Below are positions 1-64,000 of a stretch of DNA of 64,000 nt, piece by piece. The position numbers were made by a program, and so were the translations under genes. This DNA comes from Hyphomicrobium facile. GTDB taxonomy: Bacteria > Pseudomonadota > Alphaproteobacteria > Rhizobiales > Hyphomicrobiaceae. Every line of letters begins with the position of its first letter. Positions within the stretch are counted from its first letter, which is position 1. A model generated the notes under the pieces. The model did no database searches and was not told where the DNA came from. It saw nothing but the letters and a program-made list of their open reading frames with translations. The DNA is taken from the NCBI RefSeq assembly GCF_900116175.1, contig NZ_FPCH01000001.1, positions 374,501-438,500 on the forward strand, given 5' to 3'.

Positions 1-183
1 ATCAAGGCGCAGGCTCAGTGGGGAAAGATCGAAGCGCCTACGCTGATCAAAAGTGCGCTTTGGACCGCGACCGCGGCAGACAACACCGTGAACATCCTAT
101 CGAGTTCCATCGTCGAGGAAGTCAACGAGTTCATCACGAAGCGATGCGACGAAGTCAAAGATCAATGGGCTGCCAAGCAATAG
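1..183 (+). CDS. C-terminal end of an unidentified protein (cut by window start)
   Basis: Frame 1 is open from the first base to a TAG at 181-183 and gives 60 residues ending in KDQWAAKQ. The tail is hydrophilic, probably helical, with several Glu, Lys and Gln and one Cys. No family is recognised, and the N-terminus lies outside the window. An inverted repeat follows directly after the stop. Codon use resembles the neighbouring genes, which together with the clean stop supports a real gene. No function can be assigned. Confidence 0.55.
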   Translation: MKAQAQWGKIEAPTLIKSALWTATAADNTVNILSSSIVEEVNEFITKRCDEVKDQWAAKQ

Positions 184-235
184 CCAGCTTATAACCTTTC
201 GCATTTGCGAAGTGTTATATTGTTATTAGGCTGGC
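183..235. promoter_or_regulatory. Nested dyad between the first gene and pqqA
   Basis: An inner dyad at 191-218 has arms ATAAC..TTCGCA and TGCGAA..GTTAT around a two-base centre, with one internal 2x2 mismatch. An outer dyad pairs GCCAGC (183-188) with GCTGGC (230-235). No run of T follows the inner hairpin, so a strong intrinsic terminator is unlikely. It could be a weak terminator for the upstream gene or an operator in front of pqqA. The structure is seen; its role is inferred. Confidence 0.4.
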
Positions 236-331
236 TTATGAGTGGTCATTGTAAATACGATTGGCACTTATTACCCAGCAAGCATAGGTACATGCCCGTT
301 AAGCGTGGACAACCCACTCTTGGAGGAAACC

Positions 332-421
332 ATGAAGACGTGGTCGAAGCCTGAAGTTCGTGAGCAGGAAGTTGGTCTCGAAGTGACCAGCTATCTGCCG
401 GCTGAGATCGATCTCATCTAA
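332..421 (+). CDS. pqqA: PqqA, precursor peptide of pyrroloquinoline quinone
   Basis: A 29-residue peptide starting MKTWSKPEVREQEVGLEVT and ending in YLPAEIDLI. It carries the family hallmark Glu17-x3-Tyr21 (EVTSY), the two side chains that the radical-SAM enzyme PqqE cross-links before the peptide is trimmed to the cofactor PQQ. The start has a strong ribosome site, GGAGGAAA at 322-329. A possible sigma-70 promoter is TTGGCA at 261-266 with TAGGTA at 285-290, but it is weak. A strong terminator follows at 457-491, so pqqA forms its own transcription unit. No pqqB, C, D or E gene lies in the window; they must be elsewhere if the peptide is processed. PQQ serves periplasmic alcohol and methanol dehydrogenases. 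Confidence 0.9.
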   Translation: MKTWSKPEVREQEVGLEVTSYLPAEIDLI

Positions 422-456
422 TTCGGATGGGGTCGGCCTTAGGGTCGAACTGTTAA

Positions 457-491
457 GCGGCGGCCGAGTCTCTCGGTCGTCGCTTTTTTTT
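457..491 (+). terminator. Intrinsic terminator after pqqA
   Basis: A 12-bp stem (457-468 with 472-483, two G-U pairs) closes a three-base loop and is followed by eight T at 484-491. It lies 35 bases after the pqqA stop and just before the end of the convergent uup gene. The orientation of the T tract fits the plus strand. Confidence 0.85.
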
Positions 492-497
492 ATTGCG

Positions 498-2318
498 TCA
501 CCCGAGGCTTTCGATCGCCTCACGCTTTTCCTCAAGTTCCAGCCAACGCGTTTCAGCCGTTTCGAGCTGAAGCTGCGCCTGCGCCAACCGTTCGCTCGCT
601 TTATCGAACGCCGGGCGGTCACGCGTGAAGAGATCTGCGTCGGCGAGCTTTGCGGCGATCAGCTGGATCTCTTCTTCGAGTTTCGCCATCTCCTGGGGAA
701 GCGTCGTAAGCGCGTGCTTATCCTTGAAGGAAAGTTTCTGTTTCGCGGGAGCTGCCGCTGCATTCGAGTCTGCCGTGGCTTTGCGGGATGCTCCGGCGGA
801 ATTCAATTGCGATTTCTTTTTCAGACCCTCGCCTTTGCGCTGGGCGAGCATATCGGAATATCCGCCGGCATATTCGGTCCAATGGCCGTCGCCGTCGGGT
901 GCCAATACGCTTGTTACGATGCGATCGAGGAAATCGCGGTCGTGGCTGACGAGCAGAATAGTGCCTGCGTAATCCGAAAGAAGCTCCTGCAAGAGATCAA
1001 GCGTTTCGAGATCGAGATCGTTCGTCGGCTCGTCGAGAATGAGCACGTTCGATGGCTTGGCCAGCGCTCGCGCGAGCATCAAGCGCGCCCGTTCTCCACC
1101 TGACAGAACACGGATCGGCGACAGCCGCTGTTCGGGAAGAAAGAGGAAGTCCTGCATGTAACTCGCGACATGCCGCGCCTTGCCATTGATGATGACCTGA
1201 TCGCCGCGTCCGCCTGTCAGGGCGTCGGAAACCGTCCAATTGGGATTGAGCTCGTCGCGCTTCTGGTCGAGCGCCACGATTTCGAGATTGGCGCCGTGAC
1301 GGATGTTGCCGCTGTCGGGGGCTATTTCTCCCGTCATCAACTTGATCAGCGTCGTCTTGCCGGCGCCGTTCGGGCCGACGATGCCGAGCCGGTCGTGCCG
1401 CATGATGCGGAGATCGAGGTTCGAGACGATATCGGTTTCGCCATAGGCTTTGGAGATGCCGGTGGCTTCGACGACGAGCTTGCCGGAGAGACTGCCTTCC
1501 GAAGCATCCAGGCGGACCGTGCCGACGGTATGGCGCTGCTCGCGCACCTCTTGGCGCATGGCCCTCAGCTCGCGCACGCGGCGGACGTTTCGCTTCCGCC
1601 GGCCTGTGACGCCGCCATGCATCCACTGATTTTCGCGGACGATCTTGCGGTCGAGTTTATGGCGCTCGATTTCTTCCTCTTCGAGGACCTTGTCGCGCCA
1701 ATCCTCGAATGCCGCAAAGCTCTGTTCGAGGCGCCGCGTCCTGCCCCGGTCGAGCCATACGGTCGAGCGCGACAGCGTTTCGAGGAACCGCCTGTCGTGA
1801 CTGATGAGGAGGAGCGCCGAGCGTGACGCCTGGAGCGTCGATTCCAGCCATTCGATCGCGGTGAGATCGAGATGGTTTGTCGGCTCGTCGAGCAGAAGGA
1901 CGTCGGGCTTCGATACGATGGCCTGCGCGAGGCCCGCGCGCCGCGCTTCACCGCCCGAGAGATGCTGGGGGTCGCTGTCGCCGGAGAGCCCGAGTTCGCT
2001 CAGAAGGTAGTCGGCTTGATAGGGGTCGTCGGTCGGGCCGAGGCCGGACTCGACATATTCACGGACGGTTTTGAAGCCCGTGAAATCGGCTTCTTGCCGA
2101 AGATATCGAATGCTTGCATTCGGGTGGGCGAACCGCTCGCCGCTATCCGGTTCGACCAGTCCGGCTGCGATTTTCAGCAGGGTCGATTTTCCGGAGCCGT
2201 TGCGGCCGACGAGGCAGACGCGATCGCCGACGGCGACCGTCAGCTCGGCGCCTTCGAGCAGCGGAGTTCCGCCGAAGGTCAGGTTGATGTCTTTGAGCGT
2301 AATGAGAGGAGGAGCCAT
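498..2318 (-). CDS. uup: ABC-F ATPase, Uup type
   Basis: 606 residues with two cytosolic ABC domains and no membrane segment, the ABC-F layout. The first domain has Walker A GRNGSGKST (38-46), signature LSGGE (120-124) and Walker B DVLLLDEPTNHLD. The second has Walker A GPNGAGKTT (315-323), signature LSGGERARL and LILDEPTNDLD. A charged linker joins them, and the C-terminal 90 residues form a Lys/Glu-rich coiled coil typical of Uup, the branch that acts on ribosomes or branched DNA. ATG at 2318 is chosen over an upstream extension because GAGGGG precedes it. The gene is convergent with pqqA. Confidence 0.88.
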   Translation of the reverse strand: MAPPLITLKDINLTFGGTPLLEGAELTVAVGDRVCLVGRNGSGKSTLLKIAAGLVEPDSGERFAHPNASIRYLRQEADFTGFKTVREYVESGLGPTDDPYQADYLLSELGLSGDSDPQHLSGGEARRAGLAQAIVSKPDVLLLDEPTNHLDLTAIEWLESTLQASRSALLLISHDRRFLETLSRSTVWLDRGRTRRLEQSFAAFEDWRDKVLEEEEIERHKLDRKIVRENQWMHGGVTGRRKRNVRRVRELRAMRQEVREQRHTVGTVRLDASEGSLSGKLVVEATGISKAYGETDIVSNLDLRIMRHDRLGIVGPNGAGKTTLIKLMTGEIAPDSGNIRHGANLEIVALDQKRDELNPNWTVSDALTGGRGDQVIINGKARHVASYMQDFLFLPEQRLSPIRVLSGGERARLMLARALAKPSNVLILDEPTNDLDLETLDLLQELLSDYAGTILLVSHDRDFLDRIVTSVLAPDGDGHWTEYAGGYSDMLAQRKGEGLKKKSQLNSAGASRKATADSNAAAAPAKQKLSFKDKHALTTLPQEMAKLEEEIQLIAAKLADADLFTRDRPAFDKASERLAQAQLQLETAETRWLELEEKREAIESLG

Positions 2319-2441
2319 GAGGCCCCTCGTAGCGGCGGACGCGCGCCGGATCAATCCTTGCGGTCGTTGGGCGCAGCAAGCGTTACCAACAAACGCGGGA
2401 CGGTGCGTTTTGCCGCACTAATCTCCGGCGCGGATGTTCCG

Positions 2442-2657
2442 TCAGCAGCAGCGGCTGATTTTGCCGCCGCCTTCGCCGTACCGGCTCGCCTGACGTTCGC
2501 GGAAGAAATCCTCGTAGCTCATAACGGGTTCATCCGGGTGAGCACGGCGGCGATGGGCGACGTAGGTTTCGTAATCAGGCACGCCGACCATCAGCCGCGC
2601 GGTCTTCGCGACGCCGGTTGCAAACTTGAACAGCAGGCTGGTGCTGGATATCCGCAT
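2442..2657 (-). CDS. YbdD/YjiX family small protein
   Basis: 71 residues with the family core VPDYETYVAHRRRAHPDEP and a following FFRERQ. It begins four bases after the cstA stop, so the two genes are almost certainly co-translated. Proteins of this family (DUF466) are nearly always encoded directly after CstA/BtsT-type pyruvate carriers and in enterobacteria are needed for full carrier activity; their exact role is unclear. The C-terminus ends in KISRCC. There is no signal peptide or membrane helix. The identification rests on the motif and on the position next to cstA. Confidence 0.88.
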   Translation of the reverse strand: MRISSTSLLFKFATGVAKTARLMVGVPDYETYVAHRRRAHPDEPVMSYEDFFRERQASRYGEGGGKISRCC

Positions 2658-2660
2658 GCA

Positions 2661-4712
<2,052 letters not shown>

Positions 4713-4856
4713 CGTTCCGTCCCTATCGTTCGCGATTATGGCTCGCAAATCGGTTCGGGGACGGAGACTACATAAAAAGGCGAAGGAGAACAGCCGTATC
4801 GGCGGTCGCGGGGGGATGCGCCTAATCGGCCAAGCCAAATTGGCTCAAGAGTGGAT

Positions 4857-4932
<76 letters not shown>

Positions 4933-5022
4933 GAACCATTCCAATCGGTGGAGCTGGATCCCACCGAAGTCGTGCCTGATAAGTCGTCTTGAAGGAAACT
5001 GCAAGGACGTTTCAGAGCTTTA

Positions 5023-5400
5023 TCAAGGCTCTTCGTCGCCCTCGCCCGCCGGGCCACCAATAATATTGGAAACGTCGCCGCCTTCTTCTTCCTCTTCCTC
5101 GAGGAAGGTTTCGTCGTCTTCGCCGCCACCTGCATCATCGGCTTCGACGTCGACAAGAGCTTCTTCGCCCTCGACGACCGGCAATTCGCCGTCGGCATCG
5201 TCAGCCACAACCTTCTTCGCCTTCTTGGCTGCCAAGTCGCGCTGCTCAGCCTGAAGGGCTGCCAGTGCGGCGGGCGATGATGCGATCACATATTTGGCAT
5301 TGCAGAAGGGGCAGATGATTGGGTCGTGCCCGAGATCGTAGAAGCGCTCGTCGCAATTCTGACAGGTGCGCTTCGTCCCTCGCGCTTGCTTGGTCGCCAT
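5023..5400 (-). CDS. TIGR02300 family protein (zinc-ribbon head, acidic tail)
   Basis: 125 residues. The N-terminus has a zinc-ribbon-like pair of CxxC motifs ([13 protein letters not shown] and PIICPFC), the family hallmark including the FYDL element. The remaining two thirds are rich in Ala, Glu and Asp, ending in an acidic stretch. This family is confined to Alphaproteobacteria, is often found beside aroA, and has no established function. The start at 5400 follows GAGGCACGATC; a longer reading would add 15 residues outside the family core. It is divergent from aroA across 234 bases. Confidence 0.85.
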
Positions 5401-5541
5401 GATCGTGCCTCGACATCTCGGAAATTGAAGGAGCCCGTCTGCCATAGGCGGTGCTGCCTGTCAAAACGAAAAAGTGGGAGCTGGCCGGACTGCGTCAAGG
5501 GCCCTCGCCGACGGCGTCTTGCCCCCCGTTCGAGCGTGCCG

Positions 5542-5571
5542 TTGACAGGGCGTCGCGGTCCAGTGTCTATC
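5542..5571 (+). promoter_or_regulatory. Likely sigma-70 promoter of aroA-cmk
   Basis: TTGACA at 5542-5547 is a perfect -35 hexamer. It is followed after 17 or 18 bases by GTCTAT or TCTATC (5565-5571) as -10. Transcription would start about 55 bases before the aroA start codon. The boxes are seen; activity is inferred. Confidence 0.5.
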
Positions 5572-5634
5572 CGGGCTTCGACCGAGGCCGAAGTGCCCGA
5601 TGCCCCCAATTTTCTAACGGTTTGGAAGGTTGAT

Positions 5635-6978
5635 TTGAACACTACGGCCACACCGAAACCGCTTTCATCGCTCCGGGCAGCACCGCTCAAGGGCCGCGTG
5701 CGGGTTCCCGGCGATAAATCGATTTCGCACCGGGCGCTGATTTTTGGGGCGCTGGCGACCGGTACGACCCGCATTACGGGGCTTCTCGAAGCCGAGGACG
5801 TTATCAACACGGCTAAGGCGGTAAATGCTCTCGGCGCGCTCGCTGAGAAGCGTGGCGACGTTTGGGAGGTCAAGGGCCGCGGCGTCGGTGGCCTCAGATC
5901 GCCGGACGGGCCGCTCGATTTCGGCAATTCCGGCACCGGTGCACGGCTGATGATGGGCGTCGTCGCGGGACATTCGATGACGGTGGTCATGACGGGCGAC
6001 GCTTCTTTGTCGCGGCGGCCGATGCGGCGGGTTTTGGCTCCTCTCATGGAAATGGGTCTCGAGGTTCTCGAGCCCGGTCAGGAGAAGTTGCCGCTGACCC
6101 TCAGGGGTACGAGCGAACTGACGCCGATCGTCTATGTGCTCCCGGTGCCCTCGGCGCAGGTGAAGAGCGCTGTCCTTATCGCCGGGCTTCACGCCGCGGG
6201 CGAAACGACCGTCGTCGAGCGCGAGCCAACGCGCGACCATACGGAGCGTATGCTGCGCCATTTCGGTGCATCGGTCCGAACCGAAGCAAAAGGCCTCGAT
6301 ACGCACATCACCGTGACGGGGCATGCCGAACTCGTGGGCCGGGATGTTCACGTTCCCGGCGATCCTTCGTCTGCGGCATTCCTCGCGGCTGCGGCGTTGC
6401 TCGTGCCGGGCTCCGATGTCACGATCGAGGGCGTGCTGACCAATCCGACGCGTATCGGCCTCTATACAACGCTGCAGGAAATGGGCGGCGATATCACGTT
6501 CCTCAACGAGCGCGAGGAGGGTGGCGAGCCGGTTGCCGACATTCGCATCCGCGCCTCGCGTCTCAAGGGCGTCCGCGTGCCGGCAGAACGCGCGCCGTCG
6601 ATGATCGACGAATATCCGGTGCTTGCGGCGATGTCGGCCTTTGCCGAAGGGCAGACGCAGATGGACGGCCTGGCCGAGCTCAAGGTCAAGGAGAGCGATC
6701 GGCTTCAGGCAACGGCGGCAGGCTTGGAGGCCAATGGGGCGGTCGTGCGGGTCGATGGTGACAGCTTGACGGTTACCGGCAACGGCGGCCTCAAGGGCGG
6801 CGGCGTTGTTGCAACTCATCTCGACCATCGGATCGCGATGGCGTTTCTGACGGCCGGTCTCGTGAGCGACAAGCCGATCGTCGTGGACGATTCGACGATG
6901 ATCGCGACGAGTTTCCCCGAGTTTCGCCAGCTCATGGAGACGCTCGGGGCGAGGTATGACGAGCCGGTCGCCCGGTGA
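5635..6978 (+). CDS. aroA: 3-phosphoshikimate 1-carboxyvinyltransferase (EPSP synthase)
   Basis: 447 residues; joins shikimate-3-phosphate and PEP in the sixth step of the shikimate pathway. Motifs are [13 protein letters not shown] near the N-terminus, [44 protein letters not shown] and the C-terminal ESDRLQ and DHRIAM. The set GDKS, SAQxK, RxHTE and NxTR matches class II enzymes, but the residue matching the tolerance-linked alanine of the CP4 enzyme is Gly here (GNSGT). The chosen start is a TTG at 5635 with GGAAGG six bases upstream; a GTG at 5593 would add 14 residues and has no good ribosome site. cmk follows 64 bases later. Confidence 0.93.
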
Positions 6979-7042
6979 CCGCGATGCTTGTGTTCCGTCT
7001 CAAGAATGTGACCCGGGTCATTCCGGAACGGGGAGAACGCAA

Positions 7043-7672
7043 TTGATCATTGCGATCGATGGTCCGGCCGCATCGGGCAAAGGCACTCTCGCAAAGCGTA
7101 TTGCGGCTCATTTCGGTTTGGCGTGGCTGGACACCGGCCTTCTCTATCGCGCTGTCGCGAGGGACGTCCTCGCAGCCGGCGGTGATCTGGAAGACGTTCA
7201 GGCGGCGACGGCCGCCGCTAAATCGGTGAATGCCGACAGCCTGGATGACTCCGCGTTGCGGGGACCGCGTGCCGGTGATGCGGCATCGATCGTGGCAAAA
7301 ATTCCCGAGGTGCGCGCGGCTCTGCTCGAATATCAACGGGCTTTTGCCCGGCAGGCAGGCGGCGCCGTTCTCGATGGCCGCGATATCGGCACGGTCGTGT
7401 GTCCGGACGCGCCGGTGAAAATTTTCGTGACTGCTTCCGACGAAGCCCGGGCGATGCGGCGCTTTTTGGAGCACCAGTCGCGAGGCGATAGCATCACGTA
7501 CGACGAGCTTCTTGCCGATATCCGGAAGAGAGATGCGCGCGATAGGGGCCGTTCCGCCGCCCCCATGCATGCCGCCGACGACGCGGTTCATCTCGATACG
7601 ACGGCATTGGACGCAGATCAGGCATTCGCCGCGGCATTGCGATTGATCGAACTCGCCAGCAACAAGTGCTGA
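7043..7672 (+). CDS. cmk: Cytidylate kinase
   Basis: 209 residues. It phosphorylates CMP and dCMP with ATP in the cytosol. The P-loop [15 protein letters not shown] stands at the very N-terminus; further family elements are LDTGLLYR and [14 protein letters not shown] and the lid region [10 protein letters not shown]. The start is a TTG at 7043 preceded by GGGGAGAA, giving the usual N-terminus directly before the P-loop. aroA-cmk is a conserved pair normally followed by rpsA, but here the next genes are the pyruvate dehydrogenase operon. The 244 bases after cmk hold no recognised gene and must contain the aceE promoter. Confidence 0.93.
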
Positions 7673-7916
7673 TATTGGGGCGTTATGCCTCTTTGCGGTG
7701 ATGTTCGCCGCGTCGTGCGCTCTCTCTGGCGAGGTTTGCCGCCCATCCACGGGCTCGACCGCTCAACCGAAGCGTCATAAACCATTTTTCACTGCTAGAC
7801 GCCTCAGCGGCGCCCGTAGGTTTGTGCTAAACAATTTACGGTAAGTGGCAGTTCGAACCGACACGGCCGTTTCGGGGTTTCACGAGTCTCTCCGACAACG
7901 GGGAACAAGGGATGCC

Positions 7917-10595
7917 ATGGGCAAGAACGAGCAGAAGGTTGTGAAGCCGGAAGATCCGGAAATCCGCGATTGGACGGACTCGATATCGTCCGTTATCGCG
8001 TATGGCGGAACGGAACGCGCCGACAATATTCTGGAAGAAGTCGTCGAACGGGCGAGGGCCAGCGGCGCGGCAATTCCTTTTGCATCGAGCACCGCCTACA
8101 TCAACACCATCAGCGTCGACGACGAAGCGAAGCTTCCGGGGAATCGCGAACTCGAACATAAGATCTCGGCGGCTATTCGCTGGAACGCGGCCGCGTTGGT
8201 GCTACGCGCGAACAAAGAGTCGACGGAGCTCGGTGGTCACATCGCGAGCTACCAGTCTGCATCGACGCTCTACGAAACCGGCTTCAATCACTTTTGGCAT
8301 GCGCCGACCGAAAGTCACGGCGGGGATCTCATTCTCATCCAAGGGCATTCGTCGCCAGGGATCTATGCGCGCGCGTTCTTGGAGGGGCGGCTCGACGAGG
8401 ACCGGCTTCTGCATTTCCGGCGCGAAGTCGGCGGGCGCGGGCTTCCCTCATATCCGCATCCTTGGTTGATGCCGGATTTCTGGCAGTTCCCCACGGTCTC
8501 GATGGGGCTCGGGCCGTTGATGGCGATCTATCAGGCACGCTTTCTCAAGTATCTCCACGCGCGGGGATTCGCCGATACGGAAGATCGCAAGGTTTGGGTT
8601 TTCTGCGGCGACGGCGAGATGGACGAGCCGGAAAGTCTCGGCGCGATTTCGCTCGCGGGCCGCGAGAAGCTCGACAACCTGATCTTCGTCGTGAATTGCA
8701 ATTTGCAGCGGCTCGATGGGCCGGTGCGCGGCAACGGAAAGATCATCCAGGAGCTCGAGCGCAATTTCCGCGGCGCGGGCTGGAACGTTCTCAAGGTGAT
8801 CTGGGGCTCGCAATGGGACGAGCTGCTGGCGCGCGATACGACCGGCAAACTGCGACAGTTGATGGAAGAGTGCGTCGACGGCGAATATCAGGTCTTCAAG
8901 TCGCGCGACGGCGCCTTCATCCGCAAGCACTTCTTCGGGCGCTATCCGGAAACGGCGGCGCTCGTCGAGGACTGGTCGGATGAGAAGATCTGGCGCTTGA
9001 CGCGCGGCGGGCACGATACGTCGAAAGTTTACGCGGCATACGCGGCGGCGACGCAGCACAAGGACCAGCCAACGTGCATCCTGGCCAAGACCGTCAAGGG
9101 TTACGGCATGGGCCAGGCGGGCGAAGGCCAGATGCTCGCGCATCAATCGAAGAAGATGGATGTCGATGCGCTTCGTCAGTTCCGCGATCGCTTCAAGGTT
9201 CCGGTGTCCGACGAGCAGTTGGCCGAGGTGCCTTTCATTCGATTGCCGAAAGGCTCGCCCGAGGACGAGTACCTGCACAAGATGCGGCGCAATCTCGGTG
9301 GTTATTTGCCGTCACGCCGGCGCAAATCATCGGTAACGCTTCAGGCACCGCCGCTCTCGCTGTTCGAGTCACAGCTCAAGGGCTCCGAAGGCCGCGAGAT
9401 CTCGACGACGATGGCGTTCGTGCGAATTCTGACGGCGCTGATGCGCGATAAGGAGCTTGGCCGGCGCATCGTCCCGATCGTGCCCGACGAGAGCCGCACC
9501 TTCGGCATGGAAGGCATGTTCCGGCAGTTCGGCATCTTCAGTCAGGTCGGTCAGCTGTACCGGCCGGAGGATGCCGATCAGCTGATGTTCTACAAGGAAG
9601 ACAAGTCCGGCCAGATGCTGCAGGAAGGCATCAACGAGGCCGGTGCGATGGCATCGTGGATTGCTGCGGCGACGAGCTATTCGACGTCGGATGTGCCGAT
9701 GGTGCCGTTCTACATCTTCTATTCGATGTTCGGTTTTCAGCGCATCGGCGATCTTGCGTGGGCTGCTGGCGACGAGCGCTGCCGCGGTTTTCTGCTCGGC
9801 GGCACGTCGGGGCGTACAACGCTCAACGGCGAGGGCTTGCAGCACGAGGATGGCCACAGCCATCTCATTTCGGCGACGGTGCCGAACTGCATCTCGTACG
9901 ATCCGACTTTCAACTACGAGGTCGCCGTCATCATCCAGAACGGCATGAAACGCATGCTGACGGATCAGGAAGATGTCTTCTTCTATCTGACGCTTCTGAA
10001 CGAGAACTATGAGCATCCGCCGATGCCGGAGGGCGTCGAGGACGGCATCATCAAGGGGATGTATTTGTTCCGGGCAGCACCCGACGGTGCGCCGGGCCAC
10101 AAAGTTCAGCTGATGGGCTCAGGGGCGATCTTGCGCGAAGTCATCGCGGCCGCCGATCTCTTGCGCGATGACTGGGGCGTGCCTGCCGATATCTGGAGCG
10201 TGACGAGCTTTACGGAACTTGCGCGAGAAGCGCATGACGTCGAGCGCTGGAACCTGCTGCATCCGACCGAGACGCCGCGTGTTCCTTATGTGAAGCAAAA
10301 GATCTCCGAGCGCGGCGAGGGACCGGTGATCGCCTCGACCGATTACATGAAGCTCTATGCCGATCAGGTCCGGCCGTCGGTTCCGAACCGGTATTCGGTT
10401 CTTGGTACGGATGGGTTCGGACGTTCCGATTATCGCCGGACGCTTCGCTACTTCTTCGAGGTCGACCGGCATTTCGTGACGGTTGCTAGCCTCAAGGCTC
10501 TTGCCGACGAGAACAAGATTCCGTCGATCAAGGTCGCCGAAGCGATCGCGAAATACGGGATCGATCCCGATAAGGCCAATCCCGCGCACAGCTGA
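7917..10595 (+). CDS. aceE: Pyruvate dehydrogenase E1, homodimeric type
   Basis: 892 residues, matching the one-chain AceE class (E. coli 887) and not the split alpha/beta E1. It decarboxylates pyruvate with thiamine diphosphate and passes the acetyl group to the lipoyl arms of E2. The thiamine-binding motif runs from GDGEMDEPES to NCNLQRLDGPV; GGTSGRTTLNGEGLQHEDGH is also typical. ATG at 7917 (MGKNEQKVVKPEDPEIRDW) lies behind an AAGGGAT-type ribosome site and gives the normal N-terminus. aceF starts 18 bases after the stop and lpdA follows, so the complete complex is encoded together. The operon lies between cmk and rpsA. Confidence 0.94.
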   Translation: MGKNEQKVVKPEDPEIRDWTDSISSVIAYGGTERADNILEEVVERARASGAAIPFASSTAYINTISVDDEAKLPGNRELEHKISAAIRWNAAALVLRANKESTELGGHIASYQSASTLYETGFNHFWHAPTESHGGDLILIQGHSSPGIYARAFLEGRLDEDRLLHFRREVGGRGLPSYPHPWLMPDFWQFPTVSMGLGPLMAIYQARFLKYLHARGFADTEDRKVWVFCGDGEMDEPESLGAISLAGREKLDNLIFVVNCNLQRLDGPVRGNGKIIQELERNFRGAGWNVLKVIWGSQWDELLARDTTGKLRQLMEECVDGEYQVFKSRDGAFIRKHFFGRYPETAALVEDWSDEKIWRLTRGGHDTSKVYAAYAAATQHKDQPTCILAKTVKGYGMGQAGEGQMLAHQSKKMDVDALRQFRDRFKVPVSDEQLAEVPFIRLPKGSPEDEYLHKMRRNLGGYLPSRRRKSSVTLQAPPLSLFESQLKGSEGREISTTMAFVRILTALMRDKELGRRIVPIVPDESRTFGMEGMFRQFGIFSQVGQLYRPEDADQLMFYKEDKSGQMLQEGINEAGAMASWIAAATSYSTSDVPMVPFYIFYSMFGFQRIGDLAWAAGDERCRGFLLGGTSGRTTLNGEGLQHEDGHSHLISATVPNCISYDPTFNYEVAVIIQNGMKRMLTDQEDVFFYLTLLNENYEHPPMPEGVEDGIIKGMYLFRAAPDGAPGHKVQLMGSGAILREVIAAADLLRDDWGVPADIWSVTSFTELAREAHDVERWNLLHPTETPRVPYVKQKISERGEGPVIASTDYMKLYADQVRPSVPNRYSVLGTDGFGRSDYRRTLRYFFEVDRHFVTVASLKALADENKIPSIKVAEAIAKYGIDPDKANPAHS

Positions 10596-10613
10596 TCAGA
10601 ACAGGTTCGATAC

Positions 10614-11927
10614 ATGCCGCTCGTCGACGTCAAGGTGCCGAACATCGGTGATTTCGAGAATGTGCCCGTCGTCGAAATTCAAGTGAAGCCCGGCGACGAA
10701 GTGAAGATCGGTGATCCGTTGATCACGCTCGAGAGCGACAAGGCTGCGATGGACGTGCCTGCGCCCTTTCAAGGCCGGGTGGCGGAAATTCTCGTCTCCA
10801 TCGGCGACAAGGTGAGCGAAGGCATCGCCATCGTGAAGCTCGATACTTCGGGCGATGCGAAGCCGGAAGCGCCGTCTGGCAACGCGAAGGGTGCTAATAA
10901 GTCCGGTAAGTCCGAGGCCGCTGCGAAGGCTCCGAGTGCGCCCGATAAGCCCAAATCCGTCGAAGCAGCCCCTGAAGCAAAAGACGGGGGATCGATACCG
11001 CCGCCCGGCGATTTCGGGTCGGTTTACGCGAGCCCGTCAGTCCGGCGCATCGCGCGCGATCTCGACGTCGATCTGAGACAGGTCAAAGGGACGGGCGACA
11101 AGGGCCGCATCACGAAGGATGATGTCAAAGCCTATATCGCGCGGAGCAGTCAGCCCGCGGCGGCGCCGGGCGCCGGCACGGGGCAGATGACGGGCATTCC
11201 GGAAATTCCGGCTCAGGATTTCTCGAAGTACGGGCCGGTCGAAACGAAGCCGATGTCGCGGCTGAAAAGGCTGACCGGGCCGAACCTGCATCGGGCCTGG
11301 TTGAACGTTCCGCATGTCACCAATTCCGACGAAGCCGACATCACAGATCTCGAAGCTTATCGACGGGATCTCGACGCGACGGCGAAGAGCAAGAATTACC
11401 GCGTGACGCTTGTCGCGTTTCTGCTGAAAGCCTCGGTGTCGGCGCTGAAGGAATATCCGGACGTCAATTCGTCTCTTGCGCCGGGCAAAGATGCGCTCAT
11501 CCTCAAGCGCTACTACAACATCGGTGTCGCGGTCGACACACCGGACGGACTCGTCGTTCCGGTCATTCGCGACGTCGATCGCAAGGGCGTCCTCGAATTG
11601 AGCCAGGAGCTGACGGCCGTTTCGGCCCGCATGCGCGATGGCAAGATCACGCCAACGGACATTTCAGGCGCGACCTTCTCGATATCGAGCCTCGGCGGAA
11701 TCGGGGGCACGGGCTTCACGCCGATCGTCAATGCGCCGGAAGTCGCTATTCTTGGAGCGGTCAGGGCTCAGATGAAGCCGCAGTGGGACGGTTCTGCATT
11801 TCAGCCGAGGCTGATGCTGCCGCTCTGTCTTTCTTACGATCATCGCGTGGTCGACGGCGCGCTTGCCGCGCGGTTCTTGAGAAAGATCTGCGATGCGCTG
11901 GCCGACGTTCGCCAACTGGTCTTGTAG
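10614..11927 (+). CDS. aceF: Dihydrolipoamide acetyltransferase (PDH E2)
   Basis: 437 residues with one N-terminal lipoyl domain (residues about 2-78, lipoylated Lys within LESDKAAMDVP), a Pro/Ala/Lys-rich linker, a peripheral subunit-binding domain (about 139-175, ASPSVRRIARDLDVDL...GRITKDDV) and the catalytic domain ending in SYDHRVVDGALAARFL, with the active His and Asp in HRVVDG. It transfers the acetyl group to CoA and forms the core of the complex. Enterobacterial E2 has three lipoyl domains; here there is one, and the E3 gene downstream adds another. The gap to lpdA is nine bases. Confidence 0.94.
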   Translation: MPLVDVKVPNIGDFENVPVVEIQVKPGDEVKIGDPLITLESDKAAMDVPAPFQGRVAEILVSIGDKVSEGIAIVKLDTSGDAKPEAPSGNAKGANKSGKSEAAAKAPSAPDKPKSVEAAPEAKDGGSIPPPGDFGSVYASPSVRRIARDLDVDLRQVKGTGDKGRITKDDVKAYIARSSQPAAAPGAGTGQMTGIPEIPAQDFSKYGPVETKPMSRLKRLTGPNLHRAWLNVPHVTNSDEADITDLEAYRRDLDATAKSKNYRVTLVAFLLKASVSALKEYPDVNSSLAPGKDALILKRYYNIGVAVDTPDGLVVPVIRDVDRKGVLELSQELTAVSARMRDGKITPTDISGATFSISSLGGIGGTGFTPIVNAPEVAILGAVRAQMKPQWDGSAFQPRLMLPLCLSYDHRVVDGALAARFLRKICDALADVRQLVL

Positions 11928-11936
11928 GACGCGGGC

Positions 11937-13697
11937 ATGAGCAGAAAAGAAATTCGCGTTCCGGTTCTCGGCGACTTCGAAGATGTTCCCGTCATCGAAG
12001 TGCACGTGAAGGCGGGCGCAACCATCGTCGCCGAAGACGCACTCATTACGCTCGAGAGCGACAAGGCCTCGTTCGATGTGCCAGCTCCGGAAGGCGGAAA
12101 AGTCGTCGAGGTTCTGATCAAGGTCGGCGACAAGGTCAGCGAAGGAAGCCCGATACTGACGCTCGAAACGGATGCGGGAGCACAGAGTCCAGCGGAGCCC
12201 GAGAAGGCGCCGCCGAAAAGGGAAGCGCCTCCGATTGCTGCCGCGCCAGCGGAAAAATATTCGGGCCACGCAGATCACTCGTGCGACGTGCTGGTGCTGG
12301 GCGCTGGGCCCGGCGGTTATTCCGCAGCCTTTCGTGCGGCCGATCTCGGCGCAAAGACCATCCTCGTCGATCGGTGGCCGGCGCTCGGCGGCGTTTGCCT
12401 GAACGTCGGCTGCATTCCATCGAAGGCGCTGCTGCACACGGCGTTCGTCATCGACGAGGCGGCTGCGTTGGGGAAACACGGCATTACGTTCGGCGCGCCG
12501 AAGATCGATCTGAAAAAGCTTGCAGCATTCAAAGACGCCGTCGTCGGCAAGCTCACGGGCGGGCTCGCGTCGATTGCAAAGGCGCGCAAGGTCACCACGC
12601 TGCGCGGGACCGGAACGTTCGTCGATGATCATCATATGACCGTGGTGTTCGACGACGGACACGAAGAGGTGGTGCGTTTCGAAAACGCCATCATCGCTGC
12701 CGGATCGGAAGCGGCGGCGTTGCCGTTCATGCCGTCCGATCCGCGGATCGTCGATTCGACGGGGGCGCTCGAGCTTCCGCAAATTCCCGACAAGATGCTT
12801 GTCATCGGCGGCGGCATCATCGGCCTCGAGATGGCGACGGTCTATTCGACGCTCGGCGCGCGGCTCGATGTCGTCGAGTTGCTCGACGGTCTGATGCTCG
12901 GCGCCGATCGCGATCTCGTCAACGTCTGGCAGAAGGTCAATGCGCGCCGCTTCGACCGTGTGATGCTCAAGACTAAAGTCGTTGCGGCGGAAGCGAAGCC
13001 AGACGGCATTTATGTAAGTTTTGAAGGTGCGGATGCACCGGCCGGACCGCAACGCTATGGGATGGTGCTCGTCGCTGTCGGGCGGACGCCGAACGGCAAG
13101 GCGATTGGCGCGGGTAACGCGGGTGTCGGCGTTACCGACCGTGGCTTCATTCCGGTCGACAAGCAGATGCGGACAAACGTTCAGAACATATTCGCCATCG
13201 GCGACATCGCGGATGAGCCGATGCTCGCGCATAAGGCCGTCCACCAGGGCCATGTCGCGGCGGAGAACGCGGCGGGGAAGAAGAGTTTCTTCGATGCCCG
13301 CCAGATACCGTCGGTCGCCTACACCGACCCCGAGATTGCGTGGGCAGGTTTGACTGAAACGGAGGCTAAGGCGCTGGGCATCGCGTATAAGAAAGCAGTG
13401 TTTCCCTGGGCGGCGTCGGGGCGCGCCATCGCGAACGCCCGGGACGAGGGCTTTACGAAACTCCTATTCGACGAGAGCACGGAGCAGATCATCGGCGGGG
13501 CCATCGTCGGCACGGAAGCCGGAAATCTCATTTCCGAGATTTGTCTCGCCATCGAAATGGGGGCGGACGCCGTCGACATCGGGAAAACGATCCATCCCCA
13601 TCCGACGCTGTCGGAATCCGTGGGCATGGCCGCCGAGGTCGCTGAAGGGGTCTGTACGGACCTGATGCCCGCCAAACCGCCCCGAGCCCGGGTTTAA
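11937..13697 (+). CDS. lpdA: Lipoyl domain-dihydrolipoamide dehydrogenase fusion (PDH E3)
   Basis: 586 residues. Residues about 1-80 are a lipoyl domain (LESDKASFDVPAPEGGKV); a Pro/Ala/Lys linker leads to a full flavoprotein disulfide reductase: FAD site VLGAGPGGYSAAFRAADLG, redox disulfide GGVCLNVGCIPSKAL, NAD site IGGGIIGLEMA and the C-terminal base in HPHPTLSESV. It reoxidises the dihydrolipoyl arms of E2. Such lipoyl-E3 fusions are known in Neisseria and Ralstonia PDH operons. The gene ends the aceE-aceF-lpdA set; no clear terminator was found just after it. Confidence 0.93.
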   Translation: MSRKEIRVPVLGDFEDVPVIEVHVKAGATIVAEDALITLESDKASFDVPAPEGGKVVEVLIKVGDKVSEGSPILTLETDAGAQSPAEPEKAPPKREAPPIAAAPAEKYSGHADHSCDVLVLGAGPGGYSAAFRAADLGAKTILVDRWPALGGVCLNVGCIPSKALLHTAFVIDEAAALGKHGITFGAPKIDLKKLAAFKDAVVGKLTGGLASIAKARKVTTLRGTGTFVDDHHMTVVFDDGHEEVVRFENAIIAAGSEAAALPFMPSDPRIVDSTGALELPQIPDKMLVIGGGIIGLEMATVYSTLGARLDVVELLDGLMLGADRDLVNVWQKVNARRFDRVMLKTKVVAAEAKPDGIYVSFEGADAPAGPQRYGMVLVAVGRTPNGKAIGAGNAGVGVTDRGFIPVDKQMRTNVQNIFAIGDIADEPMLAHKAVHQGHVAAENAAGKKSFFDARQIPSVAYTDPEIAWAGLTETEAKALGIAYKKAVFPWAASGRAIANARDEGFTKLLFDESTEQIIGGAIVGTEAGNLISEICLAIEMGADAVDIGKTIHPHPTLSESVGMAAEVAEGVCTDLMPAKPPRARV

Positions 13698-14014
13698 GGG
13701 GCGCAGGTCTTACGGCGTGGATACAATCCGGGGGCTTTGCGGGCCTTGCGTTCGGGGGGGCGGTTGGCTATATCAGCGCCATTCGACGTCGCTGTCGGAT
13801 GGTCAAGAGGAAGATCAGCCGGTTGGGCGCCCCATAGGGGCCCCCGAATTCTGACCGGCAGGGCTGCGGCCCATCACGGCGACATCACATCCAGACATCC
13901 GCGCCACCAAGCCAGGCATCGCGTTCGCGCGGGTCTGCCTATTGGCGCTTCAAACATCAACCCAAACTCGCCCGGCCGCCGAGCCGGGCACCACGTCGTT
14001 ATCAAGGAGAACGA
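13698..14014 (+). promoter_or_regulatory. Leader region of rpsA with a candidate promoter
   Basis: 317 bases between lpdA and rpsA hold no convincing gene. TTGCGT at 13746-13751 and TATATC at 13769-13774 are 17 bases apart and make a plausible sigma-70 promoter. It would give a 5' leader of about 230 bases. A long leader fits the known feedback control of rpsA translation by S1 in other bacteria, but no specific fold was identified here. A ribosome site AAGGAGAACGA precedes the rpsA start at 14015. Confidence 0.45.
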
Positions 14015-15736
14015 ATGTCCGCTGAAGTTGCCAATAAAGATTTTAATCCCTCGCGCGAAGATTTTGCCGCGCTGCTCGCCGAGAGCCTTGCCAAGGATGA
14101 CCTGTTCGAAGGTTCCGTTGTAAAGGGCAAGATCGTCGGCATCGAAAAAGACATGGCGATCATCGACGTCGGCCTCAAAATGGAAGGCCGCGTTGCACTC
14201 AAAGAATTCGGCGTCGGCGGCAAGCCGGGCGACCTCAAAGTCGGCGACACCGTCGAAGTGTACCTTGAGCGCGTCGAGAACGCGCTCGGTGAAGCGGTTC
14301 TCTCGCGCGACAAGGCTCGCCGCGAAGAAAGCTGGACCCGCCTCGAGCGCCTCTACGAAAAGGGCGAGAAGGTTACAGGCGTCATCTTCAACAAGGTCAA
14401 GGGCGGCTTCACGGTCGACCTCGACGGCGCCGTTGCGTTCCTTCCGGGCAGCCAGGTCGACATTCGCCCCGTTCGCGACATCGGACCGCTGATGCATCAG
14501 CAGCAGCCGTTCCAGATCCTGAAGATGGATCGCCGTCGCGGCAACATCGTTGTTTCGCGCCGCTCGGTTCTCGAAGAGAGCCGCGCCGAGCAGAGGACGG
14601 AAATCGTTGCTCGTCTCGCCGAAGGCCAGATCATCGACGGCCTCGTCAAGAACATCACCGATTACGGTGCGTTCATCGATCTCGGCGGCATCGACGGCCT
14701 TCTCCACGTTACCGACATGGCATGGCGCCGCGTCAACCATCCGTCCGAAATCCTCAACGTCGGCGATACGGTGAAGGTGCAGATCATCCGCATCAATCCG
14801 GAAACGCAGCGTATTTCGCTCGGTATGAAGCAGCTTCAGTCCGACCCGTGGTCGGCGATCGAAGCCAAGTATCCGGTCGGCGCTCGCGTCAAGGGCACCG
14901 TGACGAACATTGCCGATTACGGTGCGTTCGTTGAGCTGGAGCCGGGCGTCGAAGGCCTGATCCACGTTTCGGAAATGAGCTGGACGAAGAAGAACACGCA
15001 CCCTGGCAAGATCGTCTCGACGAGCCAGCAGGTCGAAGTTCAGGTTCTCGAAGTCGATCCGCAGAAGCGCCGTATCTCGCTCGGCCTGAAGCAGACGCAG
15101 GAGAACCCGTGGGATGCGTTCCTGACGCAGCACCCGAAGGGCTCGGTCGTCGAAGGTCCGATCCGCAACATCACCGAGTTCGGTCTCTTCATCGGTCTCG
15201 ACAACGGCATCGACGGCATGGTCCATCTTTCGGACCTCGACTGGCAGAAGGCCGGCGACGAGGTCATCAAGGACTACAAGAAGGGCGACAACGTCAAAGC
15301 CATCGTTCTCGATGTCGACGGCTCGAAGGAGCGCATTTCGCTCGGCGTCAAGCAGCTGTCGGGCGATCCGGCAGACGCCATGGCGAAGTACAAGAAGGGT
15401 GATGCCGTCACCGGTACGGTCACGTCGGTCAGCGACGCTGGTATCGAAGTCAGGATCGCAGACAGCGAGTTGACGTCGTTCATCAAGCGCGCCGATCTCT
15501 CGCGTGACCGCTCGGAGCAGCGTCCGGAACGCTTCAACGTCGGCGACAAGGTCGACGCGGCCGTCATCTCGGTCGACAAGGCAGCGCGCCGTATCGCGGT
15601 TTCGATCAAGGCGCTTGAGCTTGCTGAAGAAAAGCAGGCGGTTGCTCAGTACGGTTCGACCGACTCGGGCGCTTCGCTCGGCGACATCTTCAAGGCCGCC
15701 ATCAAGAAGCGCGAAGGCGCCGAAGACGCCGAGTAA
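14015..15736 (+). CDS. rpsA: 30S ribosomal protein S1
   Basis: 573 residues containing six S1 (OB-fold) repeats. They begin near GSVVKGKIVGIEKDMAI, GEKVTGVIFNKVKGGF, GQIIDGLVKNITDYGAF, GARVKGTVTNIADYGAF, GSVVEGPIRNITEFGLF and GDAVTGTVTSVSDAG. The middle repeats are the best conserved and carry the RNA-binding aromatic face. S1 unfolds mRNA leaders and helps initiation on the 30S subunit. Length and repeat number match Proteobacteria. The gene has the strongest codon bias of the window (many GTC, CGC and AAG codons), as expected for an abundant protein. Confidence 0.96.
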   Translation: MSAEVANKDFNPSREDFAALLAESLAKDDLFEGSVVKGKIVGIEKDMAIIDVGLKMEGRVALKEFGVGGKPGDLKVGDTVEVYLERVENALGEAVLSRDKARREESWTRLERLYEKGEKVTGVIFNKVKGGFTVDLDGAVAFLPGSQVDIRPVRDIGPLMHQQQPFQILKMDRRRGNIVVSRRSVLEESRAEQRTEIVARLAEGQIIDGLVKNITDYGAFIDLGGIDGLLHVTDMAWRRVNHPSEILNVGDTVKVQIIRINPETQRISLGMKQLQSDPWSAIEAKYPVGARVKGTVTNIADYGAFVELEPGVEGLIHVSEMSWTKKNTHPGKIVSTSQQVEVQVLEVDPQKRRISLGLKQTQENPWDAFLTQHPKGSVVEGPIRNITEFGLFIGLDNGIDGMVHLSDLDWQKAGDEVIKDYKKGDNVKAIVLDVDGSKERISLGVKQLSGDPADAMAKYKKGDAVTGTVTSVSDAGIEVRIADSELTSFIKRADLSRDRSEQRPERFNVGDKVDAAVISVDKAARRIAVSIKALELAEEKQAVAQYGSTDSGASLGDIFKAAIKKREGAEDAE

Positions 15737-15795
15737 TCGGCCCGGCCAGGCTCCGGCCGGACTTTGGTCGGCCTCGGTCAGCGTTAAAAAATTGG

Positions 15796-15832
15796 AGGCG
15801 CGCGGCAGACTCTGCTGCGCGCCTTAACTTTT
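15796..15832 (+). terminator. Intrinsic terminator after rpsA
   Basis: A 12-bp GC-rich stem (15797-15808 with 15812-15823, one wobble pair) with loop ACT is followed by TTAACTTTT. It stands 60 bases after the rpsA stop and separates rpsA from sppA. Confidence 0.75.
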
Positions 15833-15961
15833 GGGCGAGACGCCGCGGGCTTCCCCGTTGCTCGCGGCCGCAACCTTGCCTACGTTCGCCGCCAGAACGA
15901 TCCGCGCTGACGAGCCTCCCGCTCGACTTGCCGCGAGATGACGGAAAGGGCACCACCCCCA

Positions 15962-16927
15962 ATGCTTGAAACGGAAACGGTTCTCGATCGCAGGCGGCTT
16001 CGCCGGTCGGTATCGATTTGGCGCGCCGCCGGGCTCGCCGGTCTCCTTATCGCGATCGGCGTGCTGGCATTCGGCGGCGACAAGCTTGCTTCGCTTACCG
16101 GCGAAAAACAGATCGCCCGCGTGACAATCGAAGGCACCATTACGGAAGATCGCGATCAGCTCAAAATGCTGAAGGACATCGCCGACGATAACAGCGTCTC
16201 CGGCGTTCTCTTGTTCATTAACAGTCCCGGCGGCACGACAACGGGGGGCGAGGCGCTCTTCGAAGGTATCCGTACGCTCGCCAAAAAGAAGCCTGTTGTC
16301 GCGCAATTCGGCACCGTCGCGGCGTCGGCCGCCTACATTGCGGGTCTTGCCTCGGATCACATCGTGGCTCGCGGCAACACGATTACCGGCTCGGTTGGCG
16401 TCATCGTGCAGTGGCCTGAAGTCGTCCAGCTGCTGGACAAGATCGGCGTTAAAATGAACGAGGTTAAGAGTGGCCCTCTGAAGGCTTCACCCTCGCCGTT
16501 CGAGCCGCTCGACGACGCCAGCAAGAAGGTCGCCGAGGGCATGGTGGCCGATGGCTTCAAATGGTTCATCGGCCTGGTCGAGACGCGCCGGGGCGTGAAA
16601 GCAGCCGATATTCCGGGGCTTCTGGAGGGCCGAATCTACTCGGGCCGCGAGGCTCTTGATGCAAAGTTGATCGATCAACTCGGCGGCGAGGACGAGGCGG
16701 TCAAATGGCTCAAGGACGTGAAAAGCGTTCCCCAAACGGCGAAAGTCACCGACTGGAAGCCCGGAAACAGCGGCGGTTACGGCTTTGCCGGCATGTCGGC
16801 CGGCATCGCGGGCTGGTTGCTCGGACCGGCAGCGGGGGACGCCGTAAATTTTTTGCTTCGTGATCGGATGATTTCCACGCTCGGACTTGACGGTCTTCTC
16901 TCAGTTTGGCACCCTTCTGAAAAATAA
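15962..16927 (+). CDS. sppA: Signal peptide peptidase SppA, short (36K) type
   Basis: 321 residues with one N-terminal membrane anchor (about residues 24-41, [16 protein letters not shown]) and a single S49 protease domain facing the periplasm, where it clears cleaved signal peptides. Family elements are [19 protein letters not shown], the nucleophile Ser in [23 protein letters not shown] and the base Lys in [20 protein letters not shown] at 15962 follows GGAAAGGG by 11 bases; an in-frame ATG at 15938 would add eight residues. ihfB starts 32 bases after the stop, and sppA-ihfB is a common pair in this order. Confidence 0.88.
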
Positions 16928-16959
16928 GAAGAAATGGTCGCCGAAGCTGGGAGCGAAAC

Positions 16960-17256
16960 GTGATCAAATCGGAGCTGGTGCAACGGATTGCCACTGCCAA
17001 TCCGCATCTTTACCATCGTGACGTCGAACGCATCGTCAACGTAATTTTCGATGAAATTGTCGATGCTTTATCGCGAGGTGATCGCGTCGAGCTTCGCGGT
17101 TTCGGTGCGTTCACGGTCAAGCATCGTGCGTCACGACAGGGAAGAAATCCGCGTACGGGAACCACGGTCGCCGTCGCCGAGAAATTCGTGCCGTTCTTCA
17201 AAACCGGCAAGGAACTTCGCGACCGGTTGAATAAGCTTAACGGCAGCAAACACTGA
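16960..17256 (+). CDS. ihfB: Integration host factor subunit beta
   Basis: 98 residues of the HU/IHF family, with the DNA-intercalating arm [10 protein letters not shown] and the helical base [18 protein letters not shown]. The name IHF beta is favoured over HU by [19 protein letters not shown] and by the pairing with sppA. IHF bends DNA at specific sites as a dimer with the alpha subunit, which is encoded elsewhere. The start is GTG at 16960, behind GGGAG. A small membrane-protein gene of the LapA family follows after 47 bases, as in many Rhizobiales and gamma-proteobacteria. Confidence 0.92.
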
Positions 17257-17303
17257 CGATACCCGCTGCGGTTCGTTGCGCGCACGCCAAGTGAGGAAAG
17301 ATC

Positions 17304-17654
17304 ATGTTCAGGCGTATTCTCGCGCTGCTAATCGGTTTTCCGATCGGCATCATCCTGGTCGCGATTGCGGTTTCCAACCGGCAGCCAGTGGATCTGATCC
17401 TCGATCCCTTCCGGCCCGAGACGCCAGCGCTTTCCATTGAGTTGCCGTTCTACATTTATCTCATGGTGGCTCTCGTCGTCGGCGTCATCCTTGGCGGCAT
17501 TGCGACGTGGATGGGGCAGAGCCGATGGCGCCAGACGGCGCGTTCGCAAGGCCGGCGCGCAGCGCGCTGGCAAGCGGAAGCCGATCGCCTCGCGCGGGAA
17601 CGCGAAGGGGCTGGCGATCCGGCAGACCAGCGATTGGCCATCTCTGGCCGTTGA
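17304..17654 (+). CDS. LapA-domain (DUF1049) membrane protein
   Basis: 116 residues with two membrane segments (about 4-24 and 51-72) separated by the short loop VSNRQPVDLILDPFRPE, whose SNxQPV element is typical of LapA/DUF1049 proteins. A basic, probably coiled-coil C-terminal tail (about 75-116) stays in the cytosol. In E. coli the LapA/LapB pair takes part in control of lipopolysaccharide synthesis; no lapB gene is seen here. GAGGAAAG precedes the ATG. The location after ihfB supports the family assignment. Confidence 0.82.
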   Translation: MFRRILALLIGFPIGIILVAIAVSNRQPVDLILDPFRPETPALSIELPFYIYLMVALVVGVILGGIATWMGQSRWRQTARSQGRRAARWQAEADRLAREREGAGDPADQRLAISGR

Positions 17655-17671
17655 TGCGAGCAAGATCCTAA

Positions 17672-17911
17672 ATGTCATTCGATGCGCTGACGCTTTTCGG
17701 ACTCGTGTCCGTCAGCCTGATGCTGCTGTTCTACACGTTCGAGGATAGCAGCCCTTGGTGCATCCTCGGATTTTCCGTCGCTTGCGCGATGGGTTCGGTC
17801 TATGGATTTCTGCAGGGCGCCTGGCCATTCGGCCTGGTCGAAGGCGTTTGGACTTTTATCGCTCTCAAGCGCTGGCAAAAGCGCCGGCTCGCCGGTGCGC
17901 CTGCGGCGTAA
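17672..17911 (+). CDS. Small conserved membrane protein of unknown function
   Basis: 79 residues with two or three hydrophobic segments (about 6-20, 28-46 and 50-64), a DSSPW turn and a basic end KRWQKRRLAG. It lies 17 bases after the LapA-like gene and 13 bases before trpF, so it is probably co-transcribed. The family was not recognised. The tight spacing and strong GC3 bias support a real gene. A role in the envelope is only a guess from its hydrophobicity. Confidence 0.65.
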   Translation: MSFDALTLFGLVSVSLMLLFYTFEDSSPWCILGFSVACAMGSVYGFLQGAWPFGLVEGVWTFIALKRWQKRRLAGAPAA

Positions 17912-17924
17912 CACACGAACTTTG

Positions 17925-18575
17925 ATGGTCACGACAGCCAAAATTTGCGGGATCACGACGCCTGAAGCGTTGGAAGCGGCCATCTCCGGCGGCGCCGACT
18001 ACATCGGGCTTGTCTTTTATGCGAAGAGCCCGCGCCATCTCGAAATCCCTGAAGCCAAGCGACTGGCTGAGCTCGCACGCGGCAGGGCCAAGATCGTCGC
18101 GCTGACGGTCGATGCGGACGACGAGACGCTGCAAGAGATTGTCGATGATGTTGGTCCCGACATCCTGCAACTGCACGGCAAGGAAACTCCGGAACGCGTC
18201 GCCGTCATCAAGAAGCAATTCGGCCGTGAGGTCATCAAGGCGATTGCCGTCGCGACGGCCGGAGACGCGGAGCGTGCGCGCAGCTACGCGGGCTCTGCAG
18301 ATCTCATCCTCTTTGACGCGAAGGCGCCTCCGGGCTCGTTGCTTCCTGGCGGCAACGGTCGAACGTTCGACTGGCACGCCCTCGATGGTGTTTCCGAAGC
18401 TCTGCCCTTCATGCTTTCGGGTGGCCTCGGGCCTGATAACGTCGCGGACGCGATCGCGTTAACGAAGCCGGTCGCCGTCGATGTATCTTCCGGTGTCGAA
18501 AGTGCGCCGGGCATCAAGGACCCTGATCAGATCCGTCGCTTTCTTCTGGCCGTAAAGACAGCTAAGCAGACGTGA
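17925..18575 (+). CDS. trpF: Phosphoribosylanthranilate isomerase
   Basis: 216 residues, a single TIM-barrel domain for the third step of tryptophan synthesis. Motifs are KICGITTPEALEAAISGGAD at the start (Cys general base), GLVFYAKSPR, LQLHGKETPERV, LFDAKAPPGSLLPGGNG and the phosphate-binding end FMLSGGLGPDNVADAI with DVSSGVESAPGIKD. ATG at 17925 is chosen; an upstream extension would overlap the previous gene. trpB follows after 44 bases. Confidence 0.94.
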   Translation: MVTTAKICGITTPEALEAAISGGADYIGLVFYAKSPRHLEIPEAKRLAELARGRAKIVALTVDADDETLQEIVDDVGPDILQLHGKETPERVAVIKKQFGREVIKAIAVATAGDAERARSYAGSADLILFDAKAPPGSLLPGGNGRTFDWHALDGVSEALPFMLSGGLGPDNVADAIALTKPVAVDVSSGVESAPGIKDPDQIRRFLLAVKTAKQT

Positions 18576-18619
18576 TAATTTCATCTTCCTGATGGGCCAG
18601 GGAGATAAGCGAGGCGTTC

Positions 18620-19861
18620 ATGGCGACGAAATCGAAGAAGACCGCGGAGGCCGCGCTCAACAGCTACGCCACGGGTCCCGACGACAGGGGATTTTTCGGC
18701 ATATTCGGCGGCCGTTTCGTTGCCGAAACGCTGATGCCGCTGATCCTGGAACTCGAGCGCGCTTACGAGGCGGCGAAAGCCGATCCCGAATTCCAGCGCG
18801 AACTCGATTTTCTGAACCTCCATTACGCCGGCAGGCCGAGCCCGCTCTATCATGCGGAGCGAATGACGGCCGAACTCGGTGGCGCGAAAATCTACTTCAA
18901 GCGCGAAGAGCTCAATCACACGGGCTCGCACAAGATCAACAACTGCCTCGGTCAGATCCTGCTCGCGCGCCGGATGGGCAAGAAGCGGATCATCGCAGAG
19001 ACTGGGGCGGGTCAACACGGCGTCGCTGTTGCAACGGTCTGCGCCAAGTACGGCATGGAGTGCGAGGTCTACATGGGCGCGACCGACGTCGAACGTCAGG
19101 CGCCCAACGTAGCGCGCATGGCGTTGCTCGGCGCGAAACTCAATCCGGTGAAGTCGGGCGCCGGCACGCTGAAAGACGCGATGAACGAAGCGTTGCGCGA
19201 TTGGGTCACCAACGTGCGCGACACTTACTATCTCATCGGCACGGCCGCGGGTCCGCATCCCTATCCGGCCATGGTCCGCGACTTCCAGGCGATCATCGGG
19301 CATGAGACGCGCAAGCAGATGATGGAAGCCGAAGGCCGGTTGCCAGATACGATCATTGCCTGCATCGGCGGCGGCTCGAATGCTATCGGCATTTTCCATC
19401 CGTTTCTGGATGACAAGGATGTTGCGATCTACGGCGTGGAGGCGGGCGGCCACGGGATCGATGTCGAGAACGGTCATGCGGCGTCGATGAACGGTGGTTC
19501 GCCGGGTGTGCTGCACGGAAATCGCACGTATCTCCTGCAAGACAGCGACGGGCAGATCCTCGAAGGTCATTCGATTTCCGCCGGCCTCGATTATCCGGGC
19601 GTTGGGCCGGAACACGCGTGGCTGAAGACTATCGGGCGTGTGACCTACGTCCCGGCCACGGACAAAGAAGCGCTCGAAGCACTTCAGTTCTGCACGCGGC
19701 TTGAGGGCATCATCCCGGCACTCGAGTCGAGTCACGCACTGGCACTTGTGAAGAAGCTTGCGCCGACTTTGGGGAAGGACAACCTTCTCGTCGTCAATAT
19801 TTCTGGCCGAGGCGACAAGGATCTCGCCACGGTCGTCAAACATCTTGGGATGAAGATCTAA
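18620..19861 (+). CDS. trpB: Tryptophan synthase beta chain
   Basis: 413 residues. It condenses indole with serine using pyridoxal phosphate and works as an alpha2-beta2 complex with TrpA. The PLP lysine lies in [14 protein letters not shown]; the glycine-rich phosphate cup is GGGSNAIG, and [13 protein letters not shown] and [10 protein letters not shown] are typical of the TrpB1 class. trpA begins two bases after the stop, so translation is coupled. AGGGAGATAAGCG precedes the start. Confidence 0.97.
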
Positions 19862-19862
19862 G

Positions 19863-20693
19863 ATGACCAAGCACGTCACGCGCATCGATGCCCGCTTCGA
19901 AGCACTGAAAAAAGAAAACCGGCCGGCGCTCATCACGTTCGTCACCGCGGGCGACCCTGATCCGGAAACGAGTGCGCAGATTCTCAGTGATCTCGCCAAA
20001 TCCGGCGCCGATATCATTGAACTCGGCATGCCATTCTCTGATCCGATGGCGGACGGTCCGGCAATTCAGGCCTCGTCGCAGCGGGCGCTGAAGGCCGGTC
20101 AGAACATGATCAAGACGCTGCAGATGGTTCGTGATTTCCGCGCGCACGACAACACGACGCCGATCGTGCTGATGGGCTACTACAATCCGATCTACGTCTA
20201 CGGCAACGAGCGCTTCATCAAGGATGCGAAGGCCGCGGGCGTCGATGGCCTCATCGTCGTCGACGTGCCTCCGGAGGCCGACGACGAGCTGTGCCTTCCC
20301 GCGCTCACGGCGGGGCTGAACTTCATCAGGCTCGCGACGCCGACGACGGACAAGGCGCGTTTGGCGACGGTTTTGAAGAATACGTCCGGTTTCGTTTACT
20401 ATGTTTCGATCACGGGCATCACGGGAGCCGCCGCGCCAGTCGTTAACGATGTCCACAGCCAAGTGAAGGCAATCAAGGCCGAGACGCCCTTACCGGTTGT
20501 CGTGGGCTTCGGGGTTCGCTCCGGCGAGCAGGCACGGGCGATCTCGAAGGGGGCTGATGGCGTGGTCGTCGGCTCAGCCATTGTTTCTATTATAGAAAAG
20601 TCTCTTGGAGCGAAGGGCGAGGCGACGGAAGGCACCCGGAAGGGGGTGGCGGAACTCGTCAAGGAATTGAGCCTGGCACTATCGGCCGACTAG
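19863..20693 (+). CDS. trpA: Tryptophan synthase alpha chain
   Basis: 276 residues. It splits indole-glycerol phosphate to indole and glyceraldehyde 3-phosphate in a TIM barrel. Signature elements are the catalytic Glu in [19 protein letters not shown] and Asp in [11 protein letters not shown], with [11 protein letters not shown] and the phosphate site [13 protein letters not shown] and [12 protein letters not shown]. It is joined to trpB by a one-base gap and followed after 175 bases by accD, the usual trpBA-accD-folC order of Alphaproteobacteria. No terminator was recognised between trpA and accD. Confidence 0.97.
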
Positions 20694-20868
20694 CGCTTTC
20701 CCTGGATAAAGTCTATTGGAGAGGGCCTTCTGCACCCCCATTTTGGGCATTGTCCTGGCGCCGGTCCCTCGAGAGGCGCTAAAAATGGCGGACTGCGAGG
20801 AGCTTGCCATTGTGCCCGCACGTTAAAGCGATAGGCACCCGCTGCGGCTTACAAGGAGCCAAGAACAC

Positions 20869-21954
20869 GTGAATTGGATTAACAACGTCGTCCGCCCAAA
20901 GATCAGTGGGCTCTTATCGACGGCGAAACGCGACGTTCCGGATAACCTCTGGGTGAAGTGCCCGGACTCAGGTCAGATGGTCTTCTACAAAGACCTCGAG
21001 GCCAACCAGTTCGTCGTGCCTGGCTCGAACTATCACATGCGCATGGGCTCGCAGCAGCGCCTGCAGCATACGTTCGATGGCGGAGAGTATCGCGTTGTCC
21101 CGGTGCCGACCGTGCAGCAAGATCCGCTGAAGTTTCGCGACGGCCGCAAATACACGGATCGACTGAAAGACGCGAAGGCTGCGACGAAGCTCGATGATGC
21201 CGTTCTCGTCGGCGAAGGCGAGCTCGATAGTTTGCCTGTTGTCGCTGCGGCTCAGGACTTCCGTTTCATGGCTGGTTCGCTCGGCATGGCTGCAGGCGAG
21301 GCGATCATCGCCGGCATGCAGCGCGCGCTCGATCTCAGAACGCCGTTTATTCTTTTCGCGGCCTCGGGTGGCGCGCGCATGCAGGAGGGCATCCTGTCCC
21401 TCATGCAGATGCCGCGTACGACCATTGCCGTTCAACGTCTCCGGGATGCGCGGCTTCCCTACATCGTCGTTCTGACCGATCCGACGACGGGAGGCGTGAC
21501 CGCTTCCTACGCGATGCTCGGAGATATCCATATCGCGGAACCCGGCGCGCTTATTTGCTTCGCGGGTCCGCGCGTCATTCAGCAGACGATCCGCGAGCAG
21601 TTGCCGGACGGCTTCCAGCGCGCGGAATATCTGCTTTCGCACGGCATGATCGATATGGTCGTGCATCGTCATGAGATGCGGGAGACGCTCGCACGCGTCT
21701 GCAAACTCCTGATGAGTGGCGTCCAGGCGACGAAGGCAAAAGACACGCGCAAGATGAACGGCAAGCCGTACGTCAACGGCGCTTCTGTCGATAGCAAAGT
21801 CATCGAGACGGCCGCACGGGAAAGCGGCGTCGTCGAGCCGGAGGCTGTGCCGAACAGCCAGCGCTTCGAGCCGGGCAAGGGCGACAAGCCAAAACGCGAT
21901 GAGGGCGGATCGTCAACATCTGCAAATCCCAAAGATGCGCCTCGCGGCGCCTAG
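20869..21954 (+). CDS. accD: Acetyl-CoA carboxylase carboxyltransferase beta subunit
   Basis: 361 residues. With AccA it moves the carboxyl group from biotin to acetyl-CoA, giving malonyl-CoA. The carboxyltransferase core shows [34 protein letters not shown] and [15 protein letters not shown]. The N-terminal zinc ribbon of E. coli AccD is degenerate: only one Cys remains ([13 protein letters not shown]) and the other three positions hold Ser and other residues, as in many Rhizobiales. The last 70 residues are a charged tail with low complexity. Start GTG at 20869 behind AAGGAG. Confidence 0.94.
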
Positions 21955-21978
21955 CACTTCTCGAAGGTATTGCGGGGC

Positions 21979-23328
21979 ATGACCTCGTCGACGACACGGC
22001 CCACAAGCGACGCTTTACTGGCCGACATGATGCTCTTGCATCCGAAGCTGATCGACCTTTCGCTCGGCCGCGTGGAGCGGCTGCTGGCAAAGCTCGGGCA
22101 TCCGGAAAAGAAGCTCCCGCCGGTGGTCCACATCGCGGGCACCAACGGCAAGGGTTCGGTCACGGCGTATCTTCGCGCTTTTGCCGAAGCTGCCGGGAAG
22201 CGCGTGCACGTCTATACCTCGCCTCATCTCGTGCGGTTTCACGAGCGAATTTCGCTTGCCGGAGATGACGGCAAATCGCATCCGATCGACGAAGACCTGC
22301 TCGTCGACGTCCTGACGCGCGTCCAAGCGGTGAACGACGGCGAGGACATCACGCAGTTCGAGATCACGACAGCGGCGGCGTTTCTCGCGTTCTCCGAACG
22401 GCCCGCCGACGTTCTCCTACTCGAAGTCGGACTCGGTGGCCGGCTCGACGCGACGAACGTCATTGCCGAGCCAGCGCTCACGGTCATCACGCCGATCTCG
22501 ATGGACCACGCCGAGAAGCTCGGTCCGACGCTCGCGAAGATTGCTTTCGAAAAGTCCGGCATTCTGAAGCGCGGTGTTCCGGGCATCATCTCGCAGCAAA
22601 CCGATGATGTTCTCACGGTCCTTGAATCACGTTCGCGGGCAATCCACGCGCCGCTGACTGTCTGGGGTCGCGATTACGACGCTTACGAGCAGGCGGGCCG
22701 TCTTATCGTGCAGCAGAACGACCGTCTGCTCGATTTGCCGTTGCCGGCGCTCATCGGGCGGCATCAGATCACCAACGCCGGAACCGCGGTGGCGGCGGCG
22801 CTGACGCTCGGCGAAAGAATACCGTCCCTTGCGATCGACGAGGGTGCTCTCGAAGCGGGGCTTCGCTCGGTCGAATGGCCGGCGCGGATGCAGCGCCTGA
22901 CGTCAGGGCCTCTGGCCGACATTCTTGGCGACGAGACCGAGCTGTGGCTCGACGGCGGTCATAATCCGGCGGCCGGAGATATGCTCGCTGATACACTCGC
23001 AACGCTCGATGAGAAGTCGCCCAAGCCCGTCTATCTGATCGTCGGCATGATGGGCCAGAAGGATGCGTTGGGCTTTCTTGCGCCGTTCCGGGGGCTTGTG
23101 CGGGCCATCTACACAGTTCCGATCCCCGGAGCCAACGAGGCGCCGCACAGTGAAGAGAACCTTGCCGAGGTCGCGCGAGGCGCCGGAATGCAGGCGGCTG
23201 ATCGCAAAAACGTGATTGATGCACTCCAAACGATTGCCGGGCTTTCGAAGGGGCCGAAGCGCGTTCTGATATGCGGATCGCTCTATCTTGCAGGATATGT
23301 ACTTTTATTGCACAAGGGCCTCGAATAA
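21979..23328 (+). CDS. folC: Folylpolyglutamate synthase / dihydrofolate synthase
   Basis: 449 residues of the Mur ligase family. It adds glutamate to dihydropteroate and to folates. The P-loop is VHIAGTNGKGSVTAYL; further motifs are YTSPHLVRFHERI, LLEVGLGGRLDATNV, ISMDHAEKLG and the C-terminal LDGGHNPA. ATG at 21979 is used; a TTG at 21970 in the same frame would add three residues, and the ribosome site (CGAAGG) could serve either. The gene closes the trp-accD-folC group. Confidence 0.92.
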   Translation: MTSSTTRPTSDALLADMMLLHPKLIDLSLGRVERLLAKLGHPEKKLPPVVHIAGTNGKGSVTAYLRAFAEAAGKRVHVYTSPHLVRFHERISLAGDDGKSHPIDEDLLVDVLTRVQAVNDGEDITQFEITTAAAFLAFSERPADVLLLEVGLGGRLDATNVIAEPALTVITPISMDHAEKLGPTLAKIAFEKSGILKRGVPGIISQQTDDVLTVLESRSRAIHAPLTVWGRDYDAYEQAGRLIVQQNDRLLDLPLPALIGRHQITNAGTAVAAALTLGERIPSLAIDEGALEAGLRSVEWPARMQRLTSGPLADILGDETELWLDGGHNPAAGDMLADTLATLDEKSPKPVYLIVGMMGQKDALGFLAPFRGLVRAIYTVPIPGANEAPHSEENLAEVARGAGMQAADRKNVIDALQTIAGLSKGPKRVLICGSLYLAGYVLLLHKGLE

Positions 23329-23577
23329 ACTCCGCCGAGCAGCGGAGTTCGTTGCGCAAGGTCAAAGTGCTTCGCCCGGATTCGATATTTACAGTTCGAA
23401 AAGGTCACAAAAATCGCTAGGTTGGTGGGACAATGTCGGCCACGGCCAATGGCGACGCATAGCTGATCTACCAAGTGAGAAGTCGAGGCTTGCCGGACCA
23501 AAGCGTAACAGACCAATTCTAGAGAACTCCAACACCAACAAGATCGCCGTCTAGGCGTCATTCGGAGGAGATGCACG

Positions 23578-25098
23578 ATGCAGCATGTAGCAATGGACAA
23601 GCTCAAAGGGCGGCAGATCATCAAGCCGCGCTACGACAATTTCATCGGCGGCAAGTGGGTTGCTCCTGTCCGCGGCCAGTACTTCTCCAACGTGACGCCG
23701 ATCACCGGACAGCAGGTCTGCGAGATCGCCCGTTCGACCGCCGAAGACATCGAACTCGCACTCGACGCGGCGCATAAGGCCAGAGAGGCTTGGGGGAATT
23801 CGTCTCCCGCGGCGCGCGCCCGCGTGCTGTCGAAGATCGCCGACCGGATGGAAGAAAATCTCGACATCCTCGCTCTCGTCGAAACGATCGACAACGGCAA
23901 GCCGATCCGCGAGACGACGCACGCCGATCTTCCCTTGGCCATCGATCACTTCCGTTATTTCGCCGGCTGCGTTCGCGCGCAGGAAGGCTCGATCGCTGAA
24001 ATCGATCACGACACGATCGCCTATCATTTCCACGAGCCGCTCGGCGTCGTCGGCCAGATCATTCCGTGGAACTTCCCGCTGCTGATGGCAGTCTGGAAGC
24101 TCGCTCCTGCGCTTGCAGCCGGTAACTGCGTCGTGCTGAAGCCCGCCGAGCAGACGCCGATGTCGATCATGGTTCTCGCCGATCTGATCGCCGACCTCAT
24201 CCCTGAAGGCGTTTTGAACATCGTCAACGGCTTCGGCATCGAGGCTGGCAAGCCGCTTGCCCAGAACAAGCGCATCGCCAAGATCGCATTCACCGGCGAG
24301 ACGACGACGGGCCGTCTGATCATGCAGTATGCATCGGAAAATATCATTCCCTGCACGCTGGAGCTCGGCGGCAAGTCGCCGAACATCTTCTTCGCCGACG
24401 TCATGGACGCCGACGACGAGTACTTCGACAAGTGCCTCGAAGGGTTCACGATGTTCGCGTTGAACCAGGGCGAGGTTTGCACGTGCCCCAGCCGCGCGCT
24501 CATCCAGCGTTCGATCTATGAGAAGTTCATGGAGCGGGCTTTGGAACGCGTCGTGAAGATCAAGCAGGGTCATCCGATGGATGCCTCGACGATGATCGGC
24601 GCGCAGGCTTCCAACGATCAGCTCGAGAAGATTCTCAGCTACATCGAGATCGGCAAGGGCGAGGGTGCACGCGTTCTGACGGGCGGCCGTCGCGCCACTC
24701 TCGGCGGCGAGCTTGCGAGCGGCTATTACGTCGAGCCGACCGTGCTCGAAGGCCACAACAAGATGCGCGTGTTCCAGGAAGAAATCTTCGGGCCGGTCGT
24801 CTCCGTCACGACCTTCGAAGACGAGGCGGAAGCGCTCGCCATCGCTAACGACACGCTCTATGGCCTCGGCTCGGGCGTCTGGACGCGTAACGGAACGCGG
24901 GCTTATCGGATGGGCCGCGGCATCCAGGCGGGTCGCGTCTGGACGAACTGCTACCACGCCTATCCCGCGCACGCTGCATTCGGTGGCTACAAGCTGTCGG
25001 GCATCGGCCGCGAGACGCACAAGATGATGCTCGACCATTACCAGCAGACGAAGAACCTGCTCGTCAGCTACAGCCCGAAGGCTCTCGGCTTCTTCTGA
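23578..25098 (+). CDS. NAD-dependent aldehyde dehydrogenase, ExaC/acetaldehyde type
   Basis: 506 residues of the ALDH superfamily. The catalytic Cys lies in [15 protein letters not shown] and the base Glu in [17 protein letters not shown]; the cofactor loop is [11 protein letters not shown]. The close match to ExaC-type enzymes (N-terminal [23 protein letters not shown]) and the DUF779 gene downstream point to acetaldehyde or another short aldehyde as substrate. In a methylotroph it could also act behind PQQ-dependent alcohol oxidation, but that is inference. GGAGGAG lies seven bases before the ATG. The preceding 249 bases must hold the promoter, but no clear -24/-12 or -35/-10 pair was identified. 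Confidence 0.9.
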
Positions 25099-25120
25099 TG
25101 CCGAGCCTCGCGTAAGATCG

Positions 25121-25156
25121 AAGGGCATGTGCCGATCCCGGTGCATGCCCTTTTTC
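25121..25156 (+). terminator. Hairpin with T tract between the aldehyde dehydrogenase and DUF779 genes
   Basis: AAGGGCATG at 25121-25129 pairs perfectly with CATGCCCTT at 25144-25152, with further wobble pairs inside, followed by TTTCT. It stands 22 bases after the dehydrogenase stop and 20 bases before the next start, so it probably lowers expression of the downstream gene. Confidence 0.75.
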
Positions 25157-25176
25157 TCAACACGGAGGCGAGCCAG

Positions 25177-25572
25177 ATGGTCAATCGCGTGACGGCCACA
25201 CCCGATACCCTGACGTTGATCAAGAAGCTCGAGGGTATTCACGGACCGCTGCTCTTTCATCAATCGGGCGGTTGCTGCGATGGCAGCGCGCCGATGTGCT
25301 ATCCGCGGGCCGAGTTCAAGGTCGGCGCGCAAGACGTTTACATGGGCGAGATCGGCGGCCAGCCGTTCTACATGGGCCGGTCGCAATTCGAATACTGGCA
25401 GCACACGCAGCTCCTCATCGACGTCGTGCCGGGACGCGGATCGGGTTTCTCGGTCGAAAGCCCGGAGGGCGTTCGTTTCCTGACGCGGTCGCGCGTCTAC
25501 TCGGATGCCGAAAACGACGAACTCGATGCTCTGGGTCCGCCGCCGACCGGTGTCGAGCATCCGCCTCTTTAG
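25177..25572 (+). CDS. DUF779 family protein
   Basis: 131 residues with the family signature FHQSGGCCDGSAPMCYP, rich in Cys that could bind a metal, and GQPFYMGRSQFEYWQHTQLL. DUF779 genes almost always follow ExaC-type aldehyde dehydrogenases, as here, but their role is not established. ATG at 25177 follows GGAGGCGAGCCAG; an upstream reading would cross the hairpin at 25121-25156. The isochorismatase-like gene follows after 50 bases. Confidence 0.9.
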   Translation: MVNRVTATPDTLTLIKKLEGIHGPLLFHQSGGCCDGSAPMCYPRAEFKVGAQDVYMGEIGGQPFYMGRSQFEYWQHTQLLIDVVPGRGSGFSVESPEGVRFLTRSRVYSDAENDELDALGPPPTGVEHPPL

Positions 25573-25622
25573 GACCTTCAATTCCGGGCGTTTCAATCCA
25601 TTCAAATTCGGGAGAATAACCG

Positions 25623-26222
25623 ATGACGGTTTCACGGACACTGCGCGACCTCACGGGGCTCGGCTATGCGCCTGCGCGCGTGGCCAACTCTGCGCTGATC
25701 CTCATCGATTGCCAGAATACGTATCGCGAAGGCGTGATGCAGCTCGAAGGAGTGGAGCCCGCGCTCGTTGAATGCCAGGGTCTCTTGAAGCGGTACCGCG
25801 ACGCCGGGCGGCCGGTCATTCACATTCAACACGATGCCGGGGCCGGATCGCCTTACGACGTCAACGACCGTATCGGCGCCATCGCAGACGTCGTGAGCCC
25901 GAAAGCGGGCGAGCCCGTTGTGGTGAAGAACTATCCGAGCTCGTTCGAAAAGACGAACCTCGATGAGCTTCTGAAAGGCTATGGCGTCGAGGATGTGACC
26001 ATCGCCGGGTTCATGACGCATGTGTGCGTGAATTCAACGGCGCGAGCCGCTTTCAATCACGGCTATCGCGCAACGGTGGTCGGCAATGCGACGGCGACCC
26101 GCTCGCTTCCCAATCCTTCCGGCGGCTCTATTTCGGCGAAGGAGCTGCACGAAGCCAGCCTCGTGGCGCTCAACGATATATTTGCCGTGGTCGTGCCGGC
26201 TGCGGACAAGATCGCGGACTGA
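25623..26222 (+). CDS. Isochorismatase-like cysteine hydrolase
   Basis: 199 residues with the triad of the family: Asp29 (LILIDCQNTY), Lys102 (VVVKNYPSSF) and Cys135 (GFMTHVCVNSTARAA). Members hydrolyse small amides or N-carbamoyl compounds; the substrate cannot be read from the sequence. A cis-peptide is expected in the GFMTHVC loop, as in nicotinamidases. GGGAGAATAACCG precedes the ATG. It ends in a bidirectional terminator shared with trxA. Whether it belongs to the aldehyde dehydrogenase unit is unknown. Confidence 0.85.
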   Translation: MTVSRTLRDLTGLGYAPARVANSALILIDCQNTYREGVMQLEGVEPALVECQGLLKRYRDAGRPVIHIQHDAGAGSPYDVNDRIGAIADVVSPKAGEPVVVKNYPSSFEKTNLDELLKGYGVEDVTIAGFMTHVCVNSTARAAFNHGYRATVVGNATATRSLPNPSGGSISAKELHEASLVALNDIFAVVVPAADKIAD

Positions 26223-26253
26223 TCGGCCGGCCCCGAAAGCAAATTCCAAAAAT

Positions 26254-26282
26254 AAAAAACCCCGCGTTCAGCAGGGTTTTTC
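26254..26282. terminator. Bidirectional terminator between isochorismatase-like gene and trxA
   Basis: AAAAACCC (26255-26262) and GGGTTTTT (26274-26281) form a stem with an A tract on one side and a T tract on the other, so it can stop transcription from both sides. Confidence 0.75.
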
Positions 26283-26315
26283 CATTCGAGATGTGTCGTG
26301 ACTGGCGCGCGCGCT

Positions 26316-26648
26316 TCAAACGGCAGCGGCGACGCTCGACGTGATCCAGTCTTCGAGCTTTTTCTTCTGCACGATCGCGCCGGTGTGCTGTGCAGCGACC
26401 TTGCCGCCCTTGAAGATCAGCAGCGTCGGCATAGCGCGGATACCGTAATGACCGGTGACCTGCGGGTTCTCGTCAACGTCGATTTTCACGACTTTGACCT
26501 TGCCGGTCATCTCCTTGGCGACCTGATCGAGTGCAGGGGCCATGGCTTTGCACGGTCCGCACCACGTCGCGTGGAAATCGACGAGAACCGGTTCGCTAGA
26601 CTTCAGAACTTCCTCTTCGAAGCTGGCGTCTGTCACTGCGTTAGACAT
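26316..26648 (-). CDS. trxA: Thioredoxin 1
   Basis: 110 residues, one thioredoxin fold with the active site ATWCGPCKAMAPAL (Cys30 and Cys33), the buried Asp in VLVDFHATW and the cis-proline in IRAMPTLLIFKGG. It is the general cytosolic disulfide reductant for ribonucleotide reductase, PAPS reductase and others. The gene ends the addB-addA-trxA run, an order typical of Rhizobiales, and is separated from addA by 98 bases that may carry its own promoter. Confidence 0.96.
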   Translation of the reverse strand: MSNAVTDASFEEEVLKSSEPVLVDFHATWCGPCKAMAPALDQVAKEMTGKVKVVKIDVDENPQVTGHYGIRAMPTLLIFKGGKVAAQHTGAIVQKKKLEDWITSSVAAAV

Positions 26649-26746
26649 TGATTATGCTCCATTTTCGGGCCCGTTCTATTGGCCGATCCCGACTTGCCGC
26701 CCGTCGGCGGGCAAATGAAAAACCGATCCATGAAGTAGGGATTAGG

Positions 26747-29700
26747 TCAGGAAGCGTCAAGGCTCCCCCAATCGAGGTCCCAAAGACGGACCGTATAAAG
26801 ATCGAGGATGTCACCCGGAATTTCCATGAGTCGGGGGCCGTCCGTCCAGAGCAGCGCAGCCCGCACGATCCGGCCGGGATAGATTTCTCGGAGCGCCAGC
26901 CGATATGCCGCAAGCTGATAAAGATAGGCATCTGCAACCTGGCGCACCTCCGCTGGCGGCGGGCGATTGGTCTTGTAATCGACGATAAGAACTTCGCCTT
27001 CGGTCAGCGCCAAGCGATCGATCTGGCCCGACAGATCGAGGGCCGGTCCCTTGCCGTTCGGCCGCGGTATGACGGCGGCAATCGGGGCCTCAGCAACGCT
27101 GTCGGCTCCGAAGATCGCGGCGAAACTCGGATGCTCTAAAACAGCGAGCGTTTCCTTCACGATGCTCGCGCGCACTCTCACTGGCAGGGCTGCGCCGCGT
27201 TTGTCGACGAAGGCGGTCGCGATCATCTCGCGCCGGTCAATAGCAATCGAGGGCAGATGCTGAAGGAGCGCGTGCGTGATCGTTCCGCGTAAGAACCGAT
27301 TGGCGCCGCCGACACTGAGCGGCGAGGGCGTGTCGTTCGTCGCTGCTGCGTCCTGTTTGACGGGGACGCGCGGCTCGCCCTCGGCATCGGGTGCGTAGGG
27401 TTCGAGACGCGAGGGCGCGAGTGGCACGGATAGTTTCGGTTCAGCCGGCGCACGGCGTGTTGCGAACCCGGGACGCGCAAACGCGCTCTGTTCGGTTCGT
27501 TTTTCGTGCTTCGGCTTTTCAGGCTCCGCTACTTGCGGCCGTTCCATGCGCCAAATTTTCCGGCCGTCGCCGAGATCGATTTCATCCATGGCCGGTATCA
27601 ACGCAGCAGACGCCACGTCATACCAGCAGCCATCGGCGCGGCCGCGCTTGGTTTCGAAGCCCGCGATGTAGAGCCTGTCTCTGGCTCGCGTCATGGCGAC
27701 GTAGAGGAGGCGGTTGCGCTCTTCGGTGTCGGCCTGTTCCTTCTCTCTTCGCGCGCCTTCGACGGCCGGAACGCGATTTGTGCCCTTGACGCACCAGACG
27801 ATCGCTTCGGCGGATTCCTCCGCAAGCGTATGTGCGGCAAGTTTCACGAGGCGCGAAGATGCGTCGTCACCCGACGACGTGGTGCAGGTGTCGGGAAGGA
27901 AGACAATCGGCGCTTCGAGCCCTTTGGCGCCGTGCACGGTCATGACGCGAACTTCGTCGCGGCCGTGCTCCATGTCGCGCTTCACCTCGGGGTTCGCGTC
28001 GCGAAGCTTGGCGAGAAATTGCGTGAGCGACGGCGGATCGCTTTCATCGTAGGAGAGCGCGAGGTCAAGGAATTCGTCGATGACGTCGGCGGCTTCGGGC
28101 CCGAGCCGGTTCAGCATTTTCTCGCGGCCGCCGTCGCGATCGAGAATGCCTGAGAAGAATTCGAAGGGCGGCGTGAAGTCGGATTTGGCACGCCAGCGCT
28201 TCAGCGTTTCGGCTGCGTCCTTGAACGCGGAATTCGTATCGGCGCTTTCGAGCAGTGCGGACCACAGCGTCCGTTTGCGGCCATGCGCGATTTCGAGGAG
28301 ATGGTCGTCGTTGAGATTGAAGAGCGGACCCTTCAGAACGGTCGCCAATGCCAGATCGTCTTCAGGCAAGGTCAAGAAGTCGCCGAGGACGATCAGGTCC
28401 TGAACTGCGATCTGATCCGTCAGTCTGACGCGATCTGAGCCTGCGACGGGGATACCACGCCGCTTGAGCGCCGCGACCATGGGCACCGCAAACGGGTTTC
28501 GCTTTCGGACGAGGATCAGGATATCGCCGGCGCGAATGGGGCGGTTCTCGGACGGCAATCGTTCGCCGCCGTCGATCCAGTTCTTGATCGTGTCCGCTAT
28601 GCGATCCGCGAGCCGGTTAGCGGGCGAGCGCTCGTTCGTATCGGAAAGCGGGTTCCACGGATCGGCGACGACCGTTTCGTCGGGCATCTCGGTCGGCCAT
28701 ATCTCGACCAAACCCGCATGGCCGATACGGTTGGCGACGTGGTCGATATTGCCGTTGTCGGCGGTCAATCCCGGCGTGCGCGCCGGATCGGCAAACACGC
28801 GATCGACAGCCGCCAACACAGGCGCGACGGTACGGAAAGACAGCGTAAGCGGCACGCGTCTCCACGCGAGATTGGCGCCGGTCGCGAGCGTCGCGAAACG
28901 CTGGCCCATTTCGGCGAACATCTTCGGCGCGGCGCCCTGGAACGAATAGATCGATTGTTTTTCGTCACCGACGGCAAACACGGTGCGTGTAACAGAGCCC
29001 GCGCCCATATCGGCGAAGAACTCGTGCGCGAGCGCGGAAATGATCTCCCACTGCTCGGGGCTCGTGTCCTGCGCTTCGTCGACGAGAATATGATCGAGAC
29101 CGCCGTCGAGCTTGAAGAGCACCCACTGCGCCTGGCCTTTTTCGCTCGTCAGCAGCGCACGGGTTTTCAGAATGAGATCGTCGAAATCGAGCGCGCCGGC
29201 GGAATTTCGCGCAGCTGCGTAGCGCCTCAGCACTGAGCCCGCGAGCTGATAAAGGGCGAGCGACGCATCGATCAGCGTCAGCGCTTTCAATTCCTGAGAG
29301 AGCCTGAAGAAATTCTGCTGCGCCTCCTGGCAGCGATCATGCAGGCCCGGCTTCGCCTGAGAAAGCGCCTTCGTCATGAGGCTCTTTCGGAGCGCTTCTC
29401 CATTATCGACGAGAAAGTAATCGCCGAGAACATGCGCGCGGCGCTGGGGCTCGGAGTGCGCCATCATGGCGATCAATTTCGCGCTGTGGCCGGCATCCGT
29501 TTTGCCGCCGGTTGCCAACAGCTCCGTGAGTTCGCGTATGTCTTCCTTCGAGAGAACGTTCGCGCATTCGGTGTGCAGATCGACGGAAGCGATGGCCGCA
29601 CGGACGCTCAGCTCTTTGCGAAGGTGAGCATCCATCGCCGCAAGCCCGTCTTCTATCCTGCCGGGTTCGACGTGGGAGGTTGCTTCGAGCCATTTACGCT

Positions 29701-30331
29701 CCTCGACCGCCTTGGAAACGAGCTGATCGAAATGTGCGTCGGCGGCGTAGCGAATGACGAAATCGAGCGCCTTTCCAAGCGACGTATTCGGTGCGCCCGT
29801 TGCCTCGGTCAACGTCGCCTCGATCGCGTCAGCCTTTAGTTCGCGTGCGGCCTGGTCGTCGAGGATCTTGAAATCCGGCGGCACGCCTGCTTCCAGCGGG
29901 AAGCGTTGTAAAAGGCGTTCGGCAAAGGCGTGGATGGTTTGGACCTTGAGGCCGCCTGGCGTTTCGATGGCGAGCGCGAAGAGTGTTCTGGCGCGTTGCA
30001 TCAAGTCGACTGAGGCGGGCACGCCGACGATTTTGGAGAGGTCTTTGTGAAGCGTTTCGTCGTCGGCCGTCACCCAGCCGGCGAGACGGTCGAAAACGCG
30101 TTTCGACATTTCGGCTGCCGCCGCCTTCGTAAAGGTGAGGCAGAGGATGCGCTCGGGGCGCGTTCCGGCGAGCAACAGGCGCAATACACGCAGCGTCAAA
30201 ACGTGTGTCTTGCCGGTTCCGGCGTTGGCGTTGACCCATGCGGAGTTTTGCGGGTCGGAGGCGCCGCTCTGTGCCTGATCAGTGAGCCGCCGGATGTCTT
30301 CCGGTGAGGTCTTCTTGATTTCGAGGTTCAC
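26747..30331 (-). CDS. addA: Double-strand break repair helicase-nuclease AddA
   Basis: 1194 residues. A UvrD/PcrA-type helicase with Walker A NANAGTGKTHVLTLRV near residue 40, VDEAQDTSPEQW (Walker B) and later motifs including YVAMTRARDRLYIAG; the C-terminal nuclease has the metal-binding VLIVDYKTNRPP. With AddB it resects broken ends up to a Chi-like site. The start is a GTG at 30331 behind GGAGGCAGCCTC; this GTG overlaps the addB stop in GTGA, so the two are translationally coupled. An ATG 33 bases upstream would lie inside addB and has no good ribosome site. Confidence 0.93.
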   Translation of the reverse strand: MNLEIKKTSPEDIRRLTDQAQSGASDPQNSAWVNANAGTGKTHVLTLRVLRLLLAGTRPERILCLTFTKAAAAEMSKRVFDRLAGWVTADDETLHKDLSKIVGVPASVDLMQRARTLFALAIETPGGLKVQTIHAFAERLLQRFPLEAGVPPDFKILDDQAARELKADAIEATLTEATGAPNTSLGKALDFVIRYAADAHFDQLVSKAVEERKWLEATSHVEPGRIEDGLAAMDAHLRKELSVRAAIASVDLHTECANVLSKEDIRELTELLATGGKTDAGHSAKLIAMMAHSEPQRRAHVLGDYFLVDNGEALRKSLMTKALSQAKPGLHDRCQEAQQNFFRLSQELKALTLIDASLALYQLAGSVLRRYAAARNSAGALDFDDLILKTRALLTSEKGQAQWVLFKLDGGLDHILVDEAQDTSPEQWEIISALAHEFFADMGAGSVTRTVFAVGDEKQSIYSFQGAAPKMFAEMGQRFATLATGANLAWRRVPLTLSFRTVAPVLAAVDRVFADPARTPGLTADNGNIDHVANRIGHAGLVEIWPTEMPDETVVADPWNPLSDTNERSPANRLADRIADTIKNWIDGGERLPSENRPIRAGDILILVRKRNPFAVPMVAALKRRGIPVAGSDRVRLTDQIAVQDLIVLGDFLTLPEDDLALATVLKGPLFNLNDDHLLEIAHGRKRTLWSALLESADTNSAFKDAAETLKRWRAKSDFTPPFEFFSGILDRDGGREKMLNRLGPEAADVIDEFLDLALSYDESDPPSLTQFLAKLRDANPEVKRDMEHGRDEVRVMTVHGAKGLEAPIVFLPDTCTTSSGDDASSRLVKLAAHTLAEESAEAIVWCVKGTNRVPAVEGARREKEQADTEERNRLLYVAMTRARDRLYIAGFETKRGRADGCWYDVASAALIPAMDEIDLGDGRKIWRMERPQVAEPEKPKHEKRTEQSAFARPGFATRRAPAEPKLSVPLAPSRLEPYAPDAEGEPRVPVKQDAAATNDTPSPLSVGGANRFLRGTITHALLQHLPSIAIDRREMIATAFVDKRGAALPVRVRASIVKETLAVLEHPSFAAIFGADSVAEAPIAAVIPRPNGKGPALDLSGQIDRLALTEGEVLIVDYKTNRPPPAEVRQVADAYLYQLAAYRLALREIYPGRIVRAALLWTDGPRLMEIPGDILDLYTVRLWDLDWGSLDAS

Positions 30332-33300
30332 GAGGCTGCCTCCTCGTCGACGTGTGCCGACCATTCCGCAACGCGTGCGAGATGCGCGTACGCATCGAAA
30401 TCATAGCGATAGCCGGGCCGCCGGATGGCGCGGTAGGGCGTTTCCACGCGATCGAACGTGGCAATAAGCTGTTCAAGGCCTGCGCGCGCTTCGGCGGCGA
30501 GTGCTGCAACGTCGTCGCATTTGATCGTCCGCTCTTCGCCGGGCGGCTCGGCGCCTGAAGCGCGGATGTAGCGCAATGCTTCGACGGTATGTCCGCTGAG
30601 ATGCGGAAAGCCGACTTCGCCGAGCGCGATTGCGGCTTCGAGCGGCAACTGCGGCGAGCGTCCGGCCTTGACGGCTGCGTCGCTCGGCGCGGCTCCCGTT
30701 TTGTAGTCGGTAATGACAATCGCCGCGCCCTTGTCGTCGATGCGATCTGCTCGCGCGGTCAGCGTGAAGGGTTTGACACCTGTGTCGAGGACAAGCCTTC
30801 CGGACGTCTCTGCGATGATCGCCTGGACACCGTCGCGCCGCGCCGCCTCCGTCATCGCAAACCATGCGAGGAAGCGCTTGAGACGCGGCAGCCAGAAGGC
30901 GGCGACGCGGGGATGCCCCGTGTAGATTTCGAGCACGGCTGTCGCAATGCGTTCCAGTTCCGCGCGCGGATCAGCGGGCAGCGCGTTTGGGTACTCGGTC
31001 GCAAATTGCGACATGACACTGTGCACCAGTCCGCCGCGGAGGCTCGCGTCGGGCGCTGCTCCGAGCACGGGCAACGGATCGAGCTTCAGGACGTGGCGTG
31101 CGAAGATCGCGTAGGGATTGCTCGTCCAACGTTCGATCTCGGTTACGCTCAATTTTCGCGGGCGTGCGTCGACGGGCGGCCTTGGCTCCGGCGCCTCGAC
31201 GCGAATCTGGTTTGCCGGATCGATCCAATCTCTCGAGCGCGCCCAAGCCAGCCACGGTTTATCGGCCTCGAGAGCCGGCAAGAGATCCATGCCCTTGAGG
31301 AGCGCGGTCGTGCGCATGAGCCACCGCGATGGTACCGTCGGAACGCCGCCGACCTTTTCGGCGCGCGTCAGATAGACGGTCTCGGCGCCGAGGAGCGAGA
31401 CGAAGTCGTGGGCGGCGCGGCCGGTTTCTTCCTCGGGTGAGGGAAGGCCCAGCTCGGTGCGCATCGGCCGGTTGAGCCAAGCGCCGGGCTCAGCGGCTTC
31501 GGGCCAGGTGCCTTCGTTGAGCGAGCCGATAATCAGCACATCGGGTTGCTGCAGGCGCGCTTCGAAAGGGCCCCATATGGAAATGCGCGGATGCACGGCG
31601 GTGCGCTCGCGGACGTTTTCCTTGGCGAGCAGCGTCGCATAGAGATCGGCATAATCGGTGGCGCGTATTTCGACGTCAGGTGTTTCGGGTTTCAGAAGCT
31701 CCGTGAAGAAGCGGCCTGCGACGTTGCCGGCTTCGCCCTGCCAAAGCGGGTTTTGGCCATTGGATGCGGGCGCTTCGTCCTCGGGCAGGGCGGCGAGAGC
31801 TTCGGCGCTTTCGGCATGGGCACGAGCGAATTCGGCGAGCGTGTGCGGGCTTTGATCGGCGTAGAGATCGGTCAGCGGCTTGAAAGCTTCGGCAACCTTC
31901 GTCACGAGCAGGCGCGCGCCTTCGCGGTCTTCGGCCCAGAGGCGGCGCGCGGCGACGTGCATGAATTTTTTTTCGCCACCGTCGTCGCGCTCTGCGGTGT
32001 CGAGTGCCGCGATAATCCCTTCGACGCCGCGGCCGAGATAGGCCGTGCGGAAGGCGCTGATTTCGAGCGCGCGCGCAAAGCGGCGAATATCGAAGGTTTT
32101 CATGCCGGCGCGGCACAGCGGGTGGCGCAGGAGCGCCATCGTCTCGGCCGGTGCAAAATCGCTGACGACCGCGTTGATGACGAGGGCTAGAAACGCGCCC
32201 GGAACGGTTTTCGCGAACGGCCGCCCGGCGCTGTCGTCAACGCGGATGCCCCAGGCTTCGAGACGGATCGCGACGCGCCGCGCGAGCAATCGGTCCGGCG
32301 AAACGAGCGCGGCGGTTCGACCGGGCGTTTCGATCGCTTCGCGCAGTATCAATGCGACGGTTTCGGCTTCGTCCTGCGCCGATGGCGCTTCGATCAAGGA
32401 TACGCCGGAAAGCGCTGCCTCAAGTTTTTCGCGGTCGGCATTTGCTGCAAATTCGTGCCAGCGCGCGGTCGTCGCGGAGGGTCGCATCGCCTCGCTGAAG
32501 AAGGCTGAGCGCGCGGTGCGTGCCGCATCGACGTTGACGCCGGGCAATGTCTTCACGTCACTTCTCGAAATGCCGAGGCCGTCGAGCAGCTTCCGCAAGC
32601 CGAACTGCGGATGCTCCGGGTGGAGCGGCACGATCTGGTTCCAGCTGTCCTCGTCGAGCGTGTGGTCGAGTGCGGGAAGGACGATGGCGCCTGAGGGGTG
32701 GGCGGCGACGGCCCGCATCAACGTCACCGTTGACGGTATGGAGCCCGTGACGCCCGCGACGATCACGACCTCGTCGGGCTTCAGTCGCGCGATGCGATCG
32801 GCTTCGGCGAGGATCAGCGCGTTGCGGCGGGCTTCGGGCGACGTCAGGCCGTGTGCTTCGAGATGGAGCGGCCAGTACTCGGTGACGATCTTCAGGAAGT
32901 CGACCGTCTTGTTCCAATGCTCGGAGTAGGCTTCGGGAACGAGCGTTTGGATGCCCGACAGCGAGACGTTCTCGCGTTCGATGTCGTCCATCAGTTTGCC
33001 GAGTTCGGCGGCGAGCTGGGCTGCTTGTGCCGGCGTCGATCCGAGCGTGGTGTTGCCCGATTGCGAGGCGGCTTCCGCCATCGATTGGCGCCACCGCGCG
33101 ACGAGCTGCATCAGGGTCAGCATGCGGTCGAGCGGGTTGATCGCGGGCGGTTGCTCCAGCGCTTCGGCGCCGGATGGACCGAGTTCCGCAATGCTCGTGA
33201 TCAGGGAGAGATCGCCTTCGCCTTCGGAGATCGGCAGAATGCGCGGAATGATCAGCGCACGCGTGTTCGCGACGGCCAGGAAGGCTTCGCGGGCGACGCG

Positions 33301-33459
33301 TGCCGCGCGGCGTGTCGGCAGCAGCAGCGTGATTTTCGGAAGCGTCAGAATGTCGGGTGGGGTGCGGCCGGCGGCGGGCAGGTCACCGTTCAGGATCGCT
33401 CGTGCAAGCGCTTCGAGGAACGGCACTCCGAGCGGCAGGGTAAATACGGATCCCGGCAT
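30328..33459 (-). CDS. addB: AddB subunit of the AddAB helicase-nuclease (alphaproteobacterial type)
   Basis: 1043 residues. The N-terminal part contains ITLLLPTRRAARVAREAFL, a marker of the alphaproteobacterial AddB branch; the C-terminal nuclease has VITDYKTGAAPSDA. No Walker A (GxxGxGKT) is present in the N-terminal domain, and only two cysteines occur in the whole chain, so the iron-sulfur cluster of Bacillus AddB cannot form. The start at 33459 overlaps the murU stop (TGATG); the open frame extends further upstream but into murU. The gene overlaps addA by four bases. Confidence 0.9.
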   Translation of the reverse strand: MPGSVFTLPLGVPFLEALARAILNGDLPAAGRTPPDILTLPKITLLLPTRRAARVAREAFLAVANTRALIIPRILPISEGEGDLSLITSIAELGPSGAEALEQPPAINPLDRMLTLMQLVARWRQSMAEAASQSGNTTLGSTPAQAAQLAAELGKLMDDIERENVSLSGIQTLVPEAYSEHWNKTVDFLKIVTEYWPLHLEAHGLTSPEARRNALILAEADRIARLKPDEVVIVAGVTGSIPSTVTLMRAVAAHPSGAIVLPALDHTLDEDSWNQIVPLHPEHPQFGLRKLLDGLGISRSDVKTLPGVNVDAARTARSAFFSEAMRPSATTARWHEFAANADREKLEAALSGVSLIEAPSAQDEAETVALILREAIETPGRTAALVSPDRLLARRVAIRLEAWGIRVDDSAGRPFAKTVPGAFLALVINAVVSDFAPAETMALLRHPLCRAGMKTFDIRRFARALEISAFRTAYLGRGVEGIIAALDTAERDDGGEKKFMHVAARRLWAEDREGARLLVTKVAEAFKPLTDLYADQSPHTLAEFARAHAESAEALAALPEDEAPASNGQNPLWQGEAGNVAGRFFTELLKPETPDVEIRATDYADLYATLLAKENVRERTAVHPRISIWGPFEARLQQPDVLIIGSLNEGTWPEAAEPGAWLNRPMRTELGLPSPEEETGRAAHDFVSLLGAETVYLTRAEKVGGVPTVPSRWLMRTTALLKGMDLLPALEADKPWLAWARSRDWIDPANQIRVEAPEPRPPVDARPRKLSVTEIERWTSNPYAIFARHVLKLDPLPVLGAAPDASLRGGLVHSVMSQFATEYPNALPADPRAELERIATAVLEIYTGHPRVAAFWLPRLKRFLAWFAMTEAARRDGVQAIIAETSGRLVLDTGVKPFTLTARADRIDDKGAAIVITDYKTGAAPSDAAVKAGRSPQLPLEAAIALGEVGFPHLSGHTVEALRYIRASGAEPPGEERTIKCDDVAALAAEARAGLEQLIATFDRVETPYRAIRRPGYRYDFDAYAHLARVAEWSAHVDEEAAS

Positions 33460-34199
33460 CAGTCGGAACTCGTCGCCAGCGGTGCGCTGAGTGCGGCTTC
33501 CGCTTCCTTGAGGGCATCGGGGGTGCCGACGTGCATCCAAATGCCTTCGAGGCGAAGACCATAAAGCCGGCCCTTGTCGATGGCGCGATCCCACAGTTTG
33601 TTCAACGAGAACGCTCCGCTTGGTGCATTTTCGAAGAGACGCGGATGGGCGATCGACACTCCGGCAAACACGAACGGCGCAAGGCGTGGCCCGGTCTGGC
33701 GCGTCAGGCGGCCCGTCGCATCCATCTGGAAATCGCCAAGACCGTCGTAGCCGATGCTTGCGGAGAGGGGCGCAACGAGCATCAGACTGTCCATCAGGTC
33801 TGCATCGAAACCGCTCAGCAGGCGGTCGAGATTGGAGCCCAGTCCTTCGATCCACACTGAATCGGAATTATGAATGACGAACGGCCCGGCGCCGAGCTTC
33901 GGCAGCGCACGCACTGCCCCGCCGCCCGTATCGAGAAGTTTGTCGCGCTCGTCGGAAATGATGATTTTCGGAGCGGAGCGGTGCGCCAGATGCTTTTCGA
34001 TTTTGTCGGCGAGGTAGTGAACGTTGACCACGGCACGCTTGACGCCCGCGTCGGCTAAGCGATCGAGGACGTGATCGATCAGTGGCTTGCCGTCGAGCGG
34101 CACGAGGGGCTTCGGCAGGGTATTGGTCAGCGGACGCATGCGCTCGCCTTTGCCGGCTGCCAGTACGAAAGCGCTGGTGGGGCGCTTGGCGGACGTCAT
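33459..34199 (-). CDS. murU: Nucleotidyltransferase, probably MurNAc-1-phosphate uridylyltransferase
   Basis: 246 residues of the sugar-phosphate nucleotidyltransferase fold. The N-terminal signature is VLAAGKGERMRPLTNTLPKP, with the activated-sugar loop LVPLDGKPLIDHVLDRLA. The next gene upstream encodes an AmgK-type sugar kinase; AmgK plus MurU make UDP-MurNAc from recycled cell-wall sugars and bypass de novo synthesis, a route tied to fosfomycin tolerance in Pseudomonas. The name rests on this pairing; mannose-1-phosphate guanylyltransferases share the same motif. The C-terminus overlaps the addB start. Confidence 0.75.
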   Translation of the reverse strand: MTSAKRPTSAFVLAAGKGERMRPLTNTLPKPLVPLDGKPLIDHVLDRLADAGVKRAVVNVHYLADKIEKHLAHRSAPKIIISDERDKLLDTGGGAVRALPKLGAGPFVIHNSDSVWIEGLGSNLDRLLSGFDADLMDSLMLVAPLSASIGYDGLGDFQMDATGRLTRQTGPRLAPFVFAGVSIAHPRLFENAPSGAFSLNKLWDRAIDKGRLYGLRLEGIWMHVGTPDALKEAEAALSAPLATSSD

Positions 34200-34221
34200 G
34201 TGAAGCGTCTCCGAAATCGGG

Positions 34222-35769
34222 TTAGATCTTCAGGGCTTCTGCGCGCAGGCTCCGAGGTAGGTTTGCGTCATACCATGCTCTCAGTCCGGCGAGAGCCTCA
34301 TGCTGCAGGTCTCGTTCGAGATACCCCCAGATCCGTGGCATGTGGGCCAGGTATTGCCTTTTCCCATCGCGCATAGCCAACCGCGCGAAGATGCCGAGGA
34401 TTTTGGTATTTCGTTGTGCCCCTAGTGCGGCGTAGCTGAAGCGGAATTCGGGCTCGTCAAATGCGGGGTTCCGGGAGGCGTTGACCGCGACGTAATGGTC
34501 GAGCAGTTGTTTTTCCAGGTTTTCCGGCACGTCAACCCGCGCATCCTCGAGAAGCGACACGAGATCATAGGCAGCGGGCCCGATCATGGCATCCTGGAAA
34601 TCGATGATGCCGACGTCGCGGGGGCTCGGCCGGTTGTCGAGCGCGATCAGATTTGGCGAATGAAAGTCGCGCAGCAGCCAAGTCTTCGGCTGGCCCAACA
34701 GGCGCTCGAATGTGCTCTTCCACAACGCCGTGAATGCGTCGCGAGCCGATTGGGGCGCAGGTGTGCCGTGAAGCGCCGGCCAGTACCAATCGAGGAGCAG
34801 CTGGGTTTCGATTTCGAGCACGCCGTCGTCGGCTTCGGGGAGCGCGAACGTCGAGCCATCCGAAAGTACGATGCGGGGGGGCGGTGGCACACTCTGCACC
34901 GCGATCAGCGTGGCGACGCCGCGTTTCCAGAGCTCGGCTTGATCGCGTCCTCGCGCAACTTCAGCGCCGAAAACTTCGTCGCCGAAATCCTCGATGATCA
35001 GCAGTCCCTGCGCGAGGTCCTCGGCAAGTATGCGGGGGACCGAAAGTCCGTTGGCTCCGAGCGCACCGCCGATCGCGACGAAGGCTCTGACGCTTTCGGC
35101 CAGATGCGCGATGGCGCTGTAGGACTTGCCGTCGCGTATCGGTGGACCGTCAGGCCGCTGCGGTGAATCCATGAGGATTGCGCGGGTACCGTCGGCTTTC
35201 TGAAGGCGGGCATAGCGGCGCGGGGAGGCATCGCCCTGCAGATAGCTGAAGGCCGTCGACGCTTCGCCCCAGCCTGCGCGCGCCAGAAAATCGCGGATCG
35301 CCGCGAAGCGCTCGATACGGGCCACGAAATCGGCCGGCGTGCCGATGCTGACGTTTCGGCGGTCGGGCGCGCCTGTTTCGTCGAAGCGAATGGTGAACCG
35401 CTCGCGTGGAATGCGGTCGTCGCCCTTCGATGGCCATTCGATGACGGCGATGCCGCGCGTCAGGGCGGCGTCGAGACCAAGCTCGTCGATCTCGCTCGCG
35501 TCGGAAAGACGGTAGAGGTCGAAGTGTGCGATGTCGAAACGCGGGGTTTCGTAGGCCTGCACCAGGGTGAAGGTCGGGCTTGGAATTTCAAGCGACGGAT
35601 TGCCCGAGATGGCTCGGATGAGGGCGCGCGCAAAGGTCGATTTGCCGGCGCCGAGATCACCCTCCAGCGCCAACGTATCTCCGGTCTGCACGAGGAACGC
35701 GACCTCCTGCGCCACTCGCGAGACGTCGCCTTCCGTCAGGTCGTTGAATGAGAATGCCGGGTTTATCAT
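34222..35769 (-). CDS. TsaE-AmgK fusion: tRNA t6A ATPase joined to amino-sugar kinase
   Basis: 515 residues. Residues about 1-150 are TsaE: Walker A GDLGAGKS (37-44), HFDLYRL and IEWPSKGDDRI; TsaE drives the TsaBD complex that makes N6-threonylcarbamoyl-A37 in tRNA. Residues about 155-515 are an aminoglycoside-phosphotransferase-like kinase with the catalytic loop RDFHSPNL (367-374) and metal site IIDFQDA (389-394), matching AmgK, which phosphorylates MurNAc and GlcNAc at C1. Such fusions occur in Rhizobiales. murU follows 22 bases downstream and divL ends 11 bases upstream. The frame is intact, so a single polypeptide is expected. Confidence 0.88.
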   Translation of the reverse strand: MINPAFSFNDLTEGDVSRVAQEVAFLVQTGDTLALEGDLGAGKSTFARALIRAISGNPSLEIPSPTFTLVQAYETPRFDIAHFDLYRLSDASEIDELGLDAALTRGIAVIEWPSKGDDRIPRERFTIRFDETGAPDRRNVSIGTPADFVARIERFAAIRDFLARAGWGEASTAFSYLQGDASPRRYARLQKADGTRAILMDSPQRPDGPPIRDGKSYSAIAHLAESVRAFVAIGGALGANGLSVPRILAEDLAQGLLIIEDFGDEVFGAEVARGRDQAELWKRGVATLIAVQSVPPPPRIVLSDGSTFALPEADDGVLEIETQLLLDWYWPALHGTPAPQSARDAFTALWKSTFERLLGQPKTWLLRDFHSPNLIALDNRPSPRDVGIIDFQDAMIGPAAYDLVSLLEDARVDVPENLEKQLLDHYVAVNASRNPAFDEPEFRFSYAALGAQRNTKILGIFARLAMRDGKRQYLAHMPRIWGYLERDLQHEALAGLRAWYDANLPRSLRAEALKI

Positions 35770-35780
35770 CGCGCTCGGTT

Positions 35781-38294
35781 TTATGCTGCGCGCTCGCCGC
35801 CCGCCAGCCTGTCTCTGTCGCCGCCGGATGTCCGGGAGACGGGCCGCTCAGGAATTCGAACGACCACGCGTGTTCCCCGGCCTTCTTCCGAGGTGATTTC
35901 GATATTGCCGCCGTGAAGCTCGACGAGGCTTTTGGCAATTGAAAGGCCGAGACCTGCGCCACGATGCTCGGAGCCGCGGCTGCGGCTTTCGAAGCGCTGG
36001 AAGACACGGCCGATCTGATCTTTCGGGATGCCGATGCCGGCGTCCTCGACCCTGAAGAATATGTTTCCGGCTTGCCGCCAGCAGGCGAGGTACACGGTGC
36101 CGTTGATCTTCGAGAAGCCGACCGCATTGGACAGGAGATTGTACAGCACCTGACGCATGCGGGCTTCATCGACCATGATTTCCGTCACGTCGTCGGCGAC
36201 CGCGATATCGATCGTGAGGCGCGAGCGGACCGCGCGCTCGCGGATGCCCATAATGGCAGCGTCGATGATCGCGCGCACGCCGACCGGCGCGACCTTGAGC
36301 TCAAGTCCGCCGGCTTCGATCGTCGTCAGGTCCAGGATGTCATCGATAATCGCCAGCAGCGTCTTCGACGAGGACATGATGTCGGCGAGATATTCTCTCT
36401 GCTTGTCGTTCAGTTCGCCGAACATCGGACTTGCGAGCATGTCGGAGAAGCCGATGATGGTGTTCAGCGGCGTTCTCAGTTCGTAGGAGATATGGCCGAT
36501 GAAGTTCGTCTTCAGGCGGTCGGCGGCGACGAGAGCTTCGTTGCGTTCGACGAGGGCGCGTTCGGCGCGCTTTGCGTCCGTCACGTCGGCGTAGGTCAGC
36601 AGCGTCGCGCCGTCGGGCAACGGCATTAACGCGTAGTCGACGACGACGTTGTCCGTGCGGATCATCTGGCCGGAGAATGTCTCGCGCTCGTCCTGGAATG
36701 CGGTGACGGCGCGGCCGATGCGCAGCCATGTTCCCGCGTCGGGATAGAGGTTTTGAACCGCGGCGATGATTTCGCCGATATGCGGCAGCTCGTTCAGCTT
36801 GCCGGAGGGAATATGCCAGATGCCGCAGAAGGCCCGGTTGAACAGTTTGAGGCGGCCGTCCGTGCCGAACACGGCGACGCCTTCCTTGAGGCTGTCGAGC
36901 GTTTCGCGCTGCACGTCGATCAGGGCGTTATAGCGGGCTTCGAGTGCGAGGCGGTCGGTCTCGTCGCCGAAGAGGTAGGTGACGCCGCCATCGGGGCGCT
37001 GCTCGGCGATGACGTTGATGATGCGTCCGTCCGTCAGATTCCAGATGTCTTCGAGCGGCGTACCGGAGCGGTAGCCGGCGAGAACCTGGGCTTTCCAATC
37101 CCGATGGCTGACGACCGGCGGAAGCACGCCGATCTCGCGCAGGCGGTCGAGGATGTCGGAGTCGGTCGGACGGGTCGTCAGCCACTCCGGATCGAGCGAC
37201 CAAAGCTTCGCGAAAGCGGCGTTGTAGAAAACGAGCTTCTGTTCGCGATTGAACAGCGCAACGGCGGTTTCCACGCGGTCAAGCGTCCGGTCGTAAGCCT
37301 CGACCTGGCGATCGAGTTCGCCTTGCGCGGTTTCGATTTCCGTGACGTCGATCGCCGCTCCGGCCATCATGCCGTCGACGGGTATGACGACGATGTCGTG
37401 GGGTTTGCGCTCGCCGCCTGCGATGAGGTGAACGCGCGCACGATAGCTTTGACCGGCGCCGACAGCCTTCAGCACATGCTTGCGCTGGCGCGTCTCGAGC
37501 AATTCGATCTGGCGGTCCAGGACCTCGAGTTCGCTGTCGGCTTCGACCGCTTTGACGTACGCCTTGTTGACCCAGATGAGGCGGTTGGCCGGATCGCGCA
37601 GCCAGACGGGCATTGGAAGAGTGTCGAGAAGGGCGCGGCTCGAGTGAACGTCGCGCGTGAGTGCGGCGTGGCGCTCGTCGATCCTTGCGATTTCGGCTTT
37701 GTAAGTCGACACGTCCTTGAAGCGCAGCACGGCGCGTCCGCCGGCGGCCCGGCCCTCCGCTTCGATAGCGGCGCCGGCGTTCGTCTTCACGATGATGCTG
37801 AAGGCGCGGCCATTGGTGAAGAGCATGTCGAGCGATGTCTTCAGCGTGTCGGCGGATGCCGGTTGCAGCCATTGTCCGAAGCGCAGGATCTCCGCGTGCT
37901 GCTCAGGCAGGCCCGGAATTCCGGTCAGCGTGTGAGAGGCGATGCGGACGGCCTGTTCCTGCTCCCAAAAAATGAGAACCTGGGGCTCTGCGCGGATGAT
38001 GGCGTCTGCTGCCGCGAGGTTGCGACGAAGGTGTTGGCTCTCGGCTTTTGCTTTCCCGGCTTCCTTACGGGCGACGCTGCCCATGTGCCAGATGAGGAGG
38101 CCCGCCATGAACACGGCCGCCGCTACGATGCCGACGATGGCCAACTGACGTTCGCTGAGTTGGTTCGACTCGATCTGGTGGCCGCCCATGAAGACGGCGA
38201 GCATGGTGGCGACGCAGGCCATGGCCGCGAGTAGCAGAAGCGCCAGCTGAAGCCGGGTCGTCAACCGTCGGTTCTGGCCGGGCGTAGTGCGCAT
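35781..38294 (-). CDS. divL: DivL-like cell-cycle 'tyrosine kinase' (PAS sensor)
   Basis: 837 residues. Two N-terminal membrane segments (about 14-36 and 51-70), then a coiled coil and at least three PAS domains (about 220-320, 335-445 and 465-575), then a histidine-kinase-like core. The H box reads FIGHISYELRTPLNTIIGF with Tyr604 where kinases of this family have the phospho-acceptor His; codon 36485-36483 is TAC. The catalytic domain keeps NLLSNAVGFS, VEDAGIGIP and GAGLGLS. DivL of Caulobacter has the same Tyr and controls CckA and so CtrA. Position between ahcY and tsaE fits Rhizobiales DivL. Not shown here is any kinase activity. Confidence 0.82.
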   Translation of the reverse strand: MRTTPGQNRRLTTRLQLALLLLAAMACVATMLAVFMGGHQIESNQLSERQLAIVGIVAAAVFMAGLLIWHMGSVARKEAGKAKAESQHLRRNLAAADAIIRAEPQVLIFWEQEQAVRIASHTLTGIPGLPEQHAEILRFGQWLQPASADTLKTSLDMLFTNGRAFSIIVKTNAGAAIEAEGRAAGGRAVLRFKDVSTYKAEIARIDERHAALTRDVHSSRALLDTLPMPVWLRDPANRLIWVNKAYVKAVEADSELEVLDRQIELLETRQRKHVLKAVGAGQSYRARVHLIAGGERKPHDIVVIPVDGMMAGAAIDVTEIETAQGELDRQVEAYDRTLDRVETAVALFNREQKLVFYNAAFAKLWSLDPEWLTTRPTDSDILDRLREIGVLPPVVSHRDWKAQVLAGYRSGTPLEDIWNLTDGRIINVIAEQRPDGGVTYLFGDETDRLALEARYNALIDVQRETLDSLKEGVAVFGTDGRLKLFNRAFCGIWHIPSGKLNELPHIGEIIAAVQNLYPDAGTWLRIGRAVTAFQDERETFSGQMIRTDNVVVDYALMPLPDGATLLTYADVTDAKRAERALVERNEALVAADRLKTNFIGHISYELRTPLNTIIGFSDMLASPMFGELNDKQREYLADIMSSSKTLLAIIDDILDLTTIEAGGLELKVAPVGVRAIIDAAIMGIRERAVRSRLTIDIAVADDVTEIMVDEARMRQVLYNLLSNAVGFSKINGTVYLACWRQAGNIFFRVEDAGIGIPKDQIGRVFQRFESRSRGSEHRGAGLGLSIAKSLVELHGGNIEITSEEGRGTRVVVRIPERPVSRTSGGDRDRLAGGERAA

Positions 38295-38427
38295 TTAGTT
38301 CCGTTGTAGCTCATGAAAGCGGTCCGCACACCATGTGCGGGCACGCTAATGGAGGTCCGGGCCTTGCGGCACGAATCACCCCGAGTATGGGGTGCCGGGG
38401 CCCTCGCCGCTACCGCGCCGGGTGCCA

Positions 38428-38464
38428 CAAAATGAAACGGCGCCAGAGTGTTCCCCTGGCGCCG
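38428..38464 (-). terminator. Intrinsic terminator after ahcY
   Basis: Read on the minus strand, a perfect 9-bp stem (CGGCGCCAG with CTGGCGCCG, 38456-38464 and 38438-38446) closes a nine-base loop and is followed by TTTCATTTT. It lies 35 bases after the ahcY stop and insulates divL. Confidence 0.8.
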
Positions 38465-38498
38465 CGCAATTCGGTTCCGGCTCAGCGGAACTCGGCCA

Positions 38499-39908
38499 TT
38501 AATAGCGGTAATGGTCCGACTTGAAGGGGCCTTCGGTCTTGACGCCGATGTAGGAGGCCTGATCGGGGCTGAGCTTCGTCAGCTTGGCGCCGATCTTGGA
38601 GAGGTGGAGCCTTGCGACCTTCTCGTCGAGGTGCTTCGGCAACGTATAGACCTCGTTCTTGTACTTGCCTTGGTTGATGTGCAGCTCGATCTGCGCAAGC
38701 GTCTGGTTCGTGAACGACGCGGACATGACGAACGAGGGGTGGCCCATCGCGTTGCCAAGGTTCACCAAGCGGCCTTCCGAGAGAAGGATGATGCGCTTGC
38801 CGTCCGCGAATTCGATCTCGTCGACTTGCGGCTTGATGTTGTTCCACTTCAGGTTCTTGAGGCCGGCGACCTGGATCTCGTTGTCGAAGTGGCCGATGTT
38901 GCAGACGATCGCGCGATCCTTCATGCCCCGCATGTGTTCGATCGTGATGATGTCCTTGTTGCCCGTTGCCGTCACGAAGATGTCGGCGCGCGGAACGGCG
39001 TCTTCCATCGTCACGACTTCGTAGCCTTCCATCGCGGCCTGCAGTGCGCAGATCGGATCGATCTCGGAGACCATGACGCGGCAGCCGGCGTTGCGCAGAG
39101 ACGCAGCCGATCCCTTGCCGACGTCGCCGAAGCCGGCGACCATCGCGACCTTGCCGGCCATCATCACGTCGGTGCCGCGGCGGATACCGTCGACGAGGCT
39201 TTCGCGGCAGCCGTAGAGGTTGTCGAACTTCGACTTCGTGACGGAGTCGTTGACGTTGATTGCGGGGAAGAGAAGCTTGCCGCTCTTCTGCATTTCATAA
39301 AGGCGGTGAACGCCGGTCGTCGTTTCTTCCGACACGCCCTTGATGGATTTCGCGAGCGATGCGAACCAGCCTTTGGGCTTCTCGGCCAGCGTCTTCTTCA
39401 GGAGGGCGAAGAACACCTCTTCTTCTTCCGAGCCGGGCTTATCGAGGAAGGCCGTGTCGCCGTTCTCTGCGCGCAGTCCGAGGTGCACGAACATCGTTGC
39501 GTCGCCGCCGTCATCGAGGATCAGGTTCGGCATGCCGCCGTCGCCCCACTCGAAGAGCTTGCGCGTGTAGTCCCAGTAGTCCGTGAGGGTTTCGCCCTTC
39601 CACGCGAATACGGGAATGCCGGCAGCTGCGATGGCTGCGGCGGCGTGGTCTTGGGTCGAATAGATGTTGCACGAGACCCACCGAATGTCGGCGCCGAGGG
39701 CTGCCAGCGTCTCGATCAGGACGGCGGTCTGGATCGTCATGTGCAACGAGCCGGCGATGCGCGCGCCCTTCAGAGGCTTGGAAGAGCCGTATTCCTCGCG
39801 CGTCGCCATGAGGCCCGGCATCTCGGTCTCGGCGATGGCAATTTCCTTGCGCCCCCAGTCGGCGAGGCCGAGGTCCTTGACGATGTAATCCGTGAATTTC
39901 GTGCTCAT
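38499..39908 (-). CDS. ahcY: Adenosylhomocysteinase
   Basis: 469 residues. It splits S-adenosylhomocysteine to adenosine and homocysteine with bound NAD, relieving product inhibition of methyltransferases. Typical elements are [16 protein letters not shown], the NAD fold [15 protein letters not shown] and the C-terminal end [12 protein letters not shown] at 39908 ([14 protein letters not shown]) follows GAGGAAAAGAGCCCT; the longer open frame upstream has no such site and differs from the family. Length fits the proteobacterial class with the inserted segment around 120-160. An imperfect inverted repeat lies about 135 bases upstream. Confidence 0.96.
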
Positions 39909-40042
39909 AGGGCTCTTTTCCTCATGGATGCGCCTGCAATGCGGAGGGCTGCGTGGTGCGTGAACATGCACGCTTTGGCCTGTCAGGCCGCGCAAACTGT
40001 CGTTGCGCGTTGCTATAACGAACTCGGGCCCATCACGCAATA

Positions 40043-40064
40043 ACATATAAGCAAGTCTTTATGT
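40043..40064. promoter_or_regulatory. Imperfect inverted repeat upstream of ahcY
   Basis: ACATATAAG (40043-40051) and CTTTATGT (40057-40064) are imperfect inverted arms around CAAGT. The spacing and AT-rich content fit a transcription-factor site. Which factor is unknown; a regulator of methionine or SAM metabolism would be the natural guess, from ahcY only. Confidence 0.35.
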
Positions 40065-40153
40065 CCTGCTGACCCTCGATGGGGGGACGCTGCCGCGAAG
40101 AGGTCTCGAGTGTGAACAGAAAGTAAACTCAAAGCATAAAGTTTATTTTAAAT

Positions 40154-40175
40154 GGATATTTTGCAGTAAATATCC
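40154..40175. promoter_or_regulatory. Perfect 8-6-8 palindrome upstream of the TadG-like gene
   Basis: GGATATTT (40154-40161) and AAATATCC (40168-40175) are perfect inverted arms around TGCAGT, within the AT-rich stretch and about 95 bases before the start codon of the TadG-like gene. It looks like an operator. No T tract follows, so a terminator is unlikely. Confidence 0.45.
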
Positions 40176-40268
40176 TGTTAGTCTCAATAACAACTCGGCA
40201 TATCTCATTAATTCGACATAAATCAACAAGGCCTCAGGGTGATTTCAAAGTATTCACGGAGTCGGTCT

Positions 40269-41711
40269 ATGAAGTTCGCGTCTTTTTCGCTGCGCCGTGC
40301 GCTGTGCGGTTATTGGAAGGCGGGGAATGCCGGAGCGGAGCGTCTCCGCGGGAGGACGGCTTTTCGCCGGTTCGCCAGCGACTCGCGAGGCGACGTCGCG
40401 ATCCTGTTCGGTCTCATGACGCTCGTGCTCGTCATGTTGATCGGGTTGGCGGTCGATTACGGGCGGCTTGTCAATGCGCGCAACCAGACGCTCGAAGCGA
40501 CAGACGCAGCGGTGCTGGCGGGCGCTCGTGCACTTCAGACCAACGGTGGCGACCAAGCGGCCGCGATCAAGGTCGCGCAGGCGTTCTATAAACAGGCCGT
40601 TCAAAGCCGCATCTCGATCGTTTCCAACTCCGATAACATTAACTTTGCAGTCACCGACAGCGGAACGGCAGTTGTATCAAACGGCAACGCCCAGATCTCG
40701 ACCCCATTCATGAGTGTGGCCGGTGTGAAGACCTTGCCGCTCCTCCATGCCGATGGGTCGGATTATGCCAAGGCCGTTCTTGCGGTCGGCGGTAACGCGG
40801 AACTCAACCTCGAAGTCAGCATGATGCTCGACATCACGGGGTCGATGAAGGGCCAAAAGCTGACGGATATGAAGGCCGCAGCCAGCGATCTCGTCAACAT
40901 CGTCGTTTGGAAGGACCAGAGCAAGTATACGTCGAGGATCGCGATCGTTCCGTTTGCGTACGACGTGCGGCCGCCGAGCTCGGTGCTGGCCAAGGTGCGT
41001 GGTGCTACGCCGACGAATCCGCTGACCGTCAGCAACACTAAATACTATCCGGCGGATTGCGTCGTCGAGCGTACCGGGACGGAAAAGTATACGGATGCTG
41101 CGCCCGCGGCGAACAAATACCTGATGACGCATTACACGACGGACTCAACGGGCTCCGGCTCGAACAAAAAAGGCGTCTGCGATGTGGCAGCCTCTGCAGA
41201 GCTTTTGCCGCTGACGAGCGACAAGACGGCTCTGCTCGCGAAGATCAACGGTCTGGCGACAGCCGGCAGTACGGCTGGACACATCGGTACGGCGTGGGCG
41301 TGGTACTTGCTATCGCCCAACTGGGGATCGCTGTGGGCTTCCACGAGTGCGCCTGCTGCTTACAACGCGCCGAACCTGAAGAAGATCGCGGTGCTGATGA
41401 CGGACGGCGAGTACAATACCCAGTACACGTCGAACGGCATCGATGACGGCTCGAGTTCTCTCACGTCGTGTCCGAAGGCGGCGAATGGTTGCTCTAGCGC
41501 ACAGGCTAAAGAGCAATGCAAAGCAATGAAAGCCAAGGGTATCGAGGTTTATACGGTTGGCTTCCAGCTCGACAACCAGACGGCGATCGACACGCTGAAG
41601 AGCTGCGCGACCGACGCCGACCATTTCTACAACTCGACGACGGGCGATGCGCTTAAGGCAGCGTTCCGCGATATCGCGCTGAAAATCTCGACGCTTTATC
41701 TTTCTCAGTGA
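40269..41711 (+). CDS. TadG-like pilus-assembly protein with von Willebrand A domain
   Basis: 480 residues. A short cytosolic end with RGDVAILFGLMT leads into one membrane helix (about 43-63, ending GLAVDYGR), the TadE/TadG type N-terminus with ATDAAVLAGARALQ after it. The rest is extracytoplasmic with a vWA fold: the metal site reads MMLDITGSM, that is DxTxS in place of the usual DxSxS, and LMTDGEYN follows. TadG proteins anchor Flp pili or adhesion complexes, but no other tad or flp gene is present, so it probably acts alone. ATG at 40269 follows GGAGTCGGTCT; a GTG at 40239 would add ten residues. Several Cys may form disulfides. Confidence 0.85.
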   Translation: MKFASFSLRRALCGYWKAGNAGAERLRGRTAFRRFASDSRGDVAILFGLMTLVLVMLIGLAVDYGRLVNARNQTLEATDAAVLAGARALQTNGGDQAAAIKVAQAFYKQAVQSRISIVSNSDNINFAVTDSGTAVVSNGNAQISTPFMSVAGVKTLPLLHADGSDYAKAVLAVGGNAELNLEVSMMLDITGSMKGQKLTDMKAAASDLVNIVVWKDQSKYTSRIAIVPFAYDVRPPSSVLAKVRGATPTNPLTVSNTKYYPADCVVERTGTEKYTDAAPAANKYLMTHYTTDSTGSGSNKKGVCDVAASAELLPLTSDKTALLAKINGLATAGSTAGHIGTAWAWYLLSPNWGSLWASTSAPAAYNAPNLKKIAVLMTDGEYNTQYTSNGIDDGSSSLTSCPKAANGCSSAQAKEQCKAMKAKGIEVYTVGFQLDNQTAIDTLKSCATDADHFYNSTTGDALKAAFRDIALKISTLYLSQ

Positions 41712-41724
41712 TGGGTTTTTGATT

Positions 41725-41807
41725 GCACTCGGCGCACTCTTACTTTTGCACTCGGCGACTCCCCTGCGGGGAGCCGGCCGCCGAGTGCGAAGTACCGCCG
41801 AGTGTGC
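41725..41807. repeat. Two direct and two inverted copies of a GCACTCGGCG motif
   Basis: GCACTCGGCG occurs at 41725-41734 and 41748-41757; the inverted CGCCGAGTGC is at 41779-41788 and CGCCGAGTG at 41796-41804. Between the inner copies lies a hairpin CTCCCC-TGC-GGGGAG (41759-41773). The set can fold into a long cruciform. It sits between the convergent TadG-like gene and the HPr gene and may act as terminator, although no strong T tract is seen. Confidence 0.75.
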
Positions 41808-41826
41808 AGTCTTCGAGGGAATGAGA

Positions 41827-42132
41827 TCAGGCGTCGCCGACGCACTCTTCGTCGAAGCCCGCTTCAACCAATCGGACGAGAGCTTGCAGTGCTTCGGGGC
41901 CTTGCGGGCCTTCAGCTACGATATGGAGCTCGGATCCGGGACCCGCGGCGAGCATCATCAGCCCCATGATCGATGTTCCGCCGACGGAGTTGCCGTGGTG
42001 TGTGACGGTGACGTGCGCCTCGTAGCTTTCCGCGCATTTGACGAACTTCGCCGAGGCCCGTGCGTGCAGTCCTTTGACGTTGCGGATGATGACGACGGCT
42101 TCCGGTTTCAGACTGTTGACCAGTTCAGGCAT
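41827..42132 (-). CDS. ptsH: HPr-like phosphocarrier of a regulatory PTS
   Basis: 101 residues. The PEP-dependent phosphorylation site is His23 in VKGLHARASAKFV; Ser54 in GGTSIMGLMMLAAG corresponds to the regulatory serine phosphorylated by HPr kinase. Together with the adjacent EIIA(Man)-like gene and hprK it forms the truncated PTS of Alphaproteobacteria, which lacks sugar permeases and acts in regulation of carbon and nitrogen metabolism and stress. Enzyme I is not in the window. Ten-base gap to the upstream EIIA gene. Confidence 0.92.
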   Translation of the reverse strand: MPELVNSLKPEAVVIIRNVKGLHARASAKFVKCAESYEAHVTVTHHGNSVGGTSIMGLMMLAAGPGSELHIVAEGPQGPEALQALVRLVEAGFDEECVGDA

Positions 42133-42141
42133 TGTTTGTTC

Positions 42142-42543
42142 TCAGCCGCCGGAAAGCTCTTGGCTCGCGACCTTGATATATTTCTTGCCGGCGTCGCGCG
42201 CCATGATGACAGCTTGTTCGAGCGGCGTGTCGCCGCGAATGCTGGCAAGCTTCACCAGAATGGGAAGGCTGATGCCAGCAATCACTTCCGCCTTCGTCTC
42301 ATCCATAACCGAGATGGCTAGGTTGGAAGGAGTTCCGCCGAACATGTCCGTCAAAACGATTACGCCTTTGCCGTTATCTACTCGCTGGACCGCGCTTAAA
42401 ATTTCCATGCGCCTCGCTTCCATATCGTCGTCCGGGCCGATGGCTATCGTTTCCAGCGACTGCTGTTTGCCGACGACGTGCTCGAGCGCGTTGCGAAATT
42501 CTTGCGCAAGCCCGCCATGCGTGACGATGACAAGTCCGATCAT
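42142..42543 (-). CDS. EIIA component of mannose-type regulatory PTS
   Basis: 133 residues of the PTS EIIA(Man) fold with the phosphorylated His9 in GLVIVTHGGLAQEF and the LTDMFGGTPSNLA element. No EIIB, EIIC or EIID partner is present, so a transport role is unlikely. In Rhizobiales this protein (often called ManX or PtsM) receives phosphate from HPr and is part of a control chain. The next gene upstream, hprK, lies 107 bases away; ptsH follows after nine bases. Confidence 0.9.
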   Translation of the reverse strand: MIGLVIVTHGGLAQEFRNALEHVVGKQQSLETIAIGPDDDMEARRMEILSAVQRVDNGKGVIVLTDMFGGTPSNLAISVMDETKAEVIAGISLPILVKLASIRGDTPLEQAVIMARDAGKKYIKVASQELSGG

Positions 42544-42650
42544 GAGCGACGGGCCATTTCATTCTCGTGCGGCGAATTCGTGTTTTGCCGCCGTATGGCG
42601 CGGAAATTGGCAAGTGTTTGGTGCGGGCGCAAGAAGTTTCTGGACTTCAT

Positions 42651-43127
42651 TCAGGCCTTTGGTTGCACACGTGGCTGGGGGGCCATGTCGATGGCTGCTA
42701 CAAGTTTCAAGGGGCTTGAGCTCTCAAAGGGCGATAACCGGATAAGAGGTACGTCCAATCCCAGGATATGGGCGAACTGCCAGGGGTCCGGAAACCTTTC
42801 GATCGCGCCGTCGCGGACGAGATCGACAACGAGAACTACGTTCCCTTCGCCTACGGCATCAACCTCAAGGATGCCAATGCCGCGTACTTCAAGCTTGCCG
42901 CGCAACTGAGCCGGGGCGCTTGCGTGCAGAAAGGAGCCTTCCTGCTTCAATACGACTTGGTCGTCCGAGACCAGCAGGACCTTGTCTCGAACGATCGGGG
43001 ACAGCGGGAGACCCAGGCACCGGAATGCAAGGTCGGACTTGCCGGAACCCGAAGCTCCGCGGATCAAAGCCACACGGCCGCCAATGGCGATGGCGGTCGC
43101 GTGGACGCGCTCAACTTCTCCAGACAA
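42651..43127 (-). CDS. hprK: HPr kinase/phosphorylase, short form
   Basis: 158 residues, only the C-terminal catalytic domain of the roughly 310-residue Bacillus enzyme. The P-loop is RGASGSGKSDLAFRCL (24-31), followed by VSDDQVVL and the HprK element VRGIGILEVDAVGEG. The short form is usual in Alphaproteobacteria. It phosphorylates HPr on the regulatory serine, placing ptsH and the EIIA gene under ATP control. The start is a TTG at 43127 inside the end of chvG, a 17-base overlap that suggests coupling to the two-component genes. Confidence 0.88.
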   Translation of the reverse strand: MSGEVERVHATAIAIGGRVALIRGASGSGKSDLAFRCLGLPLSPIVRDKVLLVSDDQVVLKQEGSFLHASAPAQLRGKLEVRGIGILEVDAVGEGNVVLVVDLVRDGAIERFPDPWQFAHILGLDVPLIRLSPFESSSPLKLVAAIDMAPQPRVQPKA

Positions 43128-44958
43128 GTCCGGGTCCTACTGTCGCTAGCGGCAGACGGACGGTAAAGCGAGCGCCCCTTGGCGCCTGCACGCTGTTTGA
43201 TCCACGGTTCTCTGCGAAAATCTCGCCGTTATGGCTGACGACGATTTCGCGGGAAATCGATAGGCCGAGCCCCGAGTTCTTTCCGCGTTTGGCGTCGGTC
43301 TGCGGGCGGTCGCTGTAAAACCTGTCGAAGATCTGGGCGAGCTTATCCGGCGGGATGCCTGGCCCCTCGTCCTCGACCGCTACTTCGATCTTTCTGTCGT
43401 TCAGTTTGGCGCGAACCGTGACGGTTCCGCCTTCCGGCGAGAACGACAAGGCATTGTCGATGAGATTTGTGAATACCTGGCCGAGGCGCCCGTCGTTACC
43501 GCGCACCGTGTAGGCTGCGGCCGTTCCGGGCTCGACGATCAGGCGGATGCTGCGCGTGTCGTCCGCAAGCATCTCGGAGAATAGTCCGTTGACGCTCTCC
43601 AGCACGGTGCGGACATCGACGGCCTGCATTTCCTGGCGGGCGAGTTCGGCATCGAGACGCGATGTGCTTGAAATGTCGTTTATCAGCCGGTTGAGCCGCT
43701 TCAACTCGGTCTGGATCTCTTGCACGAGCTCGGTGCGGTCGGCGTCGGATCGCGCGTAGGCGAGGGCTTCTGCGGTCGAGCGGGCAGCCGCCAGAGGATT
43801 TTTCAATTCATGGGCGACGTCGGCTGCAAATTTCTCGCTGGCTTCGATGCGCCGGTAAAGTGCGTTCGTCATCGCGACGAATGCACGGCCCGTCTGCCCG
43901 ACCTCGTCGCGGCGTTCCGTGAGATCGGGGAGCTGTTCGCGGGCGGAAATATTCTGCGTCACGCGGTTGGCTGCTTCCGACAGGCGACGCATCGGCCCTG
44001 CAACCGTTCTCTCGAGAACTAGCGAGCTGCCGATCGCGACCAGCAGCGCCATTGCCGCGATCTGCAAGATCAGCCAACGTTCGTCCCAAAGGACGTCGTC
44101 GATATCGCCGGGATTTGTAGAAAGGAGTAGGACGCCTAGGATTTTATTACCTCGTTTGATCGGCTCGGCCATCGACACGATTTGCTGGCCGTGCCGGTTG
44201 AGCAGCAAAATGGGGGTTTCCACGCCATTCTGCGCGGCGCGCTGCACCTCCGGATAGAGAAACCCGTTGGCGGTTCCTAGCTCGCGATAGACCTTGAGTT
44301 CCTTGTTGATCACCCAATAGTGGAGCCGGGTCCAAAAATTCTTGAGACGTGGGGCGGGTTCGTCGGCGGCGACCGTGACGGTTTCGGCGGTTGGGTCATC
44401 GTTCGAAAAGAGCGTCTCGCCGTTGAGGATCAGCGTCCCCTTGGCGGAATAGATGCGCGCTTTGAGGTTCGCCGGGCCCACAAGCTTTTTCAGGATGATC
44501 GCAGCCTGATGCGGATCGATGGGCAATTCGAGCGCGGCGAACGCATCGTCGCGCTGGGCTCTGGCCATCGTTTTCTCAGGGATCCGGTTCGGATCGAAAA
44601 TTGCGCGCTCATTGACCGCCCGATACGCAATCGCCTCCGACGTGATGCGCGACACCGTTTTGACGACGTCGACTTTCGCGTCGAGCAGCCAGCCGTGGTG
44701 AAGGCTCAGATAGAGCATCGCGAACAGCAGGCCGGCGAGCCCCAAGACGTTCGCCAGAAGAATGCGCCGCCTGAGGTTTTTTCCGATGACGCGGCCGATG
44801 AAACTTTGCGACAGCCACCGGCCGGTCGCGGCGCTCGCTTTTGCGGCCGCGGCACGGAAATCAAATTTCGGCTTCTTCACGCCTATGGAAGGCGCGGAAA
44901 CGTCCGCAGCGCTTCTCAGCGTTGCGGCCGCTGCAATGTCATTGCTGTCGAGCGCCAT
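43111..44958 (-). CDS. chvG: Sensor histidine kinase ChvG (ExoS family)
   Basis: 615 residues. Two membrane segments (about 68-86 and 295-316) enclose a large periplasmic sensor domain; a HAMP-like linker follows, then the H box FAADVAHELKNPLAAARS with His383, and the ATPase core with NLIDNALSFSPEGG, VEDEGPGIP and GLGLSISREIV. In Rhizobiales ChvG senses low pH and envelope stress, is inhibited by ExoR in the periplasm and phosphorylates ChvI. The long N-terminal cytosolic tail of about 65 residues is typical of the family. It lies 26 bases after chvI. Confidence 0.93.
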   Translation of the reverse strand: MALDSNDIAAAATLRSAADVSAPSIGVKKPKFDFRAAAAKASAATGRWLSQSFIGRVIGKNLRRRILLANVLGLAGLLFAMLYLSLHHGWLLDAKVDVVKTVSRITSEAIAYRAVNERAIFDPNRIPEKTMARAQRDDAFAALELPIDPHQAAIILKKLVGPANLKARIYSAKGTLILNGETLFSNDDPTAETVTVAADEPAPRLKNFWTRLHYWVINKELKVYRELGTANGFLYPEVQRAAQNGVETPILLLNRHGQQIVSMAEPIKRGNKILGVLLLSTNPGDIDDVLWDERWLILQIAAMALLVAIGSSLVLERTVAGPMRRLSEAANRVTQNISAREQLPDLTERRDEVGQTGRAFVAMTNALYRRIEASEKFAADVAHELKNPLAAARSTAEALAYARSDADRTELVQEIQTELKRLNRLINDISSTSRLDAELARQEMQAVDVRTVLESVNGLFSEMLADDTRSIRLIVEPGTAAAYTVRGNDGRLGQVFTNLIDNALSFSPEGGTVTVRAKLNDRKIEVAVEDEGPGIPPDKLAQIFDRFYSDRPQTDAKRGKNSGLGLSISREIVVSHNGEIFAENRGSNSVQAPRGARFTVRLPLATVGPGLVWRS

Positions 44959-44984
44959 CCCGTCCCCGGTGGCTGATCGGCCGC

Positions 44985-45689
44985 CTACTCTTTGAAGCGA
45001 TAGCCGACGCCATAAAGTGTTTCGATCACGTCAAAATCGTCATCGACCTGCTTAAACTTCTTGCGCAAGCGCTTGATGTGGCTGTCGATCGTGCGGTCAT
45101 CCACATAGACCTGATCGTCGTAGGCTGCATCCATCAGGGCGTCGCGCGTCTTGACGACGCCCGGCCGTGTCGCCAGCGCCTGCAAGATCAGGAACTCCGT
45201 CACCGTCAACGTGACGCCCCGGTTATCCCAGTGGCAGGTGTGACGCTCGGGATCGAGCTTCAACTTGCCTCTTTCGAGCACGCGCTTGGCTTCGTCTTCC
45301 GTCGTCGTGCCGTCCTTGGGCGCCACACGGCGCAAAACAGCCTTGACGCGTTCGACGATGAGCCGCTGCGAAAACGGCTTCGCGATATAATCGTCGGCAC
45401 CCATCTTGAGGCCGAAAAGCTCGTCGATTTCCTCATCCTTCGAGGTCAGAAAGATGACCGGCATCGCCGACTGCTGACGGACGCGGCGGAGAAGCTCCAT
45501 TCCGTCCATGCGCGGCATCTTGATATCGAATATCCCGAGATCGGCCGGCTCTTCAGTCAGCGCTTCGAGCGCTGAGACCCCGTCCCCATAGGTTCGGACC
45601 TTATAGCCCTCGGCCTCCAGGGCCATCCGCAGGGAGGTCAGGATGTTCCGCTCGTCATCGACGAGCGCTATGGTGCTCTTTTCCTTCAT
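44985..45689 (-). CDS. chvI: Response regulator ChvI
   Basis: 234 residues, OmpR type: receiver domain with the phospho-acceptor Asp in [13 protein letters not shown], switch residues LTSKDE and KPFSQRL, then a winged helix ending in [15 protein letters not shown]. It controls succinoglycan, motility, acid and symbiosis genes in Rhizobiales. ATG at 45689 follows AAGAGGAACAG; a longer reading adds 13 residues without family support. It is divergent from pckA, and the gap between them holds two palindromes. Confidence 0.95.
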
Positions 45690-45942
45690 CTGTTCCTCTT
45701 GTGCCCCTCGGCCGCAGCGGATGTGCACCGCGCCAGCATTAGGCGCTTATGGCGGCATGGTGTACCAATTGTGGCGCCCCGTCCAATGGACGCCGGAGGC
45801 TGAATGGCCCCTGAATAGGCGACCACGCCCTCAACGGCAAGCGAACAGGGTGATTTGTGTGGTCACAACTTCCAAATTCCGCTTGTTTACCGGGTTTGTT
45901 ACTCCCATCCTCTGCGTAAAGACGAATCTCGGAATATCCAAA

Positions 45943-45961
45943 CGGTAACATAATGTTACCG
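45943..45961. promoter_or_regulatory. Perfect 9-1-9 palindrome with T tract, chvI-pckA gap
   Basis: CGGTAACAT (45943-45951) and ATGTTACCG (45953-45961) are perfect arms, followed by GTTTTTT at 45962-45968. It can be read as a rightward intrinsic terminator, or as a dimer operator. Since the region lies between divergent genes, there is no transcript that needs stopping unless an unseen one exists, so an operator is slightly favoured. Confidence 0.5.
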
Positions 45962-46054
45962 GTTTTTTCGTGTGGCATTAGCGTTCGGCCACCAAATGGC
46001 CCCACTTTATGGTAGGCCCTTCGCCACCAGCGTCATTTGGGCCCAACGATTCTG

Positions 46055-46071
46055 TTTTGTGCGGCACAAAA
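46055..46071. promoter_or_regulatory. Perfect 17-base palindrome upstream of pckA
   Basis: TTTTGTGC-G-GCACAAAA is symmetrical over all eight pairs and lies 75 bases before the pckA start codon. Its length and position fit an operator for a dimeric regulator. Rhizobial pckA genes are known to be under a LacI-type regulator (PckR) and to be affected by ChvI, but no match to a known motif can be claimed here. Confidence 0.5.
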
Positions 46072-46146
46072 TGACTGACCGGACGTTGTTTTCAGGCGCT
46101 GAAAACTTGGATGCGCGCAGCGTCTGTTTTTATGGGGCTGATATCG

Positions 46147-47736
46147 ATGGCTGAACTGTTCCCGACGTCAAGTTCGCAAAGAGTGCGCCGTAACCTCTTG
46201 GAGGCGGAACTCGTCGAGTACGGCGTCCGCCGAGGTGAAGGCAAGCTTGCTGCGAGTGGCGCGTTCGTCGTCGAGACGGGGCAGCACACCGGCCGTTCGG
46301 TCCAAGACAAATACATTGTTCGCGACGCGGAAACCGAAGGCGCGATCTGGTGGGACAACGCCCGCGGCATGACGGAAGAGGAGTTCGACCGTCTGCTCGC
46401 CGACTTCATCAGCTTTGCGCGGCACAAGGAGCTTTTCGTTCAGGACCTTTATGCTGGTGCGGAGAAGGGCCACCAGCTCAAGACGCGTATCGTGACCGAG
46501 CATGCTTGGCAGTCGCTCTTCATTCGCAATCTTCTTCGCCGGCCCGAGCCAAGCGAACTCGAGGGCTTTCTTCCGGAATTCACAGTCGTCGATCTGCCGA
46601 GCTTCCGCGCCGCGCCGCTCTACCACGGCACGCGCTCCGAGACGGTTATCGCGTGCAACTTCACGAAGCGCATCGTGCTCATCGGCGGCACGAGCTATGC
46701 GGGCGAGATCAAAAAAAGCGTGTTCTCGTTCCTGAACTATATTCTGCCGGGCAAGAACGTCATGCCCATGCATTGCTCGGCGAATGTCGGCAAGGATGGA
46801 AACTCGGCCGTGTTTTTCGGCCTTTCAGGAACCGGCAAGACAACACTTTCGGCCGATCCTTCCCGCGAACTCTTGGGCGACGACGAGCACGGCTGGTCAG
46901 ATAACGGCATCTTCAATTTCGAGGGCGGGTGCTACGCGAAGACGATCCGCCTGTCGAAGTCGGCTGAGCCGCAGATCTGGGCCGCATCGAACCGTTTCGC
47001 GACGGTGCTGGAGAACGTCGTCATCGATCCCGTTTCGCGCGTTCCAAACTTCGACGACAATCGCCTCGCGGAGAATGCCCGCTCCGCTTATCCGCTCGAC
47101 GCGATTGCCAACGCAAGCGCAACCGGCACCGCGGGTCATCCCAAGAACATCGTGATGCTGACGGCGGACGCTTTCGGAGTGCTGCCGCCGATTGCGAAGC
47201 TGACGCCGAGCCAGGCGATGTACCATTTCCTTTCGGGGTTCACGGCGAAAGTCGCTGGAACGGAGAAGGGCATGGGGCCCGAACCGCAGCCGACGTTTTC
47301 CACCTGCTTCGGCGCGCCGTTCATGCCGCGTCATCCCCGCGTTTACGGCAATCTCCTGCGCAATCTCATCGCACAGCATGACGTCGATTGCTGGCTCGTC
47401 AACACGGGCTGGACGGGCGGCAAGTATGGCGAGGGGACGCGTATTCCGATCAAGGTTACGCGTGCGCTTCTCGAGGCGGCTCTTTCCGGTGATCTCAAGG
47501 ATCAGCCGATGCGGACCGATCCCGTTTTCGGCTTCGCAGTCCCGGTCGCCGTCGCGGGGGTCGATCCGAAATTGTTGACCCCGCGCGAAACGTGGGCCGA
47601 TCCGCAGGCTTACGATGCGATGACAGCGAAGCTCGCACAGATGTTCCACGACAATTTCGCGAAGTTCGCGCCATACGTCGATTCCGATGTGTTGAAAGCG
47701 AGCCCGGTGGGACACCCGAGCGTCGCGGCGGAGTAG
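46147..47736 (+). CDS. pckA: Phosphoenolpyruvate carboxykinase (ATP)
   Basis: 529 residues. It converts oxaloacetate and ATP to PEP, the entry to gluconeogenesis when cells grow on C4 acids or related substrates. Motifs are the kinase-1a P-loop [16 protein letters not shown], the metal-binding [12 protein letters not shown] and the substrate site around [15 protein letters not shown]. Length is close to the 530-540 of the ATP-dependent class. ATG at 46147 ([18 protein letters not shown]) is chosen; ATGs at 46111 and 46132 would add 12 or 5 residues. It is divergent from chvI, an arrangement typical of Rhizobiales. Confidence 0.94.
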
Positions 47737-47892
47737 ACAGGACGCGGGATCAGCTTCGCACCTCCTTGAAGCCGGCAATTGCCGAGGGGGCGTCGTGCAC
47801 GTTGGGCAGCACGGGGCCATTGCTCACCTCAGGCGCGGCGCATAAACAAGTGCCGCGCAATCAATCGGCTCGAACTTACGAGGCTGCATCAA

Positions 47893-48564
47893 ATGGGTAC
47901 CCGCATTCCATTCGCCCGTCCGGACGGCAAGACCGCGGAAGGTTATCTGTCGCTCGCCGGGAAGGCGAACGCGCCCGGCGTGGTCGTCATTCAGGAATGG
48001 TGGGGTTTGCAGGATCAGATCAAAGGTCTGTGCGACCGGTTTGCGCTCTTGGGTTATGACGCGCTGGCGCCCGATCTCTACAACGGCGTCGTCATTCCCT
48101 ATCACGATGCGGATGCGGCGAACGCCGAGATGAATTCGCTGAATTTCCTCGATGCAGCGGATCAGAACGTGCGGGGCGCGGGACAATTTCTATTGCGGTC
48201 TAGCCCGAAGGTCGCCGTTTCGGGTTTCTGCATGGGGGGCGCCGTTGCCGTGCTCGCCGGTTGCCGCGTGCCGGAATTTTCCGCGGTGGTCTCCTTCTAC
48301 GGCCTGCCGCCCGCAACAGTCGCGAAGCCGGCTGACTTGAAAGTGCCTTTCCAGGGGCATTTCGCCAACAGCGACGATTTCATTACGCCTGCGATGGTCG
48401 ATGCGTTCGAGACGGGCTTGAAAGGCGCCGGCAAGCCGGGCGCGTTTTACCGCTACGACGCGAGCCACGCGTTCATGAACGAGCAGCGTTCGGTGCACGA
48501 TCGTCACTGCGCCGAACTCGCCTGGGAGCGGACGAGCGAATTCCTGAAGACGCATTTGGGCTGA
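47893..48564 (+). CDS. Dienelactone hydrolase family protein
   Basis: 223 residues, an alpha/beta hydrolase of the dienelactone hydrolase type: the nucleophile is Cys in VAVSGFCMGGAVAVLAGC, the acid is Asp in HFANSDDFITP and the base is His in RYDASHAFMNEQ. EWWGLQDQIKGLCDRFA at the N-terminus is also typical. The substrate is unknown; members act on chloroaromatic lactones or on unknown esters. An intradiol dioxygenase is encoded 7 kb away, but nothing ties the two. ATG at 47893 follows GAGG at ten bases. The upstream 156 bases hold no gene. Confidence 0.88.
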   Translation: MGTRIPFARPDGKTAEGYLSLAGKANAPGVVVIQEWWGLQDQIKGLCDRFALLGYDALAPDLYNGVVIPYHDADAANAEMNSLNFLDAADQNVRGAGQFLLRSSPKVAVSGFCMGGAVAVLAGCRVPEFSAVVSFYGLPPATVAKPADLKVPFQGHFANSDDFITPAMVDAFETGLKGAGKPGAFYRYDASHAFMNEQRSVHDRHCAELAWERTSEFLKTHLG

Positions 48565-48588
48565 GCCGGTTTTCCCTTAGCGACCACT

Positions 48589-48679
48589 GTCATGCCGACG
48601 GAGGTCGGCGGAGGCTGTGCGATCCGCGCGGTACGCACGTGCTGCGCTTTGCATGGATCCCGGCCTTCGCCGGGATGAC
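48589..48679. repeat. REP-like composite palindrome between converging genes
   Basis: The element starts with GTCAT and ends with ATGAC. It holds two hairpins, GCCGAC-GGAG-GTCGGC (48594-48609) and ATCCCGGC-CTTC-GCCGGGAT (48657-48676). The second resembles the short intergenic palindromes scattered in many alphaproteobacterial genomes. Only one copy was seen in this window. It may also act as terminator between the dienelactone hydrolase gene and pyrE. Confidence 0.65.
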
Positions 48680-48716
48680 GGAGGGTTGGTGGTCCTGGGT
48701 CCTGGCTCTGGGAGCG

Positions 48717-49295
48717 TTAGCTCCGGAAATCCGCGAGCGTCAGAAGTGGTTCGAACTTCAGTCCGGCAGCTGCAAACGTTTCGGCTGCACCGTCGAGGCG
48801 GTCGACGACGGTGATGACGCTGACGATCTCGGCGCCAGCGGCGCGGAGAGCATCGGCTGCCTTCAAGGCCGAGCCGCCGGTCGTCGTCACGTCTTCGACG
48901 ACAACGACCTTCTTGCCGGACATGCTCTCGCCCTTGGCCAGACCTTCGACGAGTGCCTGCGTGCCGTGTTCCTTCGCCTGTTTGCGCACGAAGAACGCGG
49001 GTAACTTTCGTCCTTGCGTGTAAGAAACGGCGGCCACGCCCGATGCGATGGGCACCGCGCCCATTTCGAGCCCGCCGATCAAATCGGCTTCGGTATTTTC
49101 GAGCTGATCGAGGATCAGTGACGCGATGAGGTACGCGCCCTCGCTGTCGAGCATAGTGGGCTTCATGTTAAAGTAAAAAGTCGACGTTTTGCCGGAGGCG
49201 AGCTTGAACGCGGGGCCTTCCTGAAAAGACCGCTCTTTAATGATCTCGATAAGCCGCGCGCGGCGAGCTGTGCGATCAGCCGATTTTACTGGCAT
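48717..49295 (-). CDS. pyrE: Orotate phosphoribosyltransferase
   Basis: 192 residues. It joins orotate to PRPP in pyrimidine synthesis. The PRPP loop is VVVVEDVTTTGGSALKAA, and FKLASGKTSTFYFNMKPTML is the typical N-terminal flexible region. ATG at 49295 is preceded by a divergent 60-base gap to the glycosyltransferase gene; the two must have back-to-back promoters. The order resembles other Rhizobiales. Confidence 0.95.
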   Translation of the reverse strand: MPVKSADRTARRARLIEIIKERSFQEGPAFKLASGKTSTFYFNMKPTMLDSEGAYLIASLILDQLENTEADLIGGLEMGAVPIASGVAAVSYTQGRKLPAFFVRKQAKEHGTQALVEGLAKGESMSGKKVVVVEDVTTTGGSALKAADALRAAGAEIVSVITVVDRLDGAAETFAAAGLKFEPLLTLADFRS

Positions 49296-49355
49296 GCGGT
49301 AGTTGAGCCCTTGCGTTTTCTGCGTTCGATGCGCAAACAGCCGAGTTCCTGAGGC

Positions 49356-51125
49356 ATGTCAAGTTTCGAAGGGCATATTGTGGTGGAGCGCCAACGCGCA
49401 ATGTGGAACTGGTGGGCAACGATCGCAGCGCGGCCGTGGGCGCCATCGCTTGCCCTCCTGGGGTTTTGCCTCGCGGTCTATTTGCCGGGCGTCGTGCGGC
49501 TGCCGGCCGTTGATCGGACCGAGATCGTTTACGCTGATACGACGCGGGATATGGTGGCGCGGGGCGATTGGACCGACCCGCGTTACGGCAACGTCGTCCA
49601 TCAATACCGGCCGATAGGCACGTTCTGGGCGCAAGGCGCGGCAGGATGGCTCGCCGGGGATTCGCTCGCGCGCGAAATCACCGTCTACCGGATCCCGTCA
49701 TTGCTGGCGGTCATGCTTGCGGTGCTGGCGCTGTTCTGGCTGGGGCGCGGGTTGGTCGGTGCGGAGACGGCGCTGATCGCGTCGGCGCTGTTCGCGGTCG
49801 CGCCGCTGACGGTGCTCGTTTCGCAACTCGCCATTGCGGAGGGGTTGTCGCTTCTGCCTGCGACCATCGCAATGCTCGCATTGGCGCGCATCTATACCAA
49901 GCCCGACGAAGGCTATCCGATGGCTCTCCTGTTCTGGATTGCTCTCGGTTTCGGCGTTCTGATCAACGCTCTGCTCGTGCCTATCCTCGTCCTCGCGACG
50001 CTGATCGCGCTTTATGTGATGGATCGGGACCTGACTTGGCTGAAGCGTTTGCGGCCGCTCATCGGCATTCCGATCGCGCTCGCCATTGGGGCCTCGTGGT
50101 TGATCATCCGTGCGCATCAGGACGGAACGCCTTTTGCCGGGATGGGCTGGCGTTCGTTCCTCGGCGCACTCGGCGGCGCGCAAGACATGAAGCTTCGCGC
50201 TTTTCCGGGCACATTCGTGCTCGCTCTCATCCTCGGCTTTCTTCCGGGGACGGTGCTCATCGGCACGGCGTTCAAGCGCTTCTGGGGAAGCCGGGACCAG
50301 GCGCTTTCGCGGTTTCTGCTCGCGTGGGTGATCGGATATCTCGTCTATCTCGAAGCGCTGTCGTCGAAGCCCGGCACCTACATGGTGCAGACGATGTTTC
50401 CGGCGCTCGCGCTCGGCGTTGCGATTGTCGTGACGAGCGAGGGCGGCGCGGGCAAGCGTCCGGAATGGAGCGGCTTCTCGACCTGGCCCTTAACGTTCGC
50501 CCTGCTGCCGCTTGCGATTTTTGCGGGCGTCTATCTGTTCGCGGGCGAGATTCCGGGCATCATTCCCGCTTTGCTCATCGCGGCAATCGCGTTGCTCTTC
50601 ATCTGGAGCGGACGGCTCGGCCGAGAAGGACAGCTTCGGCGCTGGGCCGCGGTCGGTGTTGCCGCGCTCGGACTTTTCGCCATCACGCTGCTTGGCGTGG
50701 TTCTGCCAAGTATCGACAAGATCTGGCCCGCACAGCAACTCGCGAAAGCGATTGCGGCCTGCCCGGCGAAGGAAGCGGCACTCATCGGGTTCCGCGAGCC
50801 GTCCGGCCGGTTCGTGCTTGGCATTCCTCCGGACCGGCAGATGCCGGAAGCTCTCGCGGAGAGTGCGGAGGCCAAAATTCCGACGCTTACGATCGTCGAG
50901 GACCGGTGGAAGAAGCGAACGAACTGGACGCTCCAATCGAAGTCGCTCGCGCCCCTCCCGCCGCCTGTCGGCTGCGTCTCGGCCTATAATGTGATGCGCG
51001 GCTGCCCATTGCATTTCCGGATCTATTCGCCAAATTCGTCGGAGCCGTGCACAATTCCTGCCGAGTTCGCGTGCCCCGAAAATACGCCGAAGACCGGCCC
51101 CGAAAAATCAGGCGACTGCGACTGA
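49356..51125 (+). CDS. GT39/ArnT-like membrane glycosyltransferase
   Basis: 589 residues with about 11-12 membrane segments and a soluble C-terminal end. The first periplasmic loop carries LPAVDRTEIVYADTTRDM, whose Asp and Glu pair is the catalytic signature of lipid-linked sugar transferases of the GT39/GT83 (ArnT, PMT) type. The substrate could be lipid A, a protein or another glycan; it cannot be told from the sequence. ATG at 49356 follows GAGGC; another ATG at 49401 would drop 15 residues. The C-terminus (about 480-589) is Cys-containing and may fold outside the membrane. The redoxin gene follows after 84 bases. Confidence 0.82.
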   Translation: MSSFEGHIVVERQRAMWNWWATIAARPWAPSLALLGFCLAVYLPGVVRLPAVDRTEIVYADTTRDMVARGDWTDPRYGNVVHQYRPIGTFWAQGAAGWLAGDSLAREITVYRIPSLLAVMLAVLALFWLGRGLVGAETALIASALFAVAPLTVLVSQLAIAEGLSLLPATIAMLALARIYTKPDEGYPMALLFWIALGFGVLINALLVPILVLATLIALYVMDRDLTWLKRLRPLIGIPIALAIGASWLIIRAHQDGTPFAGMGWRSFLGALGGAQDMKLRAFPGTFVLALILGFLPGTVLIGTAFKRFWGSRDQALSRFLLAWVIGYLVYLEALSSKPGTYMVQTMFPALALGVAIVVTSEGGAGKRPEWSGFSTWPLTFALLPLAIFAGVYLFAGEIPGIIPALLIAAIALLFIWSGRLGREGQLRRWAAVGVAALGLFAITLLGVVLPSIDKIWPAQQLAKAIAACPAKEAALIGFREPSGRFVLGIPPDRQMPEALAESAEAKIPTLTIVEDRWKKRTNWTLQSKSLAPLPPPVGCVSAYNVMRGCPLHFRIYSPNSSEPCTIPAEFACPENTPKTGPEKSGDCD

Positions 51126-51209
51126 CCCTGGGGTTCATCCCTCTGCCCACTGCCGGTTGGGTCGCCGGGATGCTATATGAGACGAAAATAGCGCAAGGAT
51201 TGCTTTGAG

Positions 51210-51893
51210 ATGTTCAACCCCGAACGCCCGCCCGAGATCATCGCGCAGCGCTGGCTCAACTCCGACAAGAAGCGCACGCTGAAGGCCGAGAAGGGCAAGG
51301 TCGTCGTCATCGCGATCTGGCAGCTCGCATGCCCGGGCTCGCAGAAGTTCGGCCTGCCGCAAGCCATGCGCCTTCGCGGCAGCTTTACCGAGGACGAGGT
51401 GTCGGTGCTCGGCCTCCACATGGCATTCGAAAAGTTCGACGAGCAGACGCCCGAGAAGGTCGAAGCCTTCTTGAAGGAAAACGGCATCACCATTCCTATC
51501 GCGCTCGATAAGCCGAGTGCTGAAGGTATTCCGGAGACGATGAAGGCTTACGAGCTGCAGGGCACACCCGCGCTTTTGATCTTCGATCGTCAGGGACGGT
51601 TGCGGCGGCACTATCTCGGCGCGGTCGATGATTTCCGGCTCGGCGCCGAAGTGATGGCGTTGCTGATCGAGGACAAGGACAGCCCGCGCGAAATGTCGAT
51701 CGCGCTGGAGCGCAAGCTCGCGGCGGCGCTCGTCGATCCCGAGGCGCATCATCACGATCATGGCGATCAATGCGGCTGCGGGCACGATCACAGCCATGAT
51801 CATGGGCACGATCACGGTCACGGGCATGATCACGCCCATGATCATGGGCACGGTGAGCCGGGGCACGTACACGGACCTGACTGCAAGCACTAA
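51210..51893 (+). CDS. Redoxin with histidine-rich metal-binding tail
   Basis: 227 residues. Residues about 15-160 are a thioredoxin-fold domain of the TlpA/AhpC type with WQLACPGSQKF, so the active site is CxxS (Cys41, Ser44), and with the cis-proline in LQGTPALLIFDRQGRL. The final 48 residues (180-227) hold 19 His, with many HDH and HGH steps, and three Cys; such a tail would bind Zn, Ni or Cu. No signal peptide is visible, so it is cytosolic. The last base of its TAA overlaps the ATG of the FNT gene, showing coupling. Its true function is not known. Confidence 0.8.
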   Translation: MFNPERPPEIIAQRWLNSDKKRTLKAEKGKVVVIAIWQLACPGSQKFGLPQAMRLRGSFTEDEVSVLGLHMAFEKFDEQTPEKVEAFLKENGITIPIALDKPSAEGIPETMKAYELQGTPALLIFDRQGRLRRHYLGAVDDFRLGAEVMALLIEDKDSPREMSIALERKLAAALVDPEAHHHDHGDQCGCGHDHSHDHGHDHGHGHDHAHDHGHGEPGHVHGPDCKH

Positions 51894-52777
51894 TGGCTGA
51901 AAAGCGAACCGAGACTGACGGCAAGCCGGAGGATACGCAAGATCCTCCGCCGGGGTCCGGGCTCAGCCGCAAGGAACGCGCGCAGGTTCGCGAGTCGGTC
52001 AAACCGCGGCCGGCGGTCATCTACGAGATCATACGCGTGCAAGGCGAGGCGGAGTTGCGCCGCCCCGCTTCCGCGCTTTGGTGGTCCGGCATCGCCGCTG
52101 GGATCTCCATCGGCTTTTCATTTCTCACTGAAGCGGCGCTTGCGGCGCATCTTCCGGCGTCGGAGTGGACACCGATTGTCGCCAAGCTCGGCTACGCGGT
52201 CGGCTTTCTGATCGTCATCCTCGGCCACCAGCAGCTTTTCACCGAAAACGTCCTGACGGCCGTGTTGCCGGTGATGGCGCGGAAGAAATTCCATTGGTTC
52301 GTCAAGATGCTGCGGCTCTGGGGCATCGTCCTCGCCGCGAACCTTGCGGGTTGTTTTGTTTTCGCGTTCGCGATCGTCCGGCTGCCGATTATTCCGGCGG
52401 ATCTCGGGCCTTCGCTGGCGAATATCGTAACGAGCGTGATGAGCAACACGCCGGTGGAGATGTTCGCCAAGGGCATTGGCGCGGGCTGGCTGATCGCGGC
52501 GCTCGTTTGGATCATCGCGTCGACGGAAGGCGTCGAATTTCTCGTCATACTGCTGCTCACCTACCTGATCGCCTTTTTCGGATTTACCCATATCGTCGCC
52601 GGGAGCGTCGAAGCGATCTACGGGGTGCTTACGGGCCTCATCAACGTCGAGAAGGCTCTGTTCGGCTTCTTTCTTCCGACCCTGGCGGGCAATGTTTTCG
52701 GCGGCACCGTGCTCTTTTCGTTGCTGAGCTATGCGCAGGTGCGCGAAGAAATTTACGCGGAACGCGCGGACCACTGA
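51893..52777 (+). CDS. Formate/nitrite transporter family (YfdC-like) channel
   Basis: 294 residues. A charged N-terminal tail of about 60 residues precedes six membrane segments of the FNT fold. LGHQQLFTENVLTAVLPVM and FFGFTHIVAGSVEAIYGV are the family signatures; the His of the second is the central histidine of FNT channels, which pass formate, nitrite, hydrosulfide or related anions. YfdC-like members have no assigned substrate. Co-translation with the histidine-tailed redoxin (TAATG overlap) suggests a joint role, for example anion or metal stress; this is inference. Confidence 0.87.
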   Translation: MAEKRTETDGKPEDTQDPPPGSGLSRKERAQVRESVKPRPAVIYEIIRVQGEAELRRPASALWWSGIAAGISIGFSFLTEAALAAHLPASEWTPIVAKLGYAVGFLIVILGHQQLFTENVLTAVLPVMARKKFHWFVKMLRLWGIVLAANLAGCFVFAFAIVRLPIIPADLGPSLANIVTSVMSNTPVEMFAKGIGAGWLIAALVWIIASTEGVEFLVILLLTYLIAFFGFTHIVAGSVEAIYGVLTGLINVEKALFGFFLPTLAGNVFGGTVLFSLLSYAQVREEIYAERADH

Positions 52778-52987
52778 CGCCCGACTTTCTTGCGCCACCC
52801 GAATCACGCTTTTCTCCGCTCTACAAGTCGAGGGCGGAGAAAGCTCATGGTCGAGCGAGCAGGTGGACGAGGGACGAAAGCGCAAGCGGGCGAGGCCGCC
52901 GAGGAAGCCAGCTCCCGGCGGCGTTCTGCTAGGGCGTCCGATCAGGGCGACGCCTCTTCGCGAAGCCAGCGGGTCGCTGGAAGCAAG

Positions 52988-53839
52988 ATGACCATTGCGC
53001 TGGTCTATGATTTCGACGGCACGCTGTCGCCGCGCCCGATGCAGGAATACGCGTTTCTTCCCAAGCTCGGCATCGAGCCGAAGGAGTTCTGGGCCGAGTG
53101 TACGCGCGTATCGAAGGCCGAGCGCGCCGACGCGCTGATCACCTACATGCATCTCCTCTACAAGAAGGCGAAAGAGAAGGGCGTCCGCATCGATCGCGCC
53201 GATCTCGTCGCTCAGGGCAAGAAGGTGGAGCTTTATCCCGGCGTCGAGGCCTGGTTCGAGCAGATGCACGCCTACGTGAGGAAGCGCGGTGCGGAGGCGG
53301 GCATCACGGTGAAGCATTACCTCGTGTCGTCGGGGCTGACGGAGATCATCGAGGGGACGAAGATCTTCCCGCACTTCGCCAACGTGTTTGCGAGCGAGTA
53401 TTGGTTCGACGCCTACGATCTGCCGTTCCCGAAGCGGGTCATCTCCGATACGGGCAAGACGCAATTCCTGTTCCGGATCAACAAGGGCATCGAGGATCTC
53501 GGCGAGAACATCAACGCGCACATGCCCGAGGATGAGCGGCCGATCCCGTTTTCGAATTTCATCTATTTCGGAGATGGCGATACGGACGTGCCGTCGATGG
53601 CGCTGCTGAAAAAGAACGGCGGCCACGCGATTGCCGTGCATGATCCGGGCGAAAACGAAGCGAAATGCGTCGAGCTCTTCAAGGCGGGCCGCTGCGATTT
53701 CTACGCGGGCGCCGATTATCGCAAGGGCTCGGACTTATTCAAGCGCACGTGCCTGCTGCTCGACCGCATCATCGCGGATGTGCGGGTGAAGGAAGAGGCG
53801 CGGGGGTTGGGGGGAAAATCCTTGAAACACACCGAATGA
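52988..53839 (+). CDS. HAD-superfamily hydrolase, PSPase-like
   Basis: 283 residues. HAD motif I is VYDFDGTLSPRPMQ (Asp8 and Asp10), motif II lies in HYLVSSGLTEII, motif III lies near FPKRVIS, and motif IV is IYFGDGDTDVPSMAL. The cap inserted between motifs I and II is like the phosphoserine phosphatase group. The substrate is unknown. ATG at 52988 follows GGAAGCAAG; the open frame upstream starts with low-similarity sequence rich in Arg and Ser. The stop overlaps the start of the next gene in ATGA, although that gene has a different composition. Confidence 0.85.
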   Translation: MTIALVYDFDGTLSPRPMQEYAFLPKLGIEPKEFWAECTRVSKAERADALITYMHLLYKKAKEKGVRIDRADLVAQGKKVELYPGVEAWFEQMHAYVRKRGAEAGITVKHYLVSSGLTEIIEGTKIFPHFANVFASEYWFDAYDLPFPKRVISDTGKTQFLFRINKGIEDLGENINAHMPEDERPIPFSNFIYFGDGDTDVPSMALLKKNGGHAIAVHDPGENEAKCVELFKAGRCDFYAGADYRKGSDLFKRTCLLLDRIIADVRVKEEARGLGGKSLKHTE

Positions 53840-54693
53840 CACTGGATGAATTCAAAAGACTGAATCCATATTGTTGTTATTGCGGTGGCAGATCTCCAAC
53901 CCAACAAGAGGAGCACGCACCTCCTAAAATACTATTCTTCGAAAAGCGAAGACCCGATCAGCTAGTCGTTCCAGCATGTGGTAAATGCAATGGAGCGTTT
54001 GCACAAACCGATCAGATTGTTGCCTTCCTGGCTAGGGCGACTCGAGAATGGTCGGGTGTTGGTTTAGATCGTGAGCGAATTGCAAAGATGATGCAATTCG
54101 GAATAGCCAAAAGGCATCCGGAGTTAATCCAGGAATGGTCTCGGGTGACCCTGTCTCAACGCCGAAGATTGCGTCGGATAACGGGCTGCGATTTTTCGAA
54201 AGCCCCCGCTCTAAACTTTGGTCCTCTAACGCTACGTCACTTTCAAGCTTTTGGCGCTAGAATGGCATTCGCGATGCATTACCATCATACTAAAAGAATT
54301 ATCCCTGAACGTGGTGGGGCGATTGTTGAAATCAAAACTGCGCAACATTTGTTGGCTGGCTGGCGACCGCCTGCAGAGCTCTTTGAGGTCCTGGGCAATC
54401 CGAGGACGCTAGCTCAAGGCAAACGAAATCACGTCGCAAATCAGTTCTTGTTCGCGTGTGGGCCAGATGCGGCCACCACTTGTTATTTCGCAGCATTTGG
54501 GGCGGATTTTGCTTTGATACTCTTTGTTTCGGAGGATGATGGGGAATTTGAAGCGGCGAGCGCACTAGGGGCCCATATACATAAACCAGGAAAATTCTTC
54601 GAATTTCCCCTTCCGCTTTCCATGGGTCCGCTATGCTTCGAGGCACCGCTAATCGCTAATGGTTGGCGTTTTCTTAGCGCCCTTCGATCTTGA
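53836..54693 (+). CDS. HNH-endonuclease-like protein in lower-GC DNA
   Basis: 285 residues. The N-terminal 60 residues form a zinc-bound HNH-like site: CCYCGG (Cys13 and Cys16), EEHAPPK (His27), then VPACGKCNGAF (Cys48, Cys51, Asn52). The remaining 225 residues match no known domain. The third HNH residue is not evident after CN, so activity is unsure. Codon use and base composition are poorer in GC than the flanks, a sign of transfer. It starts in an ATGA overlap with the HAD gene, and its end overlaps the convergent small gene by 20 bases. No partner methylase or toxin-antitoxin gene is visible. Confidence 0.7.
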   Translation: MTLDEFKRLNPYCCYCGGRSPTQQEEHAPPKILFFEKRRPDQLVVPACGKCNGAFAQTDQIVAFLARATREWSGVGLDRERIAKMMQFGIAKRHPELIQEWSRVTLSQRRRLRRITGCDFSKAPALNFGPLTLRHFQAFGARMAFAMHYHHTKRIIPERGGAIVEIKTAQHLLAGWRPPAELFEVLGNPRTLAQGKRNHVANQFLFACGPDAATTCYFAAFGADFALILFVSEDDGEFEAASALGAHIHKPGKFFEFPLPLSMGPLCFEAPLIANGWRFLSALRS

Positions 54694-54802
54694 TCCCAGG
54701 AAGATCGACTTTGACCTTCGTCTGCTGGGAGTCCCAGAGGAGATAGCCGAGTACGATCACCGTTCCGGCGAGCACTCCGATGACGACCGATCTGATGTCC
54801 AT
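54674..54802 (-). CDS. Small membrane protein of 42 residues
   Basis: The frame reads MDIRSVVIGVLAGTVIVLGY then LLWDSQQTKVKVDLPGIKIE GR, a single membrane helix (about 5-23) followed by a short polar tail. A strong ribosome site AGGTAGGGA precedes the ATG at 54802. Small proteins with this look (one helix, WD, then a V/I-rich tail with LPG) occur widely in Rhizobiales and are of unknown function. Its end overlaps the end of the HNH-like gene by 20 bases. The frame is too short for many gene finders but the ribosome site supports it. Confidence 0.65.
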   Translation of the reverse strand: MDIRSVVIGVLAGTVIVLGYLLWDSQQTKVKVDLPGIKIEGR

Positions 54803-54872
54803 GATTCCCTACCTGTGTTGGCTTTCATCATGCCATCAATCAGCATGAATTTCAGCTATAAGTTTACCTCAT

Positions 54873-54901
54873 AAAAAAGCGACCCCGCAAAGCGGAGCCG
54901 C
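54873..54901 (-). terminator. Intrinsic terminator after the Gly/His-rich gene
   Basis: On the minus strand an 11-bp stem (54891-54901 with 54878-54888, two G-U pairs) with loop TTT is followed by a run of T at 54873-54877. It ends the gene at 54952-55320. Confidence 0.7.
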
Positions 54902-54951
54902 TGATAATCGTTATGCTTCTACCTCAACGCGAGGTTGGACGCACGAGCCGT

Positions 54952-55320
54952 TTAGTAGCAGACCCAGACGAACTCGGCGTAGCGCGGCGACCAGCGCCAG
55001 CACGGGCCGATGCCGTAGGCGTACCAGCGACCGTGCCAGAACCGGCGTCCGTGGTGGCCATGATGGCGGCCGCGGTTGAAATCGCGTCCGTAGTGTCTGC
55101 CTCCGCCGCGGTAATGCTTCCCGGCGCGATGTCCTGGATTGCCCATATGGCCGCCACCGCGACGATGACCGCCCATCTGATGGCCGCCGCCCTTATGACC
55201 GCCGCTCATGTGGTGGCCGCCGCCTTTATGACCGCCGCCGCCGTGTTGGCGTGCGTCTGCCGCTAATGGCATCGCCAGCGCTGCGATCATCGCCGCAACC
55301 AATGCTAGACCTCGTTTCAT
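54952..55320 (-). CDS. Secreted Gly/His-rich protein
   Basis: 122 residues. A signal peptide (MKRGLALVAAMIAALAMPLA, cut after AADA or nearby) is followed by Gly/His repeats such as GGGHKGGGHHMSGGHKGGGH, then a basic RH-rich stretch and a C-terminal end with two Cys (GPCWRWSPRYAEFVWVCY) and many aromatic residues. The His density suggests metal binding in the periplasm or outer surface; this is inferred. ATG at 55320 follows AAGGAGCCACC. Proteins with a similar WxGRWYxYGxGPCWxW end are common but uncharacterised in Hyphomicrobiales. Confidence 0.72.
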   Translation of the reverse strand: MKRGLALVAAMIAALAMPLAADARQHGGGGHKGGGHHMSGGHKGGGHQMGGHRRGGGHMGNPGHRAGKHYRGGGRHYGRDFNRGRHHGHHGRRFWHGRWYAYGIGPCWRWSPRYAEFVWVCY

Positions 55321-55556
55321 GGTGGCTCCTTTTTCTTCTTGGTGGTGCCGCAGAGCGGCGCAGTGCGCACCAGCGAATGATGCTACTTGCGCAAACGGCA
55401 AGCTCCAGCGATCAGTTCCGGTCGGTGCGCAAAGTCGAGCTAAATTGGCCGCTAACTTTTATTTGCTGTTAAAGCGGCGGGATTTTTTGCAGGGTTGCGA
55501 CGGATTTTCGACAGTTCTGCGTTAAGTCGGCCCGTTTTTCGTTTGCCCTACTGCAA

Positions 55557-55590
55557 CATCAGAGCCCGAGTATCATCACAGCCCGAGTAT
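55557..55590. repeat. 17-base tandem duplication across the end of the dioxygenase gene
   Basis: CATCAGAGCCCGAGTAT (55557-55573) and CATCACAGCCCGAGTAT (55574-55590) differ at one base. The second copy covers the last codons and the stop of the dioxygenase gene (stop at 55576-55578), and the first lies after the stop. Confidence 0.8.
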
Positions 55591-56343
55591 GCGGCGGAAA
55601 AATCCGCGCCCGGCTTTTGCTGTTGTTTCACCGCTCCTGTCGACGCCGATGAGGAGGGCCGCGACGATGGTGTCACCGTCTTCGCTCATCGCGAGCACGG
55701 TGCCGCCGCCTTCGCGTTGGCCATCGCTGAAGATCCAGTCGGTGGCGTTCGTGGTGTCGGGAACGGCACGCGCGTTGTAGGGCTGGCGCGTCGAATAAAT
55801 GCGTGCGCTGAAGTCGTCAGGAAAATAGATCTGTCCGATGACGAGGCTCGTCTCGTTGAGGAAGACCTTGACGTGGATGTGGGGCGTGCGTCCCGGATAC
55901 CATCCTGGATAGACCGATTGGAACGTAACGCGCCCGTCGGCGTCGGTCATCTGTGTGCCGCGCAGATAGGTCTGACCTTTCGTCGAGATCTCGCGTGATG
56001 CACCCTGGCCGGAATATCCGGAATAGATGCCGCTTGCGTCAGCATGCCAGACGTCGACACGGGCGTTTGCGATCGGCGTGCAGGGGCCAGCCTCGATGAC
56101 GCGGAGCGAAAGCCGAAGCGGCGCGCCCGGACGGCCTTCGGAAATATCGGATCGCACGAGCTTCGGATCGAAGTAGAACGGACCTTCGACGGCTTGGGGC
56201 AGCAGTACGCATTGGCCATGAGGTTGCTCAGCTGCCGCCGGCGTATCGCTCGCGGCGGACGCGGAGCCTGCCATGATCGCGGACGCGGCCGGCGCGGCGA
56301 GCACGCCCGTCAAAGCTTGTCGACGCGAAAGAGATTTGGTCAT
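55576..56343 (-). CDS. Intradiol ring-cleavage dioxygenase-like protein, Tat-exported
   Basis: 255 residues. The N-terminus SLSRRQALTGVLAAPAASA with twin Arg looks like a Tat signal. The dioxygenase core has iron ligands Tyr107 or Tyr110 in WHADASGIYSGY, Tyr149, His155 and His157 in YPGWYPGRTPHIHVKVF. This fold cleaves catechols or protocatechuate with Fe(III), but exported members of the family have unknown substrates. Also typical is QAVEGPFYFDP near the start. A 182-base gap separates it from purK. The C-terminal end is duplicated at the DNA level. Confidence 0.85.
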   Translation of the reverse strand: MTKSLSRRQALTGVLAAPAASAIMAGSASAASDTPAAAEQPHGQCVLLPQAVEGPFYFDPKLVRSDISEGRPGAPLRLSLRVIEAGPCTPIANARVDVWHADASGIYSGYSGQGASREISTKGQTYLRGTQMTDADGRVTFQSVYPGWYPGRTPHIHVKVFLNETSLVIGQIYFPDDFSARIYSTRQPYNARAVPDTTNATDWIFSDGQREGGGTVLAMSEDGDTIVAALLIGVDRSGETTAKAGRGFFRRILGL

Positions 56344-56525
56344 TGCCTCTTTTCAAATTCACAGATGGGCGACGGCGCGAGCGTGCGCTGGTCGATGCCT
56401 CAAACATAGTGAATTTGTGGCGAGTTTAACGGTGCCCGAAGCGCGCAGACGCCGGGTTCAATTGGCTTTCCGTGAACGTGCTGGAGAAAGCGCCGTCGCG
56501 TCTCGTCGGCGAGACCGCGCGTGTA

Positions 56526-57635
56526 TCAGGCGCTCGGCTTTTTCGCGAGCAGACGATTGACGTGACCCATTTTGCGGCCGGGCCGGGCTTCGCGCTTGCC
56601 GTAATGGTGGAAGAACGCGCCGGGTTCGGCCGCGATCTTTTCCCAGGCAAGAATGTCATCGCCGATCAGATTGATCATTTCTGCAGCCGGGCCTTTCAGC
56701 TCCGTTGCGCCGAGGGGCCATCCGGCGACGGCGCGAATGTGCTGCTCGAATTGAGATGTGAGCGCGCCGTCCATCGTCCAGTGGCCGGAGTTGTGGACGC
56801 GCGGCGCCATCTCGTTGACGAAGAGGCGGTCGCGGCCGTTTTCCGTCACGACGAAGAACTCGATCGCGAAGACGCCGACATAGTCGAGAGTTTCGGCAAT
56901 CCTGTGGGCGATTTCGATCGCTTCCGCAGCGGTATCCGGCGCGAGCGTCGCCGGTGCGACGGAGCGATGGAGAATGTGATTGCGGTGCTCGTTCTCGGTT
57001 ACGTCGAAGGCGCGGAAGGCTCCGTCGACGCCGCGCGCCGCAACGACGGAAACTTCGGCGCGGAAATTCACGAAGCTCTCGAGGATCGACGGCTGGCCGT
57101 GCATGCCGGCCCATGCCGCGCCCGCGTCTCCGCGCTTCAGGATCTTGGCCTGGCCCTTGCCGTCGTAGCCCAACCGGCGTGTTTTCAGCACGGACGGAAT
57201 TGGGAAGCCGCCGTCGAGGACCTTCGTGAGATCGTCGAGGCTATCGATCGGTGCGAACTCGGCCGTCATCGCGCCAAGCTCGCGCGCTAGCGACTTCTCG
57301 TTCATGCGGTCCTGTGCGCACGCCAAAGCTTTTGCGCCGGGGCGAACGGGAATGCGCGCGGAGAGGAACTCGACTGTTTTGACCGGAATGTTTTCGAATT
57401 CGTAGGTCGCCACGTCGACGGCTTCGGCGAAGGCAATGAGACGGGCTTCGTCCTCGTAGGCGGCAACCGTGTATTTGGTTGCGACGTCGAATGCGGGACT
57501 GTCGGACTCGGGGGCGTAGATGTGCGACTTGAGGCCAAGGCGCGCGGCTGCCAAGGCGAGCATCCGGCCAAGCTGGCCGCCGCCGAGAATTCCGATTGTA
57601 GAGCCGGGAGGGAATGCGGTCATCGTGGTAGTCAT
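56526..57635 (-). CDS. purK: 5-(Carboxyamino)imidazole ribonucleotide synthase
   Basis: 369 residues of the ATP-grasp type. It makes N5-CAIR from AIR, bicarbonate and ATP. Signature [20 protein letters not shown] at the N-terminus, [12 protein letters not shown] and the ATP-grasp end [19 protein letters not shown]. purE lies directly upstream with a four-base ATGA overlap. It works together with PurE in the purine pathway. Confidence 0.96.
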
Positions 57636-58129
57636 GAAACTCGCACTGGCGTTTCGGCGACGTCAGCCGAATGCTGCTTGCGCCAGGCTTCAAGGCGCTC
57701 GGCGAGAGCAGCATCGGAGAGTGCCAGGATCTGAGCGGCCAAGAGCCCCGCGTTCTTTGCACCGGCTTCGCCGATGGCGAGCGTACCGACGGGCACGCCG
57801 GCCGGCATCTGGACGATCGAATAGAGACTGTCCTGGCCTTTGAGCGCTTTCGATTCGATCGGCACGCCGAGGACGGGCAGCGGCGTCATTGACGCGGTCA
57901 TTCCTGGAAGATGGGCGGCACCGCCGGCGCCGGCGACGATGACCTTGAGGCCGGCAGCCTTCGCGCCCTTGGCGTAGCTGTAAAGCCGCTCTGGCGTGCG
58001 ATGCGCGGATACGATCTTGGTTTCGAAAGCGACCCCAAGTTCGGTCAGAATGTCAGCGGTGAGCTGCATCGTCGGCCAGTCTGACTGGCTTCCCATGATA
58101 ATACCGACTTGCGGCCTGATCCGGCTCAT
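57632..58129 (-). CDS. purE: N5-CAIR mutase
   Basis: 165 residues. Class I PurE converts N5-CAIR to CAIR. The motifs are [23 protein letters not shown] and [20 protein letters not shown] at 58129 (MSRIRPQVG) lies behind GGACGCC; a TTG at 58141 would add four residues. purK follows in an ATGA overlap. No purine-type operator was recognised in the 160 bases before it. Confidence 0.95.
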
Positions 58130-58302
58130 GATGGCGTCCAAAGCCCCGAAAACGGAAACCGCGTCGGTACAGGAGCGGGCCCCAGTTTACAAGGGTTTAC
58201 GGCGTCTCGCAGTGGAGAAAATGGGGCGTTGCTGCCGCCGGTCGCCCAAATTCCTGGACCGGGCAGGGGGCCTGGCGGCATTTCGCTCGTCTTTAGGGTG
58301 CG

Positions 58303-58701
58303 TTAGGGCGCGGAGCCAAGCAGATAGTTGATCGATTGGAAGAAGTTCTCGGGGCCGACATAGCCGGAGATGCGGCCCACTTCGTGCTGCGATTTGACGA
58401 CCACGAATGTCGGCACGATGTCGACCGAGGCACTGAAATCGAGGTGGCCGGCGTCGACGTCGTTAACGTCGACGAAGCGGACCGGCACCTTTTTCCCCTG
58501 TTCGGAGGTTTCGTAGGCCGGAAGCACGTCGCGCCTGAAGATCTCGCAGTAAATGCAGCCCTCGGCTTCTACGACGATGAGTTCGAACGTTCCATAGGGG
58601 TTCGCCACGGCGTCCGTATCGAGACCGGCGCGCGACGCCGCCATGGGCGACAGCGTCAACAACGCCAGCAGTATTACTCGGATGATCATCGGCATGGGCA
58701 C
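58303..58701 (-). CDS. Secreted thioredoxin-like protein
   Basis: 132 residues. A signal peptide (IIRVILLALLTLSPMAASRA) is followed by a thioredoxin fold with a CxxC site VVEAEGCIYCEIFRRDV (Cys49 and Cys52) and a cis-proline in DIVPTFVVVK. Such SoxW/DsbE-like proteins act on disulfides in the periplasm. The substrate is unknown. The start may be GTG at 58701 (with GGAG upstream) or one of two ATGs six or 12 bases later. It is separated by 117 bases from the DUF1007 gene, which has the same strand. Confidence 0.8.
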   Translation of the reverse strand: MPMPMIIRVILLALLTLSPMAASRAGLDTDAVANPYGTFELIVVEAEGCIYCEIFRRDVLPAYETSEQGKKVPVRFVDVNDVDAGHLDFSASVDIVPTFVVVKSQHEVGRISGYVGPENFFQSINYLLGSAP

Positions 58702-58818
58702 GTCTCGGGCTCCAAGGAACCCGTCGAATTTAATTCAAACGCGACCAGCCGATTCTGAAAAATGAAGAGCTAGTTAATTTCTGTCGCAAATCGAAACGTC
58801 GGTCCGAGAGGCCCGCGC

Positions 58819-59481
58819 TCAGGACTTTTTGCAGGTGACGGCGACCGTTTTGTAGGACCCGTAGCCGATGGAGCCGGCGCCGAATTGCTGGGCCATCGCA
58901 TCGCCGAGCTTCTTCGCCTGCTCGTCGAGTTTCTCGGCGTCAGGATCGATGAGCGTCGCCGAGCAGCCTTCGGGTGCGGCTGCAAGCTTTATGGCGTCCG
59001 TCTTCTCGGGTTGGAAGTCGATGAAGTAGGACGAATCGAAGACCGCGAACGTCAGACCTTCGGAATCGGCCGGCACGGGCTTGCCGAGCGGCAAATGAAA
59101 GTAGAGGCGCAACACGCCGTTCGTATATTCGAGACGAGCATCAGTCGGAGGCGAGAATTCGAGCTGGTCCTCTCCGAGTTTCGCCAGTGTGAAGTAGTTG
59201 AACTCTTTCAGGCCATCCATGTTGACCTTCAAAAGCTCGGCCAGTTCGTGCTGGTCATACTTGCCGTCGTTGTTCGTATCGAGCCCTTCGAGCGCCATCG
59301 ACGTATAGGAGTCGTCGAACGTCCACGCGTGATCGACGCCGCTGACGGCGCCTTTGTCGTAGTCGACGGTCAATACGTACGTGACCCACATATGCGGATG
59401 GGCGGATGCGGGGATGACGATGGCCAACATGGAAATGAAGATCAAAGCCAAGTGGCGGTATGTCTTGCTGATTTCGAGCAC
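58819..59481 (-). CDS. DUF1007 family periplasmic protein
   Basis: 220 residues. A signal peptide ends in VIPASAHPHMWV, with the HPHxW motif typical of this family just after the cleavage site. The mature part has an EF-hand-like loop DTNNDGKYDQHEL. DUF1007 proteins usually stand near nickel or zinc uptake genes, as here beside znuA. The role is thought to be metal handling but is not proved. The start GTG at 59481 is uncertain; an in-frame extension reaches 59541. The gap to znuA contains a Zur-like box. Confidence 0.78.
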   Translation of the reverse strand: MLEISKTYRHLALIFISMLAIVIPASAHPHMWVTYVLTVDYDKGAVSGVDHAWTFDDSYTSMALEGLDTNNDGKYDQHELAELLKVNMDGLKEFNYFTLAKLGEDQLEFSPPTDARLEYTNGVLRLYFHLPLGKPVPADSEGLTFAVFDSSYFIDFQPEKTDAIKLAAAPEGCSATLIDPDAEKLDEQAKKLGDAMAQQFGAGSIGYGSYKTVAVTCKKS

Positions 59482-59625
59482 GCTGAGCTCAGACCTTTCG
59501 TGCGATGGGGAATCTCTTCGGCGACAGCTACCGACGCACATTTAACATGGCGAGATTGCGACGCGCTTGATCGGTCGAGCGGCCTAAGAGGCACGCGGAG
59601 ACAGTTGCGCGACGTTTCGAATGGT

Positions 59626-59635
59626 TGTTATAACA
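59626..59635. promoter_or_regulatory. Zur-like box upstream of znuA
   Basis: The perfect palindrome TGTTATAACA lies 27 bases before the znuA start and 144 before the DUF1007 start. It matches the core of Zur sites (TGTTATA...TATAACA type). Zur with bound zinc would then repress znuA, and perhaps the divergent DUF1007 gene. Confidence 0.55.
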
Positions 59636-59662
59636 TACGCTTCGGTTCAAAGGAGATGGCGC

Positions 59663-60652
59663 ATGATGGGGTCGGCGGCGCGGTATTCGGCGTTGTTCTT
59701 TGCGTTGGCGCAATTCTCCGTTCCGGGCACGGAAGCCGCGGAGGCGCCGAAAGTCGTCGTCACGACGAAGCCCATTCATTCCCTCGTCAGCCGGGTGATG
59801 GAGGGCGTCGGCGTGCCCCAGCTCATCGTCGAGGGTTCCGCTTCGCCCCATACCTTCACGCTGAAGCCATCGACAGCGCGGGCCATCCACGATGCGGATG
59901 TCTTCGTTCGGGTTTCCGATCAACTCGAACCCTTCACGCGGAAAATCGTGGGATCGTTGCCGGCGAACGTCACGGTGTTGACGCTGGCGGGTGCGGACGG
60001 CGTCAAGCTTCTCGATCGGCGTAAAGGCGGGGCGTTCGAAAAGCACGAGCATGGGCATGAGGAGGCGGCGACTGAAGCGGCCGCGCATTCACGCGCTGCG
60101 GACGAGCACGACGACGATCATGACGAGGATGGCAAGGACGGGCATATCTGGCTCGATCCGCAGAATGCCAAGGCTATCGCCGCCGACGTCGCGAAGGTCC
60201 TCGAGGCGCGATACCCTGAGCAAGCCGAAAAGATCAAAGCCAATACGGCGTCTCTCATTGCCGATATCGACGCGCTCGACAGCGAGCTTACGACGGAACT
60301 CAACGGCTCGAAGGGCAAGCCGTTCATCGTATTTCACGACGCGACACAATATTTCGAGAACCACTTCGGGCAGAGCGCCGCGGGTTCGATCACCGTCAGT
60401 CCCGATGTGCCCCCAAGCGCCAAGCGCTTGACAGAAGTCCGGCGCAAGCTGTCGTCTCTTGGCGCCGTTTGTGTCTTCACCGAACCGAGCTTTCAGCCAA
60501 ACCTCGTGGCGGCCGTGACCGAGGGAACGCACGCGCGCTCCGGTACGATCGACGCCGAGGGCCAAATGCTGGCGCCCGGCCCCGGCCTCTATTTCGAGCT
60601 CATGCGCGGCTTGGCCCACAATGTCGCGAGCTGCCTGAACGGCAAGGAATAG
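59663..60652 (+). CDS. znuA: Zinc ABC transporter, periplasmic binding protein ZnuA
   Basis: 329 residues. Signal peptide, then the cluster A-I fold: VVVTTKPIHSLVSRVMEG, ASPHTFTLKPS with a zinc His, a His/Asp-rich loop with KHEHGHEEA and EHDDDHDEDG, HIWLDPQNAKA and FHDATQYFENHFG. The loop is typical of ZnuA and may take zinc from high concentration. ATG at 59663 follows AAAGGAG. No znuB or znuC gene is found in the window, so the carrier is encoded elsewhere. It converges with phoB, 33 bases apart. Confidence 0.92.
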   Translation: MMGSAARYSALFFALAQFSVPGTEAAEAPKVVVTTKPIHSLVSRVMEGVGVPQLIVEGSASPHTFTLKPSTARAIHDADVFVRVSDQLEPFTRKIVGSLPANVTVLTLAGADGVKLLDRRKGGAFEKHEHGHEEAATEAAAHSRAADEHDDDHDEDGKDGHIWLDPQNAKAIAADVAKVLEARYPEQAEKIKANTASLIADIDALDSELTTELNGSKGKPFIVFHDATQYFENHFGQSAAGSITVSPDVPPSAKRLTEVRRKLSSLGAVCVFTEPSFQPNLVAAVTEGTHARSGTIDAEGQMLAPGPGLYFELMRGLAHNVASCLNGKE

Positions 60653-60685
60653 GCAAAGCGATCGTGGAGCCCGTTGCCCGGTTCG

Positions 60686-61393
60686 CTATTGGGCTTGAGC
60701 TTCCGCCTCGCGGCCGTCGAATACGTATCCGGCGCCACGTACAGTGCGGATCGGATCGCTTTCGTTGCCGCGGATCAGGGACTTGCGGAGGCGGCCGATG
60801 TGAACATCGACCGTCCGCTCGTCGACTTCGGAGGACTGACCCCAGACGCGGTCGAGCAGCTGGCTGCGCGACAGCACGCGGCGCGGGCTTTCCATGAAAA
60901 CTTCGAGCATCCGGTATTCTGTCGGGCCAAGGCGAACTTCGCGCGGGCCACGCGTCACTTTGTGCGCGCCGCGATCCATCGTGATCTCGCCGGAGACGAG
61001 GATGTCGCTCATCCGCTCCGGCGACGCGCGCCGAAGCAGAGCCTTGATCCTCGCCATCAACTCCTGAACGGAGAAGGGCTTCGTCACGTAATCGTCGGCG
61101 CCTGTGGTCAACCCTCGCACGCGGTCCGTTTCTTCGCCGCGAGCGGTGAGCAAGATGATCGGCAGGCTTTGCGTCTCGCTCCGATTGCGAAGGCGCCGGC
61201 AGAGCTCGATGCCGGAGATCTTGGGGATCATCCAGTCGAGTATCGCGAGGTCGAAACTTTGCTCCGACAGAAGCAGCTCTGCTTCCTCTCCATCCGCGGC
61301 ATGCACGACGTCATAGCCTTCGGACTGAAGATTGTATTTCAGAAGCTCTGCAAGAGGCGATTCGTCTTCGACGACGATGATCTTAGCTGGCAT
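60686..61393 (-). CDS. phoB: Phosphate regulon response regulator PhoB
   Basis: 235 residues, OmpR type. Phospho-acceptor Asp in LAILDWMIPKISGIELC, LLTARGEE and KPFSVQELMARIKALLRR, then a winged helix ending in RTVRGAGYVFD. It activates Pho genes when phosphate is low, on signal from PhoR, whose gene is not in the window. It ends the pst-phoU-phoB unit; phoU is 34 bases upstream. Confidence 0.95.
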   Translation of the reverse strand: MPAKIIVVEDESPLAELLKYNLQSEGYDVVHAADGEEAELLLSEQSFDLAILDWMIPKISGIELCRRLRNRSETQSLPIILLTARGEETDRVRGLTTGADDYVTKPFSVQELMARIKALLRRASPERMSDILVSGEITMDRGAHKVTRGPREVRLGPTEYRMLEVFMESPRRVLSRSQLLDRVWGQSSEVDERTVDVHIGRLRKSLIRGNESDPIRTVRGAGYVFDGREAEAQAQ

Positions 61394-61427
61394 GGCGTTT
61401 CGTCAGTGTTCCTTCAAAATCTCTTGG

Positions 61428-62141
61428 TCATTGACGCGGCGTTATCAGCGTCGACGACGTCTCGTCGCCCTTCGGCCGGTCATCTGCGATCGGAACGCCG
61501 TGAACGAGGTAGTAGACGTTCTCGGCGATGTTGGTCGTATGGTCGCCGATGCGTTCGATGTTCTTGGCGCCGAACAGGAAGTGCGTGCAGATGCCGATGT
61601 TGCGCGGATCTTCCATCATGTAGGTCAGGAGTTCGCGGAACAGAGAATTGTACATGGCGTCGACCTGCTGATCGTCACGCCAGACCTGCATTGCCTTTTC
61701 GGCGTCGAGCGTCGTCAACGCATCGAGGACGTCCTTGAGCTGGTGCTGCACCATCTCGGTCATGTGGCGCATGCCGGTCATCAGGGGCTTCGGATATGTT
61801 TCGCCGGCAATCGCGAGCGCGCGCTTGGCGATGTTCTTTGCGAGATCGCCGATCCGTTCGAGATCGCCCGCGATCTTGATGACCGTCATGATGTGACGAA
61901 GATCGTTCGCAAGCGGCTGGCGCCGGGCGATCATCACGATCACCTGTTCCTGCAACTCGCGTTCGAGCTGATCGATCATGACGTCGTCGGCAACCGCTTT
62001 CTCCGCAAGCTTCGGATCGCGACGCTCGAGGGCATCCATGGCCTGGACGAGAAGCTTCTCGGCATAGCCGCCCATCTGCGCGATACGGCGATCGAGGAGC
62101 CTCAGCTCGTCTTCGTAGGACTTCACGGTATGTTCGTTCAT
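61428..62141 (-). CDS. phoU: Phosphate transport regulator PhoU
   Basis: 237 residues of two PhoU helical repeats (about 10-110 and 115-220). Typical are IARRQPLANDLRHIMTVIKI and ERIGDLAKNIAKRAL in the first repeat and NIERIGDHTTNIAENVYYL in the second, with conserved Glu/Asp residues for metal. PhoU links Pst transport with PhoR signalling. The gene lies between pstB and phoB; 62 bases separate it from pstB. Confidence 0.95.
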   Translation of the reverse strand: MNEHTVKSYEDELRLLDRRIAQMGGYAEKLLVQAMDALERRDPKLAEKAVADDVMIDQLERELQEQVIVMIARRQPLANDLRHIMTVIKIAGDLERIGDLAKNIAKRALAIAGETYPKPLMTGMRHMTEMVQHQLKDVLDALTTLDAEKAMQVWRDDQQVDAMYNSLFRELLTYMMEDPRNIGICTHFLFGAKNIERIGDHTTNIAENVYYLVHGVPIADDRPKGDETSSTLITPRQ

Positions 62142-62203
62142 GGTCTCAATTCCTAAAGTCAGATTTTGACTGGACGCCGGGCACTGTCCGAGTGCGCCCT
62201 ATC

Positions 62204-62989
62204 TTATCCGAAGCGGCCGGTGATGTAGTCTTGCGTCCGCTTGTCCGTCGGGTTCGTGAAGAGCTTCTGGGTGACGCCGAATTCGACGAGCTCGCCGAGA
62301 TACATGAACGCGGTGCGCTGCGAGACGCGGGCAGCCTGCTGCATGTTGTGCGTGACGATCGCGATCGTGAACTCGTTCTTCAGGTCGTCGATCAGCTCTT
62401 CGATCTTCGCCGTGGAGATCGGGTCGAGTGCGGAGCATGGCTCGTCGAACAGGATGACTTCGGGACGGATCGCGACCGTCCGAGCGATGCAAAGGCGCTG
62501 CTGCTGGCCACCTGAAAGGCTGAGGCCGCTCGATTGAAGCTTGTCCTTCACTTCTTTCCAGAGTGCGGCCTTTTCGAGCGCGGATTCGACGCGTGCGTCG
62601 ACTTCCGATTTCGGCAGGCGCTCGTAAAGGCGGATGCCGAACGCGATGTTTTCGTAAATCGTCATCGGGAACGGCGTCGGCTTCTGGAACACCATGCCGA
62701 TGCGTGAGCGGAGAAGGTTGAGGTCCTTCATGTCGAGAATGTTCTCGCCATCGAACATCACCTCGCCCTCGGCCCGCTGGTTCGGGTAAAGGTCGTACAT
62801 GCGGTTCAGAACGCGAAGCAGCGTGGACTTGCCGCAACCGGACGGGCCGATGAAAGCAGTCACCTGGCGCTCATAAAGAGGCAACGAAATATTCTTCAGG
62901 GCCAGGGTCGAGCCGTAGAAGAATTTCAAGTTGCTGACCGAGATCTTTTCGGTAAGCCCCGTATCAACGTCTTTTGACATCAAGTTCAT
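62204..62989 (-). CDS. pstB: Phosphate ABC transporter ATPase PstB
   Basis: 261 residues. Walker [19 protein letters not shown]-loop [15 protein letters not shown], signature [18 protein letters not shown] and Walker [17 protein letters not shown]. It drives uptake of phosphate. ATG at 62989 follows GAGGACGCAGCA and overlaps the pstA stop (ATGA); the open frame would run 27 bases further upstream, inside pstA. Confidence 0.96.
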
Positions 62990-63837
62990 TGCTGCGTCCT
63001 CGAAGAGCTTAACCAACGTGCGGCGATGCTAAGTGTCAGCACGGCTGCGGTGATGAGTAGTGCGCCAGTCCAAGCGAGGCGCTGCCAGTCCTCATAGGGG
63101 CTAAGAGCGTACTGGAAGATCACGACCGGCAAGCTTGCCATCGGAGCGTTGAGATTGGTGCTCCAGAACTGGTTGTTGAGCGAGGTGAACAACAGCGGCG
63201 CCGTTTCTCCGCTGACGCGTGCGATTGCCAGAAGCACGCCAGTGATCATTCCGGCGCGAGCAGCCTTATAGGCAATCTTGCGGATGACGAGCGACTGGGG
63301 CAGTCCGAGCGCCGAGGATGCTTCCCGAAGCTGGTTCGGCACCAGAAGAAGCATGTTCTCGGTGGTGCGAACGACTGTCGGGATGACGAGCACGGCGAGT
63401 GCCGCGGCGCCGGCGAATGCCGAGAAATGACCCATCGGGCGCACCAGCAATTCGTAGACGAAGAGGCCGGTGACGATGGACGGTGCGCTCAGAAGAATGT
63501 CGTTGATGAAGCGGATCACCGACGAAACCTTGCTGTAGCGGCCGTATTCCGCGAGGTAGGTGCCTGCAAGAATACCGATAGGCGTGCCGACGACAACGCC
63601 GGCGAACGTCATGACGAGGCTTCCGGCGATGGCATTGAGAAGTCCGCCGTCGCTGCCGGGTGGCGGCGTCATTTCGGTGAAGACCTTCGGGCCGAGACCG
63701 GCCAGGCCTTTGTAGAGCAGCGTCGCCAGAATGACGCCGAGAATGGTCAAGCCGAGGGCCGAGGCTGCCCAGCACAGTGCGACCGTGATCGTGCTTCTGA
63801 TGCGGCGCCGGCGGTATTTCGCGAGATCCAAGGCCAT
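62986..63837 (-). CDS. pstA: Phosphate ABC transporter permease PstA
   Basis: 283 residues with six membrane segments and the permease EAA-like loop [32 protein letters not shown]-like text near [20 protein letters not shown] is the PstA signature. It forms the channel with PstC. The start lies two bases after the pstC stop, and the end overlaps pstB. Confidence 0.95.
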
Positions 63838-63839
63838 GT

Positions 63840-64000
63840 TTATGCTCCCGCCTTCTTCTCGATGCGCATCAACATGAGGCGCGCGAGAGCCAAGACGACA
63901 AACGTGATGAAGAAGAGGATGAGGCCGAGAGCGATCAGGGACGAGGTATAGATGTCGCCGACCGCTTCGGTGAATTCGTTCGCGATCGTCGCCGAGATCG
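63840..64000 (-). CDS. pstC: Phosphate ABC transporter permease PstC, C-terminal end (cut by window end)
   Basis: The last 52 codons and the TAA (63842-63840) are present: [20 protein letters not shown] then a membrane helix ([20 protein letters not shown]) and the end [12 protein letters not shown]. The helix and the position directly before pstA identify PstC. The rest of the gene, and pstS if present, lie outside the window. Confidence 0.88.

Follow-up and report, generated by a model that had tools for sequence, protein, structure and literature searches.

The window analyzed here is a 64,000-nucleotide stretch of the Hyphomicrobium facile genome, and it carries a gene for a pseudo-histidine kinase that we will refer to as divL (Table 1). 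The genes of this region are arranged in the order ahcY-divL-tsaE/amgK-murU, with homologs of HPr, EIIA, HprK, ChvG and ChvI beyond ahcY, where the name ChvI is our assumption from its position beside ChvG. The divL gene is separated from tsaE-amgK by 11 nt and from ahcY by 204 nt. A terminator-like hairpin lies between ahcY and divL, and hairpins with T-tails are not in excess (3 sites vs 3.2 in shuffled sequences).

Table 1. Features of the divL locus, with positions counted from the first nucleotide of the window
Feature	Position	Strand	Basis
divL, 837-aa pseudo-histidine kinase	35781..38294	-	ORF read, Pfam, solved-structure match, tree
TAC codon for Tyr604, which replaces the phospho-accepting His	36483..36485	-	Codon read and alignment column
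First N-terminal hydrophobic helix, residues 9-36 (about 11-39 by hydropathy)	38187..38270	-	Hydropathy and AlphaFold model
Second hydrophobic helix, residues about 48-75	38070..38153	-	Hydropathy and AlphaFold model
PAS-like unit 1, residues 105-194	37713..37982	-	Model only; no Pfam stretch there
PAS-like unit 2, residues 230-316	37347..37607	-	Model; PAS_8 best stretch 220-251, alone not significant
PAS-like unit 3, residues 344-444	36963..37265	-	Model; of Pfam's two PAS_7 stretches, only the other one is placed
PAS-like unit 4, residues 472-570	36585..36881	-	Model; PAS_7 at 466-579
Two-helix DHp domain that contains Tyr604, residues 572-660	36315..36581	-	HisKA, model, 4q20 match
CA domain (HATPase_c) bearing the N, G1 and G2 boxes, residues 669-815	35850..36290	-	Pfam, model, box test
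ahcY, adenosylhomocysteinase	38499..40046	-	TIGR00936 over cut-off
tsaE fused to AmgK-like sugar kinase	34222..35769	-	TIGR00150 over cut-off; AmgK models below cut-off
MurU-like nucleotidyltransferase	33459..34199	-	NF045697 E 2.7e-79, below cut-off
HPr, EIIA, HprK, ChvG and ChvI homologs (PTSNtr/ChvGI part)	41827..45728	-	HPr TIGR01003 over cut-off, others below
12-pair hairpin with T-rich tail, terminator-like, between ahcY and divL	38437..38465	-	Fold z -2.87

Judged by gene order, at least the ahcY-divL-tsaE part of this arrangement is common in the order to which the window organism belongs. Among the best 80 loci of the matches listed, 76 had tsaE downstream of divL and 57 had ahcY upstream of it in the same orientation; of the 71 loci whose sequence extends 3 kb or more upstream, 53 had ahcY there and 18 lacked it. 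The genera of the order with this arrangement include some that are usually held to be free-living. In Brucella abortus, bvrR-bvrS-hprK-ptsM-ptsO-ahcY-divL-tsaE is described as lying in a 16-gene co-transcribed operon in which divL is named, and the published table lists a mannose-1-phosphate guanylyltransferase as the gene after tsaE (PMC9491525). The window resembles this locus in its ahcY-divL-tsaE-nucleotidyltransferase order and, on the far side, in its HPr, EIIA and HprK homologs and two-component pair, but it differs in containing an opposite-strand ORF between HPr and ahcY and the terminator-like hairpin between ahcY and divL.

It had been speculated in the earlier note that the position of divL beside ahcY ties SAM metabolism to cell-cycle control. 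The neighborhood is indeed conserved; this link is nonetheless unsupported, because the arrangement corresponds to a published conserved block, the hairpin after ahcY parts it from divL, and divL lies closer to tsaE-amgK. The opposite-strand ORF (490 aa, 40239-41711, +) has no NCBIfam match at 1e-15 and is presumably of Tad pilus type with a VWA-like part. Behind divL, the tsaE/AmgK-like fusion is followed by the MurU-like gene (33459-35769), and the AmgK-like and MurU-like genes are likely a peptidoglycan-recycling pair. Upstream of divL we found no CtrA box (TTAA-N7-TTAA, at most one mismatch); the window holds 5 such matches in total vs 3.0 expected, and the two that come closest to divL (40137 and 40208) are located beyond ahcY. 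A search of the divL strand between 35700 and 38600 returned no sigma-70-type promoter.

Domain organization and orthology of the window DivL

The H box of the window DivL reads HISYELRTPL, with the Tyr604 codon inside FIGHISYELRTPLNTIIGF. The earlier note had placed a TAC codon for Tyr604 at 36485-36483 within the motif SYELRTPL, and this reading was exact, as were its ORF, strand, length and coordinates. Pfam recognizes HisKA (residues 595-662) and HATPase_c (709-817) above their cut-offs, together with two PAS_7 stretches, of which the one at 466-579 scores better, a PAS_8 match, and a PAS_4 match that overlaps PAS_7. The AlphaFold model has a mean pLDDT of 81.3 and a pTM of 0.35, values that allow the fold of each domain to be used but not the arrangement of the domains relative to one another. 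From the N- to the C-terminus, this model contains two helices and four PAS-like alpha/beta units, followed by a DHp hairpin and then by a CA domain in which residues 769-777 are poorly defined. As the model contains four PAS-like units, the previous count of at least three PAS domains holds. It is possible that the two N-terminal helices cross the membrane, as their predicted hydrophobicity is sufficient to do so. The N (NLLSNA), G1 (DAGIGI) and G2 (GAGLGL) boxes agree with the earlier description of intact ATPase motifs, which are intact as letters rather than as a demonstration of activity. Taken together, Pfam, hydropathy and the model give the window protein the feature set of DivL, comprising a putative membrane anchor, several PAS domains, DHp and CA.

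Within its own 4.4 Mb genome, the window DivL is the sole full-length match; the runner-up kinase aligns only with the kinase part, at 37% identity. By sequence, the top match among solved structures was Caulobacter DivL (4q20; E 1.8e-39, first of 75). By fold, 4q20 ranked 10 of 1271, with 36% identity and a TM of 0.73 over the target; the structures ahead of it include phytochromes, WalK and NifL, which are longer multi-domain sensors with more columns aligned. Among the best 25 of 81 NCBIfam matches, no family exceeded its cut-off for this protein, with PdhS at 151.9 bits vs a cut-off of 2000 and DivJ at 136.9 vs 1000. The nearest relative among the matches listed, which may omit the window's own genome, is from a Hyphomicrobiaceae MAG (L197), at 61% identity in the best segment.

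Our main tree contained 67 rows, namely 57 DivL proteins including that of Caulobacter and 10 His kinases, and was built with the H-box column left out. The DivL rows separated from the His kinases at 99/99 support, and the window and Caulobacter proteins fell within one 27-row clade at 100/97 (bootstrap not fully settled). A comparison of DivL with PdhS/PleC-type kinases, which the earlier note had proposed as a check, therefore places the window protein outside the His kinases. In an earlier tree made by a quick method from 121 rows, degenerate and long proteins included, the SH-aLRT support of the DivL group was only 87, and seven kinases from the window's genome did not form one group. The tree, the solved-structure match, the partner proteins and the synteny support the prediction that this gene is divL, an ortholog of the Caulobacter gene, and bear out the identity that had been given to it before. 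The window DivL has the form that is normal for this protein in its bacterial group, which makes the original observation correct and not surprising.

Conservation of the H-box tyrosine

The motif SY[EK]LRTPL is present in all six other top loci (L002-L007), of which one belongs to the genus of the window organism, three to its family and two to its order. Because relatives carry the same Tyr, including the same-genus L002, a sequencing error at codon 604, which the earlier note had named as a possible refutation, is ruled out.

Our tally of 272 DivL rows gives numbers to the published statement on Tyr conservation in DivL. The search of the order covered 150 genomes and gave a DivL match at E 1e-50 in 147; the weakest of these matches (G057, 4.1e-52) is no better than paralogs and may itself be one. 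The order sample comprised 90 of these 147 genomes (the 30 best plus 60 taken for spread or low score) and the best 80 loci among the matches listed; the rest-of-class sample comprised 102 rows, drawn from 101 genomes out of the 128 outside the order that gave a match. In the class search, 109 of 240 genomes had no match at 1e-90, so a short or lost DivL in these genomes is uncounted. Duplicates (L104, L105, L110) and His paralogs (L137, L138, L139, L142, L143) were left out of the tally, and identical pairs (L008/L200, L078/L240), a second G153 copy (L144), a fragment (L140) and incomplete rows were kept.

Tyr occupies the H-box column in 244 of the 272 rows. The order, with the best 80 loci among the matches listed included, accounts for 166 of these (of 170 rows, the others being 2 His and 2 Phe), and the rest of the class for 78 (of 102 rows, with 5 His, 4 without a residue and 15 others). 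All three ATP boxes, scored by a fixed test on five letters that is no proof of binding, are intact in 160 Tyr rows and 1 Phe row of the order; in the rest of the class they are intact in 64 Tyr rows, 3 His rows and one row each with Phe, Gly and Val. Of the six Tyr-bearing order rows that remain from 166, two are incomplete (L030, L199). It has been reported that the Tyr is conserved throughout alphaproteobacterial DivL, with the exception of an Ala in Magnetospirillum (PMC4211667). By our alignments, the larger sample adds exceptions and so qualifies this rule as reported.

Partner proteins and proposed signaling

The genome of the window organism encodes DivK, CckA, ChpT and CtrA, which places a well-studied cell-cycle pseudokinase and its partners in a Hyphomicrobiaceae genome. 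DivK, whose gene lies just before pleD, matches Caulobacter DivK at E 2.2e-57. CckA (L134, 879 aa) matches 5idm, which is named CckA, at E 2.1e-35 and 5idj, which we take to be CckA as well, at 4.9e-60. ChpT is recognized by PF10090 (114 bits) and CtrA by NF045991 (426 bits, cut-off 350).

Like the Caulobacter crescentus protein (4q20), the window DivL has an H-box Tyr, DHp and CA domains and a place in the same clade, and the two kinase parts are 36% identical. Of the Caulobacter DivK-docking residues, R553 is kept as R607, Y562 is replaced by Phe616 and A601 by Thr657. In the 170 order rows, which include the best 80 loci among the matches listed, position 616 is Phe in 164 and position 657 is Ala in 151 and Thr in 14. 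The ATP boxes of the window protein are by letters more canonical than those of Caulobacter (NLLSNA vs HLVENA; DAGIGI vs DTGRGV). Two other species offer comparisons, Sinorhizobium meliloti, a member of the Rhizobiaceae, and Hyphomonas neptunium, which belongs to another order than the window organism. In S. meliloti, to which we liken the window protein by published description rather than by sequence, DivL, CckA and DivK act together in the CtrA pathway, and divL and cckA suppressors put both genes in one pathway (PMC11500502). The stalked, budding H. neptunium is reported to have DivL together with CckA, ChpT and CtrA, as does the window's genome, but there DivK is dispensable and DivL essential (PMC7200025). 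The Caulobacter protein itself is described as having several PAS domains (PMC4211667) and as a protein without kinase or phosphatase activity that binds DivK~P and relays to CckA (PMC4211667, PMC5361649).

Starting from the observed orthology, Tyr604, domain order, conservation and presence of partners, we propose that the window DivL is very probably a pseudokinase, bound to the membrane and equipped with several PAS domains, whose role is to sense DivK~P and to set how CckA is balanced between kinase and phosphatase activity, and hence CtrA~P. In this model, the DHp/CA part, barred by Tyr604 from taking a phosphoryl group, would dock phosphorylated DivK, and the PAS array would transmit this docking to CckA, a hybrid kinase. 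In its free form, DivL would favor the kinase state of CckA, and with DivK~P bound it would favor the phosphatase state, and the resulting balance would determine the level of CtrA~P and set the cell cycle. The binding and signaling steps, the direction of control and essentiality are extended to the window protein by analogy with Caulobacter and Sinorhizobium.

We weighed this model against three others. The protein could be a DivL ortholog whose main input is another signal, with DivK as a minor regulator; DivK input may be minor because DivK is reported to be dispensable in H. neptunium while DivL is essential (PMC7200025), and Thr657 and Phe616 depart from the Caulobacter docking residues. 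However, DivK is present, its gene lies just before pleD, and 160 of the 166 order rows with Tyr have all three ATP boxes of the CA part intact, and we regard this reading as distinctly unlikely. The protein could also be a tyrosine kinase in its own right, with Tyr604 as its site of autophosphorylation. This would agree with N, G1 and G2 boxes that are intact by letters and with a solved structure titled as a tyrosine kinase, but it is highly improbable given that Caulobacter DivL is reported to lack autokinase activity in vitro and to bind ATP weakly (PMC4211667). The chance that the protein is an ordinary His kinase of the PdhS, PleC or DivJ type whose Tyr codon arose by sequencing error or by chance is negligible, as this reading is refuted by the trees and by Tyr604, a residue shared with the great majority of DivL rows, including the same-genus L002. 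A DivL pseudokinase that senses DivK~P and acts on CckA thus remains our preferred model.

DivL proteins with other residues at the acceptor position

The exceptions to the Tyr rule (His, Phe, Val and others) are the part of these data that we consider worth following. Three DivL proteins from outside the order (L128, L182 and L277, from G241, G190 and G316) have the H box SHELRTPL with intact N, G1 and G2 boxes and are nested among Tyr-bearing DivL proteins. L182 and L277 come from two species of one genus. In the best tree, L128 and the L182-L277 pair form two branches and require two changes, although the well-supported branches alone force one. From their sequences, it is possible that these three proteins are reverted kinases. 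Two others (L164, L165) have His and have lost the ATP boxes.

A Caulobacter Y550H mutant is reported to be harmed in growth and to gain DivK~P-stimulated phosphorylation (PMC4211667), and the natural Tyr-to-His series is its evolutionary counterpart. Among the titles listed in our literature search, none was on His-bearing DivL. We tentatively suggest, as an idea that we consider unlikely, that the ATP site of DivL in the order is used for nucleotide-gated sensing of DivK~P and that acceptor loss is reversible, the His forms possibly being live kinases. Reversibility is suggested by the two His branches inside DivL that have all ATP boxes intact (L128; L182 with L277). If true, nucleotide-gated sensing would explain why the ATP site is so widely intact in the order's Tyr-bearing rows despite the lost acceptor.

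In one family with small genomes (L031-L034), the PAS and DHp parts are kept, the CA domain lacks recognizable boxes in three of the four proteins, two have His and two Tyr, and DivK is kept in all four genomes. L031 and L032 (G054 and G091, 1.3 Mb genomes) are the two with His; their last 150 or so residues have no recognizable boxes, and their genomes encode DivK at 49% identity. It has been reported that a DivL without a kinase domain always accompanies the absence of DivK (PMC2877005), and one long DivL whose HK and CA domains are degenerate is described after DivK loss (PMC9430884). L031 and L032 lie near these published cases, yet they have lost the boxes with DivK kept.

The acceptor position is Phe in L042 and L060, which belong to one family, and Val in L284. 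L140 (G289:C1:265335-270538) is not a His paralog, since it carries Tyr and is the C-terminal piece of the G289 DivL. This DivL extends over two overlapping ORFs, one with the PAS part and one with the DHp-CA part, and its sequence would fit either a split gene or a frameshift.
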